Origin: an uncultured Metabacillus sp.
GTDB lineage: Bacteria; Bacillota; Bacilli; Bacillales; Bacillaceae
Length of the DNA stretch: 60,617 nt
Assembly: GCF_947503125.1 (NCBI RefSeq)
Contig: NZ_CANNCR010000025.1
Coordinates: 1-60,617 of the forward strand
Reading direction: 5' to 3'
Made by a program: the position numbers and the translations under genes. Of the stretch, positions 1-60,617 are shown one piece after another. Positions within the stretch are counted from its first letter, which is position 1. Each line of letters starts with the position of its first letter. A model generated the notes under the pieces. The model saw only the letters and a program-made list of their open reading frames with translations, was not told the origin of the DNA and did no database searches.

Positions 1-56
1 GTGGCAAGTTTTTTGCATTTAAAGCCCTTAAATTCAAAGATTATTAACTTTTTTAA

Positions 57-572
57 TATAAAAGTTTTTACAATACGCATACATGGCTGAAGGGGGATAT
101 ATTACTTAAGGCAGATAAAATGACGATGGCTAACTCGTTAGAATTGCGAGTCCCATTTCTAGATAAAGAGGTTTTTCATCTTGCTTCAAAAATTCCAACA
201 GATATGAAGCTTGCTAATAGAACAACAAAGTATATTCTTCGAAAGGCAGCGGAAGGGATTGTTCCTGAACATATATTAAATAGAAAAAAATTAGGCTTCC
301 CCGTTCCAATTAGAAGCTGGTTAAAAAATGAACTATATGACTGGGCCCTGCTTGTTATTCATGAAAGCGAAACTAATTATTTTATCAATAAGAAGTATGT
401 GCTTCGCCTGCTGTCAGAGCATTGTACCGGAAAGAAGGATAACAGTCGAAAGCTTTGGACGGTGCTGATCTTCATGATCTGGCATCAAGTGTTTATCGAA
501 AAAAAATATAGCTTTAATGATGATGCCTTAAATGGAAATGTTGCAGCTGAATATAAATCGAGAAGACAATAA
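57..572 (+). pseudogene. Asparagine synthetase C-terminal remnant (AsnB/AsnO type)
   Basis: The reading frame matches the C-terminal synthetase domain of glutamine-hydrolysing asparagine synthetases. It contains the run GDILLKADKMTMANSLELRV, typical of the ATP-binding amidating domain, followed by LDKEVF and the KLGFPVP segment. Homology in this frame runs back to about base 66, but a TAA at 54-56 closes the frame. The first ATG at 120 lies inside the conserved domain and has no good ribosome binding site. The glutaminase domain and most of the synthetase domain (about 450 residues of a 600-plus residue enzyme) are absent in this frame. It is therefore a 5-prime-truncated or frameshifted relic, unless the intact part lies left of the window and only a frameshift near base 55 separates them. 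No activity is expected from the 150 residues alone. Confidence 0.75.
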
Positions 573-722
573 ACTGTGCCTTTGCAATTATCACAATTAT
601 AGAAATATTTAAGGAAGCACATATTATTTTAAATACTGCACATACTAAATTTTAAAAAATTTTTTAAGATGTGTATATAATTCAGCAATTGTGTTCAGAA
701 TGATTGCTGAGGTGATGATAGA

Positions 723-1613
723 ATGAGAGAGGAAGAAACTAAACGTACTTCTCAATCAAAAATTCAACAATTTTTTAGAAAACGTTGGGTATTTCCGGCA
801 ATCTACCTAATGAGTGCAGCAGTTATCCTTACAGCGGTTTTATGGTATCAAAGCATCAGCAACAATGTAGCTGAAGACTTACAAAAAGAAAACCAAGGAG
901 AAACAGCGCCAGAAGCAGTAGAAGTAAATACATTAAAAGAGAACGTTGCAATGCCTGCTGTAGATTCTGAAGCTGTCCAAGTTGTTAAAAAGTTCTATGA
1001 TCCAAATGCTTCAACAGAAGAGCAAGAAGCCGCACTTGTATTCTATAACAATTCCTACAGAATGAACAAAGGAATTGATATTGCAAGAGAAGATCAAAAA
1101 GAATTTGATGTTGTTGCATCGCTAAGCGGTACAGTAACAAACGCAACAAAAGACCCAATCCTTGGCCATGTTGTTGAAATTGAGCATGAAAATGATGTCG
1201 TAACTGTTTATCAATCATTAGCAGATGTTAGTGTACAAGCTGGTGACAAGGTAGAACAAAACGAAGTAATCGGTAAAGCTGGTAAGAGCCTATACAACGA
1301 AGAAGATGGTGTACATGTACACTTCGAAATTCGTCAAAACGGTGTAGCTGTGAACCCAGAATCTTATATGGATAAGCCGGTAACATCCATCGAGGTTACA
1401 GAAGAAGAAGCATCTCAAGAGGAAGCTACTGAAGAAGAAGCCACTCAAGAAGACGCTGAAATGAGAGAAGAAGCTCCAAAAGAAGACGCTGAAACAGGTG
1501 ACCAACCTGCAGAAGAATCTCCAGAAGCAGATAAAGATGCTGAAACAGGAGAAACTGAAGACAGCCAACAATCTAGCGAGCCAGAAACTAAAAATAACAC
1601 ATTAAATTCGTAA
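723..1613 (+). CDS. spoIIQ: Stage II sporulation protein Q (LytM-fold, forespore)
   Basis: The 296-residue protein is made in the forespore. In the family it crosses the inner forespore membrane and binds SpoIIIAH of the mother cell to form the channel needed for engulfment and late gene expression. A short charged N-terminus is followed by one membrane helix at about residues 25-45 and a LytM/peptidase M23 fold at about 110-215 (NKGIDIA, GHVVEIEH, HVHFEI). The first zinc-ligand histidine of active M23 enzymes is replaced by Asn in NKGID, as in other SpoIIQ proteins, so it is a binding rather than cutting domain. The last 80 residues are a low-complexity Glu/Ala/Thr tail with repeats such as EEAT and QEDAE. 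The start at 723 follows GAGGTGATGATAGA. It lies beside spoIIID, the usual order in Bacillus. Confidence 0.95.
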   Translation: MREEETKRTSQSKIQQFFRKRWVFPAIYLMSAAVILTAVLWYQSISNNVAEDLQKENQGETAPEAVEVNTLKENVAMPAVDSEAVQVVKKFYDPNASTEEQEAALVFYNNSYRMNKGIDIAREDQKEFDVVASLSGTVTNATKDPILGHVVEIEHENDVVTVYQSLADVSVQAGDKVEQNEVIGKAGKSLYNEEDGVHVHFEIRQNGVAVNPESYMDKPVTSIEVTEEEASQEEATEEEATQEDAEMREEAPKEDAETGDQPAEESPEADKDAETGETEDSQQSSEPETKNNTLNS

Positions 1614-1650
1614 GGATAGATCCAATACGAGGTTGAACTCACACAATAAT

Positions 1651-1672
1651 GAGGTCGGCCTCGATTTTTTTT
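1651..1672 (+). terminator. Rho-independent terminator of spoIIQ
   Basis: A GAGG/CCTC stem with a four-base loop is followed by a run of eight T after GA. It lies 37 bp after the spoIIQ stop. The stem is short, so strength is uncertain. Confidence 0.55.
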
Positions 1673-1693
1673 GGGAATTGGAAATTGGAGAGT

Positions 1694-1882
1694 GGTTCGA
1701 TTCCTGAGGTTGGTGGTTCAAAAATATTGGTATCTGGTTCATATATATCGCTAGGTGATACAATCATGAAGTAAGAGGTTCAAATCCATTATCCGCTGGT
1801 TCAATTCTTAAAGAACGTGATTCAAAAAAATCAGTTAGTAGTTCAAAATAATCATTTATGTGGTTCAATAAAACTCTGAACA
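1694..1882 (+). repeat. Tandem array with 21-nt period, GGTTCAA-type units
   Basis: About nine diverged units share the head GGTTCAA (variants GATTCAA, AGTTCAA, GATACAA) starting at 1694, 1715, 1736, 1757, 1777, 1798, 1819, 1840 and 1862. The step is 20-22 nt and usually exactly 21. The rest of each unit is AT-rich and poorly conserved. No open frame of any length crosses the array. The remaining non-coding DNA on both sides (1673-1693 and 1883-2326) has no other feature I can support apart from the spoIIID leader. The array is too short-spaced and too diverged to be a CRISPR. Confidence 0.7.
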
Positions 1883-2326
1883 AACCTTTCTCCAATTTAG
1901 AGCTCAAATCTAACCAGCTAAATTCTCTAAAAAGCATTCATCCTAACTAACCAAAATTTGGAATCCTCCTTATTCATCTCGACAAATTTCTCAGGAAATA
2001 ATTTAGAAATAAACATTCCCGTTAAAATAATTTCCTGCAAACAATCACCTTAAAATACATTAAATTCAGGCAAAAACTTAATAAATTTATAAAAAAATGA
2101 ATAAAACCCTTGTCCCTCTTGACTTTTCTTGCATATTCCCTAACCCAAGCTAATAAAATGTTACAAACCTATCAAAGAGAGTGTTTGAGGTGAGGGATCG
2201 TGAGTGTATATTTTAATCGCAGTAGCAGGGGCATCATACGATCATCTAAGAGAAAGTCAGCCAAAATGTCTTGGTATGCGAGTCTCATTTCACACTTCTC
2301 ACATCCATATTAGGGAGGCGAGTGGT

Positions 2327-2602
2327 GTGCACGATTACATCAAAGAACGCACAATCAAGATTGGGAAGTATATCGTGGAGACAAAGAAAACAGTTCGCGT
2401 GATTGCGAAGGAATTTGGCGTTTCCAAAAGTACCGTCCATAAAGATTTAACGGAGAGGCTACCTGAAATTAATCCTGATCTTGCGAATGAGGTAAAGGAG
2501 ATCCTTGATTACCATAAATCAATTAGGCATCTCCGTGGTGGAGAAGCAACAAAGCTGAAATATAAAAAAGACGAGATTTTAGAAGAGCAGCCAGTAAAAT
2601 AA
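2327..2602 (+). CDS. spoIIID: Sporulation transcriptional regulator SpoIIID
   Basis: SpoIIID is a small DNA-binding protein of the mother cell that switches many sigma-E genes on or off and supports sigK expression. The 91-residue product begins VHDYIKERT and contains the helix-turn-helix TVRVIAKEFGVSKSTVHKDL at about residues 22-42, followed by the basic C-terminal helix RHLRGGEATKLKYKK. The open frame extends upstream to 2204, but the GTG at 2327 is preceded by GGGAGGCG at a spacing of about 7 and gives the family's usual N-terminus and length, so I chose it. It lies directly upstream of mbl, as in B. subtilis. Confidence 0.95.
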   Translation: MHDYIKERTIKIGKYIVETKKTVRVIAKEFGVSKSTVHKDLTERLPEINPDLANEVKEILDYHKSIRHLRGGEATKLKYKKDEILEEQPVK

Positions 2603-2819
2603 AGCGTTTGTATCTGTTTCTTAAGTTTTGGAGGTTTGAGTGTCGTATACTCATTTCTATGCTATTAGCTTCTATTTCATTCTATGTGAATCGACAAATT
2701 CCTACATAAACCAGTGAATTTATTTTACAAAATCATACTTTTTTTTTGAATTTATGATACAATATTTAATTAGGTCAGTTATTCTGGGAATGAAGATTTG
2801 CAAGGAGGATATAGAGATA

Positions 2820-3821
2820 ATGTTTGCTAGGGATATAGGTATAGATCTTGGTACGGCAAATGTATTGATACATGTTAAAGGAAAAGGCATCGTGCTGAAT
2901 GAGCCATCGGTTGTTGCATTAGACAAGAACTCAGGAAAGGTTCTTGCTGTTGGTGAAGAAGCCAGACGTATGGTAGGACGTACTCCTGGGAATATCGTTG
3001 CGATTCGCCCTTTAAAAGATGGCGTTATTGCAGATTTTGAAGTGACTGAAGCGATGTTAAAGCATTTTATTAATAAACTGAATGTAAAAGGTTTATTGTC
3101 TAAACCGCGCATGTTGATTTGCTGTCCGACAAATATTACATCAGTTGAACAAAAGGCGATTAGGGAAGCCGCTGAAAAAAGCGGAGGGAAAAATGTGTTT
3201 CTTGAAGAAGAACCAAAAGTAGCAGCGATTGGTGCTGGTATGGATATCTTTCAGCCATATGGGAATATGGTAGTTGATATTGGCGGTGGAACAACTGATG
3301 TCGCTGTTTTATCAATGGGCGATATTGTCACCGCCTCTTCAATTAAAATGGCTGGGGACAAGTTTGACCTTGAAATTCTAAATTACATCAAACGTGAGTA
3401 TAAGATGCTAATTGGCGAACGTACAGCTGAAGACATCAAAATAAATGTTGCAACAGTATTCCCAGGCGGACGTAATGAAGAAATAAGCATACGCGGCCGC
3501 GACATGGTTACAGGTTTGCCTAGAACGATTACAGTCAATTCGAAGGAAGTGGAAGATGCCCTTCGTGAGTCTGTTGCTGTTATTGTACAAGCCGCTAAGA
3601 GTGTCCTAGAGCGTACTCCTCCAGAGCTTTCAGCTGACATCATCGACCGCGGTGTTATTTTAACTGGCGGTGGAGCATTATTACATGGATTGGATCAGCT
3701 TTTAGCAGAAGAGCTTAAAGTACCGGTTCTCGTTGCAGAAGCACCAATGGATTGCGTGGCAATCGGAACAGGTATTATGCTTGATAATATGGATCGCATT
3801 TCACGCAAAAAATTAGTTTAA
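2820..3821 (+). CDS. mbl: Actin-like cell-shape protein Mbl
   Basis: The 333-residue MreB-family ATPase polymerises under the membrane and guides the lateral cell-wall synthesis machinery. The actin-fold nucleotide motifs are in place: GIDLGTAN near the N-terminus (phosphate 1), GGGTTDVAVLS at about residue 158 (phosphate 2) and LTGGGALL at about 288 (adenosine). The start ATG at 2820 follows AAGGAGG by 11 bases and gives MFARDIGIDLG. The longer frame from 2754 has no ribosome binding site. Position after spoIIID and before flhO identifies it as Mbl rather than MreB or MreBH. Confidence 0.95.
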   Translation: MFARDIGIDLGTANVLIHVKGKGIVLNEPSVVALDKNSGKVLAVGEEARRMVGRTPGNIVAIRPLKDGVIADFEVTEAMLKHFINKLNVKGLLSKPRMLICCPTNITSVEQKAIREAAEKSGGKNVFLEEEPKVAAIGAGMDIFQPYGNMVVDIGGGTTDVAVLSMGDIVTASSIKMAGDKFDLEILNYIKREYKMLIGERTAEDIKINVATVFPGGRNEEISIRGRDMVTGLPRTITVNSKEVEDALRESVAVIVQAAKSVLERTPPELSADIIDRGVILTGGGALLHGLDQLLAEELKVPVLVAEAPMDCVAIGTGIMLDNMDRISRKKLV

Positions 3822-3835
3822 TATATTGTTCGATT

Positions 3836-3863
3836 AAGAGTCTGATTTTCAGACTCTTTTTTT
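3836..3863 (+). terminator. Terminator after mbl
   Basis: A perfect AAGAGTCTG/CAGACTCTT stem with a short loop runs straight into seven T. It closes mbl before the flhO promoter region. Confidence 0.9.
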
Positions 3864-4032
3864 CATAAATGAATCCTTTGTCCTATAGTTTTTTTGTTTT
3901 TTCTAAAATATAACAACCATTTCCTGAAAAAATGTAATGAGAAAACAGTTGTACTCCTTTATAATAAATGGTAGGGAATTCTGTCGAAAGAATTCGGATT
4001 GTGCGGTAATTTATACAAAGGTGGTGTATGAG

Positions 4033-4839
4033 ATGTTAAGAGGATTATACACAGCAACAGCAGGCATGCTGACACAGCAAAGGCGGACAGAAATGCTTTC
4101 AAACAATATGGCGAATGCCAACACACCGGGCTACAAAGCAGATCAATCATCGATTCGCGCCTTTCCGGAAATGCTGTTAAAAAGAATGGAAAATGTTGCA
4201 GTCCCTGCCACAGTGGGGTGGTTACATACAGGTGTTTACATACAAGAGCTAAATAGTCATTATCTCCAAGGTGATCTGCGGGAAACGGGCTTAAAGAGTG
4301 ATGTAGCCCTTGTTGAGCAAAATGTTCCGGTTCATCAAGAAACAAATGTAAAGGGCGCGCTGTTTTTTGCAGTAGAGAATGAATCAGGAGACGAGCGTTA
4401 TACACGTAATGGACATTTTACTCTTGATGAAAATGGGAGACTGCTTTCAAATGGAAATCAAGTATTATCTGTAACCGGCCAGCCAATTTTCATACAATCT
4501 GGTGAGTTTCAAGTGACTGAGGATGGTGATATTTTCGCTGACGGAGAATTTGTTGCACAAATTGATGTCCGCTTTGAAGCAGATGTCCGAAATCTTGTAA
4601 AAGAAGGAAACGGCTTATATCGGACGGCAAACAATCAAGCCCTGCCTTCAGCCGCTAATAATGCTGAGATCGAATACAATTTGAAACAAAACTTCCTGGA
4701 AGGCTCTACCGTTGATGTTGCAAGAACGTATACAGAGATGATGACTGCATACCGTTCATTTGAAGCAAACCAAAAGGTGCTGCAAGCTTATGACAAAAGT
4801 ATGGATAAGGCCGTTAATGAAATTGGCCGCTTAAGATAA
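4033..4839 (+). CDS. flhO: Flagellar basal-body rod protein FlhO (FlgF/FlgG family)
   Basis: The 268-residue flagellar rod/hook-family protein is exported through the flagellar type III system and forms part of the axial rod. The N-terminal rod motif reads MLRGLYTATAGML followed by LSNNMANANTPGYKA. The C-terminal signature is RTYTEMMTAYRSFEANQKVLQAYDKSMDKAV. Both ends are the conserved coiled coils of FlgBCEFG proteins. The ATG at 4033 has AAGGTGGTG upstream and gives the standard N-terminus, so the longer frame from 3937 is rejected. It is followed 15 bases later by flhP and forms a two-gene operon with it. Confidence 0.93.
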   Translation: MLRGLYTATAGMLTQQRRTEMLSNNMANANTPGYKADQSSIRAFPEMLLKRMENVAVPATVGWLHTGVYIQELNSHYLQGDLRETGLKSDVALVEQNVPVHQETNVKGALFFAVENESGDERYTRNGHFTLDENGRLLSNGNQVLSVTGQPIFIQSGEFQVTEDGDIFADGEFVAQIDVRFEADVRNLVKEGNGLYRTANNQALPSAANNAEIEYNLKQNFLEGSTVDVARTYTEMMTAYRSFEANQKVLQAYDKSMDKAVNEIGRLR

Positions 4840-4854
4840 TAGGGGGAACATATC

Positions 4855-5685
4855 ATGTTACGCTCAATGATTACAGCGACGAATACGATGAGCCAGCTGC
4901 AAAAACAGCTTGATACAATTGGCCATAACCTGGCAAATATTGATACACAAGGCTTTAAACGGACCGAAACCTCTTTTTCCGAGCTTGTGAGACAGCAAAT
5001 CGACAACCAGCCAAATGAACAGGATAAAATCGGTCGGTTTGGCGAATTAGGGATTAGGCAAGGAACGGGAGCAAGACTGGGCAGCAGCCTGGCTTTGACG
5101 CAAGGAAGCTTGAAGCAAACAGGCAGAGCGCTTGATATTGCTTTTTCAGTTCCAAATCAATTTCTGCAAATCGATGTAGATGGGGAAATTCACTATACAA
5201 GGGACGGCGCCTTATATTTATCACCAGCAGTCGATGGGACAAACCGTTTAATGCTTGCCACCGCTGAAGGAAGGCCGGTTCTGGATGAAAATCAAAATCC
5301 GATTATGGTTGAGGATACCTTTAAAGAACTTGTCATTTCAGAGGATGGAACAATTACAGCGATCCCGCAAAATGACGGAGATCTCCCGCAGGTCTTCAGT
5401 CTCGGCGTTGTCCAAATAGATCGCCCCCAATTGCTTGCCGAAAATGGCAGCAACCGTTACAGGTTAACGGACTTAGGCAATAATCAACAAGGTGATGTTC
5501 TCACCTATTTAGAAGGAGCATTGCGTGGGAACGTCTCGTTGAAGCAAGGTTCATTGGAAATGTCCAATGTAGATTTATCAAAGGAACTGACCGATTTAAT
5601 GATCTCACAGCGGTCCTACCAGATGAATGCAAAATCGATCACAATGGGTGACCAAATGCTTGGATTAATAAATGGTGTAAGATAG
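4855..5685 (+). CDS. flhP: Flagellar basal-body rod protein FlhP (FlgG-like)
   Basis: The 276-residue paralogue of FlhO has the same architecture: N-terminal MLRSMITATNTMSQLQKQLDT and the rod motif GHNLANIDTQGFKR, a central beta domain, then NVDLSKELTDLMISQRSYQMNAKSI at the C-terminus. In the family it is the distal rod component. The ribosome binding site AGGGGGAA precedes the ATG. Its stop is 12 bases before the next small membrane-protein gene, so the three are probably co-transcribed. Confidence 0.93.
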   Translation: MLRSMITATNTMSQLQKQLDTIGHNLANIDTQGFKRTETSFSELVRQQIDNQPNEQDKIGRFGELGIRQGTGARLGSSLALTQGSLKQTGRALDIAFSVPNQFLQIDVDGEIHYTRDGALYLSPAVDGTNRLMLATAEGRPVLDENQNPIMVEDTFKELVISEDGTITAIPQNDGDLPQVFSLGVVQIDRPQLLAENGSNRYRLTDLGNNQQGDVLTYLEGALRGNVSLKQGSLEMSNVDLSKELTDLMISQRSYQMNAKSITMGDQMLGLINGVR

Positions 5686-5697
5686 GAGTATAGACTA

Positions 5698-5964
5698 TTG
5701 GTTGAAAAACAGACGGCAAAAGCAGCTAGTCGAGAAGAAGTGAAAAAAGCCAAAAAGACAAAGGAAAAACAGCAAGAAAAAGTAAAGATCCGTGTCAGAT
5801 TAATACCGATATGGTTAAGGGTGCTGCTTGTACTCATTTTCATGGTCATCAGCACTATCGTTGGCGTCATTGTAGGATACGGTGTGATCGGAAATGGCGA
5901 CCCTGCTGACGCACTTGATAAATCAACCTGGCAGCATATCATCGATTTGGTTGAAAAAGAATGA
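5698..5964 (+). CDS. Small membrane protein annotated in the family as DNA-directed RNA polymerase subunit beta-like (EpuA)
   Basis: The 88-residue protein has a very basic N-terminal third (KKAKKTKEKQQEK), the motif VRLIPIWLRVLLVL, one membrane helix at about residues 38-60 and a short extracytoplasmic tail. The pattern RLIPIWLR plus a single helix fits the EpuA-like family (often mislabelled as an RNA polymerase beta subunit), which commonly follows flagellar rod genes in Bacillus. A TTG start at 5698 is preceded by AGGAGTATAGACTA. Its function is not known; a polymerase role is unlikely from the sequence. Confidence 0.75.
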   Translation: MVEKQTAKAASREEVKKAKKTKEKQQEKVKIRVRLIPIWLRVLLVLIFMVISTIVGVIVGYGVIGNGDPADALDKSTWQHIIDLVEKE

Positions 5965-5987
5965 CAAGAAGATTATACTTTGCATAT

Positions 5988-6012
5988 AAGGGAAGGTGAA
6001 TGCCTTCCTTTT
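5988..6012 (+). terminator. Terminator of the flhO-flhP operon
   Basis: A GGAAGG/CCTTCC stem with a six-base loop is followed by TTTTG, just after the small membrane-protein gene. Confidence 0.65.
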
Positions 6013-6358
6013 GTCGTATACTTATTAATAGGATTTTTTAAAAAACTATTTGTAATTATGAACGCAATTTAAAGTTTGAAATGAGAGGTTGGATGTTGGA
6101 TTAATAGGAATCGGCGAACCACAGATTCCTTATATTCTAGAAAAAGATGAATTTTATTACTTTCTTTAACCTTAAGACTTTTTCTATAAGTTTTTAAGGT
6201 ATAAATAGAAGGTATATAAAGGCAATCGGTGAATTGCCGATTGCTTCCAGTCCCCCCTCTCATCTCGACTTCAAGAGTAACTCTCCTTCGAAGTGATTTA
6301 CTCTATATCGAAATGAAACGACATACAAAAAAATAAAAAATAGTAAGGAGCCATACAT
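6013..6358. other. Non-coding interval before fabZ
   Basis: No gene is supported in these 346 bases. The only clear structure is a hairpin at about 6222-6244 with stem GCAATCGG/CCGATTGC and a seven-base loop. It lacks a T run, so it is not a standard terminator. The region is otherwise AT-rich and ends with the fabZ ribosome binding site AAGGAGCC. I do not see a convincing FapR operator. Confidence 0.5.
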
Positions 6359-6799
6359 ATGTTAGATACTCAACAAATAAAAGAAATCATCCCGCATCGC
6401 TATCCATTTTTATTAGTTGACCGTGTGTTAGAGGTTGAAGAAGGCAAGCATGCAGTTGGCATAAAAAATGTAACAGCGAATGAAGAGTTTTTTAATGGCC
6501 ATTTCCCGGACTACCCGGTTATGCCTGGAGTGTTAATTGTTGAAGCACTTGCCCAAGTAGGTGCAGTTGCCATGCTTAAAAAAGAAGAAAACCGCGGCCG
6601 CTTAGCATTTTTTGCTGGAATTGATAACTGCCGCTTTAAAAAGCAAGTAAAACCTGGTGATCAATTGCGCCTTGAGGTTGAAATTACACGTGCACGCGGC
6701 GCAATTGGAAAAGGAAAAGGAATTGCAACGGTTGATGGAGAAGTCGCATGTGAAGCGGAAATCACGTTTGCACTAGGTGAGAAAAAGGAAGAAGCATAA
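6359..6799 (+). CDS. fabZ: 3-hydroxyacyl-[acyl-carrier-protein] dehydratase FabZ
   Basis: FabZ removes water from (3R)-hydroxyacyl-ACP in the elongation cycle of fatty acid synthesis. The 146-residue hot-dog-fold protein carries [14 protein letters not shown] at residues 8-21, the catalytic histidine segment [22 protein letters not shown] (His in GHFP, Glu in VEAL), and [17 protein letters not shown]. Length and start are typical. It is monocistronic here: a terminator follows within a few bases. Confidence 0.96.
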
Positions 6800-6804
6800 G
6801 AAGC

Positions 6805-6850
6805 AAAGAGACAAATGGACCATAATCACAGGTCGTTTGTCTCTTTTTTT
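6805..6850 (+). terminator. Terminator after fabZ
   Basis: An AAAGAGACAAA/TTTGTCTCTTT stem flanks a loop of about 20 bases and ends in seven T. Confidence 0.88.
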
Positions 6851-6959
6851 GCCTATTGTTTGAAAAAGCAATCTCGTTCACCAAGAATCAAATCAAAAAA
6901 ACAGGGGAACCTAATAAAAGAACATGGCCTCATTCATAATGAAGAAAGGAGCAATACAC

Positions 6960-7292
6960 ATGAATAAGAAATGGTTATTAACATTATCTGGCTCACTGCT
7001 TGCAGGCATGATTGTAACAGGATGTGCCGATGATGCAGACCCTGCACCACCGGATGAAACACATGACCAGCTTCCTGATGAGAATGGCAATACTCCGTCA
7101 GATGAGGGCGGCCAATCTCCAGTTGATGAAAACTTAGATGAAAACATGGACCCTCAAGGTGATGGACAAGAGCAATTAGAACAGGATGCAAGGGAAGATA
7201 CGAATGGGAATGCCGGTGAAGATACGACAAAAGAAGGCAATCAAGATGCGACTGAAAATGATATAACCGAAGATGATCAAATTAAAGAATAA
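6960..7292 (+). CDS. Acidic lipoprotein of unknown function
   Basis: The 110-residue protein starts with a signal peptide ending in the lipobox VTGC (Cys at about residue 20), so it should be lipid-anchored on the outside of the membrane. Everything after the cysteine is low complexity, rich in Asp, Glu, Asn, Gln, Gly and Pro (for example PDETHDQLPDENG), with no recognisable domain. The ATG at 6960 has GAAAGGAGCAATACAC upstream; the frame upstream to 6924 lacks a binding site. Similar short acidic lipoproteins are common in Bacillus, and I cannot name a function. Confidence 0.75.
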   Translation: MNKKWLLTLSGSLLAGMIVTGCADDADPAPPDETHDQLPDENGNTPSDEGGQSPVDENLDENMDPQGDGQEQLEQDAREDTNGNAGEDTTKEGNQDATENDITEDDQIKE

Positions 7293-7557
7293 ATGAGAAA
7301 AGGGCTGACCGCTTTGGTTGGTCTTTTTTACATTAAGAAAGAAATTGGCAGTGGTCGCTTCTCAGCAAGTTTTCTTTATTTTCAATTTGGTTACCCCGCT
7401 AATTTTCTTCTATTTTAACCCCATGAAATTTTAACTTTTTCCATAAATCATTCATAAGTAGGATTCGTAACTGAATATGATGGTGATAAAGGACTTAAAA
7501 AGTGTGACAAATAAGCTGTGGAGAAGTTGATTTTTCCGCAAAAAAGAGGTGTAAAAG

Positions 7558-7812
7558 GTGAAAGATATGAATTATCCTCATGAGCAGCCGGCAACATTCA
7601 CTAGAATGAAGGCGTATCGACCATTTCATAGCCGCTTTGATCCTTGCCCGCCAATTGGATTAAAGTTTTATTCAACACCGCCTCATTTATATATGGGATT
7701 TCAGCCGCCCAACCTTCCGCAGTTTCCGCCTAGGGTTGCCTTGAAAAAGGGTACGCTTTGGCCTGCATTATACGATCCATATGAAAACCCGTATGAAGGA
7801 AAAGGGAGGTAG
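7558..7812 (+). CDS. cotJA: Spore coat associated protein CotJA
   Basis: The 84-residue product is rich in Pro, Tyr and Phe ([40 protein letters not shown]), which matches CotJA. In B. subtilis the cotJ operon is expressed under sigma-E and its products enter the inner coat, where CotJA and CotJC interact. The GTG start at 7558 follows AGAGGTGTAAAAG; an internal ATG is at 7567. The stop at 7810-7812 abuts cotJB. Confidence 0.9.
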
Positions 7813-7817
7813 TGAAT

Positions 7818-8078
7818 GTGAAGCAATTACCTGATGAATATTACCACTTGCTTGAGGAAATTCAAGCGATCGACTTTGTCCTTGTCGAACTGACCCTTTA
7901 TCTTGATACCCATCCAAATGATATGCAGGCTCTTCAGCAATTTAACCAATATGCCTTAAAAAGCAAAGAGTTGAAGCAAGTGTTTGAGTCAAAATTCGGG
8001 ATGCTGCAAGGCTATGGAAACAGCTTTGCAGATGCAAATTGGAGCTGGGGAACTGCTCCATGGCCATGGCAGGTTTAA
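7818..8078 (+). CDS. cotJB: Spore coat protein CotJB
   Basis: The 86-residue protein is helical ([23 protein letters not shown], then [11 protein letters not shown]) with an aromatic Trp/Gly-rich tail ending [11 protein letters not shown], typical of CotJB. Two in-frame GTG codons lie at 7812 and 7818. AGGGAGGT at 7804-7810 is eight bases from the second but only two from the first, so 7818 is chosen. It is the middle gene of the cotJABC operon. Confidence 0.9.
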
Positions 8079-8134
8079 TATGATAAAGGATCGGTGCTAC
8101 CCGGTCCTTTCATTACGAAAGGAGACAACAGATC

Positions 8135-8704
8135 ATGTGGGTATATGAAAAGAAGCTTCAATATCCAGTAAAGGTAAGCACATGTAATCCGACTCTTGCG
8201 AAATATTTAATTGAACAATACGGCGGTGCAGATGGGGAATTAGCAGCGGCATTGCGTTATTTAAACCAGCGTTATACGATTCCGGGTAAAGTTATAGGCT
8301 TATTAAATGATATTGGAACAGAAGAATTTGCTCATCTGGAAATGATTGCAACAATGGTTTATAAATTAACCAAAGATGCTACACCTGAGCAGCTAAAAGC
8401 AGCAGGTTTAGGTGAACATTATGTCGATCATGATTCGGCCTTGTTTTATCACAATGCAGCGGGTGTACCATTTACAGCAACTTATATTCAAGCAAAGGGT
8501 GACCCAATTGCAGATTTGTATGAAGATATTGCTGCAGAAGAAAAAGCGAGGGCTACATATCAATGGCTTATTAATATTTCAGACGACCCCGATATAAATG
8601 ATAGTCTTGCCTTTTTAAGAGAACGGGAGATTGTCCATTCACAACGATTTAGAGAGGCAGTCGAAATTTTAAAAGAAGAACGTGATCGTAAGAAGTTCTT
8701 TTAA
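8135..8704 (+). CDS. cotJC: Spore coat protein CotJC, manganese-catalase family
   Basis: The 189-residue protein belongs to the di-manganese catalase (ferritin-like) family. Glu and His residues in TEEFAHLEMIATMV, AAEEKARATYQWL and EIVHSQRFREAV lie where the metal-binding four-helix bundle provides its ligands. It is located in the spore coat and may act against peroxide. It ends cotJABC. A small hairpin (GGATCGG/CCCGGTCC) lies in the 56-base gap after cotJB and may adjust relative expression. Confidence 0.93.
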   Translation: MWVYEKKLQYPVKVSTCNPTLAKYLIEQYGGADGELAAALRYLNQRYTIPGKVIGLLNDIGTEEFAHLEMIATMVYKLTKDATPEQLKAAGLGEHYVDHDSALFYHNAAGVPFTATYIQAKGDPIADLYEDIAAEEKARATYQWLINISDDPDINDSLAFLREREIVHSQRFREAVEILKEERDRKKFF

Positions 8705-8707
8705 AGG

Positions 8708-8741
8708 AAATCTCGGAGCGACGGTGCGTTCCGAGATTTTT
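8708..8741 (+). terminator. Terminator of cotJABC
   Basis: The AAATCTCGGA/TCCGAGATTT stem is ten bases long with a 13-base loop and ends in T residues. Confidence 0.9.
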
Positions 8742-8763
8742 CTATGGAAACAATAAAAGGATT

Positions 8764-8896
8764 AACTGTGGACAAGCGCTCACGTATCAGCTCCAAGGCA
8801 CAGGACGTGTAAATGCAGTAAAGATACGAGGACATCGCTTTTTTGACTGCATCTAGTTCCTATTCGCCTTATGCTTGTCGCCTTGCGCTTTTCTTA
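8764..8896. repeat. Dispersed intergenic repeat, copy 1
   Basis: The stretch opens with CTGTGGACAAGCGCTCACGT and ATCAGCTCC and ends with CTTATGCTTGTCG and TTGCGCTTTTC, so its ends pair as AAGCGC/GCGCTT. A related copy stands at 23793-23912, and a fragment with CACAGGACG occurs at 9400-9450. It resembles the non-coding GCTCCAG-type intergenic repeats common in Bacillaceae genomes. The right end just touches the 3-prime end of ywpF. Confidence 0.6.
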
Positions 8897-9334
8897 CAAC
8901 TTCGTTGATTCTTTCCGCTGATGAACGTTTTCTGAAAATGTTTTAATGAGGGCATCTCCTGATAAGCCCTGCCCCATTAAGGAACGAAGCAGCTGCTCTG
9001 GATCATGGATTGGTCTGGATGTTAATAGTCGGCCATCTAATAAAATTGATAAATGATTTTCTAAAGGAGTAATGGTTTTAACCTTTGCCATGATTTGGGC
9101 AGGCGCATTTGTCTTTTTCGAAATGGTCACTAGGACTTTCATTTTCTTTTTCGCTTCCGATAGCTTTTCGAAGTAGGTTTGAAACTCTTCTGGAATGAGT
9201 GCCTCAATTAACCAGGAGTTCTCTCCATCCTCGAGGTTAATGATTAACCCATCTTCAAGCGGGATCTCTTTGATTGTTTTCTCTTGAACCATATCTTGTT
9301 CAATTTTCAAGCCCACAAGCTTAAATGTTTTCAT
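8894..9334 (-). CDS. ywpF: YwpF-like protein
   Basis: The 146-residue protein begins MKTFKLVGLKIEQD and continues IPLEDGLIINLEDGENSWLIEALI, matching the YwpF family of unknown function in Bacillus. The three possible starts are at 9355, 9340 and 9334. AGGGGTG lies nine bases from 9334, and that start gives the family N-terminus. There is no signal peptide or membrane helix. Location between cotJ and ssbB agrees with the ywp region of B. subtilis. Confidence 0.8.
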   Translation of the reverse strand: MKTFKLVGLKIEQDMVQEKTIKEIPLEDGLIINLEDGENSWLIEALIPEEFQTYFEKLSEAKKKMKVLVTISKKTNAPAQIMAKVKTITPLENHLSILLDGRLLTSRPIHDPEQLLRSLMGQGLSGDALIKTFSENVHQRKESTKL

Positions 9335-9397
9335 CGCCATCACCCCTGTAAGCAAATTTTTTTATGAAAAAGAAAGTTATTGTACTTAGTTTTATTG

Positions 9398-9452
9398 TCA
9401 AGCTCCGAGACACAGGACGCCTATTTTTAACTGCTAGTGTCTAGTACAAAAA
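9398..9452. repeat. Fragment of the dispersed intergenic repeat
   Basis: TCAAGCTCCGAGACACAGGA matches the AGCTCCAAGGCACAGGACG segment of the repeat at 8764, and CTAGTGTCTAG follows. It is incomplete and lies in the gap between ywpF and the Xre-type regulator. Confidence 0.4.
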
Positions 9453-9538
9453 AATTTCTACTCATGCGCTTCCTCTTTTTGTTAAATGAAGTCCTTATTT
9501 ATTATACCATAGGAATAATTAATGCAAAAAAATGATCG

Positions 9539-9949
9539 TTACTCAGATAATTTCTTCGTTTTTTCGATGACGGTAATTAACATTTCTTCAATCAGCTTGC
9601 GGTTCTTTGGTTTAGCTAGTAAAAGCTGTTGCAGACATGCCAGCATTTTAGGATTCTTAATTAAATAATCAATAACTTGTGGCAGTGAAGGCTCCTCACA
9701 ATAGTCTCCATATACCTCAAAAAGGTAATCATTTGTTTGTTGCTTCCTTCCAATCAGTTCATCGATGCTAATATTAAATGCATTGCTTAAGGAAAGCAGA
9801 TAGGATAAGGCGGGCTCTTGGACACCTGTTTCAAGTCGCGTTATAACCGGTCGGGATACATTTATCCTTTCAGCGAGCTGTTCCTGCGACCATCCATTTT
9901 GCTCCCGATAATATTTCATATTCATGATAAATGTTTTTAGCTCTCTCAT
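9539..9949 (-). CDS. Xre-family transcriptional regulator
   Basis: The 136-residue protein has an N-terminal lambda-repressor-like helix-turn-helix at about residues 11-66: MKYYREQNGWSQEQLAERIN, VSRPVITRLETGVQEPALSYLLSL, FNISIDELIG. The C-terminal half (residues 70-136) is helical and of unknown function. The start at 9949 follows AGGAGGTCTAA. A 6-bp inverted repeat just upstream (9963-9981) could be its own operator. Its target genes cannot be inferred. Confidence 0.88.
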   Translation of the reverse strand: MRELKTFIMNMKYYREQNGWSQEQLAERINVSRPVITRLETGVQEPALSYLLSLSNAFNISIDELIGRKQQTNDYLFEVYGDYCEEPSLPQVIDYLIKNPKMLACLQQLLLAKPKNRKLIEEMLITVIEKTKKLSE

Positions 9950-9962
9950 TTAGACCTCCTGC

Positions 9963-9981
9963 ATGTTCTACTACTGAACAT
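9963..9981. promoter_or_regulatory. Inverted repeat ATGTTC-N7-GAACAT, possible Xre operator
   Basis: A perfect 6-bp inverted repeat lies 14 bp upstream of the regulator start. A further half-site, TGTTCG, follows at 9991. The position suits autorepression. The link is inference. Confidence 0.4.
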
Positions 9982-10189
9982 CCTGCCAACTGTTCGATAA
10001 TTAAACGAAAATAGATATTTGGACCTATATTGAGAATAGCGAAAAAATATGAAGAAAGAATGAGATGAGTGTTAAGTTTTTCTTAAAATTCGTCAAATAT
10101 CACCAAATATCATTATTCGCTTTATACAGTCATCATGAAAAATGACATATAATGACATTGTAAATTATTTGAAATGAGGTTATAAAAAA

Positions 10190-10606
10190 ATGGTTCTATT
10201 TAAATTAAAAAGTCTTTATGTCAAACAGAAAAAAAGAGAGTCATTACAGGTTAATGAGACACCAACTGAGGGCGACATCGTATTGAAAATAGCTGATTTT
10301 AAAAAAGGCAAACAGAAAGATTACTATTTTCTCGTTCCTACTCAAGCAATCGTTGAAATTCACTATGAAACAATCGATCAAAAAAATTTATTGCGTTTTG
10401 TTTTCTATTTAGAACAACGAAATCTATCTATTCAATACTTCACATGGAATGAGGTAGAACAACACTACATAGAAGCACCCCTTAAAAATGAAATAATTCA
10501 ATCCCATTCCTTCCAAGTCATTCTTCAGAGTATAAGCTATTCAGGCGATCAGCATATTTCATTCATTGTAAATTCAATTCAACGCTTAACAGACTTACCG
10601 AACTAA
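10190..10606 (+). CDS. Conserved hypothetical protein (possibly YwpG-like)
   Basis: The 138-residue protein starts MVLFKLKSLYVKQKKRES and has alternating hydrophobic beta-type segments (DYYFLVPTQAIVEIHY, NLLRFVFYLEQRNLSIQYF, SFQVILQSISYSGDQHISFIV). There is no signal peptide or membrane helix. It sits between ywpF and ssbB, the slot where B. subtilis has ywpG, but I do not recognise sequence motifs strongly enough to assign that name. The start has a weak GAGGTT site. Confidence 0.65.
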   Translation: MVLFKLKSLYVKQKKRESLQVNETPTEGDIVLKIADFKKGKQKDYYFLVPTQAIVEIHYETIDQKNLLRFVFYLEQRNLSIQYFTWNEVEQHYIEAPLKNEIIQSHSFQVILQSISYSGDQHISFIVNSIQRLTDLPN

Positions 10607-10795
10607 CTGAAAAAACAATGAAATTGGCGAAATTTGCGGAAAGAATAAGTGATCATTTTTCAAATTAAAAAAATGTATTAGGTGATAAAAGAGTTTCAGG
10701 AGCTGCTAAAAAATCAAAATAAATTTTTACTGATTTTCCCAACAGAGTGAAATCTATTACAATTCATTTGTACATAAAAGGAAAGGAGGGACAAG

Positions 10796-11143
10796 GTGAT
10801 CAATCAAATTATTTTAGTAGGTCGTCTAACAAAAGATCCAGAACTTCGCTACACAGCAGATGGATCGCCAGTCGCAAACATCACGTTGGCTGTAAGCCGG
10901 CAATTTCGTAATGCAGCAGGTGAAATTGATACAGATTTTGTTAACTGTACACTTTGGAGACGAACAGCAGAAAATACAGCAAACTATTGCCGAAAAGGCT
11001 CAATTGTTGGTGTGACAGGAAGAATACAGACACGCAGCTATGAAAATGCTGAACGAACCCGTGTCTACGTCACTGAAGTTGTAGCCGATTCCGTTCGCTT
11101 CATGAGCGGCAAACCACGTGAATTAGTAGAGCAAGAAAGCTAG
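10796..11143 (+). CDS. ssbB: Single-stranded DNA-binding protein SsbB (competence type)
   Basis: The 115-residue OB-fold protein reads MINQIILVGRLTKDPELRYT, ANITLAVSR, DFVNCTLWRRTAENTANYC, GSIVGVTGRIQTRSYE. It is short: the Gly/Gln-rich linker and acidic DDDIPF-type tip of SsbA are missing, as in SsbB/YwpH, which protects incoming DNA during natural transformation. The GTG at 10796 follows GGAAAGGAGGG. One AAAA-N5-TTTT box at 10716-10728 is compatible with ComK control, but I cannot see a convincing pair of boxes at standard spacing. Confidence 0.92.
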   Translation: MINQIILVGRLTKDPELRYTADGSPVANITLAVSRQFRNAAGEIDTDFVNCTLWRRTAENTANYCRKGSIVGVTGRIQTRSYENAERTRVYVTEVVADSVRFMSGKPRELVEQES

Positions 11144-11203
11144 TTCCGCTTTACTCTGTACTAGAAAAAATCAAAAGTACCCCCTTAACTCCTCGAAGAT
11201 TGA

Positions 11204-11248
11204 GAGGCTGGTTACTGCTAGATTCCCTCAGCAAGCCAGCCTATTTTT
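11204..11248 (+). terminator. Terminator after ssbB
   Basis: The AGGCTGG/CCAGCCT stem has a loop of about 24 bases and is followed by ATTTTT. Confidence 0.8.
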
Positions 11249-11291
11249 AGGAGAAATAATGGTATAATAGCTAAAAGGAGGTGAAAGAAGG

Positions 11292-11738
11292 ATGGAAGAA
11301 TTATTAAAAACCTTTATGAGTCAAATGAATCAGCAATTTTTACTTTTAACGAAGGAAATCCACGAAATAAAAGATGGTGTAGCACGTTTAGAAGGAAGAA
11401 TGGATAAGTTAGAAAGCAAGATGGGACTCCTTGAAGGAAGAATGGACAAGTTAGAAGGCAAGGTTGATTCTTTAGAAGAAAGAATAGAGAAGCTTGAAAA
11501 AAGGATAACTGTTTTAGAAGAAAATCAAAATGAATTAAAGCAAACGATCAATCAGCATGCCACAGAATTTAGAAGCCATTTTAAAAAGATTGAGGAAGAG
11601 CTTAAACAGCATCGCGAAGCTTTTAATATTTATGCTGCAGATCTAAGCTCAGTAAAAACAAATGTTGAGTATTTAAGTGGGAAAACAGGTGTGCACGATA
11701 TGAAAATAAACAACATCGAAAAAAGGCTCGAAGTATAA
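11292..11738 (+). CDS. Coiled-coil protein of unknown function
   Basis: The 148-residue protein is almost entirely heptad coiled coil: repeats of LEGRMDKLE, LESKMGLLE and LEERIEKLEKR from residue 30 to about 85, then an extended helix to the C-terminus. There is no membrane segment or enzymatic motif. A strong site AAAGGAGGTGAAAG precedes the ATG, and TATAAT at 11259-11266 suggests its own promoter. A second protein of the same style is encoded at 33125. Such small coiled-coil proteins recur in Bacillus genomes without assigned function. Confidence 0.75.
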   Translation: MEELLKTFMSQMNQQFLLLTKEIHEIKDGVARLEGRMDKLESKMGLLEGRMDKLEGKVDSLEERIEKLEKRITVLEENQNELKQTINQHATEFRSHFKKIEEELKQHREAFNIYAADLSSVKTNVEYLSGKTGVHDMKINNIEKRLEV

Positions 11739-11914
11739 TAACCTACTATTCCCACTACCGCTATTTTTTTATATGCTGCTTCAAAATAAAACTTCTCCAG
11801 TCATTCCTCAAGAAAATTAGATTCCTACACTTTCAAAAAAATTATTGGTACAATAAGGGAGAGATAAAACAACTATATGAACAATGAGTAGATACATTGG
11901 AAAGGTAGATCTTA

Positions 11915-12625
11915 ATGAGATTGTTACGAAATAAGGGACCATTTTATATTCAAGTGAAAAATGAATTGAAAGAGCGGATTATTAAAGGCGTATACCCTAA
12001 AAATTCGTTAATCCCACCTGAACCCGAATTAGAAAAGGAGTTTGGCGTTAGTAAAATTACGATACGCAAAGCGGTCGAACAACTGGCGATTGAAGGCTAT
12101 GTGGAAAAGCATAGCGGTATCGGCACGAAGGTATTGGCGAATCGGGCCGTCTCAAAATTATCGAAAGGGCAGGGGTTTTCAGAATATTTATTATCAACAG
12201 GATATACCTTGAAAAAGGGCAATGTAACGATCTCTAAAGTTGATGTATCAGACCATCCCGTTTTGTCTGATCATTTTGAGCAAGAGTGCTATTGTATTGA
12301 GCGCATTTATACGTTAAATGATCAGCCATATATTCATTTTACCCACTATATTCCCAATCGTTTTTCACTATCATTAGATCCTGAAATGTTTAAGGATTCC
12401 TTGTATGAATTGTTGTATGAAAAAGGCGTTTATTTTAATCGGTTTCAAGATGAATTTGGTGTGGACACACCGAATGAAAAAATCGCCAAATTGTTAAAGA
12501 TTGACCCGAAGCCGCTATTCCAACGAACCCGCTTTTCTTATGATATCAATGAACAATTAATCGAGTATTCGATCGGCTACTATAATACCGATATTCATAA
12601 ATATGTCGTTAATCTGAATGTATAG
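11915..12625 (+). CDS. GntR-family regulator with UTRA effector domain
   Basis: The 236-residue HutC/FarR-subfamily repressor has a winged helix at residues 8-75 (FYIQVKNELKERIIKGVYP, FGVSKITIRKAVEQLAIEGYVEKHSGIGTKV) and a UTRA ligand domain from about 90 to 230 (YCIERIYTLNDQPYIHFTHYIP, FQRTRFSY). UTRA domains bind sugar phosphates, amino-sugar acids or related metabolites. It lies immediately upstream of the amidohydrolase/DgaE cluster. Two identical palindromes between the two units are likely its operators. Confidence 0.92.
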   Translation: MRLLRNKGPFYIQVKNELKERIIKGVYPKNSLIPPEPELEKEFGVSKITIRKAVEQLAIEGYVEKHSGIGTKVLANRAVSKLSKGQGFSEYLLSTGYTLKKGNVTISKVDVSDHPVLSDHFEQECYCIERIYTLNDQPYIHFTHYIPNRFSLSLDPEMFKDSLYELLYEKGVYFNRFQDEFGVDTPNEKIAKLLKIDPKPLFQRTRFSYDINEQLIEYSIGYYNTDIHKYVVNLNV

Positions 12626-12698
12626 GGTAGAAACATAGTGATTTCTATCCTTCTAGCTGCATGGAATATTTTACATGCAAATTTTCTCATTAAACATT

Positions 12699-12708
12699 AT
12701 AACGTTAT
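12699..12708. promoter_or_regulatory. Palindrome ATAACGTTAT, operator candidate 1
   Basis: A perfect 10-bp palindrome, within the longer shared context ACATTATAACGTTAT, lies between the GntR gene and the amidohydrolase gene. A second copy starts 79 bp downstream. Confidence 0.6.
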
Positions 12709-12777
12709 ATTTACTTTATTCTTTTTCTATGTTATCTTTACGTTACATTAAGAAATTATTTTTTATCCCAAAACATT

Positions 12778-12787
12778 ATAACGTTAT
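12778..12787. promoter_or_regulatory. Palindrome ATAACGTTAT, operator candidate 2
   Basis: This is the second copy of the palindrome (context ACATTATAACGTTATGATC), 51 bp before the amidohydrolase start. A plausible TTTACT/TATCTT-type promoter lies between the two copies. The pair suggests repression by the upstream GntR protein, perhaps through looping. Confidence 0.6.
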
Positions 12788-12838
12788 GATCAATAAAATT
12801 GTAAGCGTCTTTAATTGACTATGAAAAAGGTGATATAG

Positions 12839-13936
12839 ATGAAGGATTTTGTATTGCGTCATGTAAAGCGATTAAATGAAGAGGAAATCGATATCGTCAT
12901 TGAGGACGGAAAAATTGCCCAGGTAATGAAGGCTGGGGATGGTCATGGAGAGCATGTTATCGATTGCTCCGGCCTATATGTATCAAGCGGGTGGATTGAT
13001 TTACATGTCCATGCCTTTCCGGAATTTGACCCGTACGGTGATGAAATCGACGAAATCGGAGTAAAGCAGGGAGTAACGACTATTGTTGATGCGGGAAGCT
13101 GTGGCGCTGATCGTATTGCCGATTTAGCAGCAAGCGGAGAAAAAGCAAAAACGAATGTATATGCCTTTTTGAATATTTCATGTATTGGCTTAGAAAGAGT
13201 TGATGAATTATCAAGGTTAGAGTGGATTGATAAAGGGAAGGTTGTACAAGCTGTAAAGGAATATAAGGATATAATTGTTGGCTTAAAGGCACGGATTAGT
13301 AAAAGTGTTGTTTGTGAAAATGGTATTGAGCCTTTGAGAATCGCTCGTGCCCTTTCTAGTGAAACAGACTTGCCGATAATGGTTCATATCGGCTCGGGAC
13401 CGCCAAAAATCGATGATATTATTCCGCTTTTGGAAAAAGGAGATGTCATTACCCATTATCTTAATGGAAAGCAAAACAATCTTTTTGATGAACATGAGAA
13501 CCCCCGCCAAGTATTAAAAGATGCCATTAAACGCGGTGTTCATTTAGATGTTGGTCATGGTACCGCAAGCTTCTCCTTTAAGGTGGCGGAAGCAGCAAAG
13601 CGTCATCATATCGCTTTAAATACTATCAGTACAGATATTTATCGGATGAACCGATTAAAAGGGCCTGTTTACAGTATGGCTAATGTTTTGACGAAATTTC
13701 TGTCCTTAGGATATTCGCTTGAAGAGGTTATCGCAGCGGTTACGATCAATGCCGCTAACTGGTTGAAAAAACCGGAGCTTGGCTGGATAAAGGCTGGAGA
13801 TGTTGCTAATCTGACTCTTTTTGCAGTGGAAAATGAGCCGATTACTTTAATCGATTCAGACGGTGAAAAGCGCGTATCAGATCAACGAATCGAAACTAAA
13901 GGAGTGGTTGCAAATGGCGAATTCATTAAATGCTAA
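12839..13936 (+). CDS. Amidohydrolase/deacetylase-family metallohydrolase
   Basis: The 365-residue amidohydrolase-superfamily enzyme has the metal motif DLHVHAF at about residue 55, a candidate carboxylated lysine in GLKARIS, histidines in MVHIGSG and THYLNG, and the final metal aspartate in STDIYR. Family members hydrolyse amide or ester bonds, often deacetylating acetylated sugar-acid or amino-acid substrates. Its 3-prime end overlaps the DgaE-like gene by 23 bases, so the two are translationally coupled. In this context it may release the amine substrate used by the next enzyme; the substrate is not known. Confidence 0.88.
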   Translation: MKDFVLRHVKRLNEEEIDIVIEDGKIAQVMKAGDGHGEHVIDCSGLYVSSGWIDLHVHAFPEFDPYGDEIDEIGVKQGVTTIVDAGSCGADRIADLAASGEKAKTNVYAFLNISCIGLERVDELSRLEWIDKGKVVQAVKEYKDIIVGLKARISKSVVCENGIEPLRIARALSSETDLPIMVHIGSGPPKIDDIIPLLEKGDVITHYLNGKQNNLFDEHENPRQVLKDAIKRGVHLDVGHGTASFSFKVAEAAKRHHIALNTISTDIYRMNRLKGPVYSMANVLTKFLSLGYSLEEVIAAVTINAANWLKKPELGWIKAGDVANLTLFAVENEPITLIDSDGEKRVSDQRIETKGVVANGEFIKC

Positions 13937-15017
13937 ATATGGACTTAAACGTGTGATTAATGCAAGTGGAAGAATGAGTATATTAGGTGTTTCAGCTCCA
14001 ACGGATACGGTAATGGAAGCAATGAAACAAGGAGGTCAAAACTATGTGGAGATTGCAGATTTAGTTGATAAAGCCGGTGATTACGTAGCTAGGATTTTAG
14101 GTTCAGAGGCAGCCGTAATCGTAAACTCGGCATCAAGCGGGATTGCCCTTTCTGTTGCCGCAATGGTGACACAAGGAAATCGCCGTAAAAGTGAGCGTCT
14201 TCACCAAGAAGAAATTACGAAAAGAGAAATCATCATGCTGAAAGGTCACAACGTACAATACGGAGCACCTGTTGAAACGATGATCTATTTAGGCGGGGGA
14301 AAATTAGTTGAGGTAGGCTACGCCAATGAAGGAAAGGCGGAGCATATCGAGGATGCGATATGTGAACATACAGCGGCTATCCTTTACGTCAAATCACACC
14401 ACGCCGTCCAGAAAAATATGATTTCAGTTGAAGAAGCTTGGGAGGTTGCCAAACGAAATGGTGTTCCACTGATTGTTGATGCGGCAGCAGAAGAAGATCT
14501 TCAAAAATATGTGCAATACTCAGACCTGGCAATCTATAGTGGCTCAAAGGCGATTGAAGGACCAACCTCAGGGATTGTGGCCGGTAAACGCAAATACATT
14601 GAGTGGCTAAAGGTTCAATTACATGGCATTGGCCGCAGCATGAAGGTCGGAAAAGAATCGGCATTTGGCTTACTTCAAGCGCTTGATGAATACGGCAATA
14701 AAGAAGACAAAAGCGAACAAGAGAAAGAAACCTTGCAGACATTAATGACATTGAATGAACTCAATGGCATCAAGGTGACAATTGTCCAGGATGAAGCAGG
14801 TCGGGCTATATTCCGGGCGCGTATTCACATTGATCCATACGGGGCACATCTAACCGCAAAAGAAGTGAATACAAGGCTGCGCGAGGGTGACATAGCCATT
14901 TACACTCGTGATTATGGTGTGAGACAGGGCTATTTTGATATCGATCCCCGTCCTCTGCAGCATGATGATATTGAGGTAATTGAAGCGAAAATCCGTGAAA
15001 TTGTAGGGGGTAAATAA
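13914..15017 (+). CDS. DgaE-family pyridoxal-phosphate ammonia lyase
   Basis: The 367-residue fold-type I PLP protein is related to SelA and to D-glucosaminate-6-phosphate ammonia lyase (DgaE). It contains INASGRMS near the N-terminus, the pocket aspartate in VDAAAEED (about residue 189) and the Schiff-base lysine in YSGSKAIEGP (about 212). DgaE removes ammonia from D-glucosaminate-6-phosphate, giving 2-keto-3-deoxygluconate-6-phosphate. The ATG at 13914 follows AAAGGAGTGGTTGCA. The next gene is the matching aldolase, though broken. The true substrate in this organism is not proven. Confidence 0.85.
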   Translation: MANSLNAKYGLKRVINASGRMSILGVSAPTDTVMEAMKQGGQNYVEIADLVDKAGDYVARILGSEAAVIVNSASSGIALSVAAMVTQGNRRKSERLHQEEITKREIIMLKGHNVQYGAPVETMIYLGGGKLVEVGYANEGKAEHIEDAICEHTAAILYVKSHHAVQKNMISVEEAWEVAKRNGVPLIVDAAAEEDLQKYVQYSDLAIYSGSKAIEGPTSGIVAGKRKYIEWLKVQLHGIGRSMKVGKESAFGLLQALDEYGNKEDKSEQEKETLQTLMTLNELNGIKVTIVQDEAGRAIFRARIHIDPYGAHLTAKEVNTRLREGDIAIYTRDYGVRQGYFDIDPRPLQHDDIEVIEAKIREIVGGK

Positions 15018-15018
15018 G

Positions 15019-15436
15019 ATGGCAAACATAACAAATCGATTTTACAAAGACCGTGTCGCATTAAATGTGCTAGCAAATAGTGTAGAAAATGCAAAAGAGG
15101 TATTTGAAGCAGCTGAAGGCTATGTATTAGTCGGTGTTCTTTCAAAGGATTATTCGACAGTGGAAGAAGCAGTTGCCGCAATGAAAGACTACGGTGAGCA
15201 AATTGAAGATGCCGTATCGATTGGGTTGGGCGCTGGTGATAACCGTCAGGCAGCTGTAGTAGCTGAGATTGCGAAACACTACCCTGGCAGTCATATCAAC
15301 CAAGTGTTCCCTTCTGTCGGAGCAACACGCAGCAGCAGGGATGCTTGCCCATACTATAGCGGGTGATACTCCAATGTCAACAGAGCGTGACATCATTCAA
15401 GCGATGACTGTATCGCTAGGCGATATACAAAGATAA
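15019..15436 (+). pseudogene. KDGP aldolase family gene (DgaF-like), 3-prime deleted and joined to a probable sugar-kinase tail
   Basis: The first 107 codons (MANITNRFYKDRVALNVLAN to NQVFPSVGATR) match DgaF-type KDGP aldolases, which are about 245 residues long and cleave KDGP to pyruvate and glyceraldehyde-3-phosphate. After GATR the frame gives ten unrelated residues and stops at 15366. In the +1 frame the same DNA (about 15328-15436) encodes QHAAAGMLAHTIAGDTPMST and ends SLGDIQR, resembling the C-terminus of a PfkB-type sugar kinase. The simplest reading is a deletion that removed the aldolase C-terminus and most of a following kinase gene. Kinase identity is an inference from about 35 residues. 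Confidence 0.7.
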
Positions 15437-15458
15437 CCATAATTAAAAATAGAGAGAC

Positions 15459-15492
15459 TGCGAGAAAAGGGGAAAAAGCTCCCTTTCTCGCA
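15459..15492 (+). terminator. Strong hairpin before the GntP permease
   Basis: TGCGAGAAA and TTTCTCGCA pair, with GGG/CCC extending the stem. No T run follows, so it may stabilise or process mRNA rather than terminate. Confidence 0.55.
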
Positions 15493-15536
15493 AAGTGAAT
15501 GAAAACGTTTACGTACAGGGAGAAGGGGGAAGACCT

Positions 15537-16859
15537 ATGGAATTATATTTGTTAACGATTACCTTGCTGTCAATTGTCATTGTTATTTTAGGTGTCGCAT
15601 GGTGGAAATGGCATGCGTTCATTAGTTTAACGGTTGCCAGCTTGTTTTTAGCGGTGATGTCCGGATTATCAATGGACAAAATCGTCACTGCTTATGAAAC
15701 CGGAGTAGGCAGCGTGTTAGGTCATTTAGTCGGAATTTTAGCGTTGGGGACGATTTTAGGAAAGTTGATGTCTGATTCAGGTGCTGGAATGCAAGTAGCG
15801 GATTTCTTCATTCGCATCTTTGGTGTAAAAAAATTGCCATGGGCGATGCTGCTTTCAGGCTTTATCATTGGGATCCCAGTATTTTTTGACGTAGGGATTG
15901 TCATGCTGCCTCTTGTTATTTCAATCTATCGAACGACAAAGCAAAATATATTACTAATCGCCATACCTGTTCTAGCAGGATTATCCATTGTACATGGCTT
16001 GGTACCTCCACACCCTGGAGCTATGACGGCAATCGGCATCTATCAAGCGGATATCGGAAAGGTTCTGATTTATTCACTGATCATTGCGCTGCCAGCTGCA
16101 GTTATCGCAGGACCGTTATTTGCAAAGTGGGTGAAAAATCGCGTAATACCAGAAGGTGAGCCAGAGTTAATTCGTGTAAGCAAGATGTCAGAGAAATTGC
16201 CAAGTACAGGCATTTCCTTCTTCATCATCTTATTACCGGTAATTTTAATGGTCTTATCCGTTATTGCGCCGTATTTGCCAATACCAAGCGCTGTTCTAAA
16301 GTTATTTCTCTTTATTGGAAGTCCTGTCATTGCCCTGTTAATTTCGTGTTTTGCAGCCTTTTACTTCCTTGGGATTCGTCAAGGAATGGATAAAACGTAT
16401 ATTCAGAAGCTTTCAGAAGAATGCTTACTGCCAGTTGGATCGATCATTTTAATCATCGGGGCAGGCGGAGGCTTTAAACAAATCCTTATTGAGAGTGGTG
16501 TAGGTACATCGATTGCCCAAATGTCCGAGCATTTCTCCCTCTCACCGATTGTATTGGCGTTTATCGTATCAGGCTTGATCCGCATCGCCACAGGGTCGGC
16601 AACAGTCGCCTTAACAACAGCCGCCGGAATCGTTGCGCCAATTATCGAACACATGTCAGGCGTAAACCTGGAATTGCTTGTAATCGCAACAGGCGCTGGA
16701 TCGCTCATGCTCTCACACGTCAATGATGCGGGATTCTGGATGGTAAAAGAGTACTTGGGCTTAACCGTAAAGGAGACCTTTAAGACTTGGACCGTATTAG
16801 AGACGTTGCTTTCGTTTATTGCTTTTGGAACCGTTTTATTGTTTGATTTGTTTATTTAA
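15537..16859 (+). CDS. GntP-family gluconate/sugar-acid permease
   Basis: The 440-residue integral membrane protein has at least twelve hydrophobic segments. Family signatures include GIPVFFDVGIVMLPL, HGLVPPHPGAM, SGLIRIATGSATVAL and HVNDAGFWMVKEY. GntP proteins import gluconate or related acids by proton symport. The ATG at 15537 follows AGAAGGGGGAAG; the upstream frame from 15495 has no site. It completes the catabolic island as the uptake step. The actual substrate may be an amino-sugar acid, given the DgaE-like neighbour. Confidence 0.92.
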   Translation: MELYLLTITLLSIVIVILGVAWWKWHAFISLTVASLFLAVMSGLSMDKIVTAYETGVGSVLGHLVGILALGTILGKLMSDSGAGMQVADFFIRIFGVKKLPWAMLLSGFIIGIPVFFDVGIVMLPLVISIYRTTKQNILLIAIPVLAGLSIVHGLVPPHPGAMTAIGIYQADIGKVLIYSLIIALPAAVIAGPLFAKWVKNRVIPEGEPELIRVSKMSEKLPSTGISFFIILLPVILMVLSVIAPYLPIPSAVLKLFLFIGSPVIALLISCFAAFYFLGIRQGMDKTYIQKLSEECLLPVGSIILIIGAGGGFKQILIESGVGTSIAQMSEHFSLSPIVLAFIVSGLIRIATGSATVALTTAAGIVAPIIEHMSGVNLELLVIATGAGSLMLSHVNDAGFWMVKEYLGLTVKETFKTWTVLETLLSFIAFGTVLLFDLFI

Positions 16860-17016
16860 ATGAAATTTTGTTTGGTGAAGCATCGCACTTTCTTTCAAGG
16901 ACATTTCTTCGTATGGAAAGAGGGGGAGTGTCTTCATCAAGTCGATAAAGGACATTTTACACGTGAGAAAAACGAAAAGTGTCCGTCACAACTTTTCTCT
17001 AAAAAGAAACGATTAA

Positions 17017-17049
17017 AAAGCAGCCTAATGATAACAAATTGGGCTGCTT
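17017..17049 (-). terminator. Terminator of the ywqB-ywqA transcription unit
   Basis: AAGCAGCC/GGGCTGCTT pair, and on the minus strand the stem runs into a T run (AAAAA at 17015-17019 on the plus strand). It is just beyond the small gene 17056-17154. Confidence 0.75.
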
Positions 17050-17055
17050 CCAGTT

Positions 17056-17154
17056 TTACTTTGAAACCTTCTTTTCAATAAGAGTCACAAGCTTCTCCCA
17101 CTGTGGGGCTTTTTTATCTTCAGCTTTCTTTCCTTTTTTCTGCTTTGCTGCCAT
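17056..17154 (-). CDS. Small basic protein, 32 residues
   Basis: A short frame on the minus strand encodes MAAKQKKGKKAEDKKAPQWE and ends KKVSK: a lysine-rich start with a short helix containing Trp. The start is preceded by AAAGGGGT at a spacing of about 8, and the frame ends just before the terminator, which together make it a credible gene at the end of the ywqB-ywqA unit. I do not recognise the family. It could be a spore or nucleic-acid-binding peptide, but nothing proves this. Confidence 0.5.
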   Translation of the reverse strand: MAAKQKKGKKAEDKKAPQWEKLVTLIEKKVSK

Positions 17155-17224
17155 GAGTTGTACCCCTTTAACTCCGAAATTTCCAATTTATAGATTATTT
17201 GACAAAATTCAGTGTTCCATCATC

Positions 17225-19987
17225 TTAAATCGACAACGTAAACAGCTCTTCCAGTTCATCAGATGATAGTTCGGTGATCCAATTTTCACTTTGAATAATT
17301 TCATCATTTAACGATTGCTTTTTCTCCAACATTTCATCGATTTTTTCTTCAATGGTACCGGTTGTAATCAGTTTATGGACATGAACAAATCGGTCCTGGC
17401 CGATCCGGTATGCACGGTCGGTTGCCTGGTTTTCAACAGCCGGATTCCACCAGCGGTCATAATGGATGACATGATTGGCTGCGGTTAAGTTTAAGCCTGT
17501 ACCGCCGGCTTTCAACGAAAGGATTAAAAACGGATACTCCTTCTTTTGGAAGGATTCGACCATGCGGTCACGCTCATTCTTCATCACGCTTCCGTTTAGA
17601 AAGAGAACCTGTTCCCCGAATTCTTTTTCAAGCAGATCCTTCATCATTTCACCCATGCCAATATATTGTGTGAAGATGAGGCAGCTTTCCTGCTGCTCAC
17701 GAATCGTTGTCGTTAATTCAATGAGCTTCTCTATTTTATGTGACCGGGTGACGAGCTGCTTTGGCTGCGGCTCTTTTAAATAAAGGGCAGGATGGTTGCA
17801 GATTTGCTTCAGCTTGCCGAGCATTTTTAAAATTAATGCCTTCCGCTGCATGCCTGCTAGTGATGTGACCTGTTCAAATGTATCCTTTACAAGCTGCTCA
17901 TAAAGGGAGGCTTGCTCAACTGATAATGGAACATATTCCTTTTGCTCCTGCTTTTCAGGAAGATTTAAAGCGACATGTTCATCGCGCTTCGTTCTTCTTA
18001 ATAAAAATGGCTTAATATAACGCTGCAGCTGCTCAATCTGTTCGGTGCTGCGATCCTTTTCAATCGGCAAAACATACCGCTTATGAAAGCTGTGCAGGCT
18101 GCCTAAGTATCCGTGATTGAGAAAATCGTAAATCGACCAAAGCTCAGTCAGGCGGTTTTCCATTGGCGTACCGGTTAAGGCGATATGATGACGGCCGCGC
18201 AGCTTGCGAATCGCTCGCGACTGCTTCGTATGGGCATTTTTAATGTTTTGCGCTTCATCTAGGCAAATCGTGCTCCATGAAATGGAAGACAGTTCCTCAA
18301 AGTCGGAATGTGATAATCCGTATGAAGTAATCACCACATCTGCATCCTTGATCGCTTTCGCAAACTTTTCTTCTTTCGCCCGATTTGGGCCGTAATGCAG
18401 CTTAACATTCAGATGTGGGGCAAATTTATCAAATTCCCTTTGCCAGTTTCCAAGCACAGAAGTCGGCGCGATAATCAATGCAGGGTGTTCAGGTTGCTCA
18501 TGTTTCTTTACATATGAAAAATAGGCGATCATTTGAATCGTCTTTCCAAGCCCCATATCATCGGCTAAGCAGGCACCAAAGGAAACACTTCGTAAAAATA
18601 AGAGCCAGTCAACTCCATTTTGCTGATAGGGACGAAGTGTGCCGTGAAATTCGCTTGGAATCTTGTTGGTCGGCAGTTCACTCGTATCTGTCAGCTTTCT
18701 AAGCATTCCTCTCATTTGTTGATTCAGCTCGATTTGAATGTTGGCAAATGCCCGGGTATCAAGAACATCATCGTCATCCGAATCAATATCCTTTGCTTGC
18801 AGCTCCTGCTGTAAAATATCAGAAAGATGAAGGCCTTCGCGATCAGCTCTTTTTAAGATCGCCTGCACCTGTTTAATGAAGGCAGGGTCAAGTTTAATCC
18901 ATTGCCCTCTAAAATTAACAAGGCGGCGCTTCTGGGCAACGAGCTCAAGAAACTCCTCTTCACTCATTTCTACTCCGTTTGTGGCAAAACGCCAATTAAA
19001 GTCGATCAGAGAATTCATTCCAACAAAGGACTGTCCCCGCGGAGTAGACGATACCTTTGCCTTAAGCATAAGCTGTGATTCCTTAACAACCTGCCACCAC
19101 GAAGGAAGGAGAATTTCTACCCCCATATTGATCAGTGTTTCACTGGCGTCTGTTAAGAATAACCATGCTTCATCCTCGGTCACAAAGGTTGTTCCTGTTT
19201 GAAAGCTCAGCCATGGAACGATTTCCGCGAAACGCTCCTGCTCCCGTTCAATTTTAGCTAAATATGGGCGCCATTTACGCGGCAGCTCGCCTTCCCCTTG
19301 AAAGTGAATCATTTCTTCTTCATTGTCTTTACTGCGCAGCAAAATTTCCAGTTGCCAGTCGTCACCATCTATTTCAGGCTCATTTAAGCGGAGGCCGACA
19401 GTAAACGGTGTGTCATCGATATTCCAGCCGATTTTTTCGAGAAAATCGGCTTCATCAATAAAATGTCCTTGAAACGTTGTGAGGACTGGATAGGATTGGA
19501 CGATTTCTGCCCAGGCTTCACGGAGAAGATGATCATGTTCAATTAAATCTGCCAGGGAGGCTGAAAACCATTCCAAGGCAAATCCCTCTAGTTGGTTTTC
19601 AGCATCTTTAAAACGGGTAACCCCCTGCTTCCAGCCTTCGAAATCTGGCACATATTGCCCATTGGCAATGAGGTCATAAATCAGGTGGGCGTCGTTTGCC
19701 AGCCGCTCTGCATCCTCTGATAGGGTAATCGTTGCAAGCGAATTATAGGTTTCTTTTCCAAGCAGCTCAACCATCATCCATGGCGAAAGCTGCACAGCTG
19801 GTATGCCGATATAACTTATGTCCTCAAGCTTTGTTCCGAAAAAAGAGGACTCATGCCATGTGAAAAGGTAGCGGATGAATTCATGCACTTCTAATGGGCT
19901 CTCGTCATGTGCCGCTGTGCAATACACATAAAAATGATAATCTTCAATTTGCTCGGCATGAACGACAATATTGACCGTATTAATCAT
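17225..19987 (-). CDS. ywqA: SNF2-family DEAD/DEAH-type helicase (YwqA-like)
   Basis: The 920-residue protein has an N-terminal SNF2-associated region (1-430) and a RecA-like ATPase pair: ADDMGLGKTIQ (Walker A, about residue 480), LDEAQNIKN (Walker B, about 580), LTGTPMENR (motif III), and the C-terminal helicase motifs FTQYIGMGEMMKDLL, SLKAGGTGLNLTAANHVIHY and QATDRAYRIGQ. Bacterial proteins of this class are DNA translocases of unclear role, often with a SWIM protein. The start overlaps the upstream SWIM gene by 8 bases, implying coupling. Confidence 0.93.
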   Translation of the reverse strand: MINTVNIVVHAEQIEDYHFYVYCTAAHDESPLEVHEFIRYLFTWHESSFFGTKLEDISYIGIPAVQLSPWMMVELLGKETYNSLATITLSEDAERLANDAHLIYDLIANGQYVPDFEGWKQGVTRFKDAENQLEGFALEWFSASLADLIEHDHLLREAWAEIVQSYPVLTTFQGHFIDEADFLEKIGWNIDDTPFTVGLRLNEPEIDGDDWQLEILLRSKDNEEEMIHFQGEGELPRKWRPYLAKIEREQERFAEIVPWLSFQTGTTFVTEDEAWLFLTDASETLINMGVEILLPSWWQVVKESQLMLKAKVSSTPRGQSFVGMNSLIDFNWRFATNGVEMSEEEFLELVAQKRRLVNFRGQWIKLDPAFIKQVQAILKRADREGLHLSDILQQELQAKDIDSDDDDVLDTRAFANIQIELNQQMRGMLRKLTDTSELPTNKIPSEFHGTLRPYQQNGVDWLLFLRSVSFGACLADDMGLGKTIQMIAYFSYVKKHEQPEHPALIIAPTSVLGNWQREFDKFAPHLNVKLHYGPNRAKEEKFAKAIKDADVVITSYGLSHSDFEELSSISWSTICLDEAQNIKNAHTKQSRAIRKLRGRHHIALTGTPMENRLTELWSIYDFLNHGYLGSLHSFHKRYVLPIEKDRSTEQIEQLQRYIKPFLLRRTKRDEHVALNLPEKQEQKEYVPLSVEQASLYEQLVKDTFEQVTSLAGMQRKALILKMLGKLKQICNHPALYLKEPQPKQLVTRSHKIEKLIELTTTIREQQESCLIFTQYIGMGEMMKDLLEKEFGEQVLFLNGSVMKNERDRMVESFQKKEYPFLILSLKAGGTGLNLTAANHVIHYDRWWNPAVENQATDRAYRIGQDRFVHVHKLITTGTIEEKIDEMLEKKQSLNDEIIQSENWITELSSDELEELFTLSI

Positions 19988-21611
19988 GAATCAGCTTCCC
20001 TTTCTTCAGTTCTTCTTTAAAGGCACGAAGGCGTTTATGCTCTTCAGATAAATGAAGAATATAATTTTCCCACACTTCTTCCCTTTTTAACTTTTTGTAC
20101 TGTGCCTTCATTCGTTTTAAGTAGCGGACAGCCATTTTATAATTTTCTCTGGATTTCATGCTAATTTCCTCTTGAACAGATTTCACATAAAGCGGCAAAA
20201 GAATTCCCGGCTCTTTTTTCTCAATTTCCTTTAAAAGATAGGAGTCCATTTCATGAAGCGAAAAGCCTAATAAGGTTTGGAGTTCAATCCATGTTTTATA
20301 TTCCTCTTTATCCAACAGATAATCATGAAACTCTGCATAACTAAATGGCAGCATGTTGCGGCAGGCTTTTTCAAAAAGCTGATGATCCTTCACGGCATCG
20401 CCATATTGTTTGATTAATTGAATCGAATAGCGGATCACCTGCCGTTTTTCTTCAAAAGAGATCTCGCTATTGATGTATTCTGTTGAATGCTCCATCATAT
20501 AGGAAACCCATCCCGAAAGACGTTTCCAATTTTTCTTTTTTAAAATATCCTCCATCCAATTAAAGGTCAGCGGCAAGGCAGCCGGGGTAAGCTTGCGCAA
20601 CGTCGCAAAAATGTGCTCATCATGTGACTGGAGAAAATCCATGTGCATTAACGCGATTTCCATTTCTACTGCAGATGGTGATTGATTTTTGTGTTCATGC
20701 TCAAGACGCTCTTCTAGCCATTCCCGCTCAATCGAGATGAATTTATCACGCCGTAAAAGCTCAATCCACAGCAATTGATAAAGGTTGACCCGTTCATATT
20801 GATAATGCTGGCTTGTATAAAGCAGCTCCCTGAAGCGTTCTATACTATCAACTAACAGCGGATCAAGTGCAAACGGCAGGGCATAGCGTTTCATCTCACG
20901 GATCGCAATTTGGACATTATCGATGATTTGATCAATATATGGATAAATAATATGTTGTAACATATAGTCAGTTGGCTTCGTCTCATTAATCAGATGCAAT
21001 ATTTTTAAAAAGACAGTAACAGATGCCTGGACAATAAAAAATTGCTTCATCTCAGGGGATTTAGGTGCCTTTTTCCTAAGATTCGAATAATAATGGTGAA
21101 ACAGACTTTGGAACAGCTGGTGTTGTGATGGAACCTGCTCTTGCCATTCATCATAGACGCGGTCAAAAAAGGCAATCCAGCTCGCTAAGGATGCATCTTC
21201 ATAATCCTTTTCAGGCTTTAACAACGAGCTTGCTTTGCGCATATGTTTCAGTACATCATCTACTGGCTTTTCTTCCTTCCATAGGTCAACAAAAGTGCCG
21301 ACGCGGTCAACACTTGCATATACATAAAGGAAAGCAGCGATCCGATGTCGGCAAATAGTAGTAGAAGGACAAGTGCAGGTGCTCATCATAAAATCGTCTA
21401 AATCTAGCTCAACCTGAACACTTGTCACATCCTGTACCTTTGCCGAAACGGTATGACTCGTTGCGCTTACATTATAAATACTGCCTTGTCTATATAAGAT
21501 GAGTCCTTTTTTTATTAAATTCCGATCCTCCTCATTCTTGGGAGACAGCAATTGTTTAATTTGTTCACCGGCACCAAGCACTAGTTCTTTACTAAGTTCC
21601 TGACCTAGCAT
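19980..21611 (-). CDS. ywqB: SWIM zinc-finger protein (YwqB-like)
   Basis: The 543-residue protein has a SWIM motif at about residues 60-95: CTCPSTTICRHRIA gives CxC..CxH. The remaining part is helical with no known catalytic motif. SWIM domains bind DNA or protein partners and frequently pair with SNF2 helicases, as here and in B. subtilis ywqB-ywqA. The two genes overlap and should form one functional unit, perhaps acting on damaged or recombining DNA (inference). Confidence 0.88.
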   Translation of the reverse strand: MLGQELSKELVLGAGEQIKQLLSPKNEEDRNLIKKGLILYRQGSIYNVSATSHTVSAKVQDVTSVQVELDLDDFMMSTCTCPSTTICRHRIAAFLYVYASVDRVGTFVDLWKEEKPVDDVLKHMRKASSLLKPEKDYEDASLASWIAFFDRVYDEWQEQVPSQHQLFQSLFHHYYSNLRKKAPKSPEMKQFFIVQASVTVFLKILHLINETKPTDYMLQHIIYPYIDQIIDNVQIAIREMKRYALPFALDPLLVDSIERFRELLYTSQHYQYERVNLYQLLWIELLRRDKFISIEREWLEERLEHEHKNQSPSAVEMEIALMHMDFLQSHDEHIFATLRKLTPAALPLTFNWMEDILKKKNWKRLSGWVSYMMEHSTEYINSEISFEEKRQVIRYSIQLIKQYGDAVKDHQLFEKACRNMLPFSYAEFHDYLLDKEEYKTWIELQTLLGFSLHEMDSYLLKEIEKKEPGILLPLYVKSVQEEISMKSRENYKMAVRYLKRMKAQYKKLKREEVWENYILHLSEEHKRLRAFKEELKKGKLIHD

Positions 21612-21801
21612 ATGGATATGAACCCCTTTCGAATGAAAACCTAATTCTTCTATTATACCTCAAAACGAAAGGTCTAAAAAGGTTTAGGACGAGAATGAAC
21701 AGGGGACATAAAAAAGAGAAAGCAATCGAATCGTGTTGTCGAAAGGAACTTTAGTGATGAACATCACGAAAGCATGGAAAAATCAGGCGATTATTATTTG
21801 C

Positions 21802-21830
21802 TTGCATGCTTGCTTGATTGCAAGTATAAT
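21802..21830 (+). promoter_or_regulatory. Sigma-A promoter, TTGCAT-N17-TATAAT
   Basis: A near-consensus promoter with a perfect TATAAT and 17-bp spacing stands about 50 bp upstream of the 47-residue gene at 21879. It diverges from ywqB. Confidence 0.8.
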
Positions 21831-21878
21831 AGTCCCATATTGTCTGAAATTGTAAAAAAAGAAAGGGATTTGTAAAAT

Positions 21879-22022
21879 ATGAAAGATAGTCAGCTAAAAC
21901 AAGAAGAGCTGCTGCAAATTCTGTTACGCGCTCATGACAAAGGCGAAAAAACAACGGACATCACAACAACTGAATTACTAGAAGACTTGATCTCACAAAT
22001 AAAGAAAGTATATGCATCATAA
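21879..22022 (+). CDS. Small conserved-looking protein, 47 residues
   Basis: The frame encodes MKDSQLKQEELLQILLRAHD followed by KGEKTTDITTTELLEDLISQ and ends KVYAS: an amphipathic helix, a Thr-rich turn and a second helix. It has a consensus promoter, a GAAAGGGAT binding site and a strong terminator that begins at its stop codon, so it is a complete transcription unit. No known domain is visible to me. The predicted product is soluble and acidic. Confidence 0.7.
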   Translation: MKDSQLKQEELLQILLRAHDKGEKTTDITTTELLEDLISQIKKVYAS

Positions 22023-22056
22023 AAAATCCGGGCGCTTTAGGGCGTCCGGATTTTTT
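22021..22056 (+). terminator. Terminator of the 47-residue gene
   Basis: AAAAAATCCGG and CCGGATTTTTT pair perfectly around a GC-rich inner stem. The A run and T run make it bidirectional. Confidence 0.93.
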
Positions 22057-22091
22057 GATAAACAAGAAAAACTTCGTCATTCAAGCATAAA

Positions 22092-22258
22092 CCTGGAGGA
22101 TTAGAACTTACTTTCGTCCTCCGAGCTTAATTTTTTCTCACATTTAGAATTGACTAGACCAGAATTTTGCAACTTTATAAAATAATTTTACAACCTCCTA
22201 TTCTAATCTCCTGGAAGCAGGAGAATATTAATCCTTTATCTTTGACAAGATAAAGGAT
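22092..22258 (+). promoter_or_regulatory. Structured leader with three successive hairpins
   Basis: Three inverted repeats lie in the gap before the 60-residue gene: GGAGGA/TCCTCC at about 22096-22120; CTCCTG-GAAG-CAGGAG at 22209-22224; and a 12-bp perfect stem ATCCTTTATCTT-TGAC-AAGATAAAGGAT at 22231-22258. The last lies 24 bp before the start codon, just ahead of AAAAGGAGG. It may be a 5-prime UTR controlling translation or mRNA stability, or an independent small RNA. Confidence 0.5.
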
Positions 22259-22281
22259 AACGAATAAAAGGAGGCTTTGTT

Positions 22282-22464
22282 ATGCCAAATAATGGCCGAA
22301 TCGTTAATAACTCATACCAAGATAAATCAAAAATATTTAAAAATGGTGTTCAATCAGCGACAAATTATGTGCAAAACGCAATTGAAAATGCTGCTGAATC
22401 CACACAAGATGCAACTCAAAATCTTGTAAATAATGTCATGAAGAGAAGACGGGATAAAGAGTGA
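22282..22464 (+). CDS. Small protein of unknown function, 60 residues
   Basis: The product is Asn/Gln/Ala-rich and amphipathic (SATNYVQNAIENAAESTQDA, then TQNLVNNVMKRRRDKE) with a basic C-terminal end. There is no signal peptide. The site AAAAGGAGG precedes the ATG and a hairpin terminator follows. The composition recalls small spore or stress proteins, but no family signature is recognised. The leader upstream is unusually structured. Confidence 0.7.
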   Translation: MPNNGRIVNNSYQDKSKIFKNGVQSATNYVQNAIENAAESTQDATQNLVNNVMKRRRDKE

Positions 22465-22497
22465 TAATGTGCATTGAGATGTTCAGGTCCGTCAACT

Positions 22498-22525
22498 AGC
22501 CCTTTACAAAAAGGGCTGCTTTTGG
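22498..22525 (+). terminator. Terminator of the 60-residue gene
   Basis: AGCCCTTT/AAAGGGCT with a four-base loop is followed by GCTTTTGG. Confidence 0.75.
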
Positions 22526-22625
22526 CTGTAAGGATATTCCGATTTGGTAAACGCTATTAGTCAAATTTGTTTTCCTTTAAGGTCCGATAATTATCGCTCA
22601 TCTTAAGTCTGAAAAGGGTGGCAAA

Positions 22626-23126
22626 GTGAAAAAGGAACAGATTAGTGCGCTTCAACTATTTTATATCCTTATCGGGGCTCAGTTTGGAACGGGGTTTATT
22701 TTGGGGTTGGGAGGAAAGGCTGGATAGGATGCATGGATTGTCATTTTGGTTGCTGCTTTAAGTAGTCTTGTTTTAGTAGGAATTTATATCAAGTTGGCAG
22801 CCTTGCACCCTGAATTTACGTTGATTCAGGCCCTTCCCTTTATAGTAGGGAAATTTATATCCTATCCACTCATTATTATTTACATCGTTTATTTTATCTA
22901 TTTAGCTGCGAGAGTGTGCCGGAATTTGGGCGAACTGTTACTATCAACCATCTTAGTAAAAACCCCAATTTTAGTGGTCATTGGAATCTTTGTCATGTTG
23001 ATCGTCTATTGTCTCCGTGGCGGAATTGAGGCATTGGGACGCATGGGGTTGATGGCAATTGTTTTTCCATTTGTTTTACTATGCATTGGACAAATAAAGG
23101 AATTTATGGAGAGAAAACCGCTATAG
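22626..23126 (+). pseudogene. Spore germination permease (GerAB/GerKB family), broken
   Basis: The frame starts VKKEQISALQLFYILIGAQF and GTGFILGLGG, typical of GerAB-type APC permeases that form part of spore germinant receptors. An in-frame TAG at 22725-22727 (codon 34) interrupts it, and the frame continues AWIVILVAALSSLVLVGIYI and LAALHPEFTLIQALPFIVGK before stopping at 23126. The total of about 167 codons covers under half of the usual 360 residues, so the 3-prime half is also missing. Neither GerAA nor GerAC partner genes are present beside it. Confidence 0.85.
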
Positions 23127-23242
23127 TGGTGTAGAACCACATTATGGTATATTTTTGAACGATTTACATCAAACTACTAAGAAGAATGTAAATAAAGCTT
23201 GGTTTTGTTCATGCTAGGCAATAGATGGGATCAGGTGATTCA

Positions 23243-23725
23243 ATGGAGATTATGAAAGCTGAAGGTGAATGGTTTGCTTGGTTATTAGTGATCATTTCGG
23301 TACTTATTGTTTTGCTTATGCCTAAGAAAAACCTAACATGGGTTGGCATTTTTATTACTTTTGCTGTAGCCGGGTATTTGACCTGGTTAGCTGATTCAAT
23401 TGTTGGAGGGTCTTTTGATTTATTTGATTTGGCCGGGAAAAACACAATCGAGATTGGTGATGCATTTTTATTAAGCTTTGTTCCGCCAAGCTTAGCTACA
23501 ATATTTGTTAATTTCTACAACTCGAAGTATAGATGGATAATTGCCGTTATTTTTACACTTCTATCTTTTGTTTTGGAGCAGGGTTTAGTTCGAAGGGGCT
23601 ACATGGAAAATAAAAATTGGGAAACAGTGTATGGAATACCCGTGTATTTTGCAGTTTTCGGATTTTTATTCCCTTGGTTTCTAGGGCTGCTTTCAAAGAA
23701 AATGATGAAAAGTGATACTAATTAG
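23243..23725 (+). CDS. Integral membrane protein, CBO0543-like
   Basis: The 160-residue protein has about five hydrophobic segments (WFAWLLVIISVLIVLLM, WVGIFITFAVAGYLTWLA, FLLSFVPPSLATIFVNFY, WIIAVIFTLLSFVLEQGLV, YFAVFGFLFPWFLGLL). The layout and the VPPSLATIFVNF and GLVRRGYM segments recall the CBO0543 family of unknown function found in spore formers. The ATG at 23243 is preceded by a weak AGGTGATTC site; the frame opens earlier at 23225. Confidence 0.6.
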   Translation: MEIMKAEGEWFAWLLVIISVLIVLLMPKKNLTWVGIFITFAVAGYLTWLADSIVGGSFDLFDLAGKNTIEIGDAFLLSFVPPSLATIFVNFYNSKYRWIIAVIFTLLSFVLEQGLVRRGYMENKNWETVYGIPVYFAVFGFLFPWFLGLLSKKMMKSDTN

Positions 23726-23792
23726 AAAAATAGTTCTTTATGAAAGGGCTTTTTCTTTGTTTACCAGAAAACTATAAAATCCTCTGTACTGT

Positions 23793-23912
23793 GAATAAGC
23801 GCTCATGTATCAGCTCCAGTGCCTAGCCACTCATGAATTGAAGCTTCAAAATATGCCTCCTATTCATGAGTGGCTTATTTGCCTTAGGCTGAGTAAAGCG
23901 CTTGCTATTTTC
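23793..23912. repeat. Dispersed intergenic repeat, copy 2
   Basis: GTGAATAAGCGCTCATGTAT and CAGCTCCAGTGCCTAGCCAC match the start of the copy at 8764. The end, GCCTTAGGCTGAGTAAAGCGCTT, pairs with the start through AAGCGC/GCGCTT. An inner stem, CCACTCATGAAT/ATTCATGAGTGG, gives a long hairpin. No coding potential is seen in the 23726-24022 interval. Confidence 0.65.
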
Positions 23913-23990
23913 TGAAATTTGCGACAGTTCTTTATTTACAAATGAAAAAATCAATAGCTGTCATTTCCTGCATAAATCATCTAAAATATT

Positions 23991-24004
23991 AGCAAGCGTT
24001 TTCA
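23991..24004 (+). promoter_or_regulatory. cre-like site (catabolite control)
   Basis: AGCAAGCGTTTTCA agrees with the CcpA box consensus TGNAANCGNTNNCA at 13 of 14 positions. It lies about 20 bp upstream of the sensory sugar-binding gene, which suits carbon catabolite repression of the ABC sugar operon. Confidence 0.6.
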
Positions 24005-24022
24005 TATAAAAGGTGGGGGATC

Positions 24023-25024
24023 ATGGTCTATTTCCGACGATTTCTATACATAGCAACACTTCTCGTATTCTTGCTAACTGTTTTTTTTACATTATATTAC
24101 GGCAAAGAAACGTTTCATTTCTCTGGCGGGACTGTCCCCAGTTCAACTACTTCCAATTACCACATCGTGCTTATCCCAGAGGAGCTTGACAACGATTATT
24201 AGCGTCTTGTTGAACAGGGTGCGCGCGATGCAGCCCAGTTTCATGATGTGTACCTGGAGTATCTCGGCCCAAAGCAAGCCAACAATGACGAGCATGTAAA
24301 AACGATTGATATGGCGATTGCCGGTCTTGTTGATGGGATTATCACCCAAGGGTTAGGCGAAGAAGAGTTTGAAAGGCTCATAACAAAAGCAAAGGAAAAG
24401 CTGATTCCCGTTGTAACGATTGACACAGATGCCCCAAATAGTGACCGCGCAGTATACGTGGGCACAGATAACTATTACGCAGGATTTCTTGCCGGCAAAG
24501 CGATGATGAATGACACAGCGGGCCCGCAGCAAGTTGGGATCATAACCGGCCGTCATGATGCACCACATCAAAAGCTTCGCGTCCAAGGCTTTAAGGATGC
24601 AGTCGCAACGGAAAAGCGCATCAAGATTATCGCCATTGAAGAGTCAACGATTACTGAAATCGGCGCAGTCGAGGCTGCCCATAAAATTGTAAAGGAACAC
24701 CCGCAGGTAACAGCCTTCTATGGCACCAGTGCACTTGATGGCATCGGCATTGCCCAGGTTGTCAAAGACCTGAAAGCAGAGGATAACCTGTACATCATCG
24801 CTTTCGACATCCTGCCGGAAACACTCGCCTACATGGAAGAAGGAACAATTGAAGCAACAGTCGTTCAATTCCCATACCAAATGGGCTATGAGGCAGTTGA
24901 GAGAATCATTCAGCTCAAAAAAGGGGATAAGTTAAACCCACTTCAGCATACCGATACAAAGGTGATCTATAAAGAGGATCTCCCGATTTCACCTGCAGCA
25001 ATGGGGGGAGGACAGCTGCCATGA
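24023..25024 (+). pseudogene. Sugar-binding sensory protein (periplasmic-binding type 1), nonsense codon at 60
   Basis: The frame begins MVYFRRFLYIATLLVFLLTV (a membrane anchor) and continues with NYHIVLIPEELDNDY, TAG at 24200-24202, then RLVEQGARDAAQFHDVYLEY and a complete LacI/ribose-binding-protein fold (VDGIITQGLG, VVTIDTDAPNSDRAVYVGTD, NYYAGFLAGKAMM, FDILPETLAYMEEGTIEATV). The expected residue at the stop is probably Trp (TGG to TAG). The gene is coupled by ATGA overlap to a sensor kinase and would act as its ligand-sensing partner. It is disrupted by a single base, unless this is a sequencing error or the protein restarts downstream without its anchor. Confidence 0.85.
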
Positions 25025-26460
25025 CCAAAATACGCAACAAGCTATTACTCTACTTTTTCGCCTTTGTCGTATTATTTAACATCGTATCCTATTCCATCTA
25101 TTTGAGCAGCTCACAAATGGTTTCCGAGTATCACGATAGCTTTGAGCGCTTTTTATTGTTTAATGAAATCACTCAGCAATCCACGCAAATCTATGAAAAA
25201 ATCAATGCCTATGTGGTTGAAAAAGACCCTGCTTTTATTGAGGACTATCAAGATATAAAAAAACGCCTTCTTGAAAACAACGAGCGACTGACAGAGGAAG
25301 CAATGACAGGGATGAATCAACAAGAACTCTCCAAATATCAAAGAATGGTCGGCAACCTTATTTTTGAAAGTGACGTAACCATCGCGGCCGTTCGCTTTGG
25401 TAATGTTGATCAATATACAACACATGCGAAAGAAGTGCGCAGCATCTCATCCTATATCTTAGAATCAACCTTACAGCTCCTAAACCTTGAGCTCGCGGAT
25501 TATCAAACGTTTTATCAGGAAATGGAAGAGCGCAGGCACGCATTCAAATGGTTCATCATCAATTTGTTCAGCTCAACCCTGCTTTTTGCGCTGTTAGCGG
25601 CTGTTTGGTTTTCACGTGGACTAACCAAGCCTCTTCGCAGTCTTTCAAAAGCCGCCAAGGAAATTTCAGCGGGCAATTTTGACGGTCCGCCGATTCAGGT
25701 CAATACAAATGATGAAGTAAAGGTATTGAGCGATTCTTTTCAGCATATGCGCGAAAATATTAAACAATTAATTGAAGAAATAAAGGAAAAATCGGAGCTC
25801 GACCAGCTGCTGAAGGAGCTTGAGCTTAAGCATTTGCAAAACCAAATCAACCCGCATTTCTTATTCAATACGTTAAACACTGTTTCAAGAATGGCGTACC
25901 TGGAGGATGCAGCCGTCACATCACGCCTCATCCAATCTGTCTCAACCCTGTTGCGCTCAAGCCTCGGCGACATCAGCAAAACCGTAACCTTAAGAGAAGA
26001 AGCAAATGTCGTGAAGGAATACTTTTACATTCAAAAAACAAGATTTGCAGAACGAATCACATTTCAAACAAGCATTGATGAAAGCTGCCTAAACGTAAAA
26101 ATCCCTGCCCTGACCCTTCAGCCATTAGTCGAAAACTCCTTTATTCATGGAATAGAGGCTCTTGAAGAGGGCGGGATCATCAGTCTCGCAATCTATCGGG
26201 ACGAAGCCGATGTCATCATCGAAGTATCGGACAATGGCAAAGGGATGGATGAGGAAAGGAAAAACCAAATCCTTTCAAATACAGTAGCTGATCTTCACGA
26301 GGATCATAGCGGGCATTCAACAGGCATTGGTCTGCGCAACGTCATCAAACGGCTCAAACTTGTTTATAAAAGGCCAGACACCTTAACGATTCACTCAGAG
26401 AAAAATAAGGGCACAACCATCCGAATCAAACTTCCATATCGAGAGGAGGAAGCAGAATGA
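25021..26460 (+). CDS. Sensor histidine kinase (YesM-like, HisKA_7TM-less PF06580 type)
   Basis: The 479-residue kinase has TM1 at about 9-28, an extracellular domain, TM2 at about 177-198, a HAMP linker (RGLTKPLRSLSKAAKEISAG), the phosphoacceptor segment LQNQINPHFLFNTLN (His at about 281), and a GHKL ATPase (LVENSFIHG, VSDNGKGMDEE, GIGLRNVIKRL). Kinases of this LytS/YesM type sense sugars with a separate binding protein and control ABC uptake operons. It overlaps both neighbours by 4 bases (ATGA). Confidence 0.93.
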   Translation: MTKIRNKLLLYFFAFVVLFNIVSYSIYLSSSQMVSEYHDSFERFLLFNEITQQSTQIYEKINAYVVEKDPAFIEDYQDIKKRLLENNERLTEEAMTGMNQQELSKYQRMVGNLIFESDVTIAAVRFGNVDQYTTHAKEVRSISSYILESTLQLLNLELADYQTFYQEMEERRHAFKWFIINLFSSTLLFALLAAVWFSRGLTKPLRSLSKAAKEISAGNFDGPPIQVNTNDEVKVLSDSFQHMRENIKQLIEEIKEKSELDQLLKELELKHLQNQINPHFLFNTLNTVSRMAYLEDAAVTSRLIQSVSTLLRSSLGDISKTVTLREEANVVKEYFYIQKTRFAERITFQTSIDESCLNVKIPALTLQPLVENSFIHGIEALEEGGIISLAIYRDEADVIIEVSDNGKGMDEERKNQILSNTVADLHEDHSGHSTGIGLRNVIKRLKLVYKRPDTLTIHSEKNKGTTIRIKLPYREEEAE

Positions 26461-27914
26461 AGATCGTGATCGTTGACGATGAAATGATCGAACGGAAAGC
26501 GATGAAGAAATTGATTGAAGAAAGCTTTTCACACATGAAAGTTGTTGGAGAAGCAGCAAATGGAAGGTTCGCCATTAAACAAGCAATACAGCATAAGCCC
26601 GATGTCATGATTATGGATATTCACATGCCAGGCATTGATGGTCTTGAAGCAATCAGGCAAATCCTTCAGGAGCTTCCCAAAACAAAATTTATCATGGTCT
26701 CTGCCTATAATTCATTTGAATATGCGAAGGAAGCGATGAAGCAAGGGGTAAAGGAATACATCCTGAAGCCAAGCAATAAGCAAGAAACTCTGGAAGCGAT
26801 TATAAGGGTGGAAAAAGAAATTAATGAAGAAAAGCGCGAGCTCTTTGAAACAGAAAAAATGGCCAAGCAGCACCTTATCACCGCGATGATGCAAAACGAA
26901 TGCACAGAGGAAACCGAGACCATGTACAAAAAACATTACCCAACGGCAAACATGGCTTTTTTCCAGGTGATCACAACAACACAGCCAGAATCTGTCTCTA
27001 AATGGCTAAACGAAAGAGCACCCTGCCCCTATATAAAAAAGGACCTGGGAGACAAATTGATCGTGCTTTTCATCACGGAGAAAAAATCGGCCCATCACGT
27101 AAAAGCTGATGCGCTCACAATCGCGCGCGCCATATGCCAAACCTTGCCGTCATCAACAACTATTGGCATCGGCAGCCCTTTTGCTCAGCTTGATAAACTG
27201 TCGATTTCCTACCAGCAGGCGTTACTGGCGTCTGCCCAGCTAAAAAAAGATGCGCATGTATCTTATGGCTATCCACTCGTTGAGGAAAATGTTGAGGATG
27301 GGACATTCATTAAGCTCGAAAAATCCTTGATGAATGAAATTAAAGCGGGACGACTAGAGCAAGCTAACGACTATTTTCTGCTATATTACGATTATGTAAG
27401 CAAAGAAACAGAGGAAAAAAACATCATTCCTCTGCTAGGAGAATGGGGCATCCGCTTAAAGCAATCATTGGAGCAGCACGGCGTATTCTTCCGCGATCTC
27501 CAAGTGCTTGAAGCGAAAACAAAGGATGATTTTCTCGAGCTGATTCGTCAATTTTGTGAAAAAATCATCCTGCAAAAGGAAGAAAATGATTCGATCATGA
27601 TGGCGAAAACGTATATTCATACTCATTACAAAGAATCGCTTAGCCTTGAAGATGTGGCGGAATATGTAAAGCTTACACCAACGTATTTTACAAAGGTGTT
27701 CAAAGAGCAAACGAAACGAACCTTTATTGACTATGTAACAGACTATCGCATTGAAAAAGCAAAAGAGCTGCTGCTTCATACAAAGCTTAGTCTAAAGGAA
27801 ATTGCCTTTGAGGTTGGCTATAAAGACCCGAATTACTTCAGTCGTGTCTTTAAAAAATGGACGAATTGCTCACCTAAGCAATATCGCAGTTTTGAAAGTA
27901 CGACCACAAAATAA
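26457..27914 (+). CDS. Response regulator, AraC-type output (YesN-like)
   Basis: The 485-residue protein has an N-terminal receiver (VIVDDEMIERKAM, phosphoacceptor Asp in VMIMDIHMPG at about residue 54, Lys in YILKPSNK), a long middle region and a C-terminal double AraC helix-turn-helix (LSLEDVAEYVKLTPTYFTKV, LSLKEIAFEVGYKDPNYFSR). It is the partner of the kinase upstream. It should activate the ABC operon at 28018 that follows directly. Confidence 0.93.
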   Translation: MKIVIVDDEMIERKAMKKLIEESFSHMKVVGEAANGRFAIKQAIQHKPDVMIMDIHMPGIDGLEAIRQILQELPKTKFIMVSAYNSFEYAKEAMKQGVKEYILKPSNKQETLEAIIRVEKEINEEKRELFETEKMAKQHLITAMMQNECTEETETMYKKHYPTANMAFFQVITTTQPESVSKWLNERAPCPYIKKDLGDKLIVLFITEKKSAHHVKADALTIARAICQTLPSSTTIGIGSPFAQLDKLSISYQQALLASAQLKKDAHVSYGYPLVEENVEDGTFIKLEKSLMNEIKAGRLEQANDYFLLYYDYVSKETEEKNIIPLLGEWGIRLKQSLEQHGVFFRDLQVLEAKTKDDFLELIRQFCEKIILQKEENDSIMMAKTYIHTHYKESLSLEDVAEYVKLTPTYFTKVFKEQTKRTFIDYVTDYRIEKAKELLLHTKLSLKEIAFEVGYKDPNYFSRVFKKWTNCSPKQYRSFESTTTK

Positions 27915-27963
27915 TGCAGAAATAAATAAAATAGTGAAGAAGATAAACGGAAAGAAAGCAGAT

Positions 27964-28011
27964 ATCCCCCTCTATAATAGAGATCGAAAGCGATTTCAAA
28001 CAGAGGGGGAT
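27964..28011 (+). promoter_or_regulatory. Hairpin overlapping the solute-binding gene's ribosome binding site, with a cre-like box in the loop
   Basis: ATCCCCCTCT at 27964-27973 pairs perfectly with AGAGGGGGAT at 28002-28011, followed by TTTTTAG and the TTG start at 28018. The 3-prime arm contains the purine-rich ribosome binding site. The loop holds CGAAAGCGATTTCA (27985-27998), a 12-of-14 match to the cre consensus. It can act as terminator for the two-component genes, as a translational block, or as a CcpA site. Confidence 0.6.
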
Positions 28012-28017
28012 TTTTAG

Positions 28018-29313
28018 TTGAAAAAAAGTTTTCTATTATCATTGTTGTTAATTTTCTCATTAATCATTTCAGCTTGCAGCTCAAATTCGAGTACGGAAGA
28101 AAAACCAGAGGGAAATAGTGAGGGCGGCGGAGATGCTCAGGCTCCGTTAGATATCTTTAGCTGGTGGACTGGTGCTGGTGAAGAGGATGGCTTAAAAGCT
28201 TTATTAGCGATATTTGAAGAAAAATATCCAGATATTCCGGTTGAAAATGCAGCGGTAGCCGGTGGAGCCGGTACAAATGCAAAGGCTGTTTTAGCGAGCC
28301 GCATGCAAGGGGACGATCCTCCAGCAACCTTCCAAGTACATGGCGGTGCAGAGCTAAATGAAGGCTGGGTAGCAGCTGGCAAAATGGAACCGCTTAATGA
28401 TTTTTATGAGGCAGAAGGCTTAAACGATAAATTCCCGCAGGACTTAATTGACATGGTTTCAAAGGACGGAAATATCTACTCCGTTCCCGTCAATATTCAC
28501 CGCGGAAACGTCCTTTGGTACAACAAAAAAGTATTTGAAGAGAACGGTTTACAAGCACCAACAACTTTTGATGAGTTCTTTGAAGTTGCAGATGCGCTAA
28601 AAGAAAAAGGCATCACTCCTTTAGCACTTGGAGACAAAGAGCCATGGACAGCAACACATCTATATGAAACCGTTCTCCTTGGCGTGTTAGGAAATGAAGA
28701 CTATGGCAAGCTTTGGACAGGGGAACTTTCATTTGATGATCCAAAGGTTGTCAAAGCAGCAGAGATTTTCCAAAAAATGCTGACGTATATTAACGACGAC
28801 CACAGCTCACGCAACTGGCAGGATGCTTCACAGCTAGTCGCAAACGGTGAAGCAGCCATGAATGTCATGGGTGACTGGGCAAAAGGCTATTTTGTAAATG
28901 ATTTAAACTTAAAGGTTAACGAAGACTTCGGCTATATCCCAACACCAGGAACAGAAGGCCAATTCATGGTCATTACTGACACATTCGGCTTGCCAAAAGG
29001 TGTTGAGAATTCTGAAGGTGTTAAGAAATTTCTAAGCGTACTTGCATCTGTCGAAGGCCAAGACGCATTCAACCCATTAAAAGGCTCAATCCCTGCGCGT
29101 GTTGACGCGGATATCGAAAAATATGACCAATACGGAAAAGACACAATGGAGGACTTCAAAACAGGAAAACTCGCGCCAAGCCTTGCACACGGCTCCGCAG
29201 CATCCGAAGGCTTCCTAACAAAAGTCAACCAAAGCATCAACATCTTTGTTACTCAACAAAACACGGATCAATTTACGCAAGACATGACAGCTGCAGCTGT
29301 GGAATTGAAGTAA
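28018..29313 (+). CDS. Sugar ABC transporter substrate-binding lipoprotein
   Basis: The 431-residue family 1 solute-binding protein has a lipobox (IISAC, Cys at about residue 20). Typical features are IFSWWTGAGEEDGLKALL, LNEGWVAAGKMEPL, YSVPVNIHRGNVLWYNKKVF and MNVMGDWAKGYF. It captures a sugar or oligosaccharide for the two permeases that follow. The TTG start at 28018 follows AGAGGGGGATTTTTAG. The ATP-binding subunit is absent from the window; in such operons MsmX commonly serves several permeases. Confidence 0.93.
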   Translation: MKKSFLLSLLLIFSLIISACSSNSSTEEKPEGNSEGGGDAQAPLDIFSWWTGAGEEDGLKALLAIFEEKYPDIPVENAAVAGGAGTNAKAVLASRMQGDDPPATFQVHGGAELNEGWVAAGKMEPLNDFYEAEGLNDKFPQDLIDMVSKDGNIYSVPVNIHRGNVLWYNKKVFEENGLQAPTTFDEFFEVADALKEKGITPLALGDKEPWTATHLYETVLLGVLGNEDYGKLWTGELSFDDPKVVKAAEIFQKMLTYINDDHSSRNWQDASQLVANGEAAMNVMGDWAKGYFVNDLNLKVNEDFGYIPTPGTEGQFMVITDTFGLPKGVENSEGVKKFLSVLASVEGQDAFNPLKGSIPARVDADIEKYDQYGKDTMEDFKTGKLAPSLAHGSAASEGFLTKVNQSINIFVTQQNTDQFTQDMTAAAVELK

Positions 29314-29320
29314 AATCTTC

Positions 29321-29359
29321 GGGACTGTTCTCAACCAGAGGTAGGGAAGGGACAGTCCC
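29321..29359 (+). promoter_or_regulatory. Intercistronic hairpin after the binding-protein gene
   Basis: GGGACTGT/ACAGTCCC pair across a loop of about 23 bases, followed by TAAAAA. A second hairpin (GACACCTCT..AGAGG..GTGTC) lies at 29389-29417. Such structures usually raise the ratio of binding protein to permease mRNA. Confidence 0.6.
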
Positions 29360-29453
29360 TAAAAACAGCATAGGTGCATTCCCGCAAGACACCTCTTAAT
29401 GCTAGAGGCTCGTGTCAGGGGGAAAGTCCGGCGCCAAAAAAGGAGGAAAAACC

Positions 29454-30419
29454 ATGGAATCAGTCAAACCTTATCCGCAACAGAAGACGGTTTCAGTCCT
29501 GCCTAAAAAGAAAAAGCGTTCAAGTGATCATCTCTTGGCCATCGCTTTTATCCTGCCATCATTTTTACTTATCCTGATCTTTGTTTACGGCTTTATTGGA
29601 TGGACCGGTTATGTGTCATTCAGTAATTGGAACTCGCTCGTACCAGACTTTTCTTTCGCAGGTTTAAAAAATTACCTGTATTTGTTCCAGGATTTCCGCT
29701 TTCAAGCCGACCTGCGGAATTCGATCTTTTTTACGATATTGTTTATCGGCCTTGTTATCATAAGCGGCATGGGTCTGGCAATCCTGCTTGACCAAAAAAT
29801 AAAAGCTGAACCGGTTTTTCGTAATCTGTTCTTCTTCCCGATGGCCTTATCATTCGTTGTTACAGGTGTTGTTTGGCAATGGCTTCTTAACCCTTCAACA
29901 GGTGTAAACTTATTTCTCAACAAGCTTGGCTTAAGCCCGAAATGGTATACCGATACATCAATATTAGCAGGTTTTGAATGGGGAAGAATCGAATTCGGGA
30001 TCCCTGTGGCTCTTATCGCAGTCGTTATCGCAGCGGTTTGGCAAATGACAGGCTTCTCGCTTGCGATGTATTTAGCTGGCCTGCGCGGCATACCTGATGA
30101 AGTGAGGGAAGCAGCGCGGATGGACGGGGCAACGGAATTTCAGCTTTATCGAAAAATCATCCTGCCATTATTGCAGCCGATTACGGTCAGTGTCATCATT
30201 ATCATGGCACATATTTCCCTGAAAATATTTGACCTCATTTATGCAATGACAGGTCCAGGAGCCAATTTTGTCACAGATGTGCCAGGAGTTTACATGTTTG
30301 AAACCACCTTCCGCGGCAACTATTACGCAAATGGCGCAGCGATTGCGATCATCATGCTTGTATCAGTGGCGATATTCATCGTGCCATACTTAATCCATAG
30401 CAGAAAGGCGGAGAACTAA
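29454..30419 (+). CDS. Sugar ABC transporter permease (MalF/UgpA type)
   Basis: The 321-residue protein has six predicted membrane helices after a basic N-terminus ([11 protein letters not shown]). The EAA loop that docks on the ATPase reads [20 protein letters not shown] followed by ILPLLQP. The ATG at 29454 has AAAGGAGGAAAAACC upstream; the longer frame from 29412 overlaps the structured leader and is not favoured. Its partner follows after one base. Confidence 0.93.
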
Positions 30420-30420
30420 C

Positions 30421-31242
30421 ATGGCCATACAACGCTTAAGCAAACCAATCATCTATCTCATTTTGATCGCCATGAGCCTTTTCTTTCTCTTGCCAGTCTA
30501 TGTCATGGTGATCACAAGCCTGAAACCATTTGATGAGGTCACGCTAGCAACGATGTGGACGCTGCCGTCATCACTCGACTTTAGCGGTTATGCGGAAGCT
30601 TTCAGTAAACTATCACCAAACTTAATTAACTCATTTTACCTCGTCATCCCGGCAACATTGCTGTCCGCCTTGTTAGGGGCAATGAACGGATATGTTTTGT
30701 CGAAATGGAAATTTAAAGGTGCGGATGTTCTTTTCACGATTATTTTATTCGGTATGTTCATCCCATACCAAAGCATTCTGATTCCTTTAATTCAATTCCT
30801 GCGTGAAATCGGACTCTATAACTCAATCCCAGGACTTATCTTTGTGCACGTTGTGTACGGCCTGCCAATTACAACGTTAATGTTTCGTAATTTTTACGCA
30901 AACATACCAGATGAAATGATTGAATCGGCACAAATTGATGGCGCCGGCTTCCTGGGCATTTTTCGTTACATCATGATCCCTTTGTCAATTACAAGCTTTG
31001 TCGTCGTAGCGATCTGGCAATTTACAAATATATGGAATGAATTTCTTTTCGCCGTCACCATCACAACGTCAGACCAGCAGCCAATCATGGTCGCCTTGCA
31101 AAACCTGTCCGGCTCGCAAATCGTCCAATGGAATGTGCAAATGGCCGGAGCGCTGCTGGCCGCATTGCCGACATTGCTTGTTTATATTTTGCTGGGCAAA
31201 TATTTTGTGAGAGGACTGCTGGCGGGATCGGTGAAAGGGTAA
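30421..31242 (+). CDS. Sugar ABC transporter permease (MalG/UgpE type)
   Basis: The 273-residue protein has six membrane helices and an EAA loop, [20 protein letters not shown] followed by MIPLS. It forms a heterodimeric channel with the upstream permease. The start overlaps the upstream stop region (TAAC ATGG), so the two are co-translated. A terminator follows. Confidence 0.93.
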
Positions 31243-31255
31243 TGATCATTTTTAA

Positions 31256-31280
31256 GGCTCTTGCAAATGTAAGAGTCTTT
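31256..31280 (+). terminator. Terminator of the ABC sugar operon
   Basis: GGCTCTT/AAGAGTC with an eight-base loop is followed by TTTTATTG. Confidence 0.75.
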
Positions 31281-31408
31281 TATTGTTTGGGACAAAAAAA
31301 CATGAGAATACAAGAAAATTGACTTTCATCATAAAAAATCCTTTTAGGGACACTTTTCTTACTTCCCAACTGAGATTTGACCTTTCCCCTAGTAATTTTA
31401 TAAATTTA

Positions 31409-31455
31409 TTGACTATCAACGAATAAATTAGTAAAATTTAATGGAACATATGTTC
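31409..31455 (+). promoter_or_regulatory. Sigma-A promoter overlapped downstream by a LexA/DinR box
   Basis: TTGACT (31409-31414), 17 bp and TAAAAT (31432-31437) form a good promoter. GAACATATGTTC (31444-31455) is a perfect palindrome fitting the Gram-positive SOS consensus GAAC-N4-GTTC. It sits at the expected transcription start, 33 bp before the YifB start codon. LexA bound here would block transcription until DNA damage. Confidence 0.75.
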
Positions 31456-31488
31456 TCATTCGATGAAGTATTGAGGTGAGTATTTTTA

Positions 31489-33027
31489 ATGACTACAATA
31501 ATATCAAGCGTTGGCCTTAAAGGATTAGACGGATATAGGATGGAGGTAGAGGTTAATTTACTTCCTGTTCAGGGAGGAATAAGTATAATTGGATTGCCCG
31601 ATAAAGCTGTGAAAGAATCCAAAGATCGAGTGTTATCCGCGCTTATTTCAAATCAATTTTTTATACCTCATCAAAAAATCATCATAAATTTATCTCCTTC
31701 TGACCAAAAAAAAGAAAGTCCTTTATTTGATCTGCCAATAGCAATAGGAATTCTTAAAGAGATAGGCTACTTTAAAGAAATAGATATTTTAAAAGAAAAT
31801 GCATTTTTAGGTGTTTTAACATTAAATGGGGAAATTAAACCCGTAGAGGGAATGCTTCCAATTGTTTTAGCATTGAAAAAACAAAGATTTAAAACAGTAT
31901 TCTTACCATATCATTCATCATTACCATTCGATATCATTGAAGGTATTGAACTTAAATTTGTTCAAAATATTAAAGAAGTAGTACAAGCGTTAAAAGGCCA
32001 ATTAGAATTGCCAAACAGCAAATATTTCAAATTAAATCAGTCATCCCCCCTTTCTGCCTCACAACATTCACAACTAGATTTCCAGCATATATACGGGCAT
32101 AAACAAATAAAAAGAACATTAGAAATAGCTGCTGCAGGCGGACATAATGTTTTAATGATTGGGCCGCCTGGATGTGGAAAAAGCATGTTGGCAGAGGCAT
32201 TTCCAACTATACTCCCACCACCTACAAAAGAACAGAAACTTGAAATAATGAGTATATATCAACTTGCTGGTATACCTAATATCGATCTAACACATCCACC
32301 ATTTCGTTCACCACACCATACTTCTTCATCAGTTTCTCTAATTGGAGGAGGCTCCAGACCAAGACCAGGAGAAATCTCACTTGCTCATCATGGAGTCTTG
32401 TTTTTAGATGAAATGTTGGAATTCTCAAAGAGGTCGTTAGACATGCTTCGCCAACCAATAGAATCGGGAAAAGTATCAATAAGCAGGGTAGCACAATCCA
32501 TTACATATCCTGCAAATTTTATCTTAGTAGGTGCAATGAATCCTTGTCCATGTGGTTATTCCAGTTCCAAATCACATTATTGTACATGCACAGCAAAAGA
32601 GCTTAAAAAATACCAAAATCGCCTCTCAGGACCCATCCTAGATCGAATTGACTTATTTTTATACCTTCAACCAGTAAATTTTGAAAAAGAGGTTGAAGCT
32701 ACAGAATCTTCATCTGAAATTCGAGAGAGGGTGATCTACGCACGAAATAAACAATACAGGAGATATAAAAAAGAGGTTTGCAATGCAAAGGTTTCCTATG
32801 AAAGTCTACAAAGTTCTGCCAAATTAACCAATGAACAGCAAAAATTTCTTCATCAATGGTCCAGTAAAAAAAATTATAGTAACCGGGTTCAAATTAAGCT
32901 TATTAGGTTAGCAAGAACAATTGCAGATTTATATGGTAGGGAGCAAATTTCAAATGCAGACTTATGGGAAGCATTTTCGTTTAGACGGATAAGTGAAAGT
33001 TATGTTCCAAAACAAAACATAAAGTAG
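31489..33027 (+). CDS. YifB/ComM-family Mg-chelatase-like AAA+ ATPase
   Basis: The 512-residue protein has the N-terminal Lon-like ChlI domain (IISSVGLKGLDGYRMEVEVN, GLPDKAVKESKDRV, NLSPSDQKK), a central AAA+ domain (Walker A GPPGCGKSM, Walker B GVLFLDEMLEF, HHTSSSVSLIGGG, CPCGY with Cys pairs) and a C-terminal ComM domain (RTIADLYGREQISNADLWEA). ComM homologues in other bacteria are helicases that extend recombination of foreign DNA, which fits the LexA box. The gene is AT-richer than the ABC operon before it. It stands alone. Confidence 0.93.
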   Translation: MTTIISSVGLKGLDGYRMEVEVNLLPVQGGISIIGLPDKAVKESKDRVLSALISNQFFIPHQKIIINLSPSDQKKESPLFDLPIAIGILKEIGYFKEIDILKENAFLGVLTLNGEIKPVEGMLPIVLALKKQRFKTVFLPYHSSLPFDIIEGIELKFVQNIKEVVQALKGQLELPNSKYFKLNQSSPLSASQHSQLDFQHIYGHKQIKRTLEIAAAGGHNVLMIGPPGCGKSMLAEAFPTILPPPTKEQKLEIMSIYQLAGIPNIDLTHPPFRSPHHTSSSVSLIGGGSRPRPGEISLAHHGVLFLDEMLEFSKRSLDMLRQPIESGKVSISRVAQSITYPANFILVGAMNPCPCGYSSSKSHYCTCTAKELKKYQNRLSGPILDRIDLFLYLQPVNFEKEVEATESSSEIRERVIYARNKQYRRYKKEVCNAKVSYESLQSSAKLTNEQQKFLHQWSSKKNYSNRVQIKLIRLARTIADLYGREQISNADLWEAFSFRRISESYVPKQNIK

Positions 33028-33124
33028 GAAATAGAAAATCTATACAAATTTCTTCATACAAATTTTTATTAGCAAAAAAAAGTTAAAAAATGTAGAATGG
33101 TGTTGAAGGAGGTGAGCACGCACG

Positions 33125-33496
33125 GTGGAAGAAAGATTCAACCGCATTGAAGAAATGTTAACTACTCTAATAAAAATGGTAGGCAATATTCGTGAAGAAC
33201 AAGCTTCAATGAAAGAAGAACAATCGTCAATAAAACAGGAGTTGACGTCTATGAAAGAAGAACAAACATCAATGAAACAGGAATTGACTTCAATAAGAGA
33301 AGTACAAACGTCAATGAAAGAAGATCAATCTTCAATATGGGAAGAACTTCGTCTCATGCGTACGGAGAGTGAACAACGTCATAAAGAAATGATGAATCGC
33401 TTTACATTGCTTGAGGCTGACCATGAGCATACATGGGAAAAGACTGTCCGGAATGAAAGAGAGATTGGCATAATAAAGAAGCACATTGAGATTTAA
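33125..33496 (+). CDS. Repetitive coiled-coil protein of unknown function
   Basis: The 123-residue protein starts VEERFNRIEEMLTTLIKMVG and contains a seven-residue repeat with variants of SMKEEQT (ASMKEEQSSIKQELTSMKEE, then QTSMKQELTS) from about residue 22 to 75, then a helical tail ending GIIKKHIEI. GGAGGTGAGC precedes the GTG. Composition and short length match the coiled-coil protein at 11292. The repeat count may vary between strains. Function is unknown. Confidence 0.7.
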   Translation: MEERFNRIEEMLTTLIKMVGNIREEQASMKEEQSSIKQELTSMKEEQTSMKQELTSIREVQTSMKEDQSSIWEELRLMRTESEQRHKEMMNRFTLLEADHEHTWEKTVRNEREIGIIKKHIEI

Positions 33497-33575
33497 CCTC
33501 CAAATAAAATCCGCTAAAAAAACACTTCTCTTTTATTGCCTCAAAAAGCATGAACAATCAAAATTATTTTCAACT

Positions 33576-33596
33576 ATAAGAAGCAGTTCTTCTTAT
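33576..33596 (+). other. Short hairpin ATAAGAAG/CTTCTTAT
   Basis: A perfect 8-bp stem with a five-base loop lies between the coiled-coil and SEC-C genes. There is no clear T run on the plus strand. It may end the upstream gene. Confidence 0.4.
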
Positions 33597-33729
33597 TGTA
33601 TAGGAATTGTTTCTTTTTCTGTTAGAATACAAAGTAGGAGATTCCTAAAAAGAATAGAAAAGAAGAAATAAGGCTAGAATGTTAATAGTGTAGTAGAAAA
33701 CGATCGATCGGCAGAAAGTGGTGTGAAAA

Positions 33730-34917
33730 GTGAGCATAAAAAGAAATGACCCATGCATTTGTGGCAGCGGGAAGAAATATAAGCAATGTTGTTTGAAAAA
33801 TAATGTAGTGATGCTAGAAACAATTCGTGATAATGAATTAAATCAACTCCAGTTCGAACTTTTTGCATTTGCAACTAGCCACTTTGAATTTTTATTAACG
33901 GAAATGATGGATGACTTTTTGGATGGTTTAGATTTGTTAGAAGAGGAGGAGGACTTAGTTTCTTTATACTTTACTGTTTGGGCAATTTTTTCCGTTCAAA
34001 TCGAACCAGAGGAGACCATCTTTACACAATTTCTTAACCAGAAAAAGAAAAATCATACGCTGCGATCATCAACATTACAGCAGCTTGAAGCATGGGATCA
34101 TACTGTTGCTTCCTTCTCTATAGTGAAAAAGATCATCGATGATCTCCATATTGAGGTTGAGGATGTCATTACGAATGAAACGAAACAAGTAAAGCTTTCT
34201 GAAAAGCATGAGGACATTGAAGAGGGAGGAATTCTCCTTGGCTTTTTGCTTCCGTATGGAAACTATTATTCATATTTCACGATGTATCTCGATTTTTCAG
34301 CAAGCGAAGCGTCAAGTATGGCTGCAGAGGTTTTAGCCGACTTTGATGCTAGTGACTATCCAAGCGCCGAACTGTTTATGGTTCATGAATTCCCAAAATT
34401 CCTCCTAGGTATATTCGCTGGGCAAATGGGCGGCCCTGATCTTGATCAATTGAATTGGACAAACCCAAAGTATGAAGAGGTTGCTGAGATATACAAAGAA
34501 CATAGCCAGGAAGAAGAACTCCCAAAGCAATTTCAAGACCTAGGGGTTATGCTGTGGTTTATCTACTGCCAGCAAACAAACCCATATTTCCGTAAACCGG
34601 AGATCTATGCAGCAGCATTGCATTATTTGGTAAACGAAAATATTCCATTCTTTGACTTATACACGCAATCAGAAATTGCCGAGATCTATGAAGTGAGTAC
34701 AGCTTCATTGTCAAAAGCATATCACCAGCTTAAAAATGGCCTGGAAGATGAATTGGAGCAAATAGCCGATTTCATGACTGATGATATATATGACCTATTA
34801 GATGATGAAGATATTTATGATGAAGATGATTACGATGAAGAGGATGATGATTACATTGACCTCGAAGATTTGTTTTTTGAAGAGGAAGAATCTTCTATAA
34901 ATAAAAAGAAAAAATAA
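33730..34917 (+). CDS. SEC-C motif protein
   Basis: The 395-residue protein begins with a SEC-C zinc motif (NDPCICGSGKKYKQCCLKN: CxC..CC), the segment that in SecA binds zinc and SecB or nucleic acids. The body is helical, with a winged-helix-like stretch near residue 310 (QSEIAEIYEVSTASLSKAYH) and a strongly acidic C-terminus (DEDIYDEDDYDEEDDDYIDL). Similar stand-alone proteins are common in Bacillus; their role is unknown. The GTG start is preceded by AAAGTGGTGTGAAAAGT, and a terminator follows. Confidence 0.75.
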   Translation: MSIKRNDPCICGSGKKYKQCCLKNNVVMLETIRDNELNQLQFELFAFATSHFEFLLTEMMDDFLDGLDLLEEEEDLVSLYFTVWAIFSVQIEPEETIFTQFLNQKKKNHTLRSSTLQQLEAWDHTVASFSIVKKIIDDLHIEVEDVITNETKQVKLSEKHEDIEEGGILLGFLLPYGNYYSYFTMYLDFSASEASSMAAEVLADFDASDYPSAELFMVHEFPKFLLGIFAGQMGGPDLDQLNWTNPKYEEVAEIYKEHSQEEELPKQFQDLGVMLWFIYCQQTNPYFRKPEIYAAALHYLVNENIPFFDLYTQSEIAEIYEVSTASLSKAYHQLKNGLEDELEQIADFMTDDIYDLLDDEDIYDEDDYDEEDDDYIDLEDLFFEEEESSINKKKK

Positions 34918-34928
34918 TGCAAATCAAA

Positions 34929-34957
34929 AGTGCCTGGCCACAACCAGGCGCTTTTAT
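34929..34957. terminator. Terminator between convergent genes
   Basis: GTGCCTGG/CCAGGCGC pair with a short loop and TTTTAT follows. It also lies at the end of the minus-strand gene 34966-35097. Confidence 0.75.
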
Positions 34958-34965
34958 GTTATGTT

Positions 34966-35097
34966 TTAGTTTAACAACAGCGTTAACATCGCTGTTAATA
35001 GCGCTGTTGCCAAAGGTAATGAAACATATAAAATCGTTCGATTCCTTTTTTTGATTCGTTCAATTTCCTCGGGTGTTGCCCAATGATAGTTCGACAT
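34966..35097 (-). CDS. Small single-helix membrane protein, 43 residues
   Basis: The frame encodes MSNYHWATPEEIERIKKRNR followed by TILYVSLPLATALLTAMLTLLLN: a basic cytoplasmic head and one membrane helix to the end. AAAAGGGGAAT stands nine bases before this ATG (an in-frame ATG at 35103 is too close). The 35098-35270 interval beyond it shows nothing else. It resembles small Bacillus membrane peptides without known function. Confidence 0.6.
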   Translation of the reverse strand: MSNYHWATPEEIERIKKRNRTILYVSLPLATALLTAMLTLLLN

Positions 35098-35270
35098 CAA
35101 CATATTCCCCTTTTATCCTTGATGGTAGCTGTCTTGCTTTGCGTCATCACCTTTTAGTGATTTTGCCGTTGTTTATAGTATCGGGTTGAAATATGTCGAT
35201 TTTAGTAGGTCTTTTTTACTATTTTTTTATTTTCATGCCATTGTTGGTGAAAAGGAAAATCCCATAAAAA

Positions 35271-35957
35271 CTAAATAATGCCGCCGTTTTTTTGAATTTT
35301 ATTGACAAGTTTATCCTTAGAATCATCTAGGTGATTTTTAATGACAGCTTTGATATCAGAGACATTGCCTTCTTTTAAAGCTTCAATAATGGCGATATGC
35401 TGATGGATAGCAGATGTAATCATTTCTTTTGAGATAAGGGAGCTTTCAACAGCTAAAAATCTATAATTCATTAAGTTCATATATATGTGCATATTTTTTT
35501 TGTTTTTCCCTAACTTAAGAAACTCGAGATGAAAGGCCAAGTTATAATCCTTTCTTAAATAATCTTCGAGCGGGTCAATTTCAATGTCGTAAAGTGATTT
35601 TTCAGTGATCTGCTGCATTTTTGAAATTTCCTTCAGTAAGCTATCTTTTGGTAGCTGGGAGACTTTATCAACGACCCAAAATTCTAACATTAATCGTGTA
35701 TCCATAATGTCTAATACGTCATGAATTTCGATAGCGTTTACAAATGTCCCCACCTTTGAAACAGTGGTAACTAATCCATCCATTTCAAGACGATTAAGTG
35801 CATCTCGGATGGGGGTTCTGCTTACTCCTAAATGCTGTGCCAATTCCGGTATTAATAGTTTTTGATTAGGATCAAATTCCCTGCGAATAATCTTATCCTT
35901 AAGAATCGTATACGTTTTATCCCAAAGGTTGGAATTGTCGATTTTTGGAAGCTCCAT
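35271..35957 (-). CDS. GntR-family regulator, FadR/FCD subfamily
   Basis: The 228-residue protein has a winged helix at residues 8-75 (LWDKTYTILKDKIIRREFDP, HLGVSRTPIRDALNRLEMDG, TTVSKVGTFVN) and an FCD all-helical effector domain from about 85 (DIMDTRLMLEFWVVDKV, DYNLAFHLEFL, HQHIAIIEALKEGN). It is divergent from the acid-sugar operon at 36292 and very likely represses it. Matching inverted sites flank the intergenic promoters. Confidence 0.92.
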   Translation of the reverse strand: MELPKIDNSNLWDKTYTILKDKIIRREFDPNQKLLIPELAQHLGVSRTPIRDALNRLEMDGLVTTVSKVGTFVNAIEIHDVLDIMDTRLMLEFWVVDKVSQLPKDSLLKEISKMQQITEKSLYDIEIDPLEDYLRKDYNLAFHLEFLKLGKNKKNMHIYMNLMNYRFLAVESSLISKEMITSAIHQHIAIIEALKEGNVSDIKAVIKNHLDDSKDKLVNKIQKNGGII

Positions 35958-35997
35958 GTAATTCTACTCCTCAATAAATAAAATATAGAATTTTCTG

Positions 35998-36011
35998 TTA
36001 TATACATCATA
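35998..36011. promoter_or_regulatory. Operator candidate near the FCD regulator promoter
   Basis: GTTATATACATCAT on the plus strand reads ATGATGTATATAAC on the minus strand, the same word (13 of 14) as ATGATGTATACAAC at 36119-36132. It lies about 40 bp upstream of the regulator start, so it could mediate autoregulation. Confidence 0.5.
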
Positions 36012-36081
36012 TTTTAAACGATAAAAAAATAAACGTCAAATAGGTATATAAAATTCAAATGTTTTCAAAATAATATAACTA

Positions 36082-36132
36082 TTGACAAGATTCAGAAGTC
36101 AGTCTAAGATACAGATAAATGATGTATACAAC
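36082..36132 (+). promoter_or_regulatory. Sigma-A promoter with overlapping operator, acid-sugar operon 1
   Basis: TTGACA (36082-36087), 17 bp and TAAGAT (36105-36110) make a strong promoter. ATGATGTATACAAC at 36119-36132 overlaps the predicted start point and matches the site next to the regulator in inverted orientation. Binding would block transcription. Confidence 0.65.
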
Positions 36133-36171
36133 ATTTTAATGATGGGTTTAGAAAAGACATGGAGGGAAAAT

Positions 36172-36185
36172 GGTAAACGGTTTCA
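36172..36185 (+). promoter_or_regulatory. cre-like site in the leader of operon 1
   Basis: GGTAAACGGTTTCA matches the CcpA consensus at 13 of 14 positions. It is about 55 bp downstream of the predicted start, a position that gives roadblock repression by CcpA. Confidence 0.65.
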
Positions 36186-36291
36186 AGGAATCGAAAAATA
36201 TATATAAATATTTTCTTTCATTCTTGAGCTTTATCGCCCATCACCTGTAACTGTTATAGTGTTTGAAAACAACTAAATAAGGGGGATTGAA

Positions 36292-37191
36292 ATGATTAAG
36301 CCAGAAGGGATTATCCCTGCGATGATAACTCCATTTACAAGTGACCAGGAGGTTAGTGAGCAAGGGATAAGAAAATTAGTAAATGATTTAATAGAAAGTG
36401 GTGTTCACGGCCTATTTTGTTTAGGAACAAATGGCGAATTCTTTTCGCTTACTTTTGATGAAAAGGTTGAAATTGCAAGGATCATAGTAGATGAAGCAAA
36501 AGGGAGAGTTCCCATCTATGTAGGAGCCGGTTGCATAAGCACAAAAGAAACAATCAGCCTGGCTAAAAAGATGGAGCAATTGAATGTGGATGCCTTGTCA
36601 GTGATTACGCCTTATTTCCTAGCATTCTCTCAGGAAGAGTTATACGAACATTTTAAACAAATTGCAAATTCAACCCGGCTCCCTATTATTTTATATAATA
36701 TTCCGGATCGAACCGGCAATAGTTTGCAAGCGCATACAGTGGTGAGATTATCTGAAATAGATAATATTGTTGGAATGAAAGATAGCAGCGGTAAAATTGA
36801 TAATATTTTACAATACCTAGATGCGGTTAACCCGAATTTTTCAGTTTTAGCTGGAACGGACTCTCTCATCTTGCCTACTCTTATGGCTGGAGGAAAAGGA
36901 GCCATTGCAGCAACAGCAAATGTGCTTCCACAAACGGTGGTTTCTATCTATGAAAACTGGAAAATCGGAAAATATGAAGAAGCTCAGATCGCACAGGATC
37001 AACTTAGGGATCTAAGGTTAGCCATAAAGTTAGGAACATTGCCAGCAGCGTTAAAAGAAGCACTCAATTATACAGGTTTTCCGGCAGGTCCTTCCAGGTT
37101 GCCTGTAGAGCCTTTATCCTCCCTGGAGAAAAGTAAATTAGAACATACAATGAAAAAATACAATGAAAAAAATTTGATCAATTCAGTATAA
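36292..37191 (+). CDS. DapA/N-acetylneuraminate lyase family aldolase or dehydratase (1)
   Basis: The 299-residue class I aldolase TIM barrel has GLFCLGTNGEFFSLT (GTNGE phosphate/carboxylate loop), Tyr of LYNIPDRTG (about residue 138), the Schiff-base Lys in VGMKDSSG (about 163) and the C-terminal GTLPAALKEALNYTG. The family includes dihydrodipicolinate synthase, sugar-acid dehydratases and KDG-type aldolases. It heads an acid-sugar operon and is not linked to lysine genes, so a catabolic role on a 2-keto-3-deoxy acid is more likely. Confidence 0.88.
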   Translation: MIKPEGIIPAMITPFTSDQEVSEQGIRKLVNDLIESGVHGLFCLGTNGEFFSLTFDEKVEIARIIVDEAKGRVPIYVGAGCISTKETISLAKKMEQLNVDALSVITPYFLAFSQEELYEHFKQIANSTRLPIILYNIPDRTGNSLQAHTVVRLSEIDNIVGMKDSSGKIDNILQYLDAVNPNFSVLAGTDSLILPTLMAGGKGAIAATANVLPQTVVSIYENWKIGKYEEAQIAQDQLRDLRLAIKLGTLPAALKEALNYTGFPAGPSRLPVEPLSSLEKSKLEHTMKKYNEKNLINSV

Positions 37192-37246
37192 ACTTGGACT
37201 TTGATAACTCAAAGGATGATAGCTAATTTTTAAGGGGGCTTTGTAT

Positions 37247-38254
37247 ATGAAAAAATTATTTAGCTTCATGTTTGTTTTGTTAATAACGATTGTATGCTTA
37301 ACAGCATGTGGTTCATCAGGTCAAGATAAAGAGACGGCTTCTGGCCAAGGAGGGAATTCTGATTCGAAAGGATACCCTACAAAGCCAATTGAATTGATTG
37401 TTCCTTGGGATGCAGGCGGCAGTACGGACCTAATTGCAAGAACATTAGCGAAGGAAGTAGAGAAGGAATTGGGACAGCCAGTTATGGTAGTGAACAAACC
37501 AGGAGCCGGCGGTACTCTCGCAGCTACTGAGGTTGCGAAGGCACCAGCAGATGGATACAAAATCATGATTTCATCCAACAGTCCATTTACTTCTCAACCG
37601 AATATTAAACCAACAAAATATTCAATTGAAGATTTCAGAGTTATACATGGCACTACATATGAAAATATGGCGATTTTAACTCATGCAGATTCAAAGTGGG
37701 AAACTCTAGAAGATTTAATGAAGGAAAAAGATAGCGGAACCTCAATTAAGTATGCAACCTCTGGGGCGGGTGGATTCTCCCATCTTGCAAGCGCGACATT
37801 TTTTGATGAATCTGGATTAACGGGCCAATATGTTCCTTTTAAGTCCGGAGCAGAAACGATCACAGCATTGTTAGGCAAACAAGTTGATATTATTACCGTT
37901 CATCCAGGAGAGGCAATGGAACATGTAAAGGCAGGTAAACTTAAATTCCTTGGTGTCTTCAGTGAAGAGAAGGCGACTGAAATACCTGATGTACCAACCT
38001 TTAAGGAAAAAGGGATGGATTTAGTATGGGGAGTCTATAAGTTCATTGTCGTACCGAAAGATGTACCGGAAGATGTTTACAAGAAGTTAAATGAAGCATT
38101 TGCCAAAGCTTACTCTTCTGATAGCTACAAAGAATTTCTAAAAAAATCGAATATAAGCGGTTATGATGAAAGCCCGGAAAAAATCGAAGAAAAAATTAGA
38201 GAAGAAGTGAAAGAGACGAAAGTGTGGATTGACAAAATAAAATTTGCACAATAG
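37247..38254 (+). CDS. Tripartite tricarboxylate transporter binding protein (TctC/Bug)
   Basis: The 335-residue lipoprotein has the lipobox LTAC. The Bug-family pattern is KPIELIVPWDAGGSTDLIAR, VVNKPGAGGTLAATEVAKAP, DGYKIMISS and PTFKEKGMDLVWG. These proteins bind carboxylic acids, usually through the two loops PWDAGGSTD and NKPGAGG. The ATG at 37247 follows TAAGGGGGC. TctB and TctA genes follow, so the transporter is complete. Confidence 0.93.
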   Translation: MKKLFSFMFVLLITIVCLTACGSSGQDKETASGQGGNSDSKGYPTKPIELIVPWDAGGSTDLIARTLAKEVEKELGQPVMVVNKPGAGGTLAATEVAKAPADGYKIMISSNSPFTSQPNIKPTKYSIEDFRVIHGTTYENMAILTHADSKWETLEDLMKEKDSGTSIKYATSGAGGFSHLASATFFDESGLTGQYVPFKSGAETITALLGKQVDIITVHPGEAMEHVKAGKLKFLGVFSEEKATEIPDVPTFKEKGMDLVWGVYKFIVVPKDVPEDVYKKLNEAFAKAYSSDSYKEFLKKSNISGYDESPEKIEEKIREEVKETKVWIDKIKFAQ

Positions 38255-38263
38255 GAACCGTTT

Positions 38264-38293
38264 GGGTACAAACATGACATGCTGTTTGTACCC
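38264..38293 (+). other. Hairpin downstream of the binding-protein gene
   Basis: GGGTACAAAC/GTTTGTACCC is a perfect 10-bp stem with a ten-base loop and no T run. It is probably an mRNA 3-prime stabiliser that raises binding-protein levels relative to TctB and TctA. Confidence 0.65.
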
Positions 38294-38427
38294 ATCAATT
38301 AATGAAGGAAGTAGAATTAGATTGATAACGAGAAATCAATCTTTGTTTGAATAAATAACTTTGGACTATTGCAGCAGATTTACTAACCGTAGAAAACTCA
38401 TTAAATAGAGAAAAGGGAATGATATTA

Positions 38428-38877
38428 ATGAAGAACGCAGGGGTTTGGGTAGGTAGTTTTATTTTATTGTTTGCCCTGACTATTTTTTTCACAGCGTTAA
38501 CTTATGATTATTATGGATCAGTTGGGCCGGGGCCCGGTTTGTTCCCTTTATGGTTAAGTGGGGCTCTGATTGTGCTGTCACTTTTGTATATAGCGGATTC
38601 TATGTTTAAAAATAAAATTAGCTTCAGTGATATTCTGCCAAGAGGAAAGGGATTAAGAAATACTGTATTGTTTATCCTGGCATTCATTTTGTTTATGATC
38701 ATGGTTCCTTTTACTGGATTTTGTATAGCTGGAATTATCATGCTGTTTATTGTATTTCTTCCTAGTTATAAATGGTATATCGGACTCGGAATTTCTACCA
38801 TTGTCACGTTATTTTTTTTCTTTGTGTTCTATAATTTGCTTAACATACCGTTACCGGTAAATTCTTTGGGATGGTAG
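38428..38877 (+). CDS. Tripartite tricarboxylate transporter small membrane subunit (TctB)
   Basis: The 149-residue protein has four hydrophobic segments with the family motif GPGPGLFPLWLSGALIVLSL. In-frame ATGs lie at 38419 and 38428; AAAGGGA is best spaced for 38428. It pairs with TctA to form the membrane part of the carboxylate symporter. Confidence 0.88.
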   Translation: MKNAGVWVGSFILLFALTIFFTALTYDYYGSVGPGPGLFPLWLSGALIVLSLLYIADSMFKNKISFSDILPRGKGLRNTVLFILAFILFMIMVPFTGFCIAGIIMLFIVFLPSYKWYIGLGISTIVTLFFFFVFYNLLNIPLPVNSLGW

Positions 38878-38887
38878 GGGATTTATA

Positions 38888-40393
38888 ATGGAGTCAATCA
38901 ATCTATTATTATCTGGTTTTGAAACTGCTTTATCCTGGTCAAATCTATTATATTGTTTTATTGGCGTAACGATTGGAATGCTGGTTGGAGTGCTGCCAGG
39001 ATTGGGACCAACCACTGCAACGGCGGTTCTTCTCCCTATTACCTTTGGGATGGGGCCTATATCGGCGATTATCATGCTTTCTGGAATCTATTATGGTGCG
39101 ATGTATGGAGGAACGATTACGTCAGTGCTTATTAATACACCAGGGGAGTCTGCGTCTGTTATCACTTGTCTGGATGGACATCCTCTCGCAAAACAGGGAA
39201 GGGCGGGTGCTGCATTAGGGGTTGCAGGCATTGGGTCCTTTATTGGCGGTACCGTTGCCATTTTAGGCTTAACCTTTTTAGGACCGCCTATTGCTGAGTT
39301 TGCTTTAAAGTTCGGTCCTCCTGAATTTTTTGCATTGATGGTAATGGGGATGATCATGGTCATTGGATTAATGGGTCAGTCTCTCATTCGAGGACTAATT
39401 GCAGCCTTCATCGGACTTACACTTGCAATGGTCGGCATGGATCCGATTACCGGACTTGACCGCTTTACATTTGGGCAGGCGAAATTAATGGAAGGCCTCG
39501 ATTTTGTCATGATCGCCATGGGGTTGTTCGGTATGTCAGAAATCCTTATAGGGATAGAAAATCAAGCGAAAATGCAAAAGCCTCCAAAAGTAAAGGGGGT
39601 TCTACCTAGAAAGGAAGAGTGGTCACCTGCCTTAAAGTCAATTGGCAGAGGTACAGGATTGGGCTTTTTTACGGGGTTGATTCCGGGTACTAACTCGGTG
39701 ATACCTGCCATTATGTCTTACTCTTTGGAAAAGAAGCTGGCAAAAGATCCATCGAGATTTGGGAAAGGTGCAATCGAAGGAGTAGCAGGACCGGAAACGG
39801 CAAACAATTCGTATTGCGGAGGCGCTCTGATCCCTCTATTCACACTTGGACTGCCTAGTTCACCGACAATCGCTGTATTACTTGGTGCTTTTATTATGAA
39901 TGGCCTTACTCCCGGACCCACACTGTTCCAGTCCAATCCGGACATTGTTTGGGCTATTATCGCAAGTATGTTTATCGGGAATTTTTTACTACTATTGATG
40001 AATCTTCCTATGGCAGGAATATGGGCTAAAATTGCCATGGTGCCTGCAAAGTTGCTTTATCCTATTATTCTGATCATCTCTCTTCTTGGTTCCTATAGTG
40101 TTAACAACAGTCTATGGGACGTTGGAGCAATGCTGGTGTTTGGTGTAATCGGTTACTTTTTTAAAAAGGTTGATATCCCAATTGCCCCGATCGTTTTAAC
40201 CTTTGTTTTAGGTGGGTTGATGGAAAACTCTTTGCTTCAATCGCTTTCAATGTTTGAAGGAAATTTCCTTGGATTTTTTAGCAGGCCAATCGCAGGCTCT
40301 GTACTTGTATTTTCTCTTGTTGTTTTTGTTTTCAGCCTCGTATCAGGGTTTAGAAAAAAGAAGGACCTGATTGCTGGCGACTTTGAAATGTAA
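38888..40393 (+). CDS. Tripartite tricarboxylate transporter large permease (TctA)
   Basis: The 501-residue, about 12-helix permease carries the TctA signatures GVLPGLGPTTATAVLLPITF, YYGAMYGGTITSVLINTPGE, GVAGPETANNSYCGGALIPL and FTLGLPSSPTIAVLLGAFIM. It is 10 bases after tctB. The transported acid is unknown, but the operon's kinase and PdxA2 suggest a hydroxylated C4 or similar acid. Confidence 0.95.
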   Translation: MESINLLLSGFETALSWSNLLYCFIGVTIGMLVGVLPGLGPTTATAVLLPITFGMGPISAIIMLSGIYYGAMYGGTITSVLINTPGESASVITCLDGHPLAKQGRAGAALGVAGIGSFIGGTVAILGLTFLGPPIAEFALKFGPPEFFALMVMGMIMVIGLMGQSLIRGLIAAFIGLTLAMVGMDPITGLDRFTFGQAKLMEGLDFVMIAMGLFGMSEILIGIENQAKMQKPPKVKGVLPRKEEWSPALKSIGRGTGLGFFTGLIPGTNSVIPAIMSYSLEKKLAKDPSRFGKGAIEGVAGPETANNSYCGGALIPLFTLGLPSSPTIAVLLGAFIMNGLTPGPTLFQSNPDIVWAIIASMFIGNFLLLLMNLPMAGIWAKIAMVPAKLLYPIILIISLLGSYSVNNSLWDVGAMLVFGVIGYFFKKVDIPIAPIVLTFVLGGLMENSLLQSLSMFEGNFLGFFSRPIAGSVLVFSLVVFVFSLVSGFRKKKDLIAGDFEM

Positions 40394-40415
40394 TAAATGA
40401 GGAGGCAAGGTTATT

Positions 40416-41366
40416 ATGAAAGTCATTTCTACCTCACCGTCATTTGGTATGTATTCGAATGAACCGATCGAATACTTGAATCATCATGGAATCGAATTAG
40501 TACGTATTTCTGATCAGGCGCCTCAATCAGAATGGTTCTCTGCTGTAGAGGATGCTGATGCTTTAATAATTGGATATACAGAAATAAATCAACATCTTTT
40601 AGATCATGCTCCAAATTTAAAAATCGTTTGTAAGCACGGAGTAGGAGTCGACAATATTGACTTGGAAGCAACAAAGCAAAAAAGTGTTTGGGCAACCAAT
40701 GTTCCAGATGGAAATAAAATGGCGGTTGCAGACTACGCGTTTGGCTTATTCTTCTCCTTGGCACGAAATATTCCCCAGGCAAATGCATTAACAAAGGGAG
40801 GCGAGTGGCCAAGGATAATTGGAACAGAGGTTTTTGGAAAAACATTAGGGGTTGTAGGTCTAGGGAGAATAGGGAAAGAGGTCGTACGCAGGGCGAAGGG
40901 ATTTGACATGAGGATTATTGCTTTTGATCCTTATCCTGACTTAGCATTTGCAGAAGAACATGGTGTTGAATTTACGGAACTTTCTGATCTCCTGAGACGA
41001 AGTGATTTTGTTACCCTTCATATGCCATTGAATGAACAAACAAAAAATTTAATTGGATCAGATGAGCTAAATATGATGAAAGATACAGCCTATTTAATTA
41101 ATGTCTCTCGAGGAGGCATGGTTGATGAACATGCCCTATATACCGGGTTAGTAGAAAAAAAGATTGCAGGAGCAGCAGTAGATGTATTTTTAAAGGAGCC
41201 TGTTACAGATCACCCGTTATTTTCCTTACCAAATTTCATTGCCACCTCACATATTGCAGGTTACACATATGAAGCAATTAATAAGGTTGGTATGACTTGT
41301 GTGGAAAATATCGTCAATGTACTCGTAAAGGGTGAAAAACCTGTTCATGTGGTAAATCAGCTTTAG
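40416..41366 (+). CDS. D-isomer-specific 2-hydroxyacid dehydrogenase (phosphoglycerate dehydrogenase-like)
   Basis: The 316-residue NAD(H)-dependent enzyme has the Rossmann motif GVVGLGRIGKEVV at about residue 145, catalytic Arg in NVSRGGMVDE, Glu in DVFLKEPV and His in SHIAGYTYEA. KHGVGVDNIDLEA is the N-terminal substrate segment. It oxidises or reduces a 2-hydroxy/2-oxo acid and is likely part of the acid-sugar route rather than serine synthesis, given its neighbours and lack of an ACT domain. The site GAGGAGG precedes the start. Confidence 0.9.
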   Translation: MKVISTSPSFGMYSNEPIEYLNHHGIELVRISDQAPQSEWFSAVEDADALIIGYTEINQHLLDHAPNLKIVCKHGVGVDNIDLEATKQKSVWATNVPDGNKMAVADYAFGLFFSLARNIPQANALTKGGEWPRIIGTEVFGKTLGVVGLGRIGKEVVRRAKGFDMRIIAFDPYPDLAFAEEHGVEFTELSDLLRRSDFVTLHMPLNEQTKNLIGSDELNMMKDTAYLINVSRGGMVDEHALYTGLVEKKIAGAAVDVFLKEPVTDHPLFSLPNFIATSHIAGYTYEAINKVGMTCVENIVNVLVKGEKPVHVVNQL

Positions 41367-41409
41367 TACATATAGTGAAATTCGTCGTTGCAGAAAGGAG
41401 TGGAAGTTT

Positions 41410-42576
41410 ATGAATAATCTTTATCAATTTTTTACTGCAAAACATATTATCTCTGGAGCTGGTTCGCTTGACCAACTTTCAGAACATCTGCATCTTGTCA
41501 ATAAGAAAATAGCATCTGCATTTATTGTGGCCCAACCAGCTCTACAAAGATTAGGTTTTATTGAAAAAGTAGAAAATCAACTAGCAGAAAAAGGGATCAA
41601 CACTTTTACAATAAATAAGATTATGCCGGAACCAACTATTCAAAATATAGAGGATGTTTATCGGGAAATCGCTGAAAAAGAGTTTGATCTATTGATTGGA
41701 ATTGGTGGTGGCAGTGTTCTGGATGCCACAAAGCTGTTATCTGTATTAAAAACAAACGATGTTTCCATTCGAGATCTATTAAGCGGGAATCAAATTGAAA
41801 GAAAAGGTATCCCAACAATCTTAATTCCTTCTACTTCAGGGACAGGATCAGAGGTCACTCCAAATTCGATCGTAACAATACCTGAGGAAGAGTTAAAAGT
41901 AGGAATTGTAAGTAAATACCTTCTTCCAGAACTGGTTATCCTTGATCCAGTTTTAACCTTAAGTCTCCCGAAGTCGATTACGGCAGCTACTGGTATGGAT
42001 GCTTTTACTCATTCACTTGAATCCTTTATATCGAATAAAGCAAATCCAATTAGTGATATGTTTGCATTGGAATCCATTAGACTTATATCTTCAAGTCTAC
42101 TAGAAGCCTATCATAATGGATCTTCTATTGAAGCGAGAGAAAAAATGTTAATCGGATCTATGTATGGGGGAATGGCATTAACAAGCGCAGGAACAGCAGC
42201 TGTACACGCTTTGGCGTATCCTCTTGGTGGAAAGTTTAATATTCCTCATGGTGAGGCAAACTCGATGCTGCTGCCGCATGTGATGGAATTTAATATGGAT
42301 GTGATTACGGAAAGACTGGTTCAAGTAAGTAAAGCCATGGGTATTGATCATTCTGAGGAATCCAAAGAGAAGATTGCTGAGAAAGTGATCGAACAAATCG
42401 AGGAATGGACAAAGGAATTGAATATATCTCAAAATTTAAATGAATTCGGAGTTCATGAATCAGACATCCCTCATTTAGCTGAGTCGGCATCCAAAGTAAC
42501 TCGGTTATTAAATAACAATCCGAAACAGTTGACGATTGAACAAATGAAGATCATCTATCGAAAATTATTGCCATAA
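41410..42576 (+). CDS. Iron-containing alcohol dehydrogenase
   Basis: The 388-residue type III ADH has the NAD-binding GIGGGSVLDATKLL, PSTSGTGSEVTPNSI, and the metal ligands in MDAFTHSLESF (Asp, His), AVHALAYPLGG and FNIPHGEANSM (His). Family members reduce aldehydes such as lactaldehyde or glycolaldehyde, or oxidise hydroxyacids. Here it may handle an aldehyde released by the aldolase step. GAAAGGAGTGG precedes the ATG. Confidence 0.92.
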   Translation: MNNLYQFFTAKHIISGAGSLDQLSEHLHLVNKKIASAFIVAQPALQRLGFIEKVENQLAEKGINTFTINKIMPEPTIQNIEDVYREIAEKEFDLLIGIGGGSVLDATKLLSVLKTNDVSIRDLLSGNQIERKGIPTILIPSTSGTGSEVTPNSIVTIPEEELKVGIVSKYLLPELVILDPVLTLSLPKSITAATGMDAFTHSLESFISNKANPISDMFALESIRLISSSLLEAYHNGSSIEAREKMLIGSMYGGMALTSAGTAAVHALAYPLGGKFNIPHGEANSMLLPHVMEFNMDVITERLVQVSKAMGIDHSEESKEKIAEKVIEQIEEWTKELNISQNLNEFGVHESDIPHLAESASKVTRLLNNNPKQLTIEQMKIIYRKLLP

Positions 42577-42672
42577 ATAGCAGGACCTGATGAAGATGGT
42601 TAAGAATTAGTAAAATAGCATTCATTTGATGAAAGTAATGGAATAAAACCTGGCAGCTGGGGGTGTAAAGAT

Positions 42673-43980
42673 ATGTCGAAGAAAATTGGAATTATTGCGG
42701 ATGATTTAACTGGCTCAAATGATTCGGGTGTACAATTTGCAAAAAAAGGGTTTACCTCCACTGTTGTGATGGATATTGAAAAGAAGAATGCTGTATCTGA
42801 TGCAGAAGTGCTCGTAATAGATACCGACAGCCGTGCGAAATCTTCGGAACGAGCCTATGAAGCAGTTGTAAAGGCTGCTTCTCTTCTTTTTGAACAGGGG
42901 TATTCCCATGTCTATAAAAAAGTCGATTCGACGTTAAGGGGAAATATTGCTTTAGAACTCGATGCTCTTGCAAGCGTGTACCGTCCGGATGTCGTGGTTA
43001 TTGCTCCCGCATTTCCAAAGCTCAACAGGACTACAGTTAACGGGTATCACTATGTAAATGGTGTTTTGATCAATGAGACAGAGTTTGGCAGGGATCCTAA
43101 AACTCCTGTTACTGAATGTTTTATTCAAAAACTTTTGGGGGCTGCTATCAAAGAGGATGTTGCACTTGTTGATGTCTTTATATTGCGCCGCTCTTTGGAA
43201 GAAGTAATCACCTTCATCAAAAAAACATTTGCAGACGGAAAGAAATGGTATGTATGTGATGCTGAGTCTGAAGCAGATTTGGAAATGATCACAAAAGCCT
43301 TCGCAAGTATCAACAAACGCATGATTTGGGCTGGATCAGGAGGCTTGGTGGAGTACCTGCCAAACGCATTAAAATTAAAGCCTCTTTCAGAACAGCAATA
43401 TGGGGAAATAAAGATTGAAAAAACATTAGTTGTATCAGGCAGTTTATCACAGGTAACAAAAAAGCAGATTAAGAGTTTAAGAGATTTAAACGAAGTCTGC
43501 TTTATCGAAATCAATCCAGTAGATTTAGTGAATCATACTCTTCATGTTGATGCTTCGCTTTTTCAGGCGGGTGCAAATGCACAGGCTAAACAATTGGTTG
43601 TTTATGTTGACAGCTCTAAGGAAAACCGTGATGCAGCCAAAGAAGCCGGAAAAAAACTTGCCATGAATGGAAACCAGGTGAGTGAAGCTATAGCGACTGG
43701 TCTTGGCAAAGCCGCTTCTGCCATCCTTGATGAAAGGCATGATATTAATAGTTTGATTTTAACAGGCGGCGATACGGCTAAAGCTGTTTGTTCCGAACTA
43801 GGTGTGAGCCAGATGTCACTGTACGGCGAGGTTGAGCCGGGTCTGCCATTCGGTCGTATTACAAGTAGGGAAAGAACCTACTGGGCAGTTACAAAAGCGG
43901 GCGGATTCGGGAATGAGGACTCACTTGTAAAGGCAGTTAACTATATGACAGGAAAGGTGGAACAATATGAATCAAAATAA
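42673..43980 (+). CDS. Four-carbon acid sugar kinase (OtnK/DtnK family, DUF1537)
   Basis: The 435-residue kinase has the N-terminal motif IIADDLTGSNDSGVQFAKKG, YKKVDSTLRGNIALELDAL (substrate site), a hinge and the C-terminal nucleotide domain (ILTGGDTAKAVCSELG, GLPFGRI). The family phosphorylates D-threonate, D-erythronate or related acids at O4. Its 3-prime end overlaps pdxA2 by 14 bases, the arrangement seen in kinase/PdxA2 pairs of C4 acid catabolism. Confidence 0.92.
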   Translation: MSKKIGIIADDLTGSNDSGVQFAKKGFTSTVVMDIEKKNAVSDAEVLVIDTDSRAKSSERAYEAVVKAASLLFEQGYSHVYKKVDSTLRGNIALELDALASVYRPDVVVIAPAFPKLNRTTVNGYHYVNGVLINETEFGRDPKTPVTECFIQKLLGAAIKEDVALVDVFILRRSLEEVITFIKKTFADGKKWYVCDAESEADLEMITKAFASINKRMIWAGSGGLVEYLPNALKLKPLSEQQYGEIKIEKTLVVSGSLSQVTKKQIKSLRDLNEVCFIEINPVDLVNHTLHVDASLFQAGANAQAKQLVVYVDSSKENRDAAKEAGKKLAMNGNQVSEAIATGLGKAASAILDERHDINSLILTGGDTAKAVCSELGVSQMSLYGEVEPGLPFGRITSRERTYWAVTKAGGFGNEDSLVKAVNYMTGKVEQYESK

Positions 43981-44971
43981 GCCAGTAATCGGGATAACAA
44001 TGGGAGATGCTGCAGGCATTGGGCCGGAGATTATTTTAAAAAGTCTTGCGAATGAGGAAATGTATCACATCAGCAATCCACTCGTCATTGGCGACAGCAA
44101 GATCCTTGAGCGGGCAAAAAGCTTTGTAAACAGTGAATTGGTGATTCAGTCCGTTTCAGCCGATGATTTGGAGAATGTTCCTTTTCAGTTTGGAACTGTC
44201 CACTGTTTGGATTTAAATTTGCTGCCAGGTGATCTCCCTGTTGGTGAAGTTTCACCAGACGCTGGGCATGCAGCGTTCGAATACGTAAGGACAGCAATCG
44301 CGCTTGCTAAAGAACAGAAGATTGCTGCTATTTGTACAGCGCCATTAAACAAAGAAGCGTTGCAAAAGGGAGGACACAAGTATCCAGGCCATACTGAAAT
44401 TCTTGCAGACCTGACCGGTACCCAGGATTTCTCGATGATGCTTTCAGCGCCAAACCTCAAGGTCATCCATGTTACGACACATGTCGGGATTATCGATGCT
44501 GTGAAGATGATTAATCCAGAACGAGTATATCATGTGATCAGGCTTGCTCATGACACGCTCGAAAAGGCAGGCATTTCTTCACCGAAGATTGCAGTATGCG
44601 GCATCAACCCGCACGCCGGTGAAAATGGCCTGTTTGGTTACGGGGAAGAAGAAGAGAAGGTGATTCCAGGAGTTGAAAAAGCCCAGGCAGAGGGAATTAA
44701 TGTAGTTGGCCCGCTGCCGGCTGATACTCTGTTCTTCCGCACAGTCCGCGGAGATTTTGACATTGTCGTTGCCATGTATCATGACCAAGGTCACGGACCA
44801 GTAAAAGTTTTAGGGCTCGATGCTGGGGTTAACATCACAGTTGGACTGCCAATTATTAGAACAAGCGTAGACCACGGAACCGCGTTCGATATCGCAGGAA
44901 CTGGAATCGCAGATGAAAAGAGCCTGAATGAAGCAATTAGGCAGGCGGTTGAACTTTCACCAAAGGGATAA
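43967..44971 (+). CDS. pdxA2: PdxA2-type 4-phospho-acid dehydrogenase (decarboxylating)
   Basis: The 334-residue protein of the PdxA fold contains ITMGDAAGIGPEIILKSLAN, ICTAPLNKEALQKGGHKYPG, HVTTHVGIIDAVK and MYHDQGHGPVKVLGLDAGVN. His residues in HKYPGH, THVG and YHDQGH are the metal ligands. Partner of the kinase upstream, it oxidises 4-phospho-threonate/erythronate and the product loses CO2 to give dihydroxyacetone phosphate. Vitamin B6 synthesis is unlikely because Bacillaceae use PdxST and the gene is coupled to the kinase. It ends operon 1. Confidence 0.9.
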   Translation: MNQNKPVIGITMGDAAGIGPEIILKSLANEEMYHISNPLVIGDSKILERAKSFVNSELVIQSVSADDLENVPFQFGTVHCLDLNLLPGDLPVGEVSPDAGHAAFEYVRTAIALAKEQKIAAICTAPLNKEALQKGGHKYPGHTEILADLTGTQDFSMMLSAPNLKVIHVTTHVGIIDAVKMINPERVYHVIRLAHDTLEKAGISSPKIAVCGINPHAGENGLFGYGEEEEKVIPGVEKAQAEGINVVGPLPADTLFFRTVRGDFDIVVAMYHDQGHGPVKVLGLDAGVNITVGLPIIRTSVDHGTAFDIAGTGIADEKSLNEAIRQAVELSPKG

Positions 44972-45331
44972 ATTCAAGTGGAGCTGTTCCCAAAGGAAAT
45001 GGCCATATCTAAACTGAAAGCCGAACCTCATGATAACAAAGTAGATGGTATTAATTCGATGAATTATGGAACGATGAGCAATGAGGAGTGTTGCTAGAAG
45101 GTTAATCGTACAATTACGGTCTTATTTAAAAAAGGCTGTCGAATAATTGAGACTGTTGAAAAAGTAATGCTTTTTGAAAGTATCGAATATTTCCAAATAT
45201 ACAGACGATAAAAGAAGCTAACAACCTACTATAGATAGTTTGTTAGCTTCTTTTTCTCTTTAAAAACGGACTTCTTCAGTGCCCCTCGTATAGTTGGCAA
45301 AGAATGAATGAATAAATTTAAAATAAATTAT
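44972..45331. other. Non-coding interval between the two acid-sugar modules
   Basis: From 44972 to about 45110 there is a short open frame beginning VELFPKEMAISKLKAEP without a ribosome binding site, perhaps a gene relic. A strong hairpin terminator follows at 45214-45260. Nothing else is supported. Confidence 0.5.
45214..45260 (+). terminator. Terminator between the two acid-sugar modules
   Basis: AAGAAGCTAACAA and TTGTTAGCTTCTT pair around a loop of about 18 bases and end in a T run. Confidence 0.9.
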
Positions 45332-45359
45332 TTGAAAATTTAAACATATATGGTAAAAT
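45332..45359 (+). promoter_or_regulatory. Sigma-A promoter of the IclR unit, TTGAAA-N16-TAAAAT
   Basis: Good -35 and -10 hexamers with 16-bp spacing, about 65 bp before the IclR start. The surroundings are very AT-rich, so some chance similarity is possible. Confidence 0.55.
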
Positions 45360-45425
45360 GAATTTAAGTTCAAAATAACAAACTAAGTTTAATATAGTAA
45401 ACCAATGGAGATGAAGTGATTTTTA

Positions 45426-46208
45426 ATGAAAGAAAAGTATTGGGTTCCAGCTTTGGAGAAAGCGAATAACATTTTAGCAGAAATTGGTGAATATCCAAAT
45501 CAATTGCGTCTTATTGACTTATCAAAAAAATTAGGGATTAATAAAAGCTCATTATTTTCCTTGTTGAATACCTTAGAAACCTTACGGTGGATTGTTAAGG
45601 AAGAAGGGGATACATATTCATTAGGTCCCGCATTGGGTGCGTTAAGTGCAGCATATTTCAAGCAGTTTAATTTATTGCAATCATTTTATAAGGAAGCGGG
45701 CCTGTCCGTTTCAAAAATTAATGAACATATCCAGTTAGGAACATTAATGGAAGGAGATGTTGTTTATTTAGGGAAAATGGAAGGAGATTCGCGAGTCAGG
45801 CTCATAACAGATCCTGGGATGCGATTCCCTGCACATGCCTCTGCTATAGGGAAAATTCAATTAACTCAATACACGAAAACGGAACTTGAGAGAATTTTCC
45901 ATAGCAGTAAATTGGAAAAAAAGACACCGTTTACAATATCAAGCATTGATGAACTTTATAAAAACGTTAAACAAGCGAAAGAAAATGGATATGCGATTGA
46001 GAATCAAGAGGCTTCTATAGGGTTTCATTGTGTAGCTGCACCTATTTATAATTTTGAAAATAAAATTATTGCTGGAGTTAGTTTTACGATGATGACAGAT
46101 AGTTGGGAACAGAAAAAAGATCAGGCAAAGGATGAAATTATCAAGCTTGCGAATCGATTATCTCAGTTTGCCGGCTCTACAGGTCTCTCCAAAGGAAGAA
46201 TTGAATAG
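45426..46208 (+). CDS. IclR-family transcriptional regulator
   Basis: The 260-residue regulator has an N-terminal winged helix (LEKANNILAEIGEYPNQLRL, LSKKLGINKSSLFSLLNTLE) and a C-terminal GAF-like ligand domain (IQLGTLMEGDVVYLGKMEGD, MRFPAHASAIGKIQLTQYT, ENGYAIENQEASIGFHCVAA). KdgR, a member of this family, responds to KDG and represses uronate genes, which fits the kdgT permease downstream. It starts the module 45.4-54.6 kb and is probably co-transcribed with the next gene 27 bases away. Confidence 0.93.
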   Translation: MKEKYWVPALEKANNILAEIGEYPNQLRLIDLSKKLGINKSSLFSLLNTLETLRWIVKEEGDTYSLGPALGALSAAYFKQFNLLQSFYKEAGLSVSKINEHIQLGTLMEGDVVYLGKMEGDSRVRLITDPGMRFPAHASAIGKIQLTQYTKTELERIFHSSKLEKKTPFTISSIDELYKNVKQAKENGYAIENQEASIGFHCVAAPIYNFENKIIAGVSFTMMTDSWEQKKDQAKDEIIKLANRLSQFAGSTGLSKGRIE

Positions 46209-46235
46209 AAAATATAAAAAAGGAGCGGAACTCTT

Positions 46236-47702
46236 ATGCAAACGGCATTTAAAGGAAATATCTATAAAAACTTTATCAATAATAAGTGGGTTGAATCAGA
46301 AACACAGGAAACCATCAAAAGCATCAACCCGGCTAATAAAGATCAAATAGTAGGTTATGTTCAATATTCAACAAAAGAAGATCTGGAAAAAGCAGTACAA
46401 GCTGCACATAAGTCGAAGAGATCCTGGAGGAAACTTGGCCAAGCAGCACGAGGACAGTTGTTATTTAAAGTAGCAAATATTCTTGAAGAAAACCTGGATG
46501 ATATTGCTGAAACAATGACAAGGGAAATGGGAAAAACTCTTCCAGAAGCAAAAGGAGAAACTGCTCGCGGTGTTGCAATTCTTCGCTATTATGCAGGAGA
46601 AGGAATGAGGAAAGATGGGGATGTAATTCCGTCATCTGATAAGGATGCGCTTATGTTTACAAAGCGAACACCACTTGGAGTAGTAGGTGTTATTACCCCT
46701 TGGAACTTTCCAGTAGCCATTCCAATCTGGAAAATTGCACCGGCCCTTGTGTATGGGAATACAGTCGTTCTAAAACCTGCAACTGAAGCGGCAGTAACTG
46801 CTGCAAAAGTAGTTGAATGTTTCGCTAAAGCTGGACTTCCAGAAGGTGTAGTCAATTTTATTACTGGCTCGGGTTCAGTCATTGGCCAGGCTCTGATTGC
46901 TCATCCTCTTTTGAATGCGATTACATTTACAGGATCCGAAACTGTTGGAGAAGGTGTTGCAAAATCAGCTGCAGCCCGCGGTATTAAATTTCAGCTAGAA
47001 ATGGGAGGCAAGAATCCAGTCATCGTTACAAAAGATGCTGATTTAGATGTAGCAGTTGAAGCTGTTATCAGCGGTGGCTTCCGTTCTACCGGCCAAAAGT
47101 GTACAGCAACGAGTCGTGTGATTGTTGAATCTGAGATTTACGATGCCTTTAAGGAAAAGTTAGTTCAAGAAACAAAAAAGATTACTGTCGGGGATGGCTT
47201 AGAGGATGGAATCTGGATGGGACCTTGTGCCAGCGAGAGTCAGTTTAATACGGTAAAGAAATACATTGAAGTAGGAAAAAATGAGGGAGCTTCTCTTGTT
47301 TATGGAGGAGAGCCATTAACTAGCGGACAATTTGAAAAAGGATTTTTTGTTTCGCCAGCAATATTTGAAAATGTGAAAACAGATATGATTATTGCTCAGG
47401 AAGAAATATTTGGCCCAGTCATTTCACTTCTAAAAGCAGTTGACTTAGAAGAAGCGATAGAAATGGCAAATCATACAAAATATGGTTTAAGTGCATCCAT
47501 CTTCACATCTAATATAAGCTCTTTGCTTGAATTTATTGATGGAATTGATGCAGGTCTCATTCGAGTCAATGCGGAAAGCGCAGGAGTAGAACTTCAAGCG
47601 CCATTTGGAGGAATGAAAGCATCCAGCACTGGTTCACGTGAACAAGGGGAAGCTGCAAAGGAATTTTTCACTGCCGTTAAAACTGTATTTATTAAAGGGT
47701 GA
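46236..47702 (+). CDS. Aldehyde dehydrogenase, 2,5-dioxovalerate (alpha-ketoglutarate semialdehyde) type
   Basis: The 488-residue NAD(P)-dependent ALDH has [20 protein letters not shown], the Rossmann [15 protein letters not shown], catalytic Glu in [11 protein letters not shown] and Cys in [14 protein letters not shown] (about residue 287). In D-glucarate/galactarate and pentose catabolism the matching enzyme oxidises alpha-ketoglutarate semialdehyde to 2-oxoglutarate; the neighbouring DapA-type protein and UxaA-type dehydratase make that the best guess. Succinate-semialdehyde or glycolaldehyde substrates are alternatives. Confidence 0.88.
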
Positions 47703-47796
47703 TGTAAGCGGATTCAAGCGGACTTAAGTATACTCAAAAGGCTCTACATTCAACATTGCCTCTTCAGGGGAATTTTATTGAAAGGAGCAAAGAAGA

Positions 47797-48699
47797 ATGA
47801 GGTTTAGAGGAATAATCCCGCCAGTTGTTACGTTATTTGATAAAAATGGAAATCTTGACTTGGATTTAAACAAAAGGTACTTGGACGAACTAATTAACCA
47901 GAACGTTCATGGAATTTTGCTAATGGGAAGTTCAGGGGAGTTTTCCTCTTTAACATTAGATGAGAGAAAACTATATGTTAGAGAAATGATTAGAAGTATT
48001 AATAAGCGGGTTCCTGTTTTAGTGGGAATTGGGCACACAGCCTTAAAAGATGTACTTGATTTAAGTGCATGCGCTGAGGAACATGGAGCAGACGGTGTGC
48101 TTGCAGTTAATCCATATTATTGGCCGCTCTCAGAAGAGCAGTTATATCGCTTTTTTGGGGAAATTGCAGAGAATACAACATTACCTGTCCTTTTATACAA
48201 TATCCCGGCTTTTAGCGGACAGTCGCTCTCAGTAGAATTGGTTAAAAAATTAGTGATGGATTACCAAAATATATGTGGGATCAAAGAAACAGTAAATGAC
48301 TTTGGACATATTCGCCAAATGATCAAGGAAGTTATAAAAGTGCGGAGTGACTTTATGGTTTTTTCAGCTTTTGATGAACATTTATTGCCGGCTCAAATGA
48401 TTGGGGCGGCAGGAAGCATTAATGGCACTGCTGGTTTCGCACCTGAAATTTCTGTTAGTTTATATGAAGAATATCAAAATGGTAATCTTGTAAAGGCAGA
48501 AGAGCAGCATAAAAAACTATCTATATTAATGGATATCTATACGTTTTGTCCATCATTCTTTTTAGCAATAAAAGAAGCTGTACATCAAAGGTGGTTTAGT
48601 GTCAAGCCAGGGAACCGTTCACCATTTGATGTATATCCATCTGAGCTTCCAGAGAAAGTGGATTCACTTTTAAATAATATCAAAATGAAAGAAGGTTAA
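47797..48699 (+). CDS. DapA family aldolase or dehydratase (2)
   Basis: The 300-residue TIM-barrel class I lyase has GILLMGSSGEFSSLTLDERK, Tyr in LLYNIPAFSGQ and Schiff-base Lys in CGIKETVND (about residue 164). It differs from the paralogue at 36292 in GSSGE for GTNGE and in the C-terminus. Candidate roles are 5-keto-4-deoxyglucarate dehydratase, giving the semialdehyde used by the upstream ALDH, or a KDG/2-keto-3-deoxypentonate aldolase. The site TTGAAAGGAGC precedes the ATG. Confidence 0.87.
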   Translation: MRFRGIIPPVVTLFDKNGNLDLDLNKRYLDELINQNVHGILLMGSSGEFSSLTLDERKLYVREMIRSINKRVPVLVGIGHTALKDVLDLSACAEEHGADGVLAVNPYYWPLSEEQLYRFFGEIAENTTLPVLLYNIPAFSGQSLSVELVKKLVMDYQNICGIKETVNDFGHIRQMIKEVIKVRSDFMVFSAFDEHLLPAQMIGAAGSINGTAGFAPEISVSLYEEYQNGNLVKAEEQHKKLSILMDIYTFCPSFFLAIKEAVHQRWFSVKPGNRSPFDVYPSELPEKVDSLLNNIKMKEG

Positions 48700-48703
48700 A
48701 GAT

Positions 48704-49657
48704 ATGAATGAATCTAGGGATTTACTAAAAAGACTGGGTTACCCGTCCACAGATTTAATAGAACTTCCTGCTTCTACTAAAACTTTTCCAGACGGTGCAC
48801 AGTACCGGATTGAATTGCCAAGTGTGGAAGGACCGGTTGCTTTAAATGAAACATTAAAAGAAATTGATCGCTATGGCCTGACAATTCACCGAATTTCACA
48901 AGGAAGCGGAATCATGCTTCAAACAGATGAGGAAATTCTTGAAATGTGCAGGCTTACTGCGGAAAGGGGAATGGAACTTAGTTTGTTTGTCGGACCACGG
49001 GGTACTTGGGATATCAGTGCAGGGCCTATGACAAGTGCTGGGAAGTCCCAAGCTTTGCGCCATGAAGGCGCGGATCAGCTTGTCTATGCAATGGAAGATT
49101 TAAAAAGAGGGGCGCGGTTGGGACTTAGAGGTGCATTGGTAGCTGATGAGGGGCTTTTACTGATGACAAAAGAAATGAAAAAAGACGGACAGCTTCCAGA
49201 AGACTTTGTTGTCAAAGTGTCCGTGCAAATGGGGGCGGCTAACCCAGTTTCTGTAAAACTAATGGAGGATTTAGGTGCAGGGACTTATAATGTTCCATCC
49301 TCACTTACCTTGGCTAAACTAGCCTCTATTCGCCAAGCCATTGATATTCCGATAGATTTATATGTTGAGGTTCCGGACAACTTTGGCGGTTTCCTTCGCT
49401 ATTATGAAATTCCGGAAATTATTCGTGTGTTAGCACCGGTTTATATTAAATTTGGTCTACGGAATCACCCAGATGTATATCCTTCAGGAAAGCAGTGGGA
49501 AGCAACAAATATTTCCCTTGTGCAAGAGCGTGTCCGCCGCGCAGCTATCGGTGTACAAATGATTGAACGTTACTATCCAGAAGCAAAAACATCGGTATTA
49601 GGTGCTGAAGGACTTGGAATTCCGAAGAGTATCATGTCAGCTGCAGTAAATGAATAG
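48704..49657 (+). CDS. Unknown barrel protein (U32-peptidase-like)
   Basis: The 317-residue protein looks like a (beta/alpha)8 barrel: GLTIHRISQGSGIMLQ, MELSLFVGPRGTWDISAGPM, LGLRGALVADEGLLLM, FVVKVSVQMGAANPVSVKLM and IPIDLYVEVPDNFGGFLRYY. Conserved-looking patches are GPRGTWD, VADEG, VEVPDNFGGF and KFGLRNH. I think relatives are annotated as U32-family peptidases near acid-sugar genes, but no peptidase activity is implied. It lies 4 bases after the DapA gene and so is translationally linked. Its step in the pathway is unknown. Confidence 0.6.
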   Translation: MNESRDLLKRLGYPSTDLIELPASTKTFPDGAQYRIELPSVEGPVALNETLKEIDRYGLTIHRISQGSGIMLQTDEEILEMCRLTAERGMELSLFVGPRGTWDISAGPMTSAGKSQALRHEGADQLVYAMEDLKRGARLGLRGALVADEGLLLMTKEMKKDGQLPEDFVVKVSVQMGAANPVSVKLMEDLGAGTYNVPSSLTLAKLASIRQAIDIPIDLYVEVPDNFGGFLRYYEIPEIIRVLAPVYIKFGLRNHPDVYPSGKQWEATNISLVQERVRRAAIGVQMIERYYPEAKTSVLGAEGLGIPKSIMSAAVNE

Positions 49658-49673
49658 AAAGGAGAAGATTTAT

Positions 49674-50630
49674 ATGAAATTTGTATCTTTTCGAACCCAA
49701 TCGGAAACACATATTGGGATATTAAAAAAGAATCATATTTTAGACTTAAATGCTTTAGAAAAACGGTCTAAGAAAAACAGTTTCGAAAGCCCTATGATTC
49801 CAAATGATTTGAAACAGCTTATTGAGCAAAGCGAGGTCATTCTTCCTTATGTTACAACGCTTCTTAAGGATCATGATAAAGATTTGGAAATGAGCGAAAA
49901 TGGATTAGTCCCCCTTTCTGAAGTGGAAATTTTAGCTCCAATTGCACAGCCGGAAAAAATAATTTGCGTTGGTTTAAATTATCTGGATCATTGCAAAGAA
50001 ACGGGATTGGAGCCGCCAGCATCACCGGTAATTTTTTCAAAATATGCAAATGCAATTATTGGTGAAAACCAAGCAATTGAACTTCCAATTAACTCAAATC
50101 AAGTTGACTTTGAAGCAGAGTTGGCAATTGTTATTGGGAAGGAAGCGAAATATGTTTCAGAAGAAGAAGCAGAAGATTATATCTTTGGCTATACCATTAT
50201 GAATGATGTAAGTGCAAGAGATCTTCAATTTACAGATGGTCAATGGTCCCGTGGAAAGTCAGCCGATACGTTTGCCCCAATTGGGCCAGCAATCGTAACG
50301 AAAGATGAAGCTGGGGATCCGCATAATCTGGAGATTTCTTTACGCTTGAATCTTGAAATCATGCAGCAGTCCAACACGAAGAATCTAATTTTTAACATTC
50401 CATACATTGTATCATTTCTATCTCAGTCAATGACCTTAAAGCCTGGGGATTTAATTGCAACAGGTACTCCGCCGGGAGTAGGAATGGGAAGAAATCCGCA
50501 AGTATGGTTAAAAGATGGAGATCAGCTGACCATAACGATTGAAAACATTGGCACTCTATCCAACCATGTTAAAAAACACATTCCTAATTCAGGAGCTACA
50601 TCAAAAGAGAAATCCACTTCTAACCTCTAA
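49674..50630 (+). CDS. Fumarylacetoacetate hydrolase family protein
   Basis: The 318-residue FAH-fold enzyme has CVGLNYLDHCKETG, PVIFSKYANAIIG, the metal motif VDFEAELAIVIGKEA (Glu, Glu), YTIMNDVSARDLQF and GDLIATGTPPGVGMG. Family members cleave or decarboxylate 2,4-dioxo acids or act as acylpyruvases; 2,4-diketo-3-deoxy-L-fuconate hydrolase is an acid-sugar example. The ATG at 49674 follows AAAGGAGAAG; the frame opens at 49650. The real substrate is unproven. Confidence 0.85.
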   Translation: MKFVSFRTQSETHIGILKKNHILDLNALEKRSKKNSFESPMIPNDLKQLIEQSEVILPYVTTLLKDHDKDLEMSENGLVPLSEVEILAPIAQPEKIICVGLNYLDHCKETGLEPPASPVIFSKYANAIIGENQAIELPINSNQVDFEAELAIVIGKEAKYVSEEEAEDYIFGYTIMNDVSARDLQFTDGQWSRGKSADTFAPIGPAIVTKDEAGDPHNLEISLRLNLEIMQQSNTKNLIFNIPYIVSFLSQSMTLKPGDLIATGTPPGVGMGRNPQVWLKDGDQLTITIENIGTLSNHVKKHIPNSGATSKEKSTSNL

Positions 50631-50764
50631 GTAAACTCTCTCATATATGTTGCGGATCATCTGATTTTGATAGTGACAGAAAAGATAATCAGAATGAAAA
50701 TTTCAACTTAGCTATAAAGTTGATAAAACTTTTCAATTTAGTGACAACATATTTTTCGGTTTTT

Positions 50765-50778
50765 TGTAAACGGTTTCA
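50765..50778 (+). promoter_or_regulatory. cre-like site before the KDG permease gene
   Basis: TGTAAACGGTTTCA fits the CcpA consensus at all defined positions. It lies about 60 bp before the permease start in a 205-bp gap that also contains AT-rich promoter-like DNA. Confidence 0.7.
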
Positions 50779-50835
50779 CATTTTTTCTGGGCACCGTTTT
50801 TCGAAACAATAAGAATAATTGAGGAGAGTGGAGAA

Positions 50836-51966
50836 ATGAAAATCAAACAGTCAATTGACAAAGTTCCAGGTGGCTTAATGGTTGTTCCATTATTAGCAGG
50901 TGCTCTATTAAATACAATTGATCAACTACATATTCCTTTTATTATGGAACTCCTAAAAGGTTTGGGTGTTGCACCGACACCGGACGGGAACTATGAATTC
51001 TTAAAAATAGGCGGCTTTACACAGGCTTTGTTTAAGGATGGAGCCTTAACTTTATGTGCGCTGTTCCTGTTTTGTGCCGGCAGCCAGATGAATCTTCGCG
51101 TAGGAGGAAAGGCTTTAAAAAAGGGTGTTCTATTGACAACATCAAAGTATTTGGCTGGTTTTCTCGTTGGAATGGCGTGGGGGGCAATGTCTGATCCAGT
51201 GAATGGTTTCCTTGGTTTATCGACAATGGCTATCATAGCTGCAATGACCAATGGCAATGGGGGAATGTATGCAGCATTGACAGGACAATATGGAAATCGT
51301 TCGGATGTAGGAGCAACAGCGGTTCTCTCTCTTAATGATGGCCCATTTTTCACTTTGATGGCTTTAGGTCTGATGGGAGCAAATTTCCCGTTAATTGCCT
51401 TTATTGCAGTTCTTTTACCAATTTTAATTGGGATGATATTAGGAAATCTTGATCACGAGATACGCAAATTTTTAGCTGCAGGAGAAACATTGGTCATTCC
51501 TTTCTTTGCTTTTGCCTTAGGTGCGGGCATGAATCTGGCAAGCTTTTTTAATCCGGAAGTCGTTGGTGCTGGAATTGTCTTGGCTTTAATGACAGTTATC
51601 TTTTCAGGGGGAGCAATGGTGCTTACATTCAAACTTTTCCGGGAGAAAAGTTATATTGCCCCATGGGCGGAAGCTTCTACTGCCGGAAATGCGGTGGCTA
51701 CACCGGCTGCAATCGCGGCGGCAGCATCTGTAGCAGCTGGATCAGGATTAATGACAGCTGCTGAGGCTCAGGTTTATCAAGATTTGGTTGCTGTCGCATC
51801 TGCACAAATTTCGATTGCTACGATCAGCACGGCATTGCTTGTCCCAATTGCTGTTATTCTGGCAGATAAGTATCAAAAGAATAAAGGGATTGACGGAAAA
51901 AAGGAATCGTTTAAAAGTGAGCAAAAGATGAAGAGTAATTCCGACATTGAAGATGCTGTCATTTGA
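50836..51966 (+). CDS. kdgT: 2-keto-3-deoxygluconate permease
   Basis: The 376-residue KdgT-family membrane protein has ten or so hydrophobic segments (VPGGLMVVPLLAGALLNTID, LCALFLFCAGSQMNLRVGG, FLGLSTMAIIAAMTNGNGGM, FFAFALGAGMNLASFF, WAEASTAGNAVATPAAIAAA). It imports KDG or a related acid by symport. A cre-like site precedes it, and the dehydratase genes follow, so it may have its own promoter within the module. Confidence 0.92.
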   Translation: MKIKQSIDKVPGGLMVVPLLAGALLNTIDQLHIPFIMELLKGLGVAPTPDGNYEFLKIGGFTQALFKDGALTLCALFLFCAGSQMNLRVGGKALKKGVLLTTSKYLAGFLVGMAWGAMSDPVNGFLGLSTMAIIAAMTNGNGGMYAALTGQYGNRSDVGATAVLSLNDGPFFTLMALGLMGANFPLIAFIAVLLPILIGMILGNLDHEIRKFLAAGETLVIPFFAFALGAGMNLASFFNPEVVGAGIVLALMTVIFSGGAMVLTFKLFREKSYIAPWAEASTAGNAVATPAAIAAAASVAAGSGLMTAAEAQVYQDLVAVASAQISIATISTALLVPIAVILADKYQKNKGIDGKKESFKSEQKMKSNSDIEDAVI

Positions 51967-52015
51967 TTTTATTGAATATTCATAACAATTTACTAAGTGA
52001 AAGGGGAGTTTGAAG

Positions 52016-53140
52016 TTGGAATATTCTTTTGAAGGTTATATCAGAGAAGATGGAAATGCAGGAATACGAAATCACATAGGTGTAATTTGTTCGGTTGTTT
52101 GTTCAAGTGTTGTTGCCAAAGAAATTTCTGAGAGGGTGCCTGGGACAGTTCCATTTGTACATGGAAACGGATGTGCACAACTTGGGGATGATTTCAAATT
52201 AACTAAAAATATGCTCGTAGGAATTTCTTCAAATCCGAATCTTTATTCCGCCCTCCTAGTGGGATTGGGCTGTGAAACGAATCAGATCAGCGGATTGCTT
52301 GATAGTATTCCAGATACTAAGCCAGTAAAGGGGATAGGGATTCAGCAAATGGCGGGCGGAGAAAACACCATTAAAAAAGGTGTGGAAATAGTCGAACAAT
52401 GGGCAAGAGAAGCAGCAACTCAAAAGCGGGAGCGTCTCTCTCTTTCCACATTAACTGTAGGAATTTTAACAGTCGATATAGATGAAAGTTCCTTAAATAA
52501 GATGGCACCAGTGATAGGAGGAGTCGTTGACCGATTGGTTGAACATAATGCCAATGTCATGATGGGGATCTCTCAAACATTAGAACCAGCAGGTCAAATA
52601 CTGTCTGAACGGTCTGAAATCGTTGAGGTGAAAAATAGACTGAGGAAAATGGCGGAAGGTTTGCAGCGGAAACACTGGAAAGATGTAAGAGATGAATCAA
52701 TTGCTTTTCAGGGCTTTTCAGAGAAAGAAAAAAAACTTGCAGTTTTGGAAGCTGAGATGACAGGCACAACTCCAATAAAGAGTTTGCTTGGTTATAATGA
52801 AATCCCTGCAGAGAAAGGCTTTCATCTTATAACTGTTCCGACCAATATAGTTGAGGCCTTGTCAAATATGGCTTCCAGTGGATGTAATGTTGTGATGATT
52901 GTCAGCAGAAGAGGTGTGCTGACAGGTTCATCCGCTTTGCCTTGTATGACACTTACACCGCAAAATGAGGATGAGTATTTTGACGAACTCATTGATTATA
53001 TCGTTACTGCAGAAGAGGTTTCATATCAAGTAGAAGCTATTTTAGCAGAACTTTTGGAAATATGCTCTGGAAAACAAACAAACCTTGAAAAATTAGCATT
53101 AGGGGAATTTTCTATTCCTCATGTAGGAACGACATTTTAA
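52016..53140 (+). CDS. UxaA-family dehydratase large subunit, variant A (keeps GC and GLGCE)
   Basis: The 374-residue protein belongs to the UxaA/GarD large-domain family (G-x-R-N-H start; altronate or galactarate dehydratases, iron-dependent). It retains HGNGCAQ (Cys about 53) and GLGCETN (Cys about 86), typical of the family, but lacks the CGGSDxxSGxTANPA segment and the NPTPGNxxGGLTTLEEKSLG segment. The C-terminus (GYNEIPAEKGFH, SGCNVVMIVSRRGVLTGSSA) is present though diverged. A TTG at 52016 is best spaced after AAGGGGAG (another TTG at 52010 is too close). It sits next to its paralogue at 53473, which has the reverse pattern. Confidence 0.85.
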   Translation: MEYSFEGYIREDGNAGIRNHIGVICSVVCSSVVAKEISERVPGTVPFVHGNGCAQLGDDFKLTKNMLVGISSNPNLYSALLVGLGCETNQISGLLDSIPDTKPVKGIGIQQMAGGENTIKKGVEIVEQWAREAATQKRERLSLSTLTVGILTVDIDESSLNKMAPVIGGVVDRLVEHNANVMMGISQTLEPAGQILSERSEIVEVKNRLRKMAEGLQRKHWKDVRDESIAFQGFSEKEKKLAVLEAEMTGTTPIKSLLGYNEIPAEKGFHLITVPTNIVEALSNMASSGCNVVMIVSRRGVLTGSSALPCMTLTPQNEDEYFDELIDYIVTAEEVSYQVEAILAELLEICSGKQTNLEKLALGEFSIPHVGTTF

Positions 53141-53158
53141 AACAAGGATGGAGGTAAC

Positions 53159-53476
53159 ATGATGAGACAAAAATTTAATGCGCTTAAGCTAAATGAGAAA
53201 GATAATGTGGCCGTGGCGCTTAGAAGTATAGAACCTGGTGAATTCCTTTCTGTCCAAGGGGATATTGGAACAATCAAAGTCATGGAGAAGATTCCTTATG
53301 GTCATAAGATTGCCACGGATTTTATCCCTAAAAGCGCCAAAATTATAAAATATGGAGAGTGCATGGGCATTTCGACGGAAGAAATCAATCCTGGGTACCA
53401 TGTTCACGTCTTTAATGTCCGGGGATTAAAAAATGAAGAAAGGCTGAGTGCTCTTAAGGAGGTACAAATACCATGA
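53159..53476 (+). CDS. UxaA-family small subunit (SAF domain)
   Basis: The 105-residue protein matches the N-terminal SAF domain of UxaA and the small subunit SuyA of sulfolactate dehydratase (VAVALRSIEPGEF, IPYGHKIATDFIPKSAKIIK, YGECMGISTEEINPG YHVHVFNVRG). The His in GHK and YHVHVFN is conserved in SAF domains. GGATGGAGGTAAC precedes the start. It overlaps the following large-subunit gene by 4 bases (ATGA), which points to a stoichiometric complex. Confidence 0.9.
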   Translation: MMRQKFNALKLNEKDNVAVALRSIEPGEFLSVQGDIGTIKVMEKIPYGHKIATDFIPKSAKIIKYGECMGISTEEINPGYHVHVFNVRGLKNEERLSALKEVQIP

Positions 53477-54630
53477 AAACATTTGAAGGGTACCGGAGAA
53501 AAAATGGAAGTGTTGGCGTAAGAAACCATGTGATTGTTATCAATACTGTTGGTGAATTAGCAGGTCTTACAAAGAAATTAGCCCAGCTTGTCCCAGGTGT
53601 TATTCCAGTAGCACACCAAGCAGGAAAAGCCCAGTATCCCGAAGATTTAGAACAGACCATCCGAACGCTGAAAGGGACCGCAGGCCATCCAAATGTGAGC
53701 GCTGCACTTTTTCTAGGGATGGGTGAGAATGACCCTGCTGAAGAAATTGTCTCATTCCTGAAAAGTGATGGCCATCATGTTCATGCTATTACATTTCAGA
53801 AAAATAAAACAATCACTGATGTTCTTAAGGAAGGAAAACTGTGGCTCGAAAAGGCATTGGAACGGAGCCGTAATGAAAAGAAAGAAACAGCAGATATAAC
53901 AGAATTAATCATCGGGCTAGAATGCGGCGGATCTGACGCTTGGTCTGGAATCACCGCAAACCCAGCAATTGGTGCTTGTTCTGATGCGGTTGTAAGAGAT
54001 GGAGGTACTAGTATTCTAGCTGAGACGACTGAAGCAATAGGCGCGGAACATATTTTAGCCAATCGTGCAATAAATCCAAATGTAGGAAAAAAATTTCTCG
54101 AAATTGTAAAGGACTATGAGGATAGAATTAAAGATACCGGAGAAGATATAAGATCCGCAAATCCTACACCAGGAAATATGGCAGGAGGCTTAACTACACT
54201 CGAAGAAAAATCATTGGGGTGTATTAAAAAAGGAGGCAATTCTACTTTAATGGAAGTGGTTTCTTATGCTGAAAAGCCTACAGAAAAAGGGTTTATCTTT
54301 ATGGATACACCAGGCTACGATGTTGAATCGGTAGCTGGGCTTGCGGCAGGAGGAGCGCAAATTGTCTTATTCTCCACTGGTAAAGGCTCTCCTACTGGTT
54401 CTCCTATCGTACCGGTAATAAAGATCGGAACTAATCCAAGACTCTACGAGATCATGTCTGAACATATCGATGTAAATGCCGGGAAAATAATTGATGGTAT
54501 GAACACCATTGATGAAATTGGGGAAGAAATCTATCTAAAAGTGATGGAAACAGCGAATGGCGCCTTTACCGCATCTGAAAAACATAATAATCAAGAATTT
54601 GCGATTTGGAGATTGGCCGAAACGATTTAA
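53473..54630 (+). CDS. UxaA-family dehydratase large subunit, variant B (keeps CGGSD, lacks the other Cys)
   Basis: The 385-residue protein shows the family blocks GVRNHV, ECGGSDAWSGITANPAIGA (Cys about 151), NPTPGNMAGGLTTLEEKSLG, FMDTPGYDVES and AGGAQIVLFSTGKGSPTGSP. In the first two blocks the usual cysteines are lost: HQAGKAQ replaces HxxGC and GMGENDP replaces GLGCE. This is the mirror image of the subunit at 52016, so the two may build one active site with the SAF protein. The dehydratase substrate is not defined; an aldonate or aldarate is likely. Confidence 0.87.
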   Translation: MKTFEGYRRKNGSVGVRNHVIVINTVGELAGLTKKLAQLVPGVIPVAHQAGKAQYPEDLEQTIRTLKGTAGHPNVSAALFLGMGENDPAEEIVSFLKSDGHHVHAITFQKNKTITDVLKEGKLWLEKALERSRNEKKETADITELIIGLECGGSDAWSGITANPAIGACSDAVVRDGGTSILAETTEAIGAEHILANRAINPNVGKKFLEIVKDYEDRIKDTGEDIRSANPTPGNMAGGLTTLEEKSLGCIKKGGNSTLMEVVSYAEKPTEKGFIFMDTPGYDVESVAGLAAGGAQIVLFSTGKGSPTGSPIVPVIKIGTNPRLYEIMSEHIDVNAGKIIDGMNTIDEIGEEIYLKVMETANGAFTASEKHNNQEFAIWRLAETI

Positions 54631-54691
54631 TAGTTTCTCTATTCAAGCAAACAAGAATGAAAATAGATAATTTAACGTTTGATTGAAATTG

Positions 54692-54742
54692 AAAAGGGTT
54701 AGTCCTGCTGCAGGTTTATTGTAGGTAGGGGCTGACCCTTTT
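54692..54742 (+). terminator. Terminator of the acid-sugar module
   Basis: AAAAGGGTTAGTCC and GGGGCTGACCCTTTT pair with a few mismatches around a loop of about 20 bases and end in T residues. Confidence 0.8.
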
Positions 54743-54793
54743 ACATTTTTAGTAAATAATTTTGTTAAAGGTCTTAAAAAGATTATTAAATTG

Positions 54794-54841
54794 TTGCATT
54801 CTTACATTCCATCTGCTAAAATCGTTTCATAGCTAACGATT
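54794..54841 (+). promoter_or_regulatory. Promoter and inverted repeat of the MarR/tyrZ unit
   Basis: TTGCAT (54794-54799), 17 bp and TAAAAT (54817-54822) give a promoter. An inverted repeat AATCGTT-N8-AACGATT at 54820-54841 overlaps the -10 and reaches the start codon, a suitable MarR operator. Confidence 0.6.
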
Positions 54842-55378
54842 ATGAAAATTCACGAGGTGAGGACTATCCATTCGTTTAACGAAGCAGGGGAATTGCTCCC
54901 AGAAGAGATCGACACAATCAATCTCCTGACGAAAACGCCTATTAGCTCATTAAACCTCGATGCCATTGCCGTTGTGACAAATATTTACCGGATTGCACAA
55001 GGCTTAAGAAATAAGATGGAACGCGAAGTCCTTGTGGAATACGGGTTGTCCTGGACATCCTTTTCCATCCTATATGATTTGTGGATCGGGAATTCGGTTG
55101 AAACGAAAAAATTAGCTGAGTCAGCTGGTGTAACAAAAGCAACCGTAAGCAATATTACGAATACACTGGAGCGCAAGGAATTGTGTTATCGAAAAGTGGA
55201 TACAAGGGACCGAAGAATCACATTTGTCACGATCACAGACAAAGGCAAGCAGGTAATGGAGGAGCTATATCCGAGATTTCATCAAGGCGAAGTGGAGATT
55301 GTCTCACAATTGACGCTTGATGAGCAAAAAGGCATGGCAGCATTGCTTAGAAGAATCATTCGAGAAAATCAGTTTTAA
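54842..55378 (+). CDS. MarR-family transcriptional regulator (YwaE-like)
   Basis: The 178-residue protein has a MarR winged helix (YGLSWTSFSILYDLWIGNSV, LAESAGVTKATVSNITNTLE, CYRKVDTRDRRITFVTITDK). An N-terminal extension of about 35 residues precedes the dimer helix; a start further in is possible because the binding site is weak. In B. subtilis a MarR gene (ywaE) stands directly before tyrZ, and here too a tyrosine T-box and tyrZ follow. Confidence 0.88.
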   Translation: MKIHEVRTIHSFNEAGELLPEEIDTINLLTKTPISSLNLDAIAVVTNIYRIAQGLRNKMEREVLVEYGLSWTSFSILYDLWIGNSVETKKLAESAGVTKATVSNITNTLERKELCYRKVDTRDRRITFVTITDKGKQVMEELYPRFHQGEVEIVSQLTLDEQKGMAALLRRIIRENQF

Positions 55379-55386
55379 TTTAATAG

Positions 55387-55606
55387 GAAAAAAGCGCTGA
55401 GAGGAAAAGAAATAGTCGTTATCTCCCTGTAATCAGAGAGTCGATGGGTGGTGCGAATCGACACAAAGATAACACGAATTACACTCCTTGAGCTTTCTTT
55501 GCGAAATTGCCGCAAAGAACGGGTGACCGTTAATCATTGAGCGGAAGAATGATATTCTTCAATAAGGGTGGTACCGAGTGCAAATGTTAACCACGTCCCT
55601 TTTTCG
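55387..55606 (+). promoter_or_regulatory. Tyrosine T-box riboswitch, 3-prime part split off by a mobile element
   Basis: The leader contains stem I (with the loop sequence GGTGCGAATCGACAC), a specifier loop with GAATTACACTCC giving codon TAC (55480-55482) for tyrosine, and the T-box AAGGGTGGTACCGAG at 55564-55578. The terminator's left arm AACCACGTCCC (55589-55599) is present, but its right arm GGGATGTGGTT is now at 58821-58831 beyond a 3.2 kb insertion. The riboswitch can no longer terminate as designed. Confidence 0.88.
55598..55606 (+). repeat. Target-site duplication, left copy
   Basis: CCTTTTTCG, repeated exactly at 58813-58821. Removing one copy and the element restores the continuous T-box terminator AACCACGTCCCTTTTTCGGG. 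Confidence 0.9.
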
Positions 55607-55632
55607 TAACGGGTTCAGTTTAAAGGTGCAAA
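55607..55632 (+). repeat. Left terminal inverted repeat
   Basis: TAACGGGTTCAGTTTAAAGG followed by TGCAAA. It pairs with the right end at 58787-58812 with about three mismatches. Confidence 0.85.
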
Positions 55633-55648
55633 CAAGTAAAAATTAAGC

Positions 55649-55692
55649 AAAAAAGCATTGGAATTCACAAATGAATTTCAATGCTTTTTTTA
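55649..55692 (+). terminator. Terminator-like hairpin inside the left end of the element
   Basis: AAAAAGCATTG and CAATGCTTTTTT pair (with an inner AATTC/GAATT stem) and end in a T run. It would block transcription entering from the tyrZ T-box, and from the opposite direction too. Confidence 0.85.
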
Positions 55693-55795
55693 TTATAGTA
55701 TCAATGTTTATGGAGAATTTTTATTTTTTTCGCACCTGAATCCGCATACAAAATCATATATATGGAAATAATTATTGTAGGGTAAGTGAATTGAT

Positions 55796-55812
55796 TGTGA
55801 TTTATAATGTGA
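55796..55812 (+). repeat. Subterminal direct repeat, left copy
   Basis: TGTGATTTATAATGTGA. A copy with one difference is at 58727-58743 in the same orientation, and a shorter TGTGATTT occurs at 55820. Candidate transposase or accessory-protein binding sites. Confidence 0.6.
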
Positions 55813-55849
55813 AATTGTATGTGATTTGAAAATGGAGGTAAAAGTCCTG

Positions 55850-56101
55850 ATGGGAATGAAATTTATAGAGCCAAAAAACAGAAGAGCGGAGAAGGTTGGT
55901 TGGAAAATATCTGAACGGACCCGTTCGATTGTGAAATATTATGCGGAATATACAGAGTTTACGGAAGAGGAAATTGTCGATGAGTTTTTGCTCAATATCT
56001 TGAATGATAAGAAATTTCTAAAGTGGGTGGAGAGTAAACGCTATAACAAGCGGATTTTAGCACAAATCTTTGATATGGAGGATGATGAAAACATTGGCTA
56101 A
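55850..56101 (+). CDS. Small helical accessory protein of the transposon
   Basis: The 83-residue protein (MGMKFIEPKNRRAEKVGWKI, then SERTRSIVKYYAEYTEFTEE) is basic at the start and has two or three helices, with a ribbon-helix-helix-like pattern ERTRSIVKYYAEYTEFTEEE. GGAGG lies 11 bases before the ATG at 55850; an upstream TTG at 55826 is also open. Its 3-prime end overlaps the transposase start by about 20 bases, so translation is coupled. It may be a DNA-binding regulator of transposition; this is inference. Confidence 0.7.
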   Translation: MGMKFIEPKNRRAEKVGWKISERTRSIVKYYAEYTEFTEEEIVDEFLLNILNDKKFLKWVESKRYNKRILAQIFDMEDDENIG

Positions 56102-58043
56102 ACTAAAACGATTGGCTACCAAATTAGATGATACAGTTGAAATCTTTGAACCTGTTTCATCTGAAGAATTATTGGACAGGCATCTTGACTATCCAATGCT
56201 TAGCCCCAGACATTTTTCGCAAAAATACAATAAATTGTTTGAACCAATAGAATTTGTGTTCAATGGTCAAATCCACAAGATTCAATTCAATTATTGTGTT
56301 AATCCTTATTGTTTGTGGTTCGGTCAGCCCCAAAAGAGATTCGAAGAGATAAAGAATAAACCGAGTCGATATAAATTAAGCAGTAAAGGAAAAGGTAAAT
56401 CAGATGTGATTGTCTGTAATCCAAATCGCCAAACTCATCCCAACAAGAAAACTCATAACTGTACAGTCACTCCTGTTTCCAATTGGTCCGTAGCAGAAGA
56501 AATAAAGCGATTAGCTACGATGGACATTGTGAAGGATATTGAACCAGATTATGTTTTTCATAATATAGGGTGTGTGAATGAAGATTTTACGCCTTTCACA
56601 CATCAAAAGTTCTTTTATCGCAGAGGAACAAGTAGCGGTGGTTCACAGAAATGGCAGTGCAAAGAATGCAAGAAAATAACAAATGTTCTTCCGAACAGAG
56701 AACAGAAATTTACCTACCATCAAAAAAAGAATGACATAATGCCAATGTTCGCCAAAATGCTCTTGAATCGTTCCCCTGTAAGCAGAACGTGTGAGGCTTT
56801 GGATATTGCACCCCAAACTTACTATCATAAGTTGGAATGGCTGTATCGCAGATGTCTTGAATTCCTCGAACGGTATGAACACAAGCCTTTAAAGACGATG
56901 GAATTTGATTCTCTTTGGCTTAATACGGATAAGCTGGTATACAATCTGAATAATGTTCGAAAAAAGGGTCACGGAGGATTGCGGTACGATAATCTTGAAG
57001 ATAAATTAATGCAAACGCATATTGTCGTAACTGGAGATATTGATACGGGCTATATATTTCGGTCAGATGTTGCTTATGATTGGACCATCACGATAGATGA
57101 TGTTCACGAAGATACTCTTTATTACAGGGAAGACCATCTTTATGAGTTTTCAAGAAAAAATGCACGGCTACGGTTCTCCTATTCACCGCAACCGCCTACT
57201 GAGAAAGATGATGAAACTGACTTTGAATTTGAACTATTGCAGAGTAATTTTCATAGAAGGAAAAAATATATAGACGGACTTCATACAAACTCCAATTACA
57301 CGGCACTCGCCCATCTTTGGTTGATTAAACAGACTCTCCATTCTCGAAAATGGCGGTTTGTATCAGATGAAGATGATACCATTATGAAGGCTATCTATCG
57401 GGCATTTAACGACGAAATCCTTTCAGGTGAGGCTCATCATTTCCTTTGTAAGATTGACCGTGAAAAAGACCTTCCAGAAGCGTATAAGGAATACCTTACG
57501 GCTGCATCCAAACTAAAGGCTTGGGGAGAATTAAATGGTTTCGAGGAACTGTCTTTAAAGAAATTGGCATTATTAAAGATAATGTATGAGTTGAAAGGAC
57601 AACCTCTATACAGGGTCTTATCTGACGGAGCACAGACCTATAAGGTTTGGGCAAAGAATCCAGTAGAACATCCTCTGCCCCCATCGGATAAGGGATATTT
57701 TTCAGTGGATTGCACAACAGATATAAGTTCTCTTTCGGATGAATATGTTGCAAATATGTTCTTTAAGGTCAGCGATAGACCTACAAGCAATTTTATGCAG
57801 ATGATTCGGAGGAGGTTGTCCATCCTTGAAAGACCATTGGTAACGGCAAGAGGTGGTGGAAAAAGTTATATCTATGCAAACTTTAACCCTAAGTATGCTC
57901 AAATGTCACTCACCATCTTACGCACTTATTACAACTTCTGTTTAAAAATGAAAACAAAGGGAAAGGAAAAGTTAACACCTGCTCAACAATTAGGGTTAAC
58001 AGACAAGCAATTTACACTAAATGATATTTTATACTTCAAGTAA
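56082..58043 (+). CDS. Transposase with zinc fingers and DDE-like catalytic core
   Basis: The 653-residue protein has cysteine pairs typical of zinc ribbons (CVNPYC near residue 75 and QCKECKK near 195 with C in NIGCVNE), a helix-turn-helix LNRSPVSRTCEALDIAPQTY at about 230-250, and a likely catalytic triad: Asp in TMEFDSLWLN (about 276), Asp in FVSDEDDTI (about 429-432), Glu in LSILERPLVTARG (about 583), followed by YYNFC and LTPAQQLGL, which close DDE cores. Several starts are possible (ATG 56082 or 56085, TTG 56070 or 56094); GGAGG at 56077 favours 56085 or 56094. A terminator follows. The family could not be named. Confidence 0.8.
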   Translation: MMKTLAKLKRLATKLDDTVEIFEPVSSEELLDRHLDYPMLSPRHFSQKYNKLFEPIEFVFNGQIHKIQFNYCVNPYCLWFGQPQKRFEEIKNKPSRYKLSSKGKGKSDVIVCNPNRQTHPNKKTHNCTVTPVSNWSVAEEIKRLATMDIVKDIEPDYVFHNIGCVNEDFTPFTHQKFFYRRGTSSGGSQKWQCKECKKITNVLPNREQKFTYHQKKNDIMPMFAKMLLNRSPVSRTCEALDIAPQTYYHKLEWLYRRCLEFLERYEHKPLKTMEFDSLWLNTDKLVYNLNNVRKKGHGGLRYDNLEDKLMQTHIVVTGDIDTGYIFRSDVAYDWTITIDDVHEDTLYYREDHLYEFSRKNARLRFSYSPQPPTEKDDETDFEFELLQSNFHRRKKYIDGLHTNSNYTALAHLWLIKQTLHSRKWRFVSDEDDTIMKAIYRAFNDEILSGEAHHFLCKIDREKDLPEAYKEYLTAASKLKAWGELNGFEELSLKKLALLKIMYELKGQPLYRVLSDGAQTYKVWAKNPVEHPLPPSDKGYFSVDCTTDISSLSDEYVANMFFKVSDRPTSNFMQMIRRRLSILERPLVTARGGGKSYIYANFNPKYAQMSLTILRTYYNFCLKMKTKGKEKLTPAQQLGLTDKQFTLNDILYFK

Positions 58044-58071
58044 ATCGTCTATTTTTTATGGACGATTTTTT
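58042..58071 (+). terminator. Terminator of the transposase gene
   Basis: AAATCGTC/GACGATTT stem with a loop of about 11 bases, ending in T residues. Confidence 0.8.
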
Positions 58072-58153
58072 AGGTTAATTGGATTTTTATGTTAATATTT
58101 ATTAGGGATATATTTTTAGAAAATACAATTAATTCAATGAGAGGATGAAAGAA

Positions 58154-58657
58154 ATGGCTATGTCAGACTACTATGGAAAATTAAGAGATAAACTTGGTTC
58201 AGACTTGATTTTTATGCCGTGTGTAGCAGGAATAGTTCGGAATGAATTTGGAGAAATCTTATTTCAGAACAAAGGGAACGGAGAAAAGTGGAGTCTGCCT
58301 GCTGGGGCGATAGAACTTGGGGAAGCACCTGCTGAAGCTGTGGTTCGAGAAGTTTGGGAAGAAACGGGTCTATATGTTACTCCCAAAAAATTATTAGGAG
58401 TATTTGGCGGAAAGGACTTTCGTTATCAGTATCCAAATGGTCATAAAGTTGAGTATAATGTGTTCTTATTTGAATGTGAAGTTCAAAGTGGAGAACTAAA
58501 CCCGATAGACGATGAAACCTTTGAATTACGCTATTTCAACTTAAATGAAATGCCTGAACTTGCATTACCATATCCTAAATCAGTTTTCGAGTTGCCTTCT
58601 GAGGAAATATTCTTCCAGTGGAACGATGGATGGTTAGAGAAACTTAAACAGTCCTAA
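58154..58657 (+). CDS. Nudix hydrolase carried by the transposon
   Basis: The 167-residue protein has a complete Nudix box G-x5-E-x7-REVWEETGL (GAIELGEAPAEAVVREVWEE, about residues 54-76), preceded by WSLPAG. Nudix enzymes hydrolyse nucleoside-diphosphate derivatives, including toxic or oxidised nucleotides. GAGAGG lies nine bases before the ATG at 58154, favouring it over 58145. It is a passenger rather than a transposition gene; its benefit to the element is unknown. Confidence 0.88.
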   Translation: MAMSDYYGKLRDKLGSDLIFMPCVAGIVRNEFGEILFQNKGNGEKWSLPAGAIELGEAPAEAVVREVWEETGLYVTPKKLLGVFGGKDFRYQYPNGHKVEYNVFLFECEVQSGELNPIDDETFELRYFNLNEMPELALPYPKSVFELPSEEIFFQWNDGWLEKLKQS

Positions 58658-58683
58658 TTAGTTAAAAAACACCAATACAAGTC

Positions 58684-58712
58684 AAAAGGAGCTTAGAATT
58701 AAGCTCCTTTTT
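58684..58712 (+). terminator. Terminator of the Nudix gene
   Basis: AAAAGGAGCTT and AAGCTCCTTTT form a perfect stem with a six-base loop and T run. Confidence 0.9.
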
Positions 58713-58726
58713 AGTGTGTATTATTA

Positions 58727-58743
58727 TGTGATTTATGATGTGA
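58727..58743 (+). repeat. Subterminal direct repeat, right copy
   Basis: TGTGATTTATGATGTGA, one base different from the copy at 55796-55812. Confidence 0.6.
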
Positions 58744-58786
58744 CATAGGTGAGAAATAAAATGATATTTAAATTGCTAATCATCTT

Positions 58787-58812
58787 TTTGCACCTCAAAA
58801 GTGAACCCGTTA
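58787..58812 (+). repeat. Right terminal inverted repeat
   Basis: TTTGCACCTCAAAAGTGAAC and CCGTTA; on the minus strand TAACGGGTTCACTTTTGAGG and TGCAAA, matching the left end. Confidence 0.85.
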
Positions 58813-58821
58813 CCTTTTTCG
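58813..58821 (+). repeat. Target-site duplication, right copy
   Basis: CCTTTTTCG, identical to 55598-55606. The right arm of the old T-box terminator, GGGATGTGGTT plus a nine-T run, follows at once. Confidence 0.9.
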
Positions 58822-58862
58822 GGATGTGGTTTTTTTTTATTCATTTTTAGGAGGGAAAAATA

Positions 58863-60094
58863 ATGAGTCAATTAACTGTTGAACAGAGAAATGAAGTCAA
58901 AAGGCAGATGGCGATTTATAGCCAAGGTGTACAAGAAATCATACCAAGTGAAGAGTTAGAAAAGAAAGTAGCACGTCCATTCTTGAAAATCGGCCATTAA
59001 AAATAAAGCTGGGGCTGGATCCGTCTGCTCCAGATGTCCATCTAGGTCATACGGTCGTTTTAAACAAGCTTCGACAATTTCAAGAAAATGGCCATATGAT
59101 TCAACTGATTATCGGCGACTTTACCGGAAAAATCGGTGATCCGACAGGAAAGTCCGTTGCGAGAAAGCAATTAACCGATGAAGAGGTTCAACACAATGCG
59201 AAGACTTACTTCGAACAATTTGCCAAAATTATCGACATGTCAAAGGTAGAGCTGCATTACAACTCGAAGTGGCTGTCTAAATTGAATTTTGAGGATGTGA
59301 TTCAATTAGCGGGAAAAATAACCGTTGCCAGACTTTTAGAAAGAGATGACTTTGAAGAGAGGATTGCTTTTGGAAAACCGATTTCTCTGCACGAATTTTT
59401 CTACCCGTTAATGCAAGGCTATGATTCGGTTGAATTGGAATGTGATATTGAGCTCGGCGGGACAGATCAGCATTTCAACATCTTAATGGGCCGCCATTTT
59501 CAAGAGAAATTCGGAAAAGAAAAGCAAGTGGCGCTGCTCATGCCGTTATTAGAGGGACTTGACGGTGTAGAGAAGATGTCAAAATCAAAGAAAAATTACA
59601 TCGGCATCGACGAGAGCCCGCAAGAAATGTACGGAAAAGCGATGTCCATTCCAGATGAACTAATGATGAAATACTTCGAATTGGTAACAGATTGTACACC
59701 TGAGCAAATTCAAATGATCAAAGGCGAAGTAAACAGAGGGAAATTGCACCCTAGAGATGTGAAAATGCTATTAAGCAAAACGATCGTCCGTATGTACCAT
59801 GGCCAAGAAGCGGCTGAAAAAGCTGAACAGCATTTTGTTTCTGTCTTTCAACAACGTACACTTCCCGATGAGATACCGGTAGTTGAATGGCAAGGAACGA
59901 CTGAGATCTCGATCATCGATTTGCTTATGGCTCTAAACATGTTCACATCCAAAGGCGAAGCACGGAGAATGATTGAAAATCGAGGGGTTAAATTAAATGG
60001 TAACAAGGTCGAGGATACACAATTACAGGTTACTGTAACAAATGATTTAATCGTACAGGTTGGGAAGCGGAAATTTGTGAAAATAAAGATATAG
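58863..60094 (+). pseudogene. tyrZ: Tyrosyl-tRNA synthetase TyrZ, frameshifted near codon 38
   Basis: The start MSQLTVEQRNEVKRQMAIYS and the site AGGAGGG are normal. After KKVAR the frame is lost: one base is missing around 58971-58978, so the original frame stops at 58998-59000 after 45 codons. The -1 frame carries [19 protein letters not shown] and then the full enzyme: HLGHT (HIGH-class motif), [13 protein letters not shown] and a C-terminal S4-like domain (INRGVKLNG-type segment [16 protein letters not shown]). The expected length is about 410 residues. The upstream MarR gene and tyrosine T-box match ywaE-tyrZ of B. subtilis. A second synthetase (tyrS) must exist elsewhere if this copy is dead. 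Confidence 0.88.
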
Positions 60095-60096
60095 AG

Positions 60097-60130
60097 ACGA
60101 AAAAGGATCTTCTAGGAGATCCTTTTTCGT
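60097..60130. terminator. Bidirectional terminator after tyrZ
   Basis: ACGAAAAAGGATCT and AGATCCTTTTTCGT pair perfectly around a six-base loop, with A and T runs on both sides. Confidence 0.95.
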
Positions 60131-60168
60131 TATATTCAATGCTCTTAAAGATATCCGCTAAAACCAAA

Positions 60169-60465
60169 TTAGTCGTTGTCATCATAGTCATAAGAGTAAT
60201 AGCCGCCACCAGGGCCGCAACGGTAAACCCATCTACATTCGCGAACCCAGCGGCAACGAGGAGGTCGTGGTGGATAGAAACCCGGTCCAAATCCTTGTCC
60301 GTACCCTTGACCAAAGTCCGGTCCATAACCTTGTCCGTACCCTTGACCAAATCTTTGTCCATAACCCTGTCCGCCGTAAGGCTGCCCTAATGGCTGTTGT
60401 CTATCAAGGTTTTCATATTGGTTTATACCGTGAATATTCATTTCTGGGTAATCGTAGTAATACAA
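60169..60465 (-). CDS. Gly/Tyr/Gln-rich coat-like protein
   Basis: About 98 residues, beginning LYYYDYPEMNIHGINQYENL, with a central repeat of GQGYGQ variants (GQPYGGQGYGQRFGQGYGQG), a Pro/Arg/Cys segment (FYPPRPPRCRWVRECRWVYR with further Cys) and an acidic Tyr-rich end YYSYDYDDND. The composition is that of spore coat or crust proteins. AAAAGGAG lies 8-9 bases before a TTG at 60465 (the frame opens with GTG at 60474). No enzymatic motif is visible. Confidence 0.65.
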   Translation of the reverse strand: MYYYDYPEMNIHGINQYENLDRQQPLGQPYGGQGYGQRFGQGYGQGYGPDFGQGYGQGFGPGFYPPRPPRCRWVRECRWVYRCGPGGGYYSYDYDDND

Positions 60466-60617
60466 GTAAAACACTCCTTTTACTAATAACTCAACTTTCG
60501 CACAAAGAAAATGAGTGTTACTCGTTGGTTGTATTGAATTTAGGTTATATCAATTATGGTAGTTGACACCTATTAAAAATGAAAAAACACCTCATTCTTT
60601 GGTATAGTGAGATTAAT

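Follow-up and report, generated by a model that had tools for sequence, protein, structure and literature searches.

The tyrosyl-tRNA synthetase gene tyrZ of an uncultured Metabacillus lies behind a T-box leader whose terminator is cut in two by foreign DNA, which raises the question of whether that DNA struck a regulatory terminator by chance or was directed to terminators as such. The window, the whole stretch of 60,617 nucleotides analysed here, holds the following features around the interruption, with the evidence for each in brackets.

54842..55378, + strand: MarR-family regulator upstream of the leader (Pfam MarR, 6e-14)
55388..55603, + strand: T-box leader of tyrZ, interrupted at its terminator (full-length RF00230 covariance model match, 119 bits, above the gathering score of 93)
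55589..55599, + strand: 5' arm of the split terminator (sequence; empty site in relatives)
55598..55606, + strand: left copy of the 9-bp target duplication CCTTTTTCG (direct repeat)
55607..58812, + strand: transposon, 3,206 bp (terminal inverted repeats, target duplication, empty sites)
55607..55622, + strand: left terminal inverted repeat (14/16 positions matching the right one)
55644..55695, + strand: terminator-like hairpin belonging to the element, its centre about 64 bp in from the left end (fold, hairpin search)
55850..56101, + strand: ORF1, a small protein of 83 aa that is conserved in the family (ORF; family comparison)
56091..58043, + strand: transposase, 650 aa (sequence profiles, model)
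Transposase residues ~174-249, + strand: Zn-finger/HTH region (hhalign match to InsA)
Transposase residues ~270-640, + strand: RNase H-like core (core strands in the model)
58154..58657, + strand: cargo gene, NUDIX hydrolase (PF00293, 1.6e-21)
58684..58711, no strand assigned: terminator-type hairpin near the right end (fold, hairpin search)
58797..58812, + strand: right terminal inverted repeat (14/16 positions matching the left one)
58813..58821, + strand: right copy of the target duplication CCTTTTTCG (direct repeat)
58821..58831, + strand: 3' arm of the split terminator, then a T-tract (sequence)
58864..60094, + strand: tyrosyl-tRNA synthetase, tyrZ-type, frameshift near its start (TIGR00234, NCBIfam)

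The interrupted tyrZ leader and its element

The exact boundaries of a 3206-bp transposon, as proposed in the initial annotation, are confirmed by the inverted repeats, the target duplication and the empty sites of relatives. Deleting one repeat restores AACCACGTCCC-TTTTTC-GGGATGTGGTT, an 11-bp stem in a 50-nt stretch folding at -18.5 kcal/mol; the T-box terminator described earlier as perfect does refold, but one of its pairs is G-U. The leader is present in 17 of 20 other genomes of the genus, and the empty site that had been suggested as a check is found at all 18 loci long enough for comparison, the closest of which (L123, 90% identical) carries the uninterrupted terminator letter for letter. 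The RF00230 match and the intact relatives likewise bear out a terminator split in two, and the T-box switch before tyrZ is not intact, the 3' arm being displaced by 3.2 kb. Its tyrosine specificity is taken from the downstream gene (TIGR00234) and from a TAC triplet read by eye in the leader. Because the target was a regulatory terminator, the T-box should no longer be able to switch tyrZ in the window, and leader transcripts are predicted to stop at the constitutive hairpin in the element's left end. This hairpin, previously placed directly behind the junction at 55649-55692, was found at 55644-55695 and folds at -21.3 kcal/mol (60-nt stretch). It is absent from a consensus terminator scan of 55380-58900, which gave three matches against 2.0 expected, one of them being the hairpin near the right end, on the minus strand. 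A right-end promoter able to drive tyrZ was sought over the same interval, where promoter-like matches were no more frequent than chance (13 against 12.0 expected).

The terminal inverted repeat of the element, TAACGGGTTCAGTT, fits the family pattern TAA....TTC.GTT. The transposase matches no Pfam family and its structural model is poor (mean pLDDT 60), though residues D280, D426 and E580, with further invariant aspartates nearby, are invariant in 15/15 transposases and form the putative catalytic DDE triad. ORF1, for which we at first considered a ribbon-helix-helix protein, has no convincing family, no Pfam match and a poor model (pLDDT 55). Most elements of the family carry their own hairpin at a fixed place, about 64 bp in from the left end. 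Its arms covary; selecting the arms for best pairing in that comparison makes the own-arm figure look better than it is. A shuffled control optimised in the same way, with one base-shuffle per element, gave 1 of 42 against 37 of 42. A second hairpin lies near the right end in two thirds of the elements, and the nameable cargo varies widely.

Target sites across the family

A search limited to 9-bp duplications misses ten-base cases; with the wider search, five further sites were gained, together with 14 that have one end. Transposase matches whose ends were not resolved (L019, L086, L188, L190, L191, L193-L197) are outside all counts, short fragments such as L007-L016, L063-L066 and L074-L078 are covered in part, and loci representing the same place were counted once (L017/L083, L031/L097, L003/L028, L025/L108, L029/L111 and L004/L033/L107; L150 was left out as the same site as L151). 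The one-ended count takes in L118 and leaves out L012; the right ends of both adjoin terminator arms, and L006 overlaps L118.

Among the 53 family sites with both ends resolved, 44 are centred on a hairpin whose dyad lies at most 1.5 bp from the middle of the duplication, whereas only 2 of 2,173 random positions have a hairpin so centred. The duplications, of 9 or 10 bp, are symmetric about the terminator dyad. An A- or T-tract stands about 14 bp from the centre in 52/53 sites, the tracts peaking 14-15 bp out; a T-tract is present in 47/53, both tracts in 37, and 35 of these 37 have the centred hairpin, the usual order being A-tract, hairpin, T-tract. All nine sites without a good hairpin have at least one tract, as do, for the expected tract, 11 of the 14 one-ended sites when the better of two registers is counted. 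Hairpins occur at 5/8 sites of the member carrying dfrG and at 39/45 of the others. A hairpin strength of at least 10.5 is reached by 39/48 sites, against 39/2,880 random and 92/2,864 intergenic positions, yet by strength alone the hairpins are not outstanding against intergenic DNA, which has other terminators, with 20/48 sites above its 99th percentile (16.0). Six of 48 sites fall within a mechanical open frame of at least 70 codons (L020, L027, L039, L095, L109, L151), that of L039 within an annotated plasmid topoisomerase gene. Gene calls around the elements also disposed of a candidate orientation bias toward the upstream gene: 19 of 40 hairpin sites were informative, 12 of them co-directional and 7 opposite (p = 0.36).

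The stem sequences of the targets are unrelated to one another, and the family thus seems to read the terminator itself. The insert is very probably a member of a Bacillota family of cargo-carrying DDE-type transposons that insert purposely into intrinsic transcription terminators. The initial annotation had treated the insertion as a single event and a recurrence of its arrangement at unlinked loci as speaking against it; family elements do occupy unlinked loci, in unrelated terminators, and this points to a family-wide targeting rule rather than to a refutation. Such a rule makes most insertion sites predictable to a base pair or two. A regulatory terminator was the target only in the window among it and the 26 other sites' loci scanned with Rfam, where a second riboswitch target was sought and not found. 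The L094 locus has a T-box at 1-173, far from its insertion site.

Readings of the targeting rule

We give about an even chance to the proposal that the family recognises terminators by the way their DNA can fold, cuts symmetrically at the loop and supplies built-in replacement terminators. In this scheme a transposase dimer would probably sense an extruded DNA hairpin, or cruciform, between the A- and T-tracts, self-complementarity being all that the unrelated stems have in common, and would probably cut both strands symmetrically at the loop. The element's own hairpins, predicted terminators, would replace the one destroyed, and most insertions may be harmless for that reason.

It is possible, if rather unlikely, that targeting is instead coupled to transcription, the transposase being attracted at active terminators by RNA polymerase or by the nascent RNA hairpin. 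RNA too exposes self-complementarity, and the T-tract present in 47/53 targets is one that active terminators need; such coupling, however, sits poorly with the lack of a clear orientation bias noted above, with T-tract strength that favours neither side (15 to 17), and with L027 and L039, which lie within open frames and have both tracts and no hairpin. Somewhat more doubtful is recognition of plain duplex DNA, through an A-tract and a T-tract spaced about 28 bp, with the hairpin a mere by-product of the places that hold such a pair. Each tract does lie about one helical turn outside a cut site, and at least one occurs in nearly every target, including all nine without a hairpin, but positions with both tracts are common (6,521/569,863 in all flank DNA) and only 113 of 3,000 sampled ones have a centred hairpin, against 35/37 targets. 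Random insertion, with survivors found in terminators because little harm is done there, we consider improbable: sites do gather beyond gene ends (the median distance to the end of the left gene is 37 bp at the 31 hairpin sites where this gene runs toward the element), and the hairpin is missing more often at sites of the youngest element, which is identical at several of them (3/8 sites against 6/45 of the rest), but insertion anywhere in a terminator or intergenic region should be about equally tolerable, whereas 44/44 dyads lie within 1.5 bp of the duplication centre, a placement hardly ever met at random positions. A one-off insertion that happened upon the T-box terminator, to which the window's standing as the sole regulatory-RNA site among the scanned loci might lend itself, is excluded for practical purposes by the family-wide pattern.

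If recognition by DNA folding holds, gene exchange in Bacillota would have in terminators a general safe-harbour docking site, used for cargo as varied as spore germinant receptors and a resistance gene. The family offers a natural system in which to ask if DNA hairpins form in living cells. Harmless where an ordinary terminator is hit, its targeting can also uncouple a riboswitch from its gene.

Relatives and other terminator-targeting elements

Targeting of terminator hairpins without sequence consensus is shared with IS1272/TnSha1 of the IS1182 family, and TnSha1, like the elements here, carries a cargo gene, according to the accessible parts of PMC4923244 and PMC5678879. There, IS1272 makes blunt cuts that delete part of the stem-loop and leave no target duplication, whereas the family described here keeps the whole hairpin and duplicates 9-10 bp at its loop. 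In the window, the 9-bp duplication and the arms, intact by comparison with the empty site, differ from that mode, and the Pfam and NCBIfam matches of the transposase include no IS1182 model. IS1 generates 9-bp target duplications. The Zn-finger/HTH stretch of the window transposase matches IS1 InsA (hhalign 82%, E 1.1e-5), but InsB gives no meaningful match (0.7%), the NCBIfam IS1 cut-off is not passed (22 against 100), and the protein is about three times the length of the IS1 model. ISCth4, which we take to belong to the IS256 family, showed no sequence match beyond a weak one to the N-terminal domain (E 0.009). No report of this family's terminator rule was found in searches of the open-licence PMC literature or in the accessible parts of PMC4923244, PMC5678879, PMC10763498, PMC8343405, PMC4432960, PMC6048232, PMC12540322 and PMC8407400.

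One relative is a carrier of trimethoprim resistance: the dfrG transposon Tn7491, for which the name Tn4791 is also in print and which was originally found inside Listeria Tn6198, is a family member whose transposase is 51.3% identical to that of the window over 98% of the query. Both elements have a small ORF ahead of the transposase and cargo to its right, a 9-bp duplication and the same inverted-repeat pattern; the letters of the repeats differ, as does the cargo, dfrG in one and the NUDIX gene in the other. The terminator rule would account for the destinations of such cargo transposons, including the dfrG one in enterococci, staphylococci and Listeria. The inverted repeat and target duplication of Tn7491 are given in PMC10763498, in the searchable portion of which 'terminator', 'palindrom' and 'hairpin' do not occur. 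Elsewhere, dfrG mobilisation has been ascribed to IS257 (abstract of PMC4923244), unlike the reading here, and the available part of PMC8343405 uses the names ISSsu9 and IS1595 in connection with dfrG and describes dfrG islands flanked by direct repeats of about 63 bp; on plasmid pLI42 of that paper (L154), the duplication found here is instead 10 bp.

Insertion in the tyrosyl T-box leader

The 3,206-bp element lies at the terminator of a T-box leader flanked by a MarR gene on one side and a tyrosyl-tRNA synthetase gene (tyrZ, TIGR00234) on the other, with these features in the window:

55388-55603, full T-box leader (RF00230, 119 bits)
55598-55606 and 58813-58821, flanking direct repeats CCTTTTTCG
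58864-60094, tyrZ, frameshifted near its start

The terminal repeats of the element are identical at 14 of 16 positions, and the terminator stem that it splits is 11 bp long, one pair being G-U. Within the genus, 17 of 20 other genomes also have this leader. The initial annotation had placed the insertion exactly in the terminator loop and suggested seeking an empty site in relatives; its boundaries are correct, the terminator being uninterrupted at all 18 genus loci of sufficient length for comparison and, at the closest locus (L123, 90% identity), matching letter for letter the window site rebuilt with one copy of the duplication removed.

The 3' arm of the terminator, rival of the antiterminator, is displaced by 3.2 kb, and the junction is followed by a strong hairpin (-21.3 kcal/mol over a 60-nt stretch, versus -18.5 for the old terminator over 50 nt), so that leader transcripts should end at this hairpin, whatever the state of tRNA-Tyr. 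At 15 of the 18 genus loci tyrZ has an open frame of at least 414 codons; it is short in L136 and was not found in L126 and L137. The window's genome holds only one other synthetase match, 29% identical, and the tyrZ frameshift may represent decay, before or after insertion, or an assembly error. Among 26 loci scanned, no regulatory-RNA target besides the window's T-box was found. Elsewhere in the window, a c-di-GMP-I riboswitch aptamer was matched at 35121-35177 on the minus strand (39.2 bits), with 3 positions of the alignment standing in for 33 consensus ones.

Terminator hairpins as targets

Terminator targeting was first suggested by loci L005, L006 and L012, and additional loci then served to test it. 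Both ends could be placed for 53 sites; the duplication is 9 bp at 45 of them (with one mismatch in L106) and 10 bp at eight. With dyad offsets of up to 6 bp from the duplication centre permitted, 44 of the 53 rebuilt sites contain a hairpin of score at least 10, and in all 44 the dyad falls within 1.5 bp of that centre (offset zero in 20), as against 2 of 2,173 random positions. An A-tract at -16 to -13 is found at 42 of the 53 sites and a T-tract at +13 to +16 at 47, both being present at 37 and either at 52; the corresponding background over 569,863 flank positions is 0.0114 for both and 0.200 for either. One-ended extra sites carry the expected tract in 11 of 14 cases.

A centred hairpin occurs at 35 of 37 both-tract targets versus 113 of 3,000 sampled both-tract positions. 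In a set of 48 sites, 32 of 39 tract-bearing hairpin targets have both tracts, compared with 74 of 170 other tract-bearing hairpins at the same loci (p 1.3e-5). Hairpin and tracts thus both matter. By strength alone, the target hairpins are ordinary terminators; they lie above the 99th percentile of intergenic positions at 20 of 48 sites, and a score of 10.5 is reached at 92 of 2,864 intergenic positions.

A good hairpin is missing at nine sites (L037, L182, L020, L039, L149, L187, L027, L183, L199). By eye, L020 (short stem, 13-nt loop) and L183 (after a putative 5S rRNA gene) are terminator-like, and L027 and L039 have both tracts. Mechanical open frames of at least 70 codons contain 6 of 48 sites (L020, L027, L039, L095, L109, L151), that of L039 lying inside an annotated plasmid topoisomerase gene. 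Part of the rule's sharpness may stem from later selection or from one looser member, as the dfrG element has hairpins at 5 of 8 sites versus 39 of 45 for other elements.

The likeliest target signal, we infer, would be an extruded DNA hairpin, because the unrelated stems have in common self-complementarity alone, which a closed duplex does not display. AT-rich bases would favour extrusion, and a transposase dimer would fit the symmetrically placed duplications. Orientation relative to neighbouring genes has no clear bias (12 to 7, p 0.36). Targeting of terminator hairpins is already known for IS1272/TnSha1, which, in the available portions of PMC4923244 and PMC5678879, differ in deleting the stem and leaving no duplication. 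In the open-licence literature searched, no report was found of the family, the dyad-centred rule, the covarying end hairpin or the riboswitch consequence.

Hairpins within the element ends

Within a search zone 56-70 bp from the left end, the best hairpin is centred at 63-65.5 bp in 37 of 40 distinct elements, with 10/10 pairs in 29. Arms vary among elements and still pair, at 9.47 of 10 positions for an element's own arms versus 4.81 for arms mixed between elements. Among 42 left and 42 right ends, a set that includes two duplicates (L184 of L025, L183 of L182), scores of at least 12 were reached by 37 left and 28 right ends, versus one of 42 shuffled sequences in each case. These hairpins are read as putative terminators replacing the destroyed one; the window's left hairpin is absent from the matches of a simple terminator scan.

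Tn7491, cargo and distribution

The dfrG element is the already named Tn7491; the end sequence and 9-bp duplication given in the accessible text of PMC10763498 agree with those found. dfrG is listed at all seven fetched plasmid loci, the ends lying 3,276 bp apart in six and the left end standing alone in the seventh. Identical copies of it occupy L027, L039, L148, L149, L151 and L154, and also L184; in L150, 122 bases differ. According to PMC10763498, convergent genes flank a second copy of Tn7491. Excerpts of PMC8343405 describe a dfrG island at one site in two Listeria in opposite orientations, which a palindromic target would permit, and flanking repeats of about 63 bp, not seen around the dfrG element in this analysis.

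Besides NUDIX and dfrG, cargo in the family comprises:

L087, GNAT acetyltransferase
L089, MarR and alcohol dehydrogenase
L093, ABC transporter and FtsX
L094, VanZ-like
L101, ABC-2 permease
L105, sigma-70 regions 2 and 4
L109, hydrolase
L181, SUKH
L099, signal peptidase
L199, epimerase
L192, ion channel
L182, LRR protein
L022, DUF4871
L107 (G043:C73) 7995-11732, three-gene gerA-type germinant receptor (GerA, GerB-type spore permease, GerAC)

The L107 element measures 7,864 bp, and its 10-bp target duplication falls in a terminator. The survey covered part of the cargo frames, and for 22 of 40 scanned proteins Pfam gave no match at 1e-5. The L105 element contains or adjoins a group II intron match (8102-8186), and an IS110-type transposase gene is nested in the element of L198 (3998-5353).

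With a profile of four transposases and a threshold of E 1e-30, matches came from 49 of 397 genomes in the order and 15 of 398 in the class; a 15-transposase profile matched 7 of 398 phylum genomes at 1e-20 and, at 1e-50, 16 of 200 from another order of the class, all tallies including fragments, overlapping mutually and counting the window's own genome where in the set. Of 114 plasmid records that match the transposase, 97 do so across 80% or more of the query and 90 are from Enterococcus. Two S. aureus phage records, OP328421 and OP328422 (H61, H62), likewise have an annotated dfrG-type transposase. One genome (G871) has identical 6,576-bp copies at different sites, L182 and L183, with 10-bp duplications. 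The window's own genome contains a second family copy (transposase 53% identical) at L002/L117 (G000:C79), where the contig ends close by and a small frame, lipoprotein-like by eye, is present.
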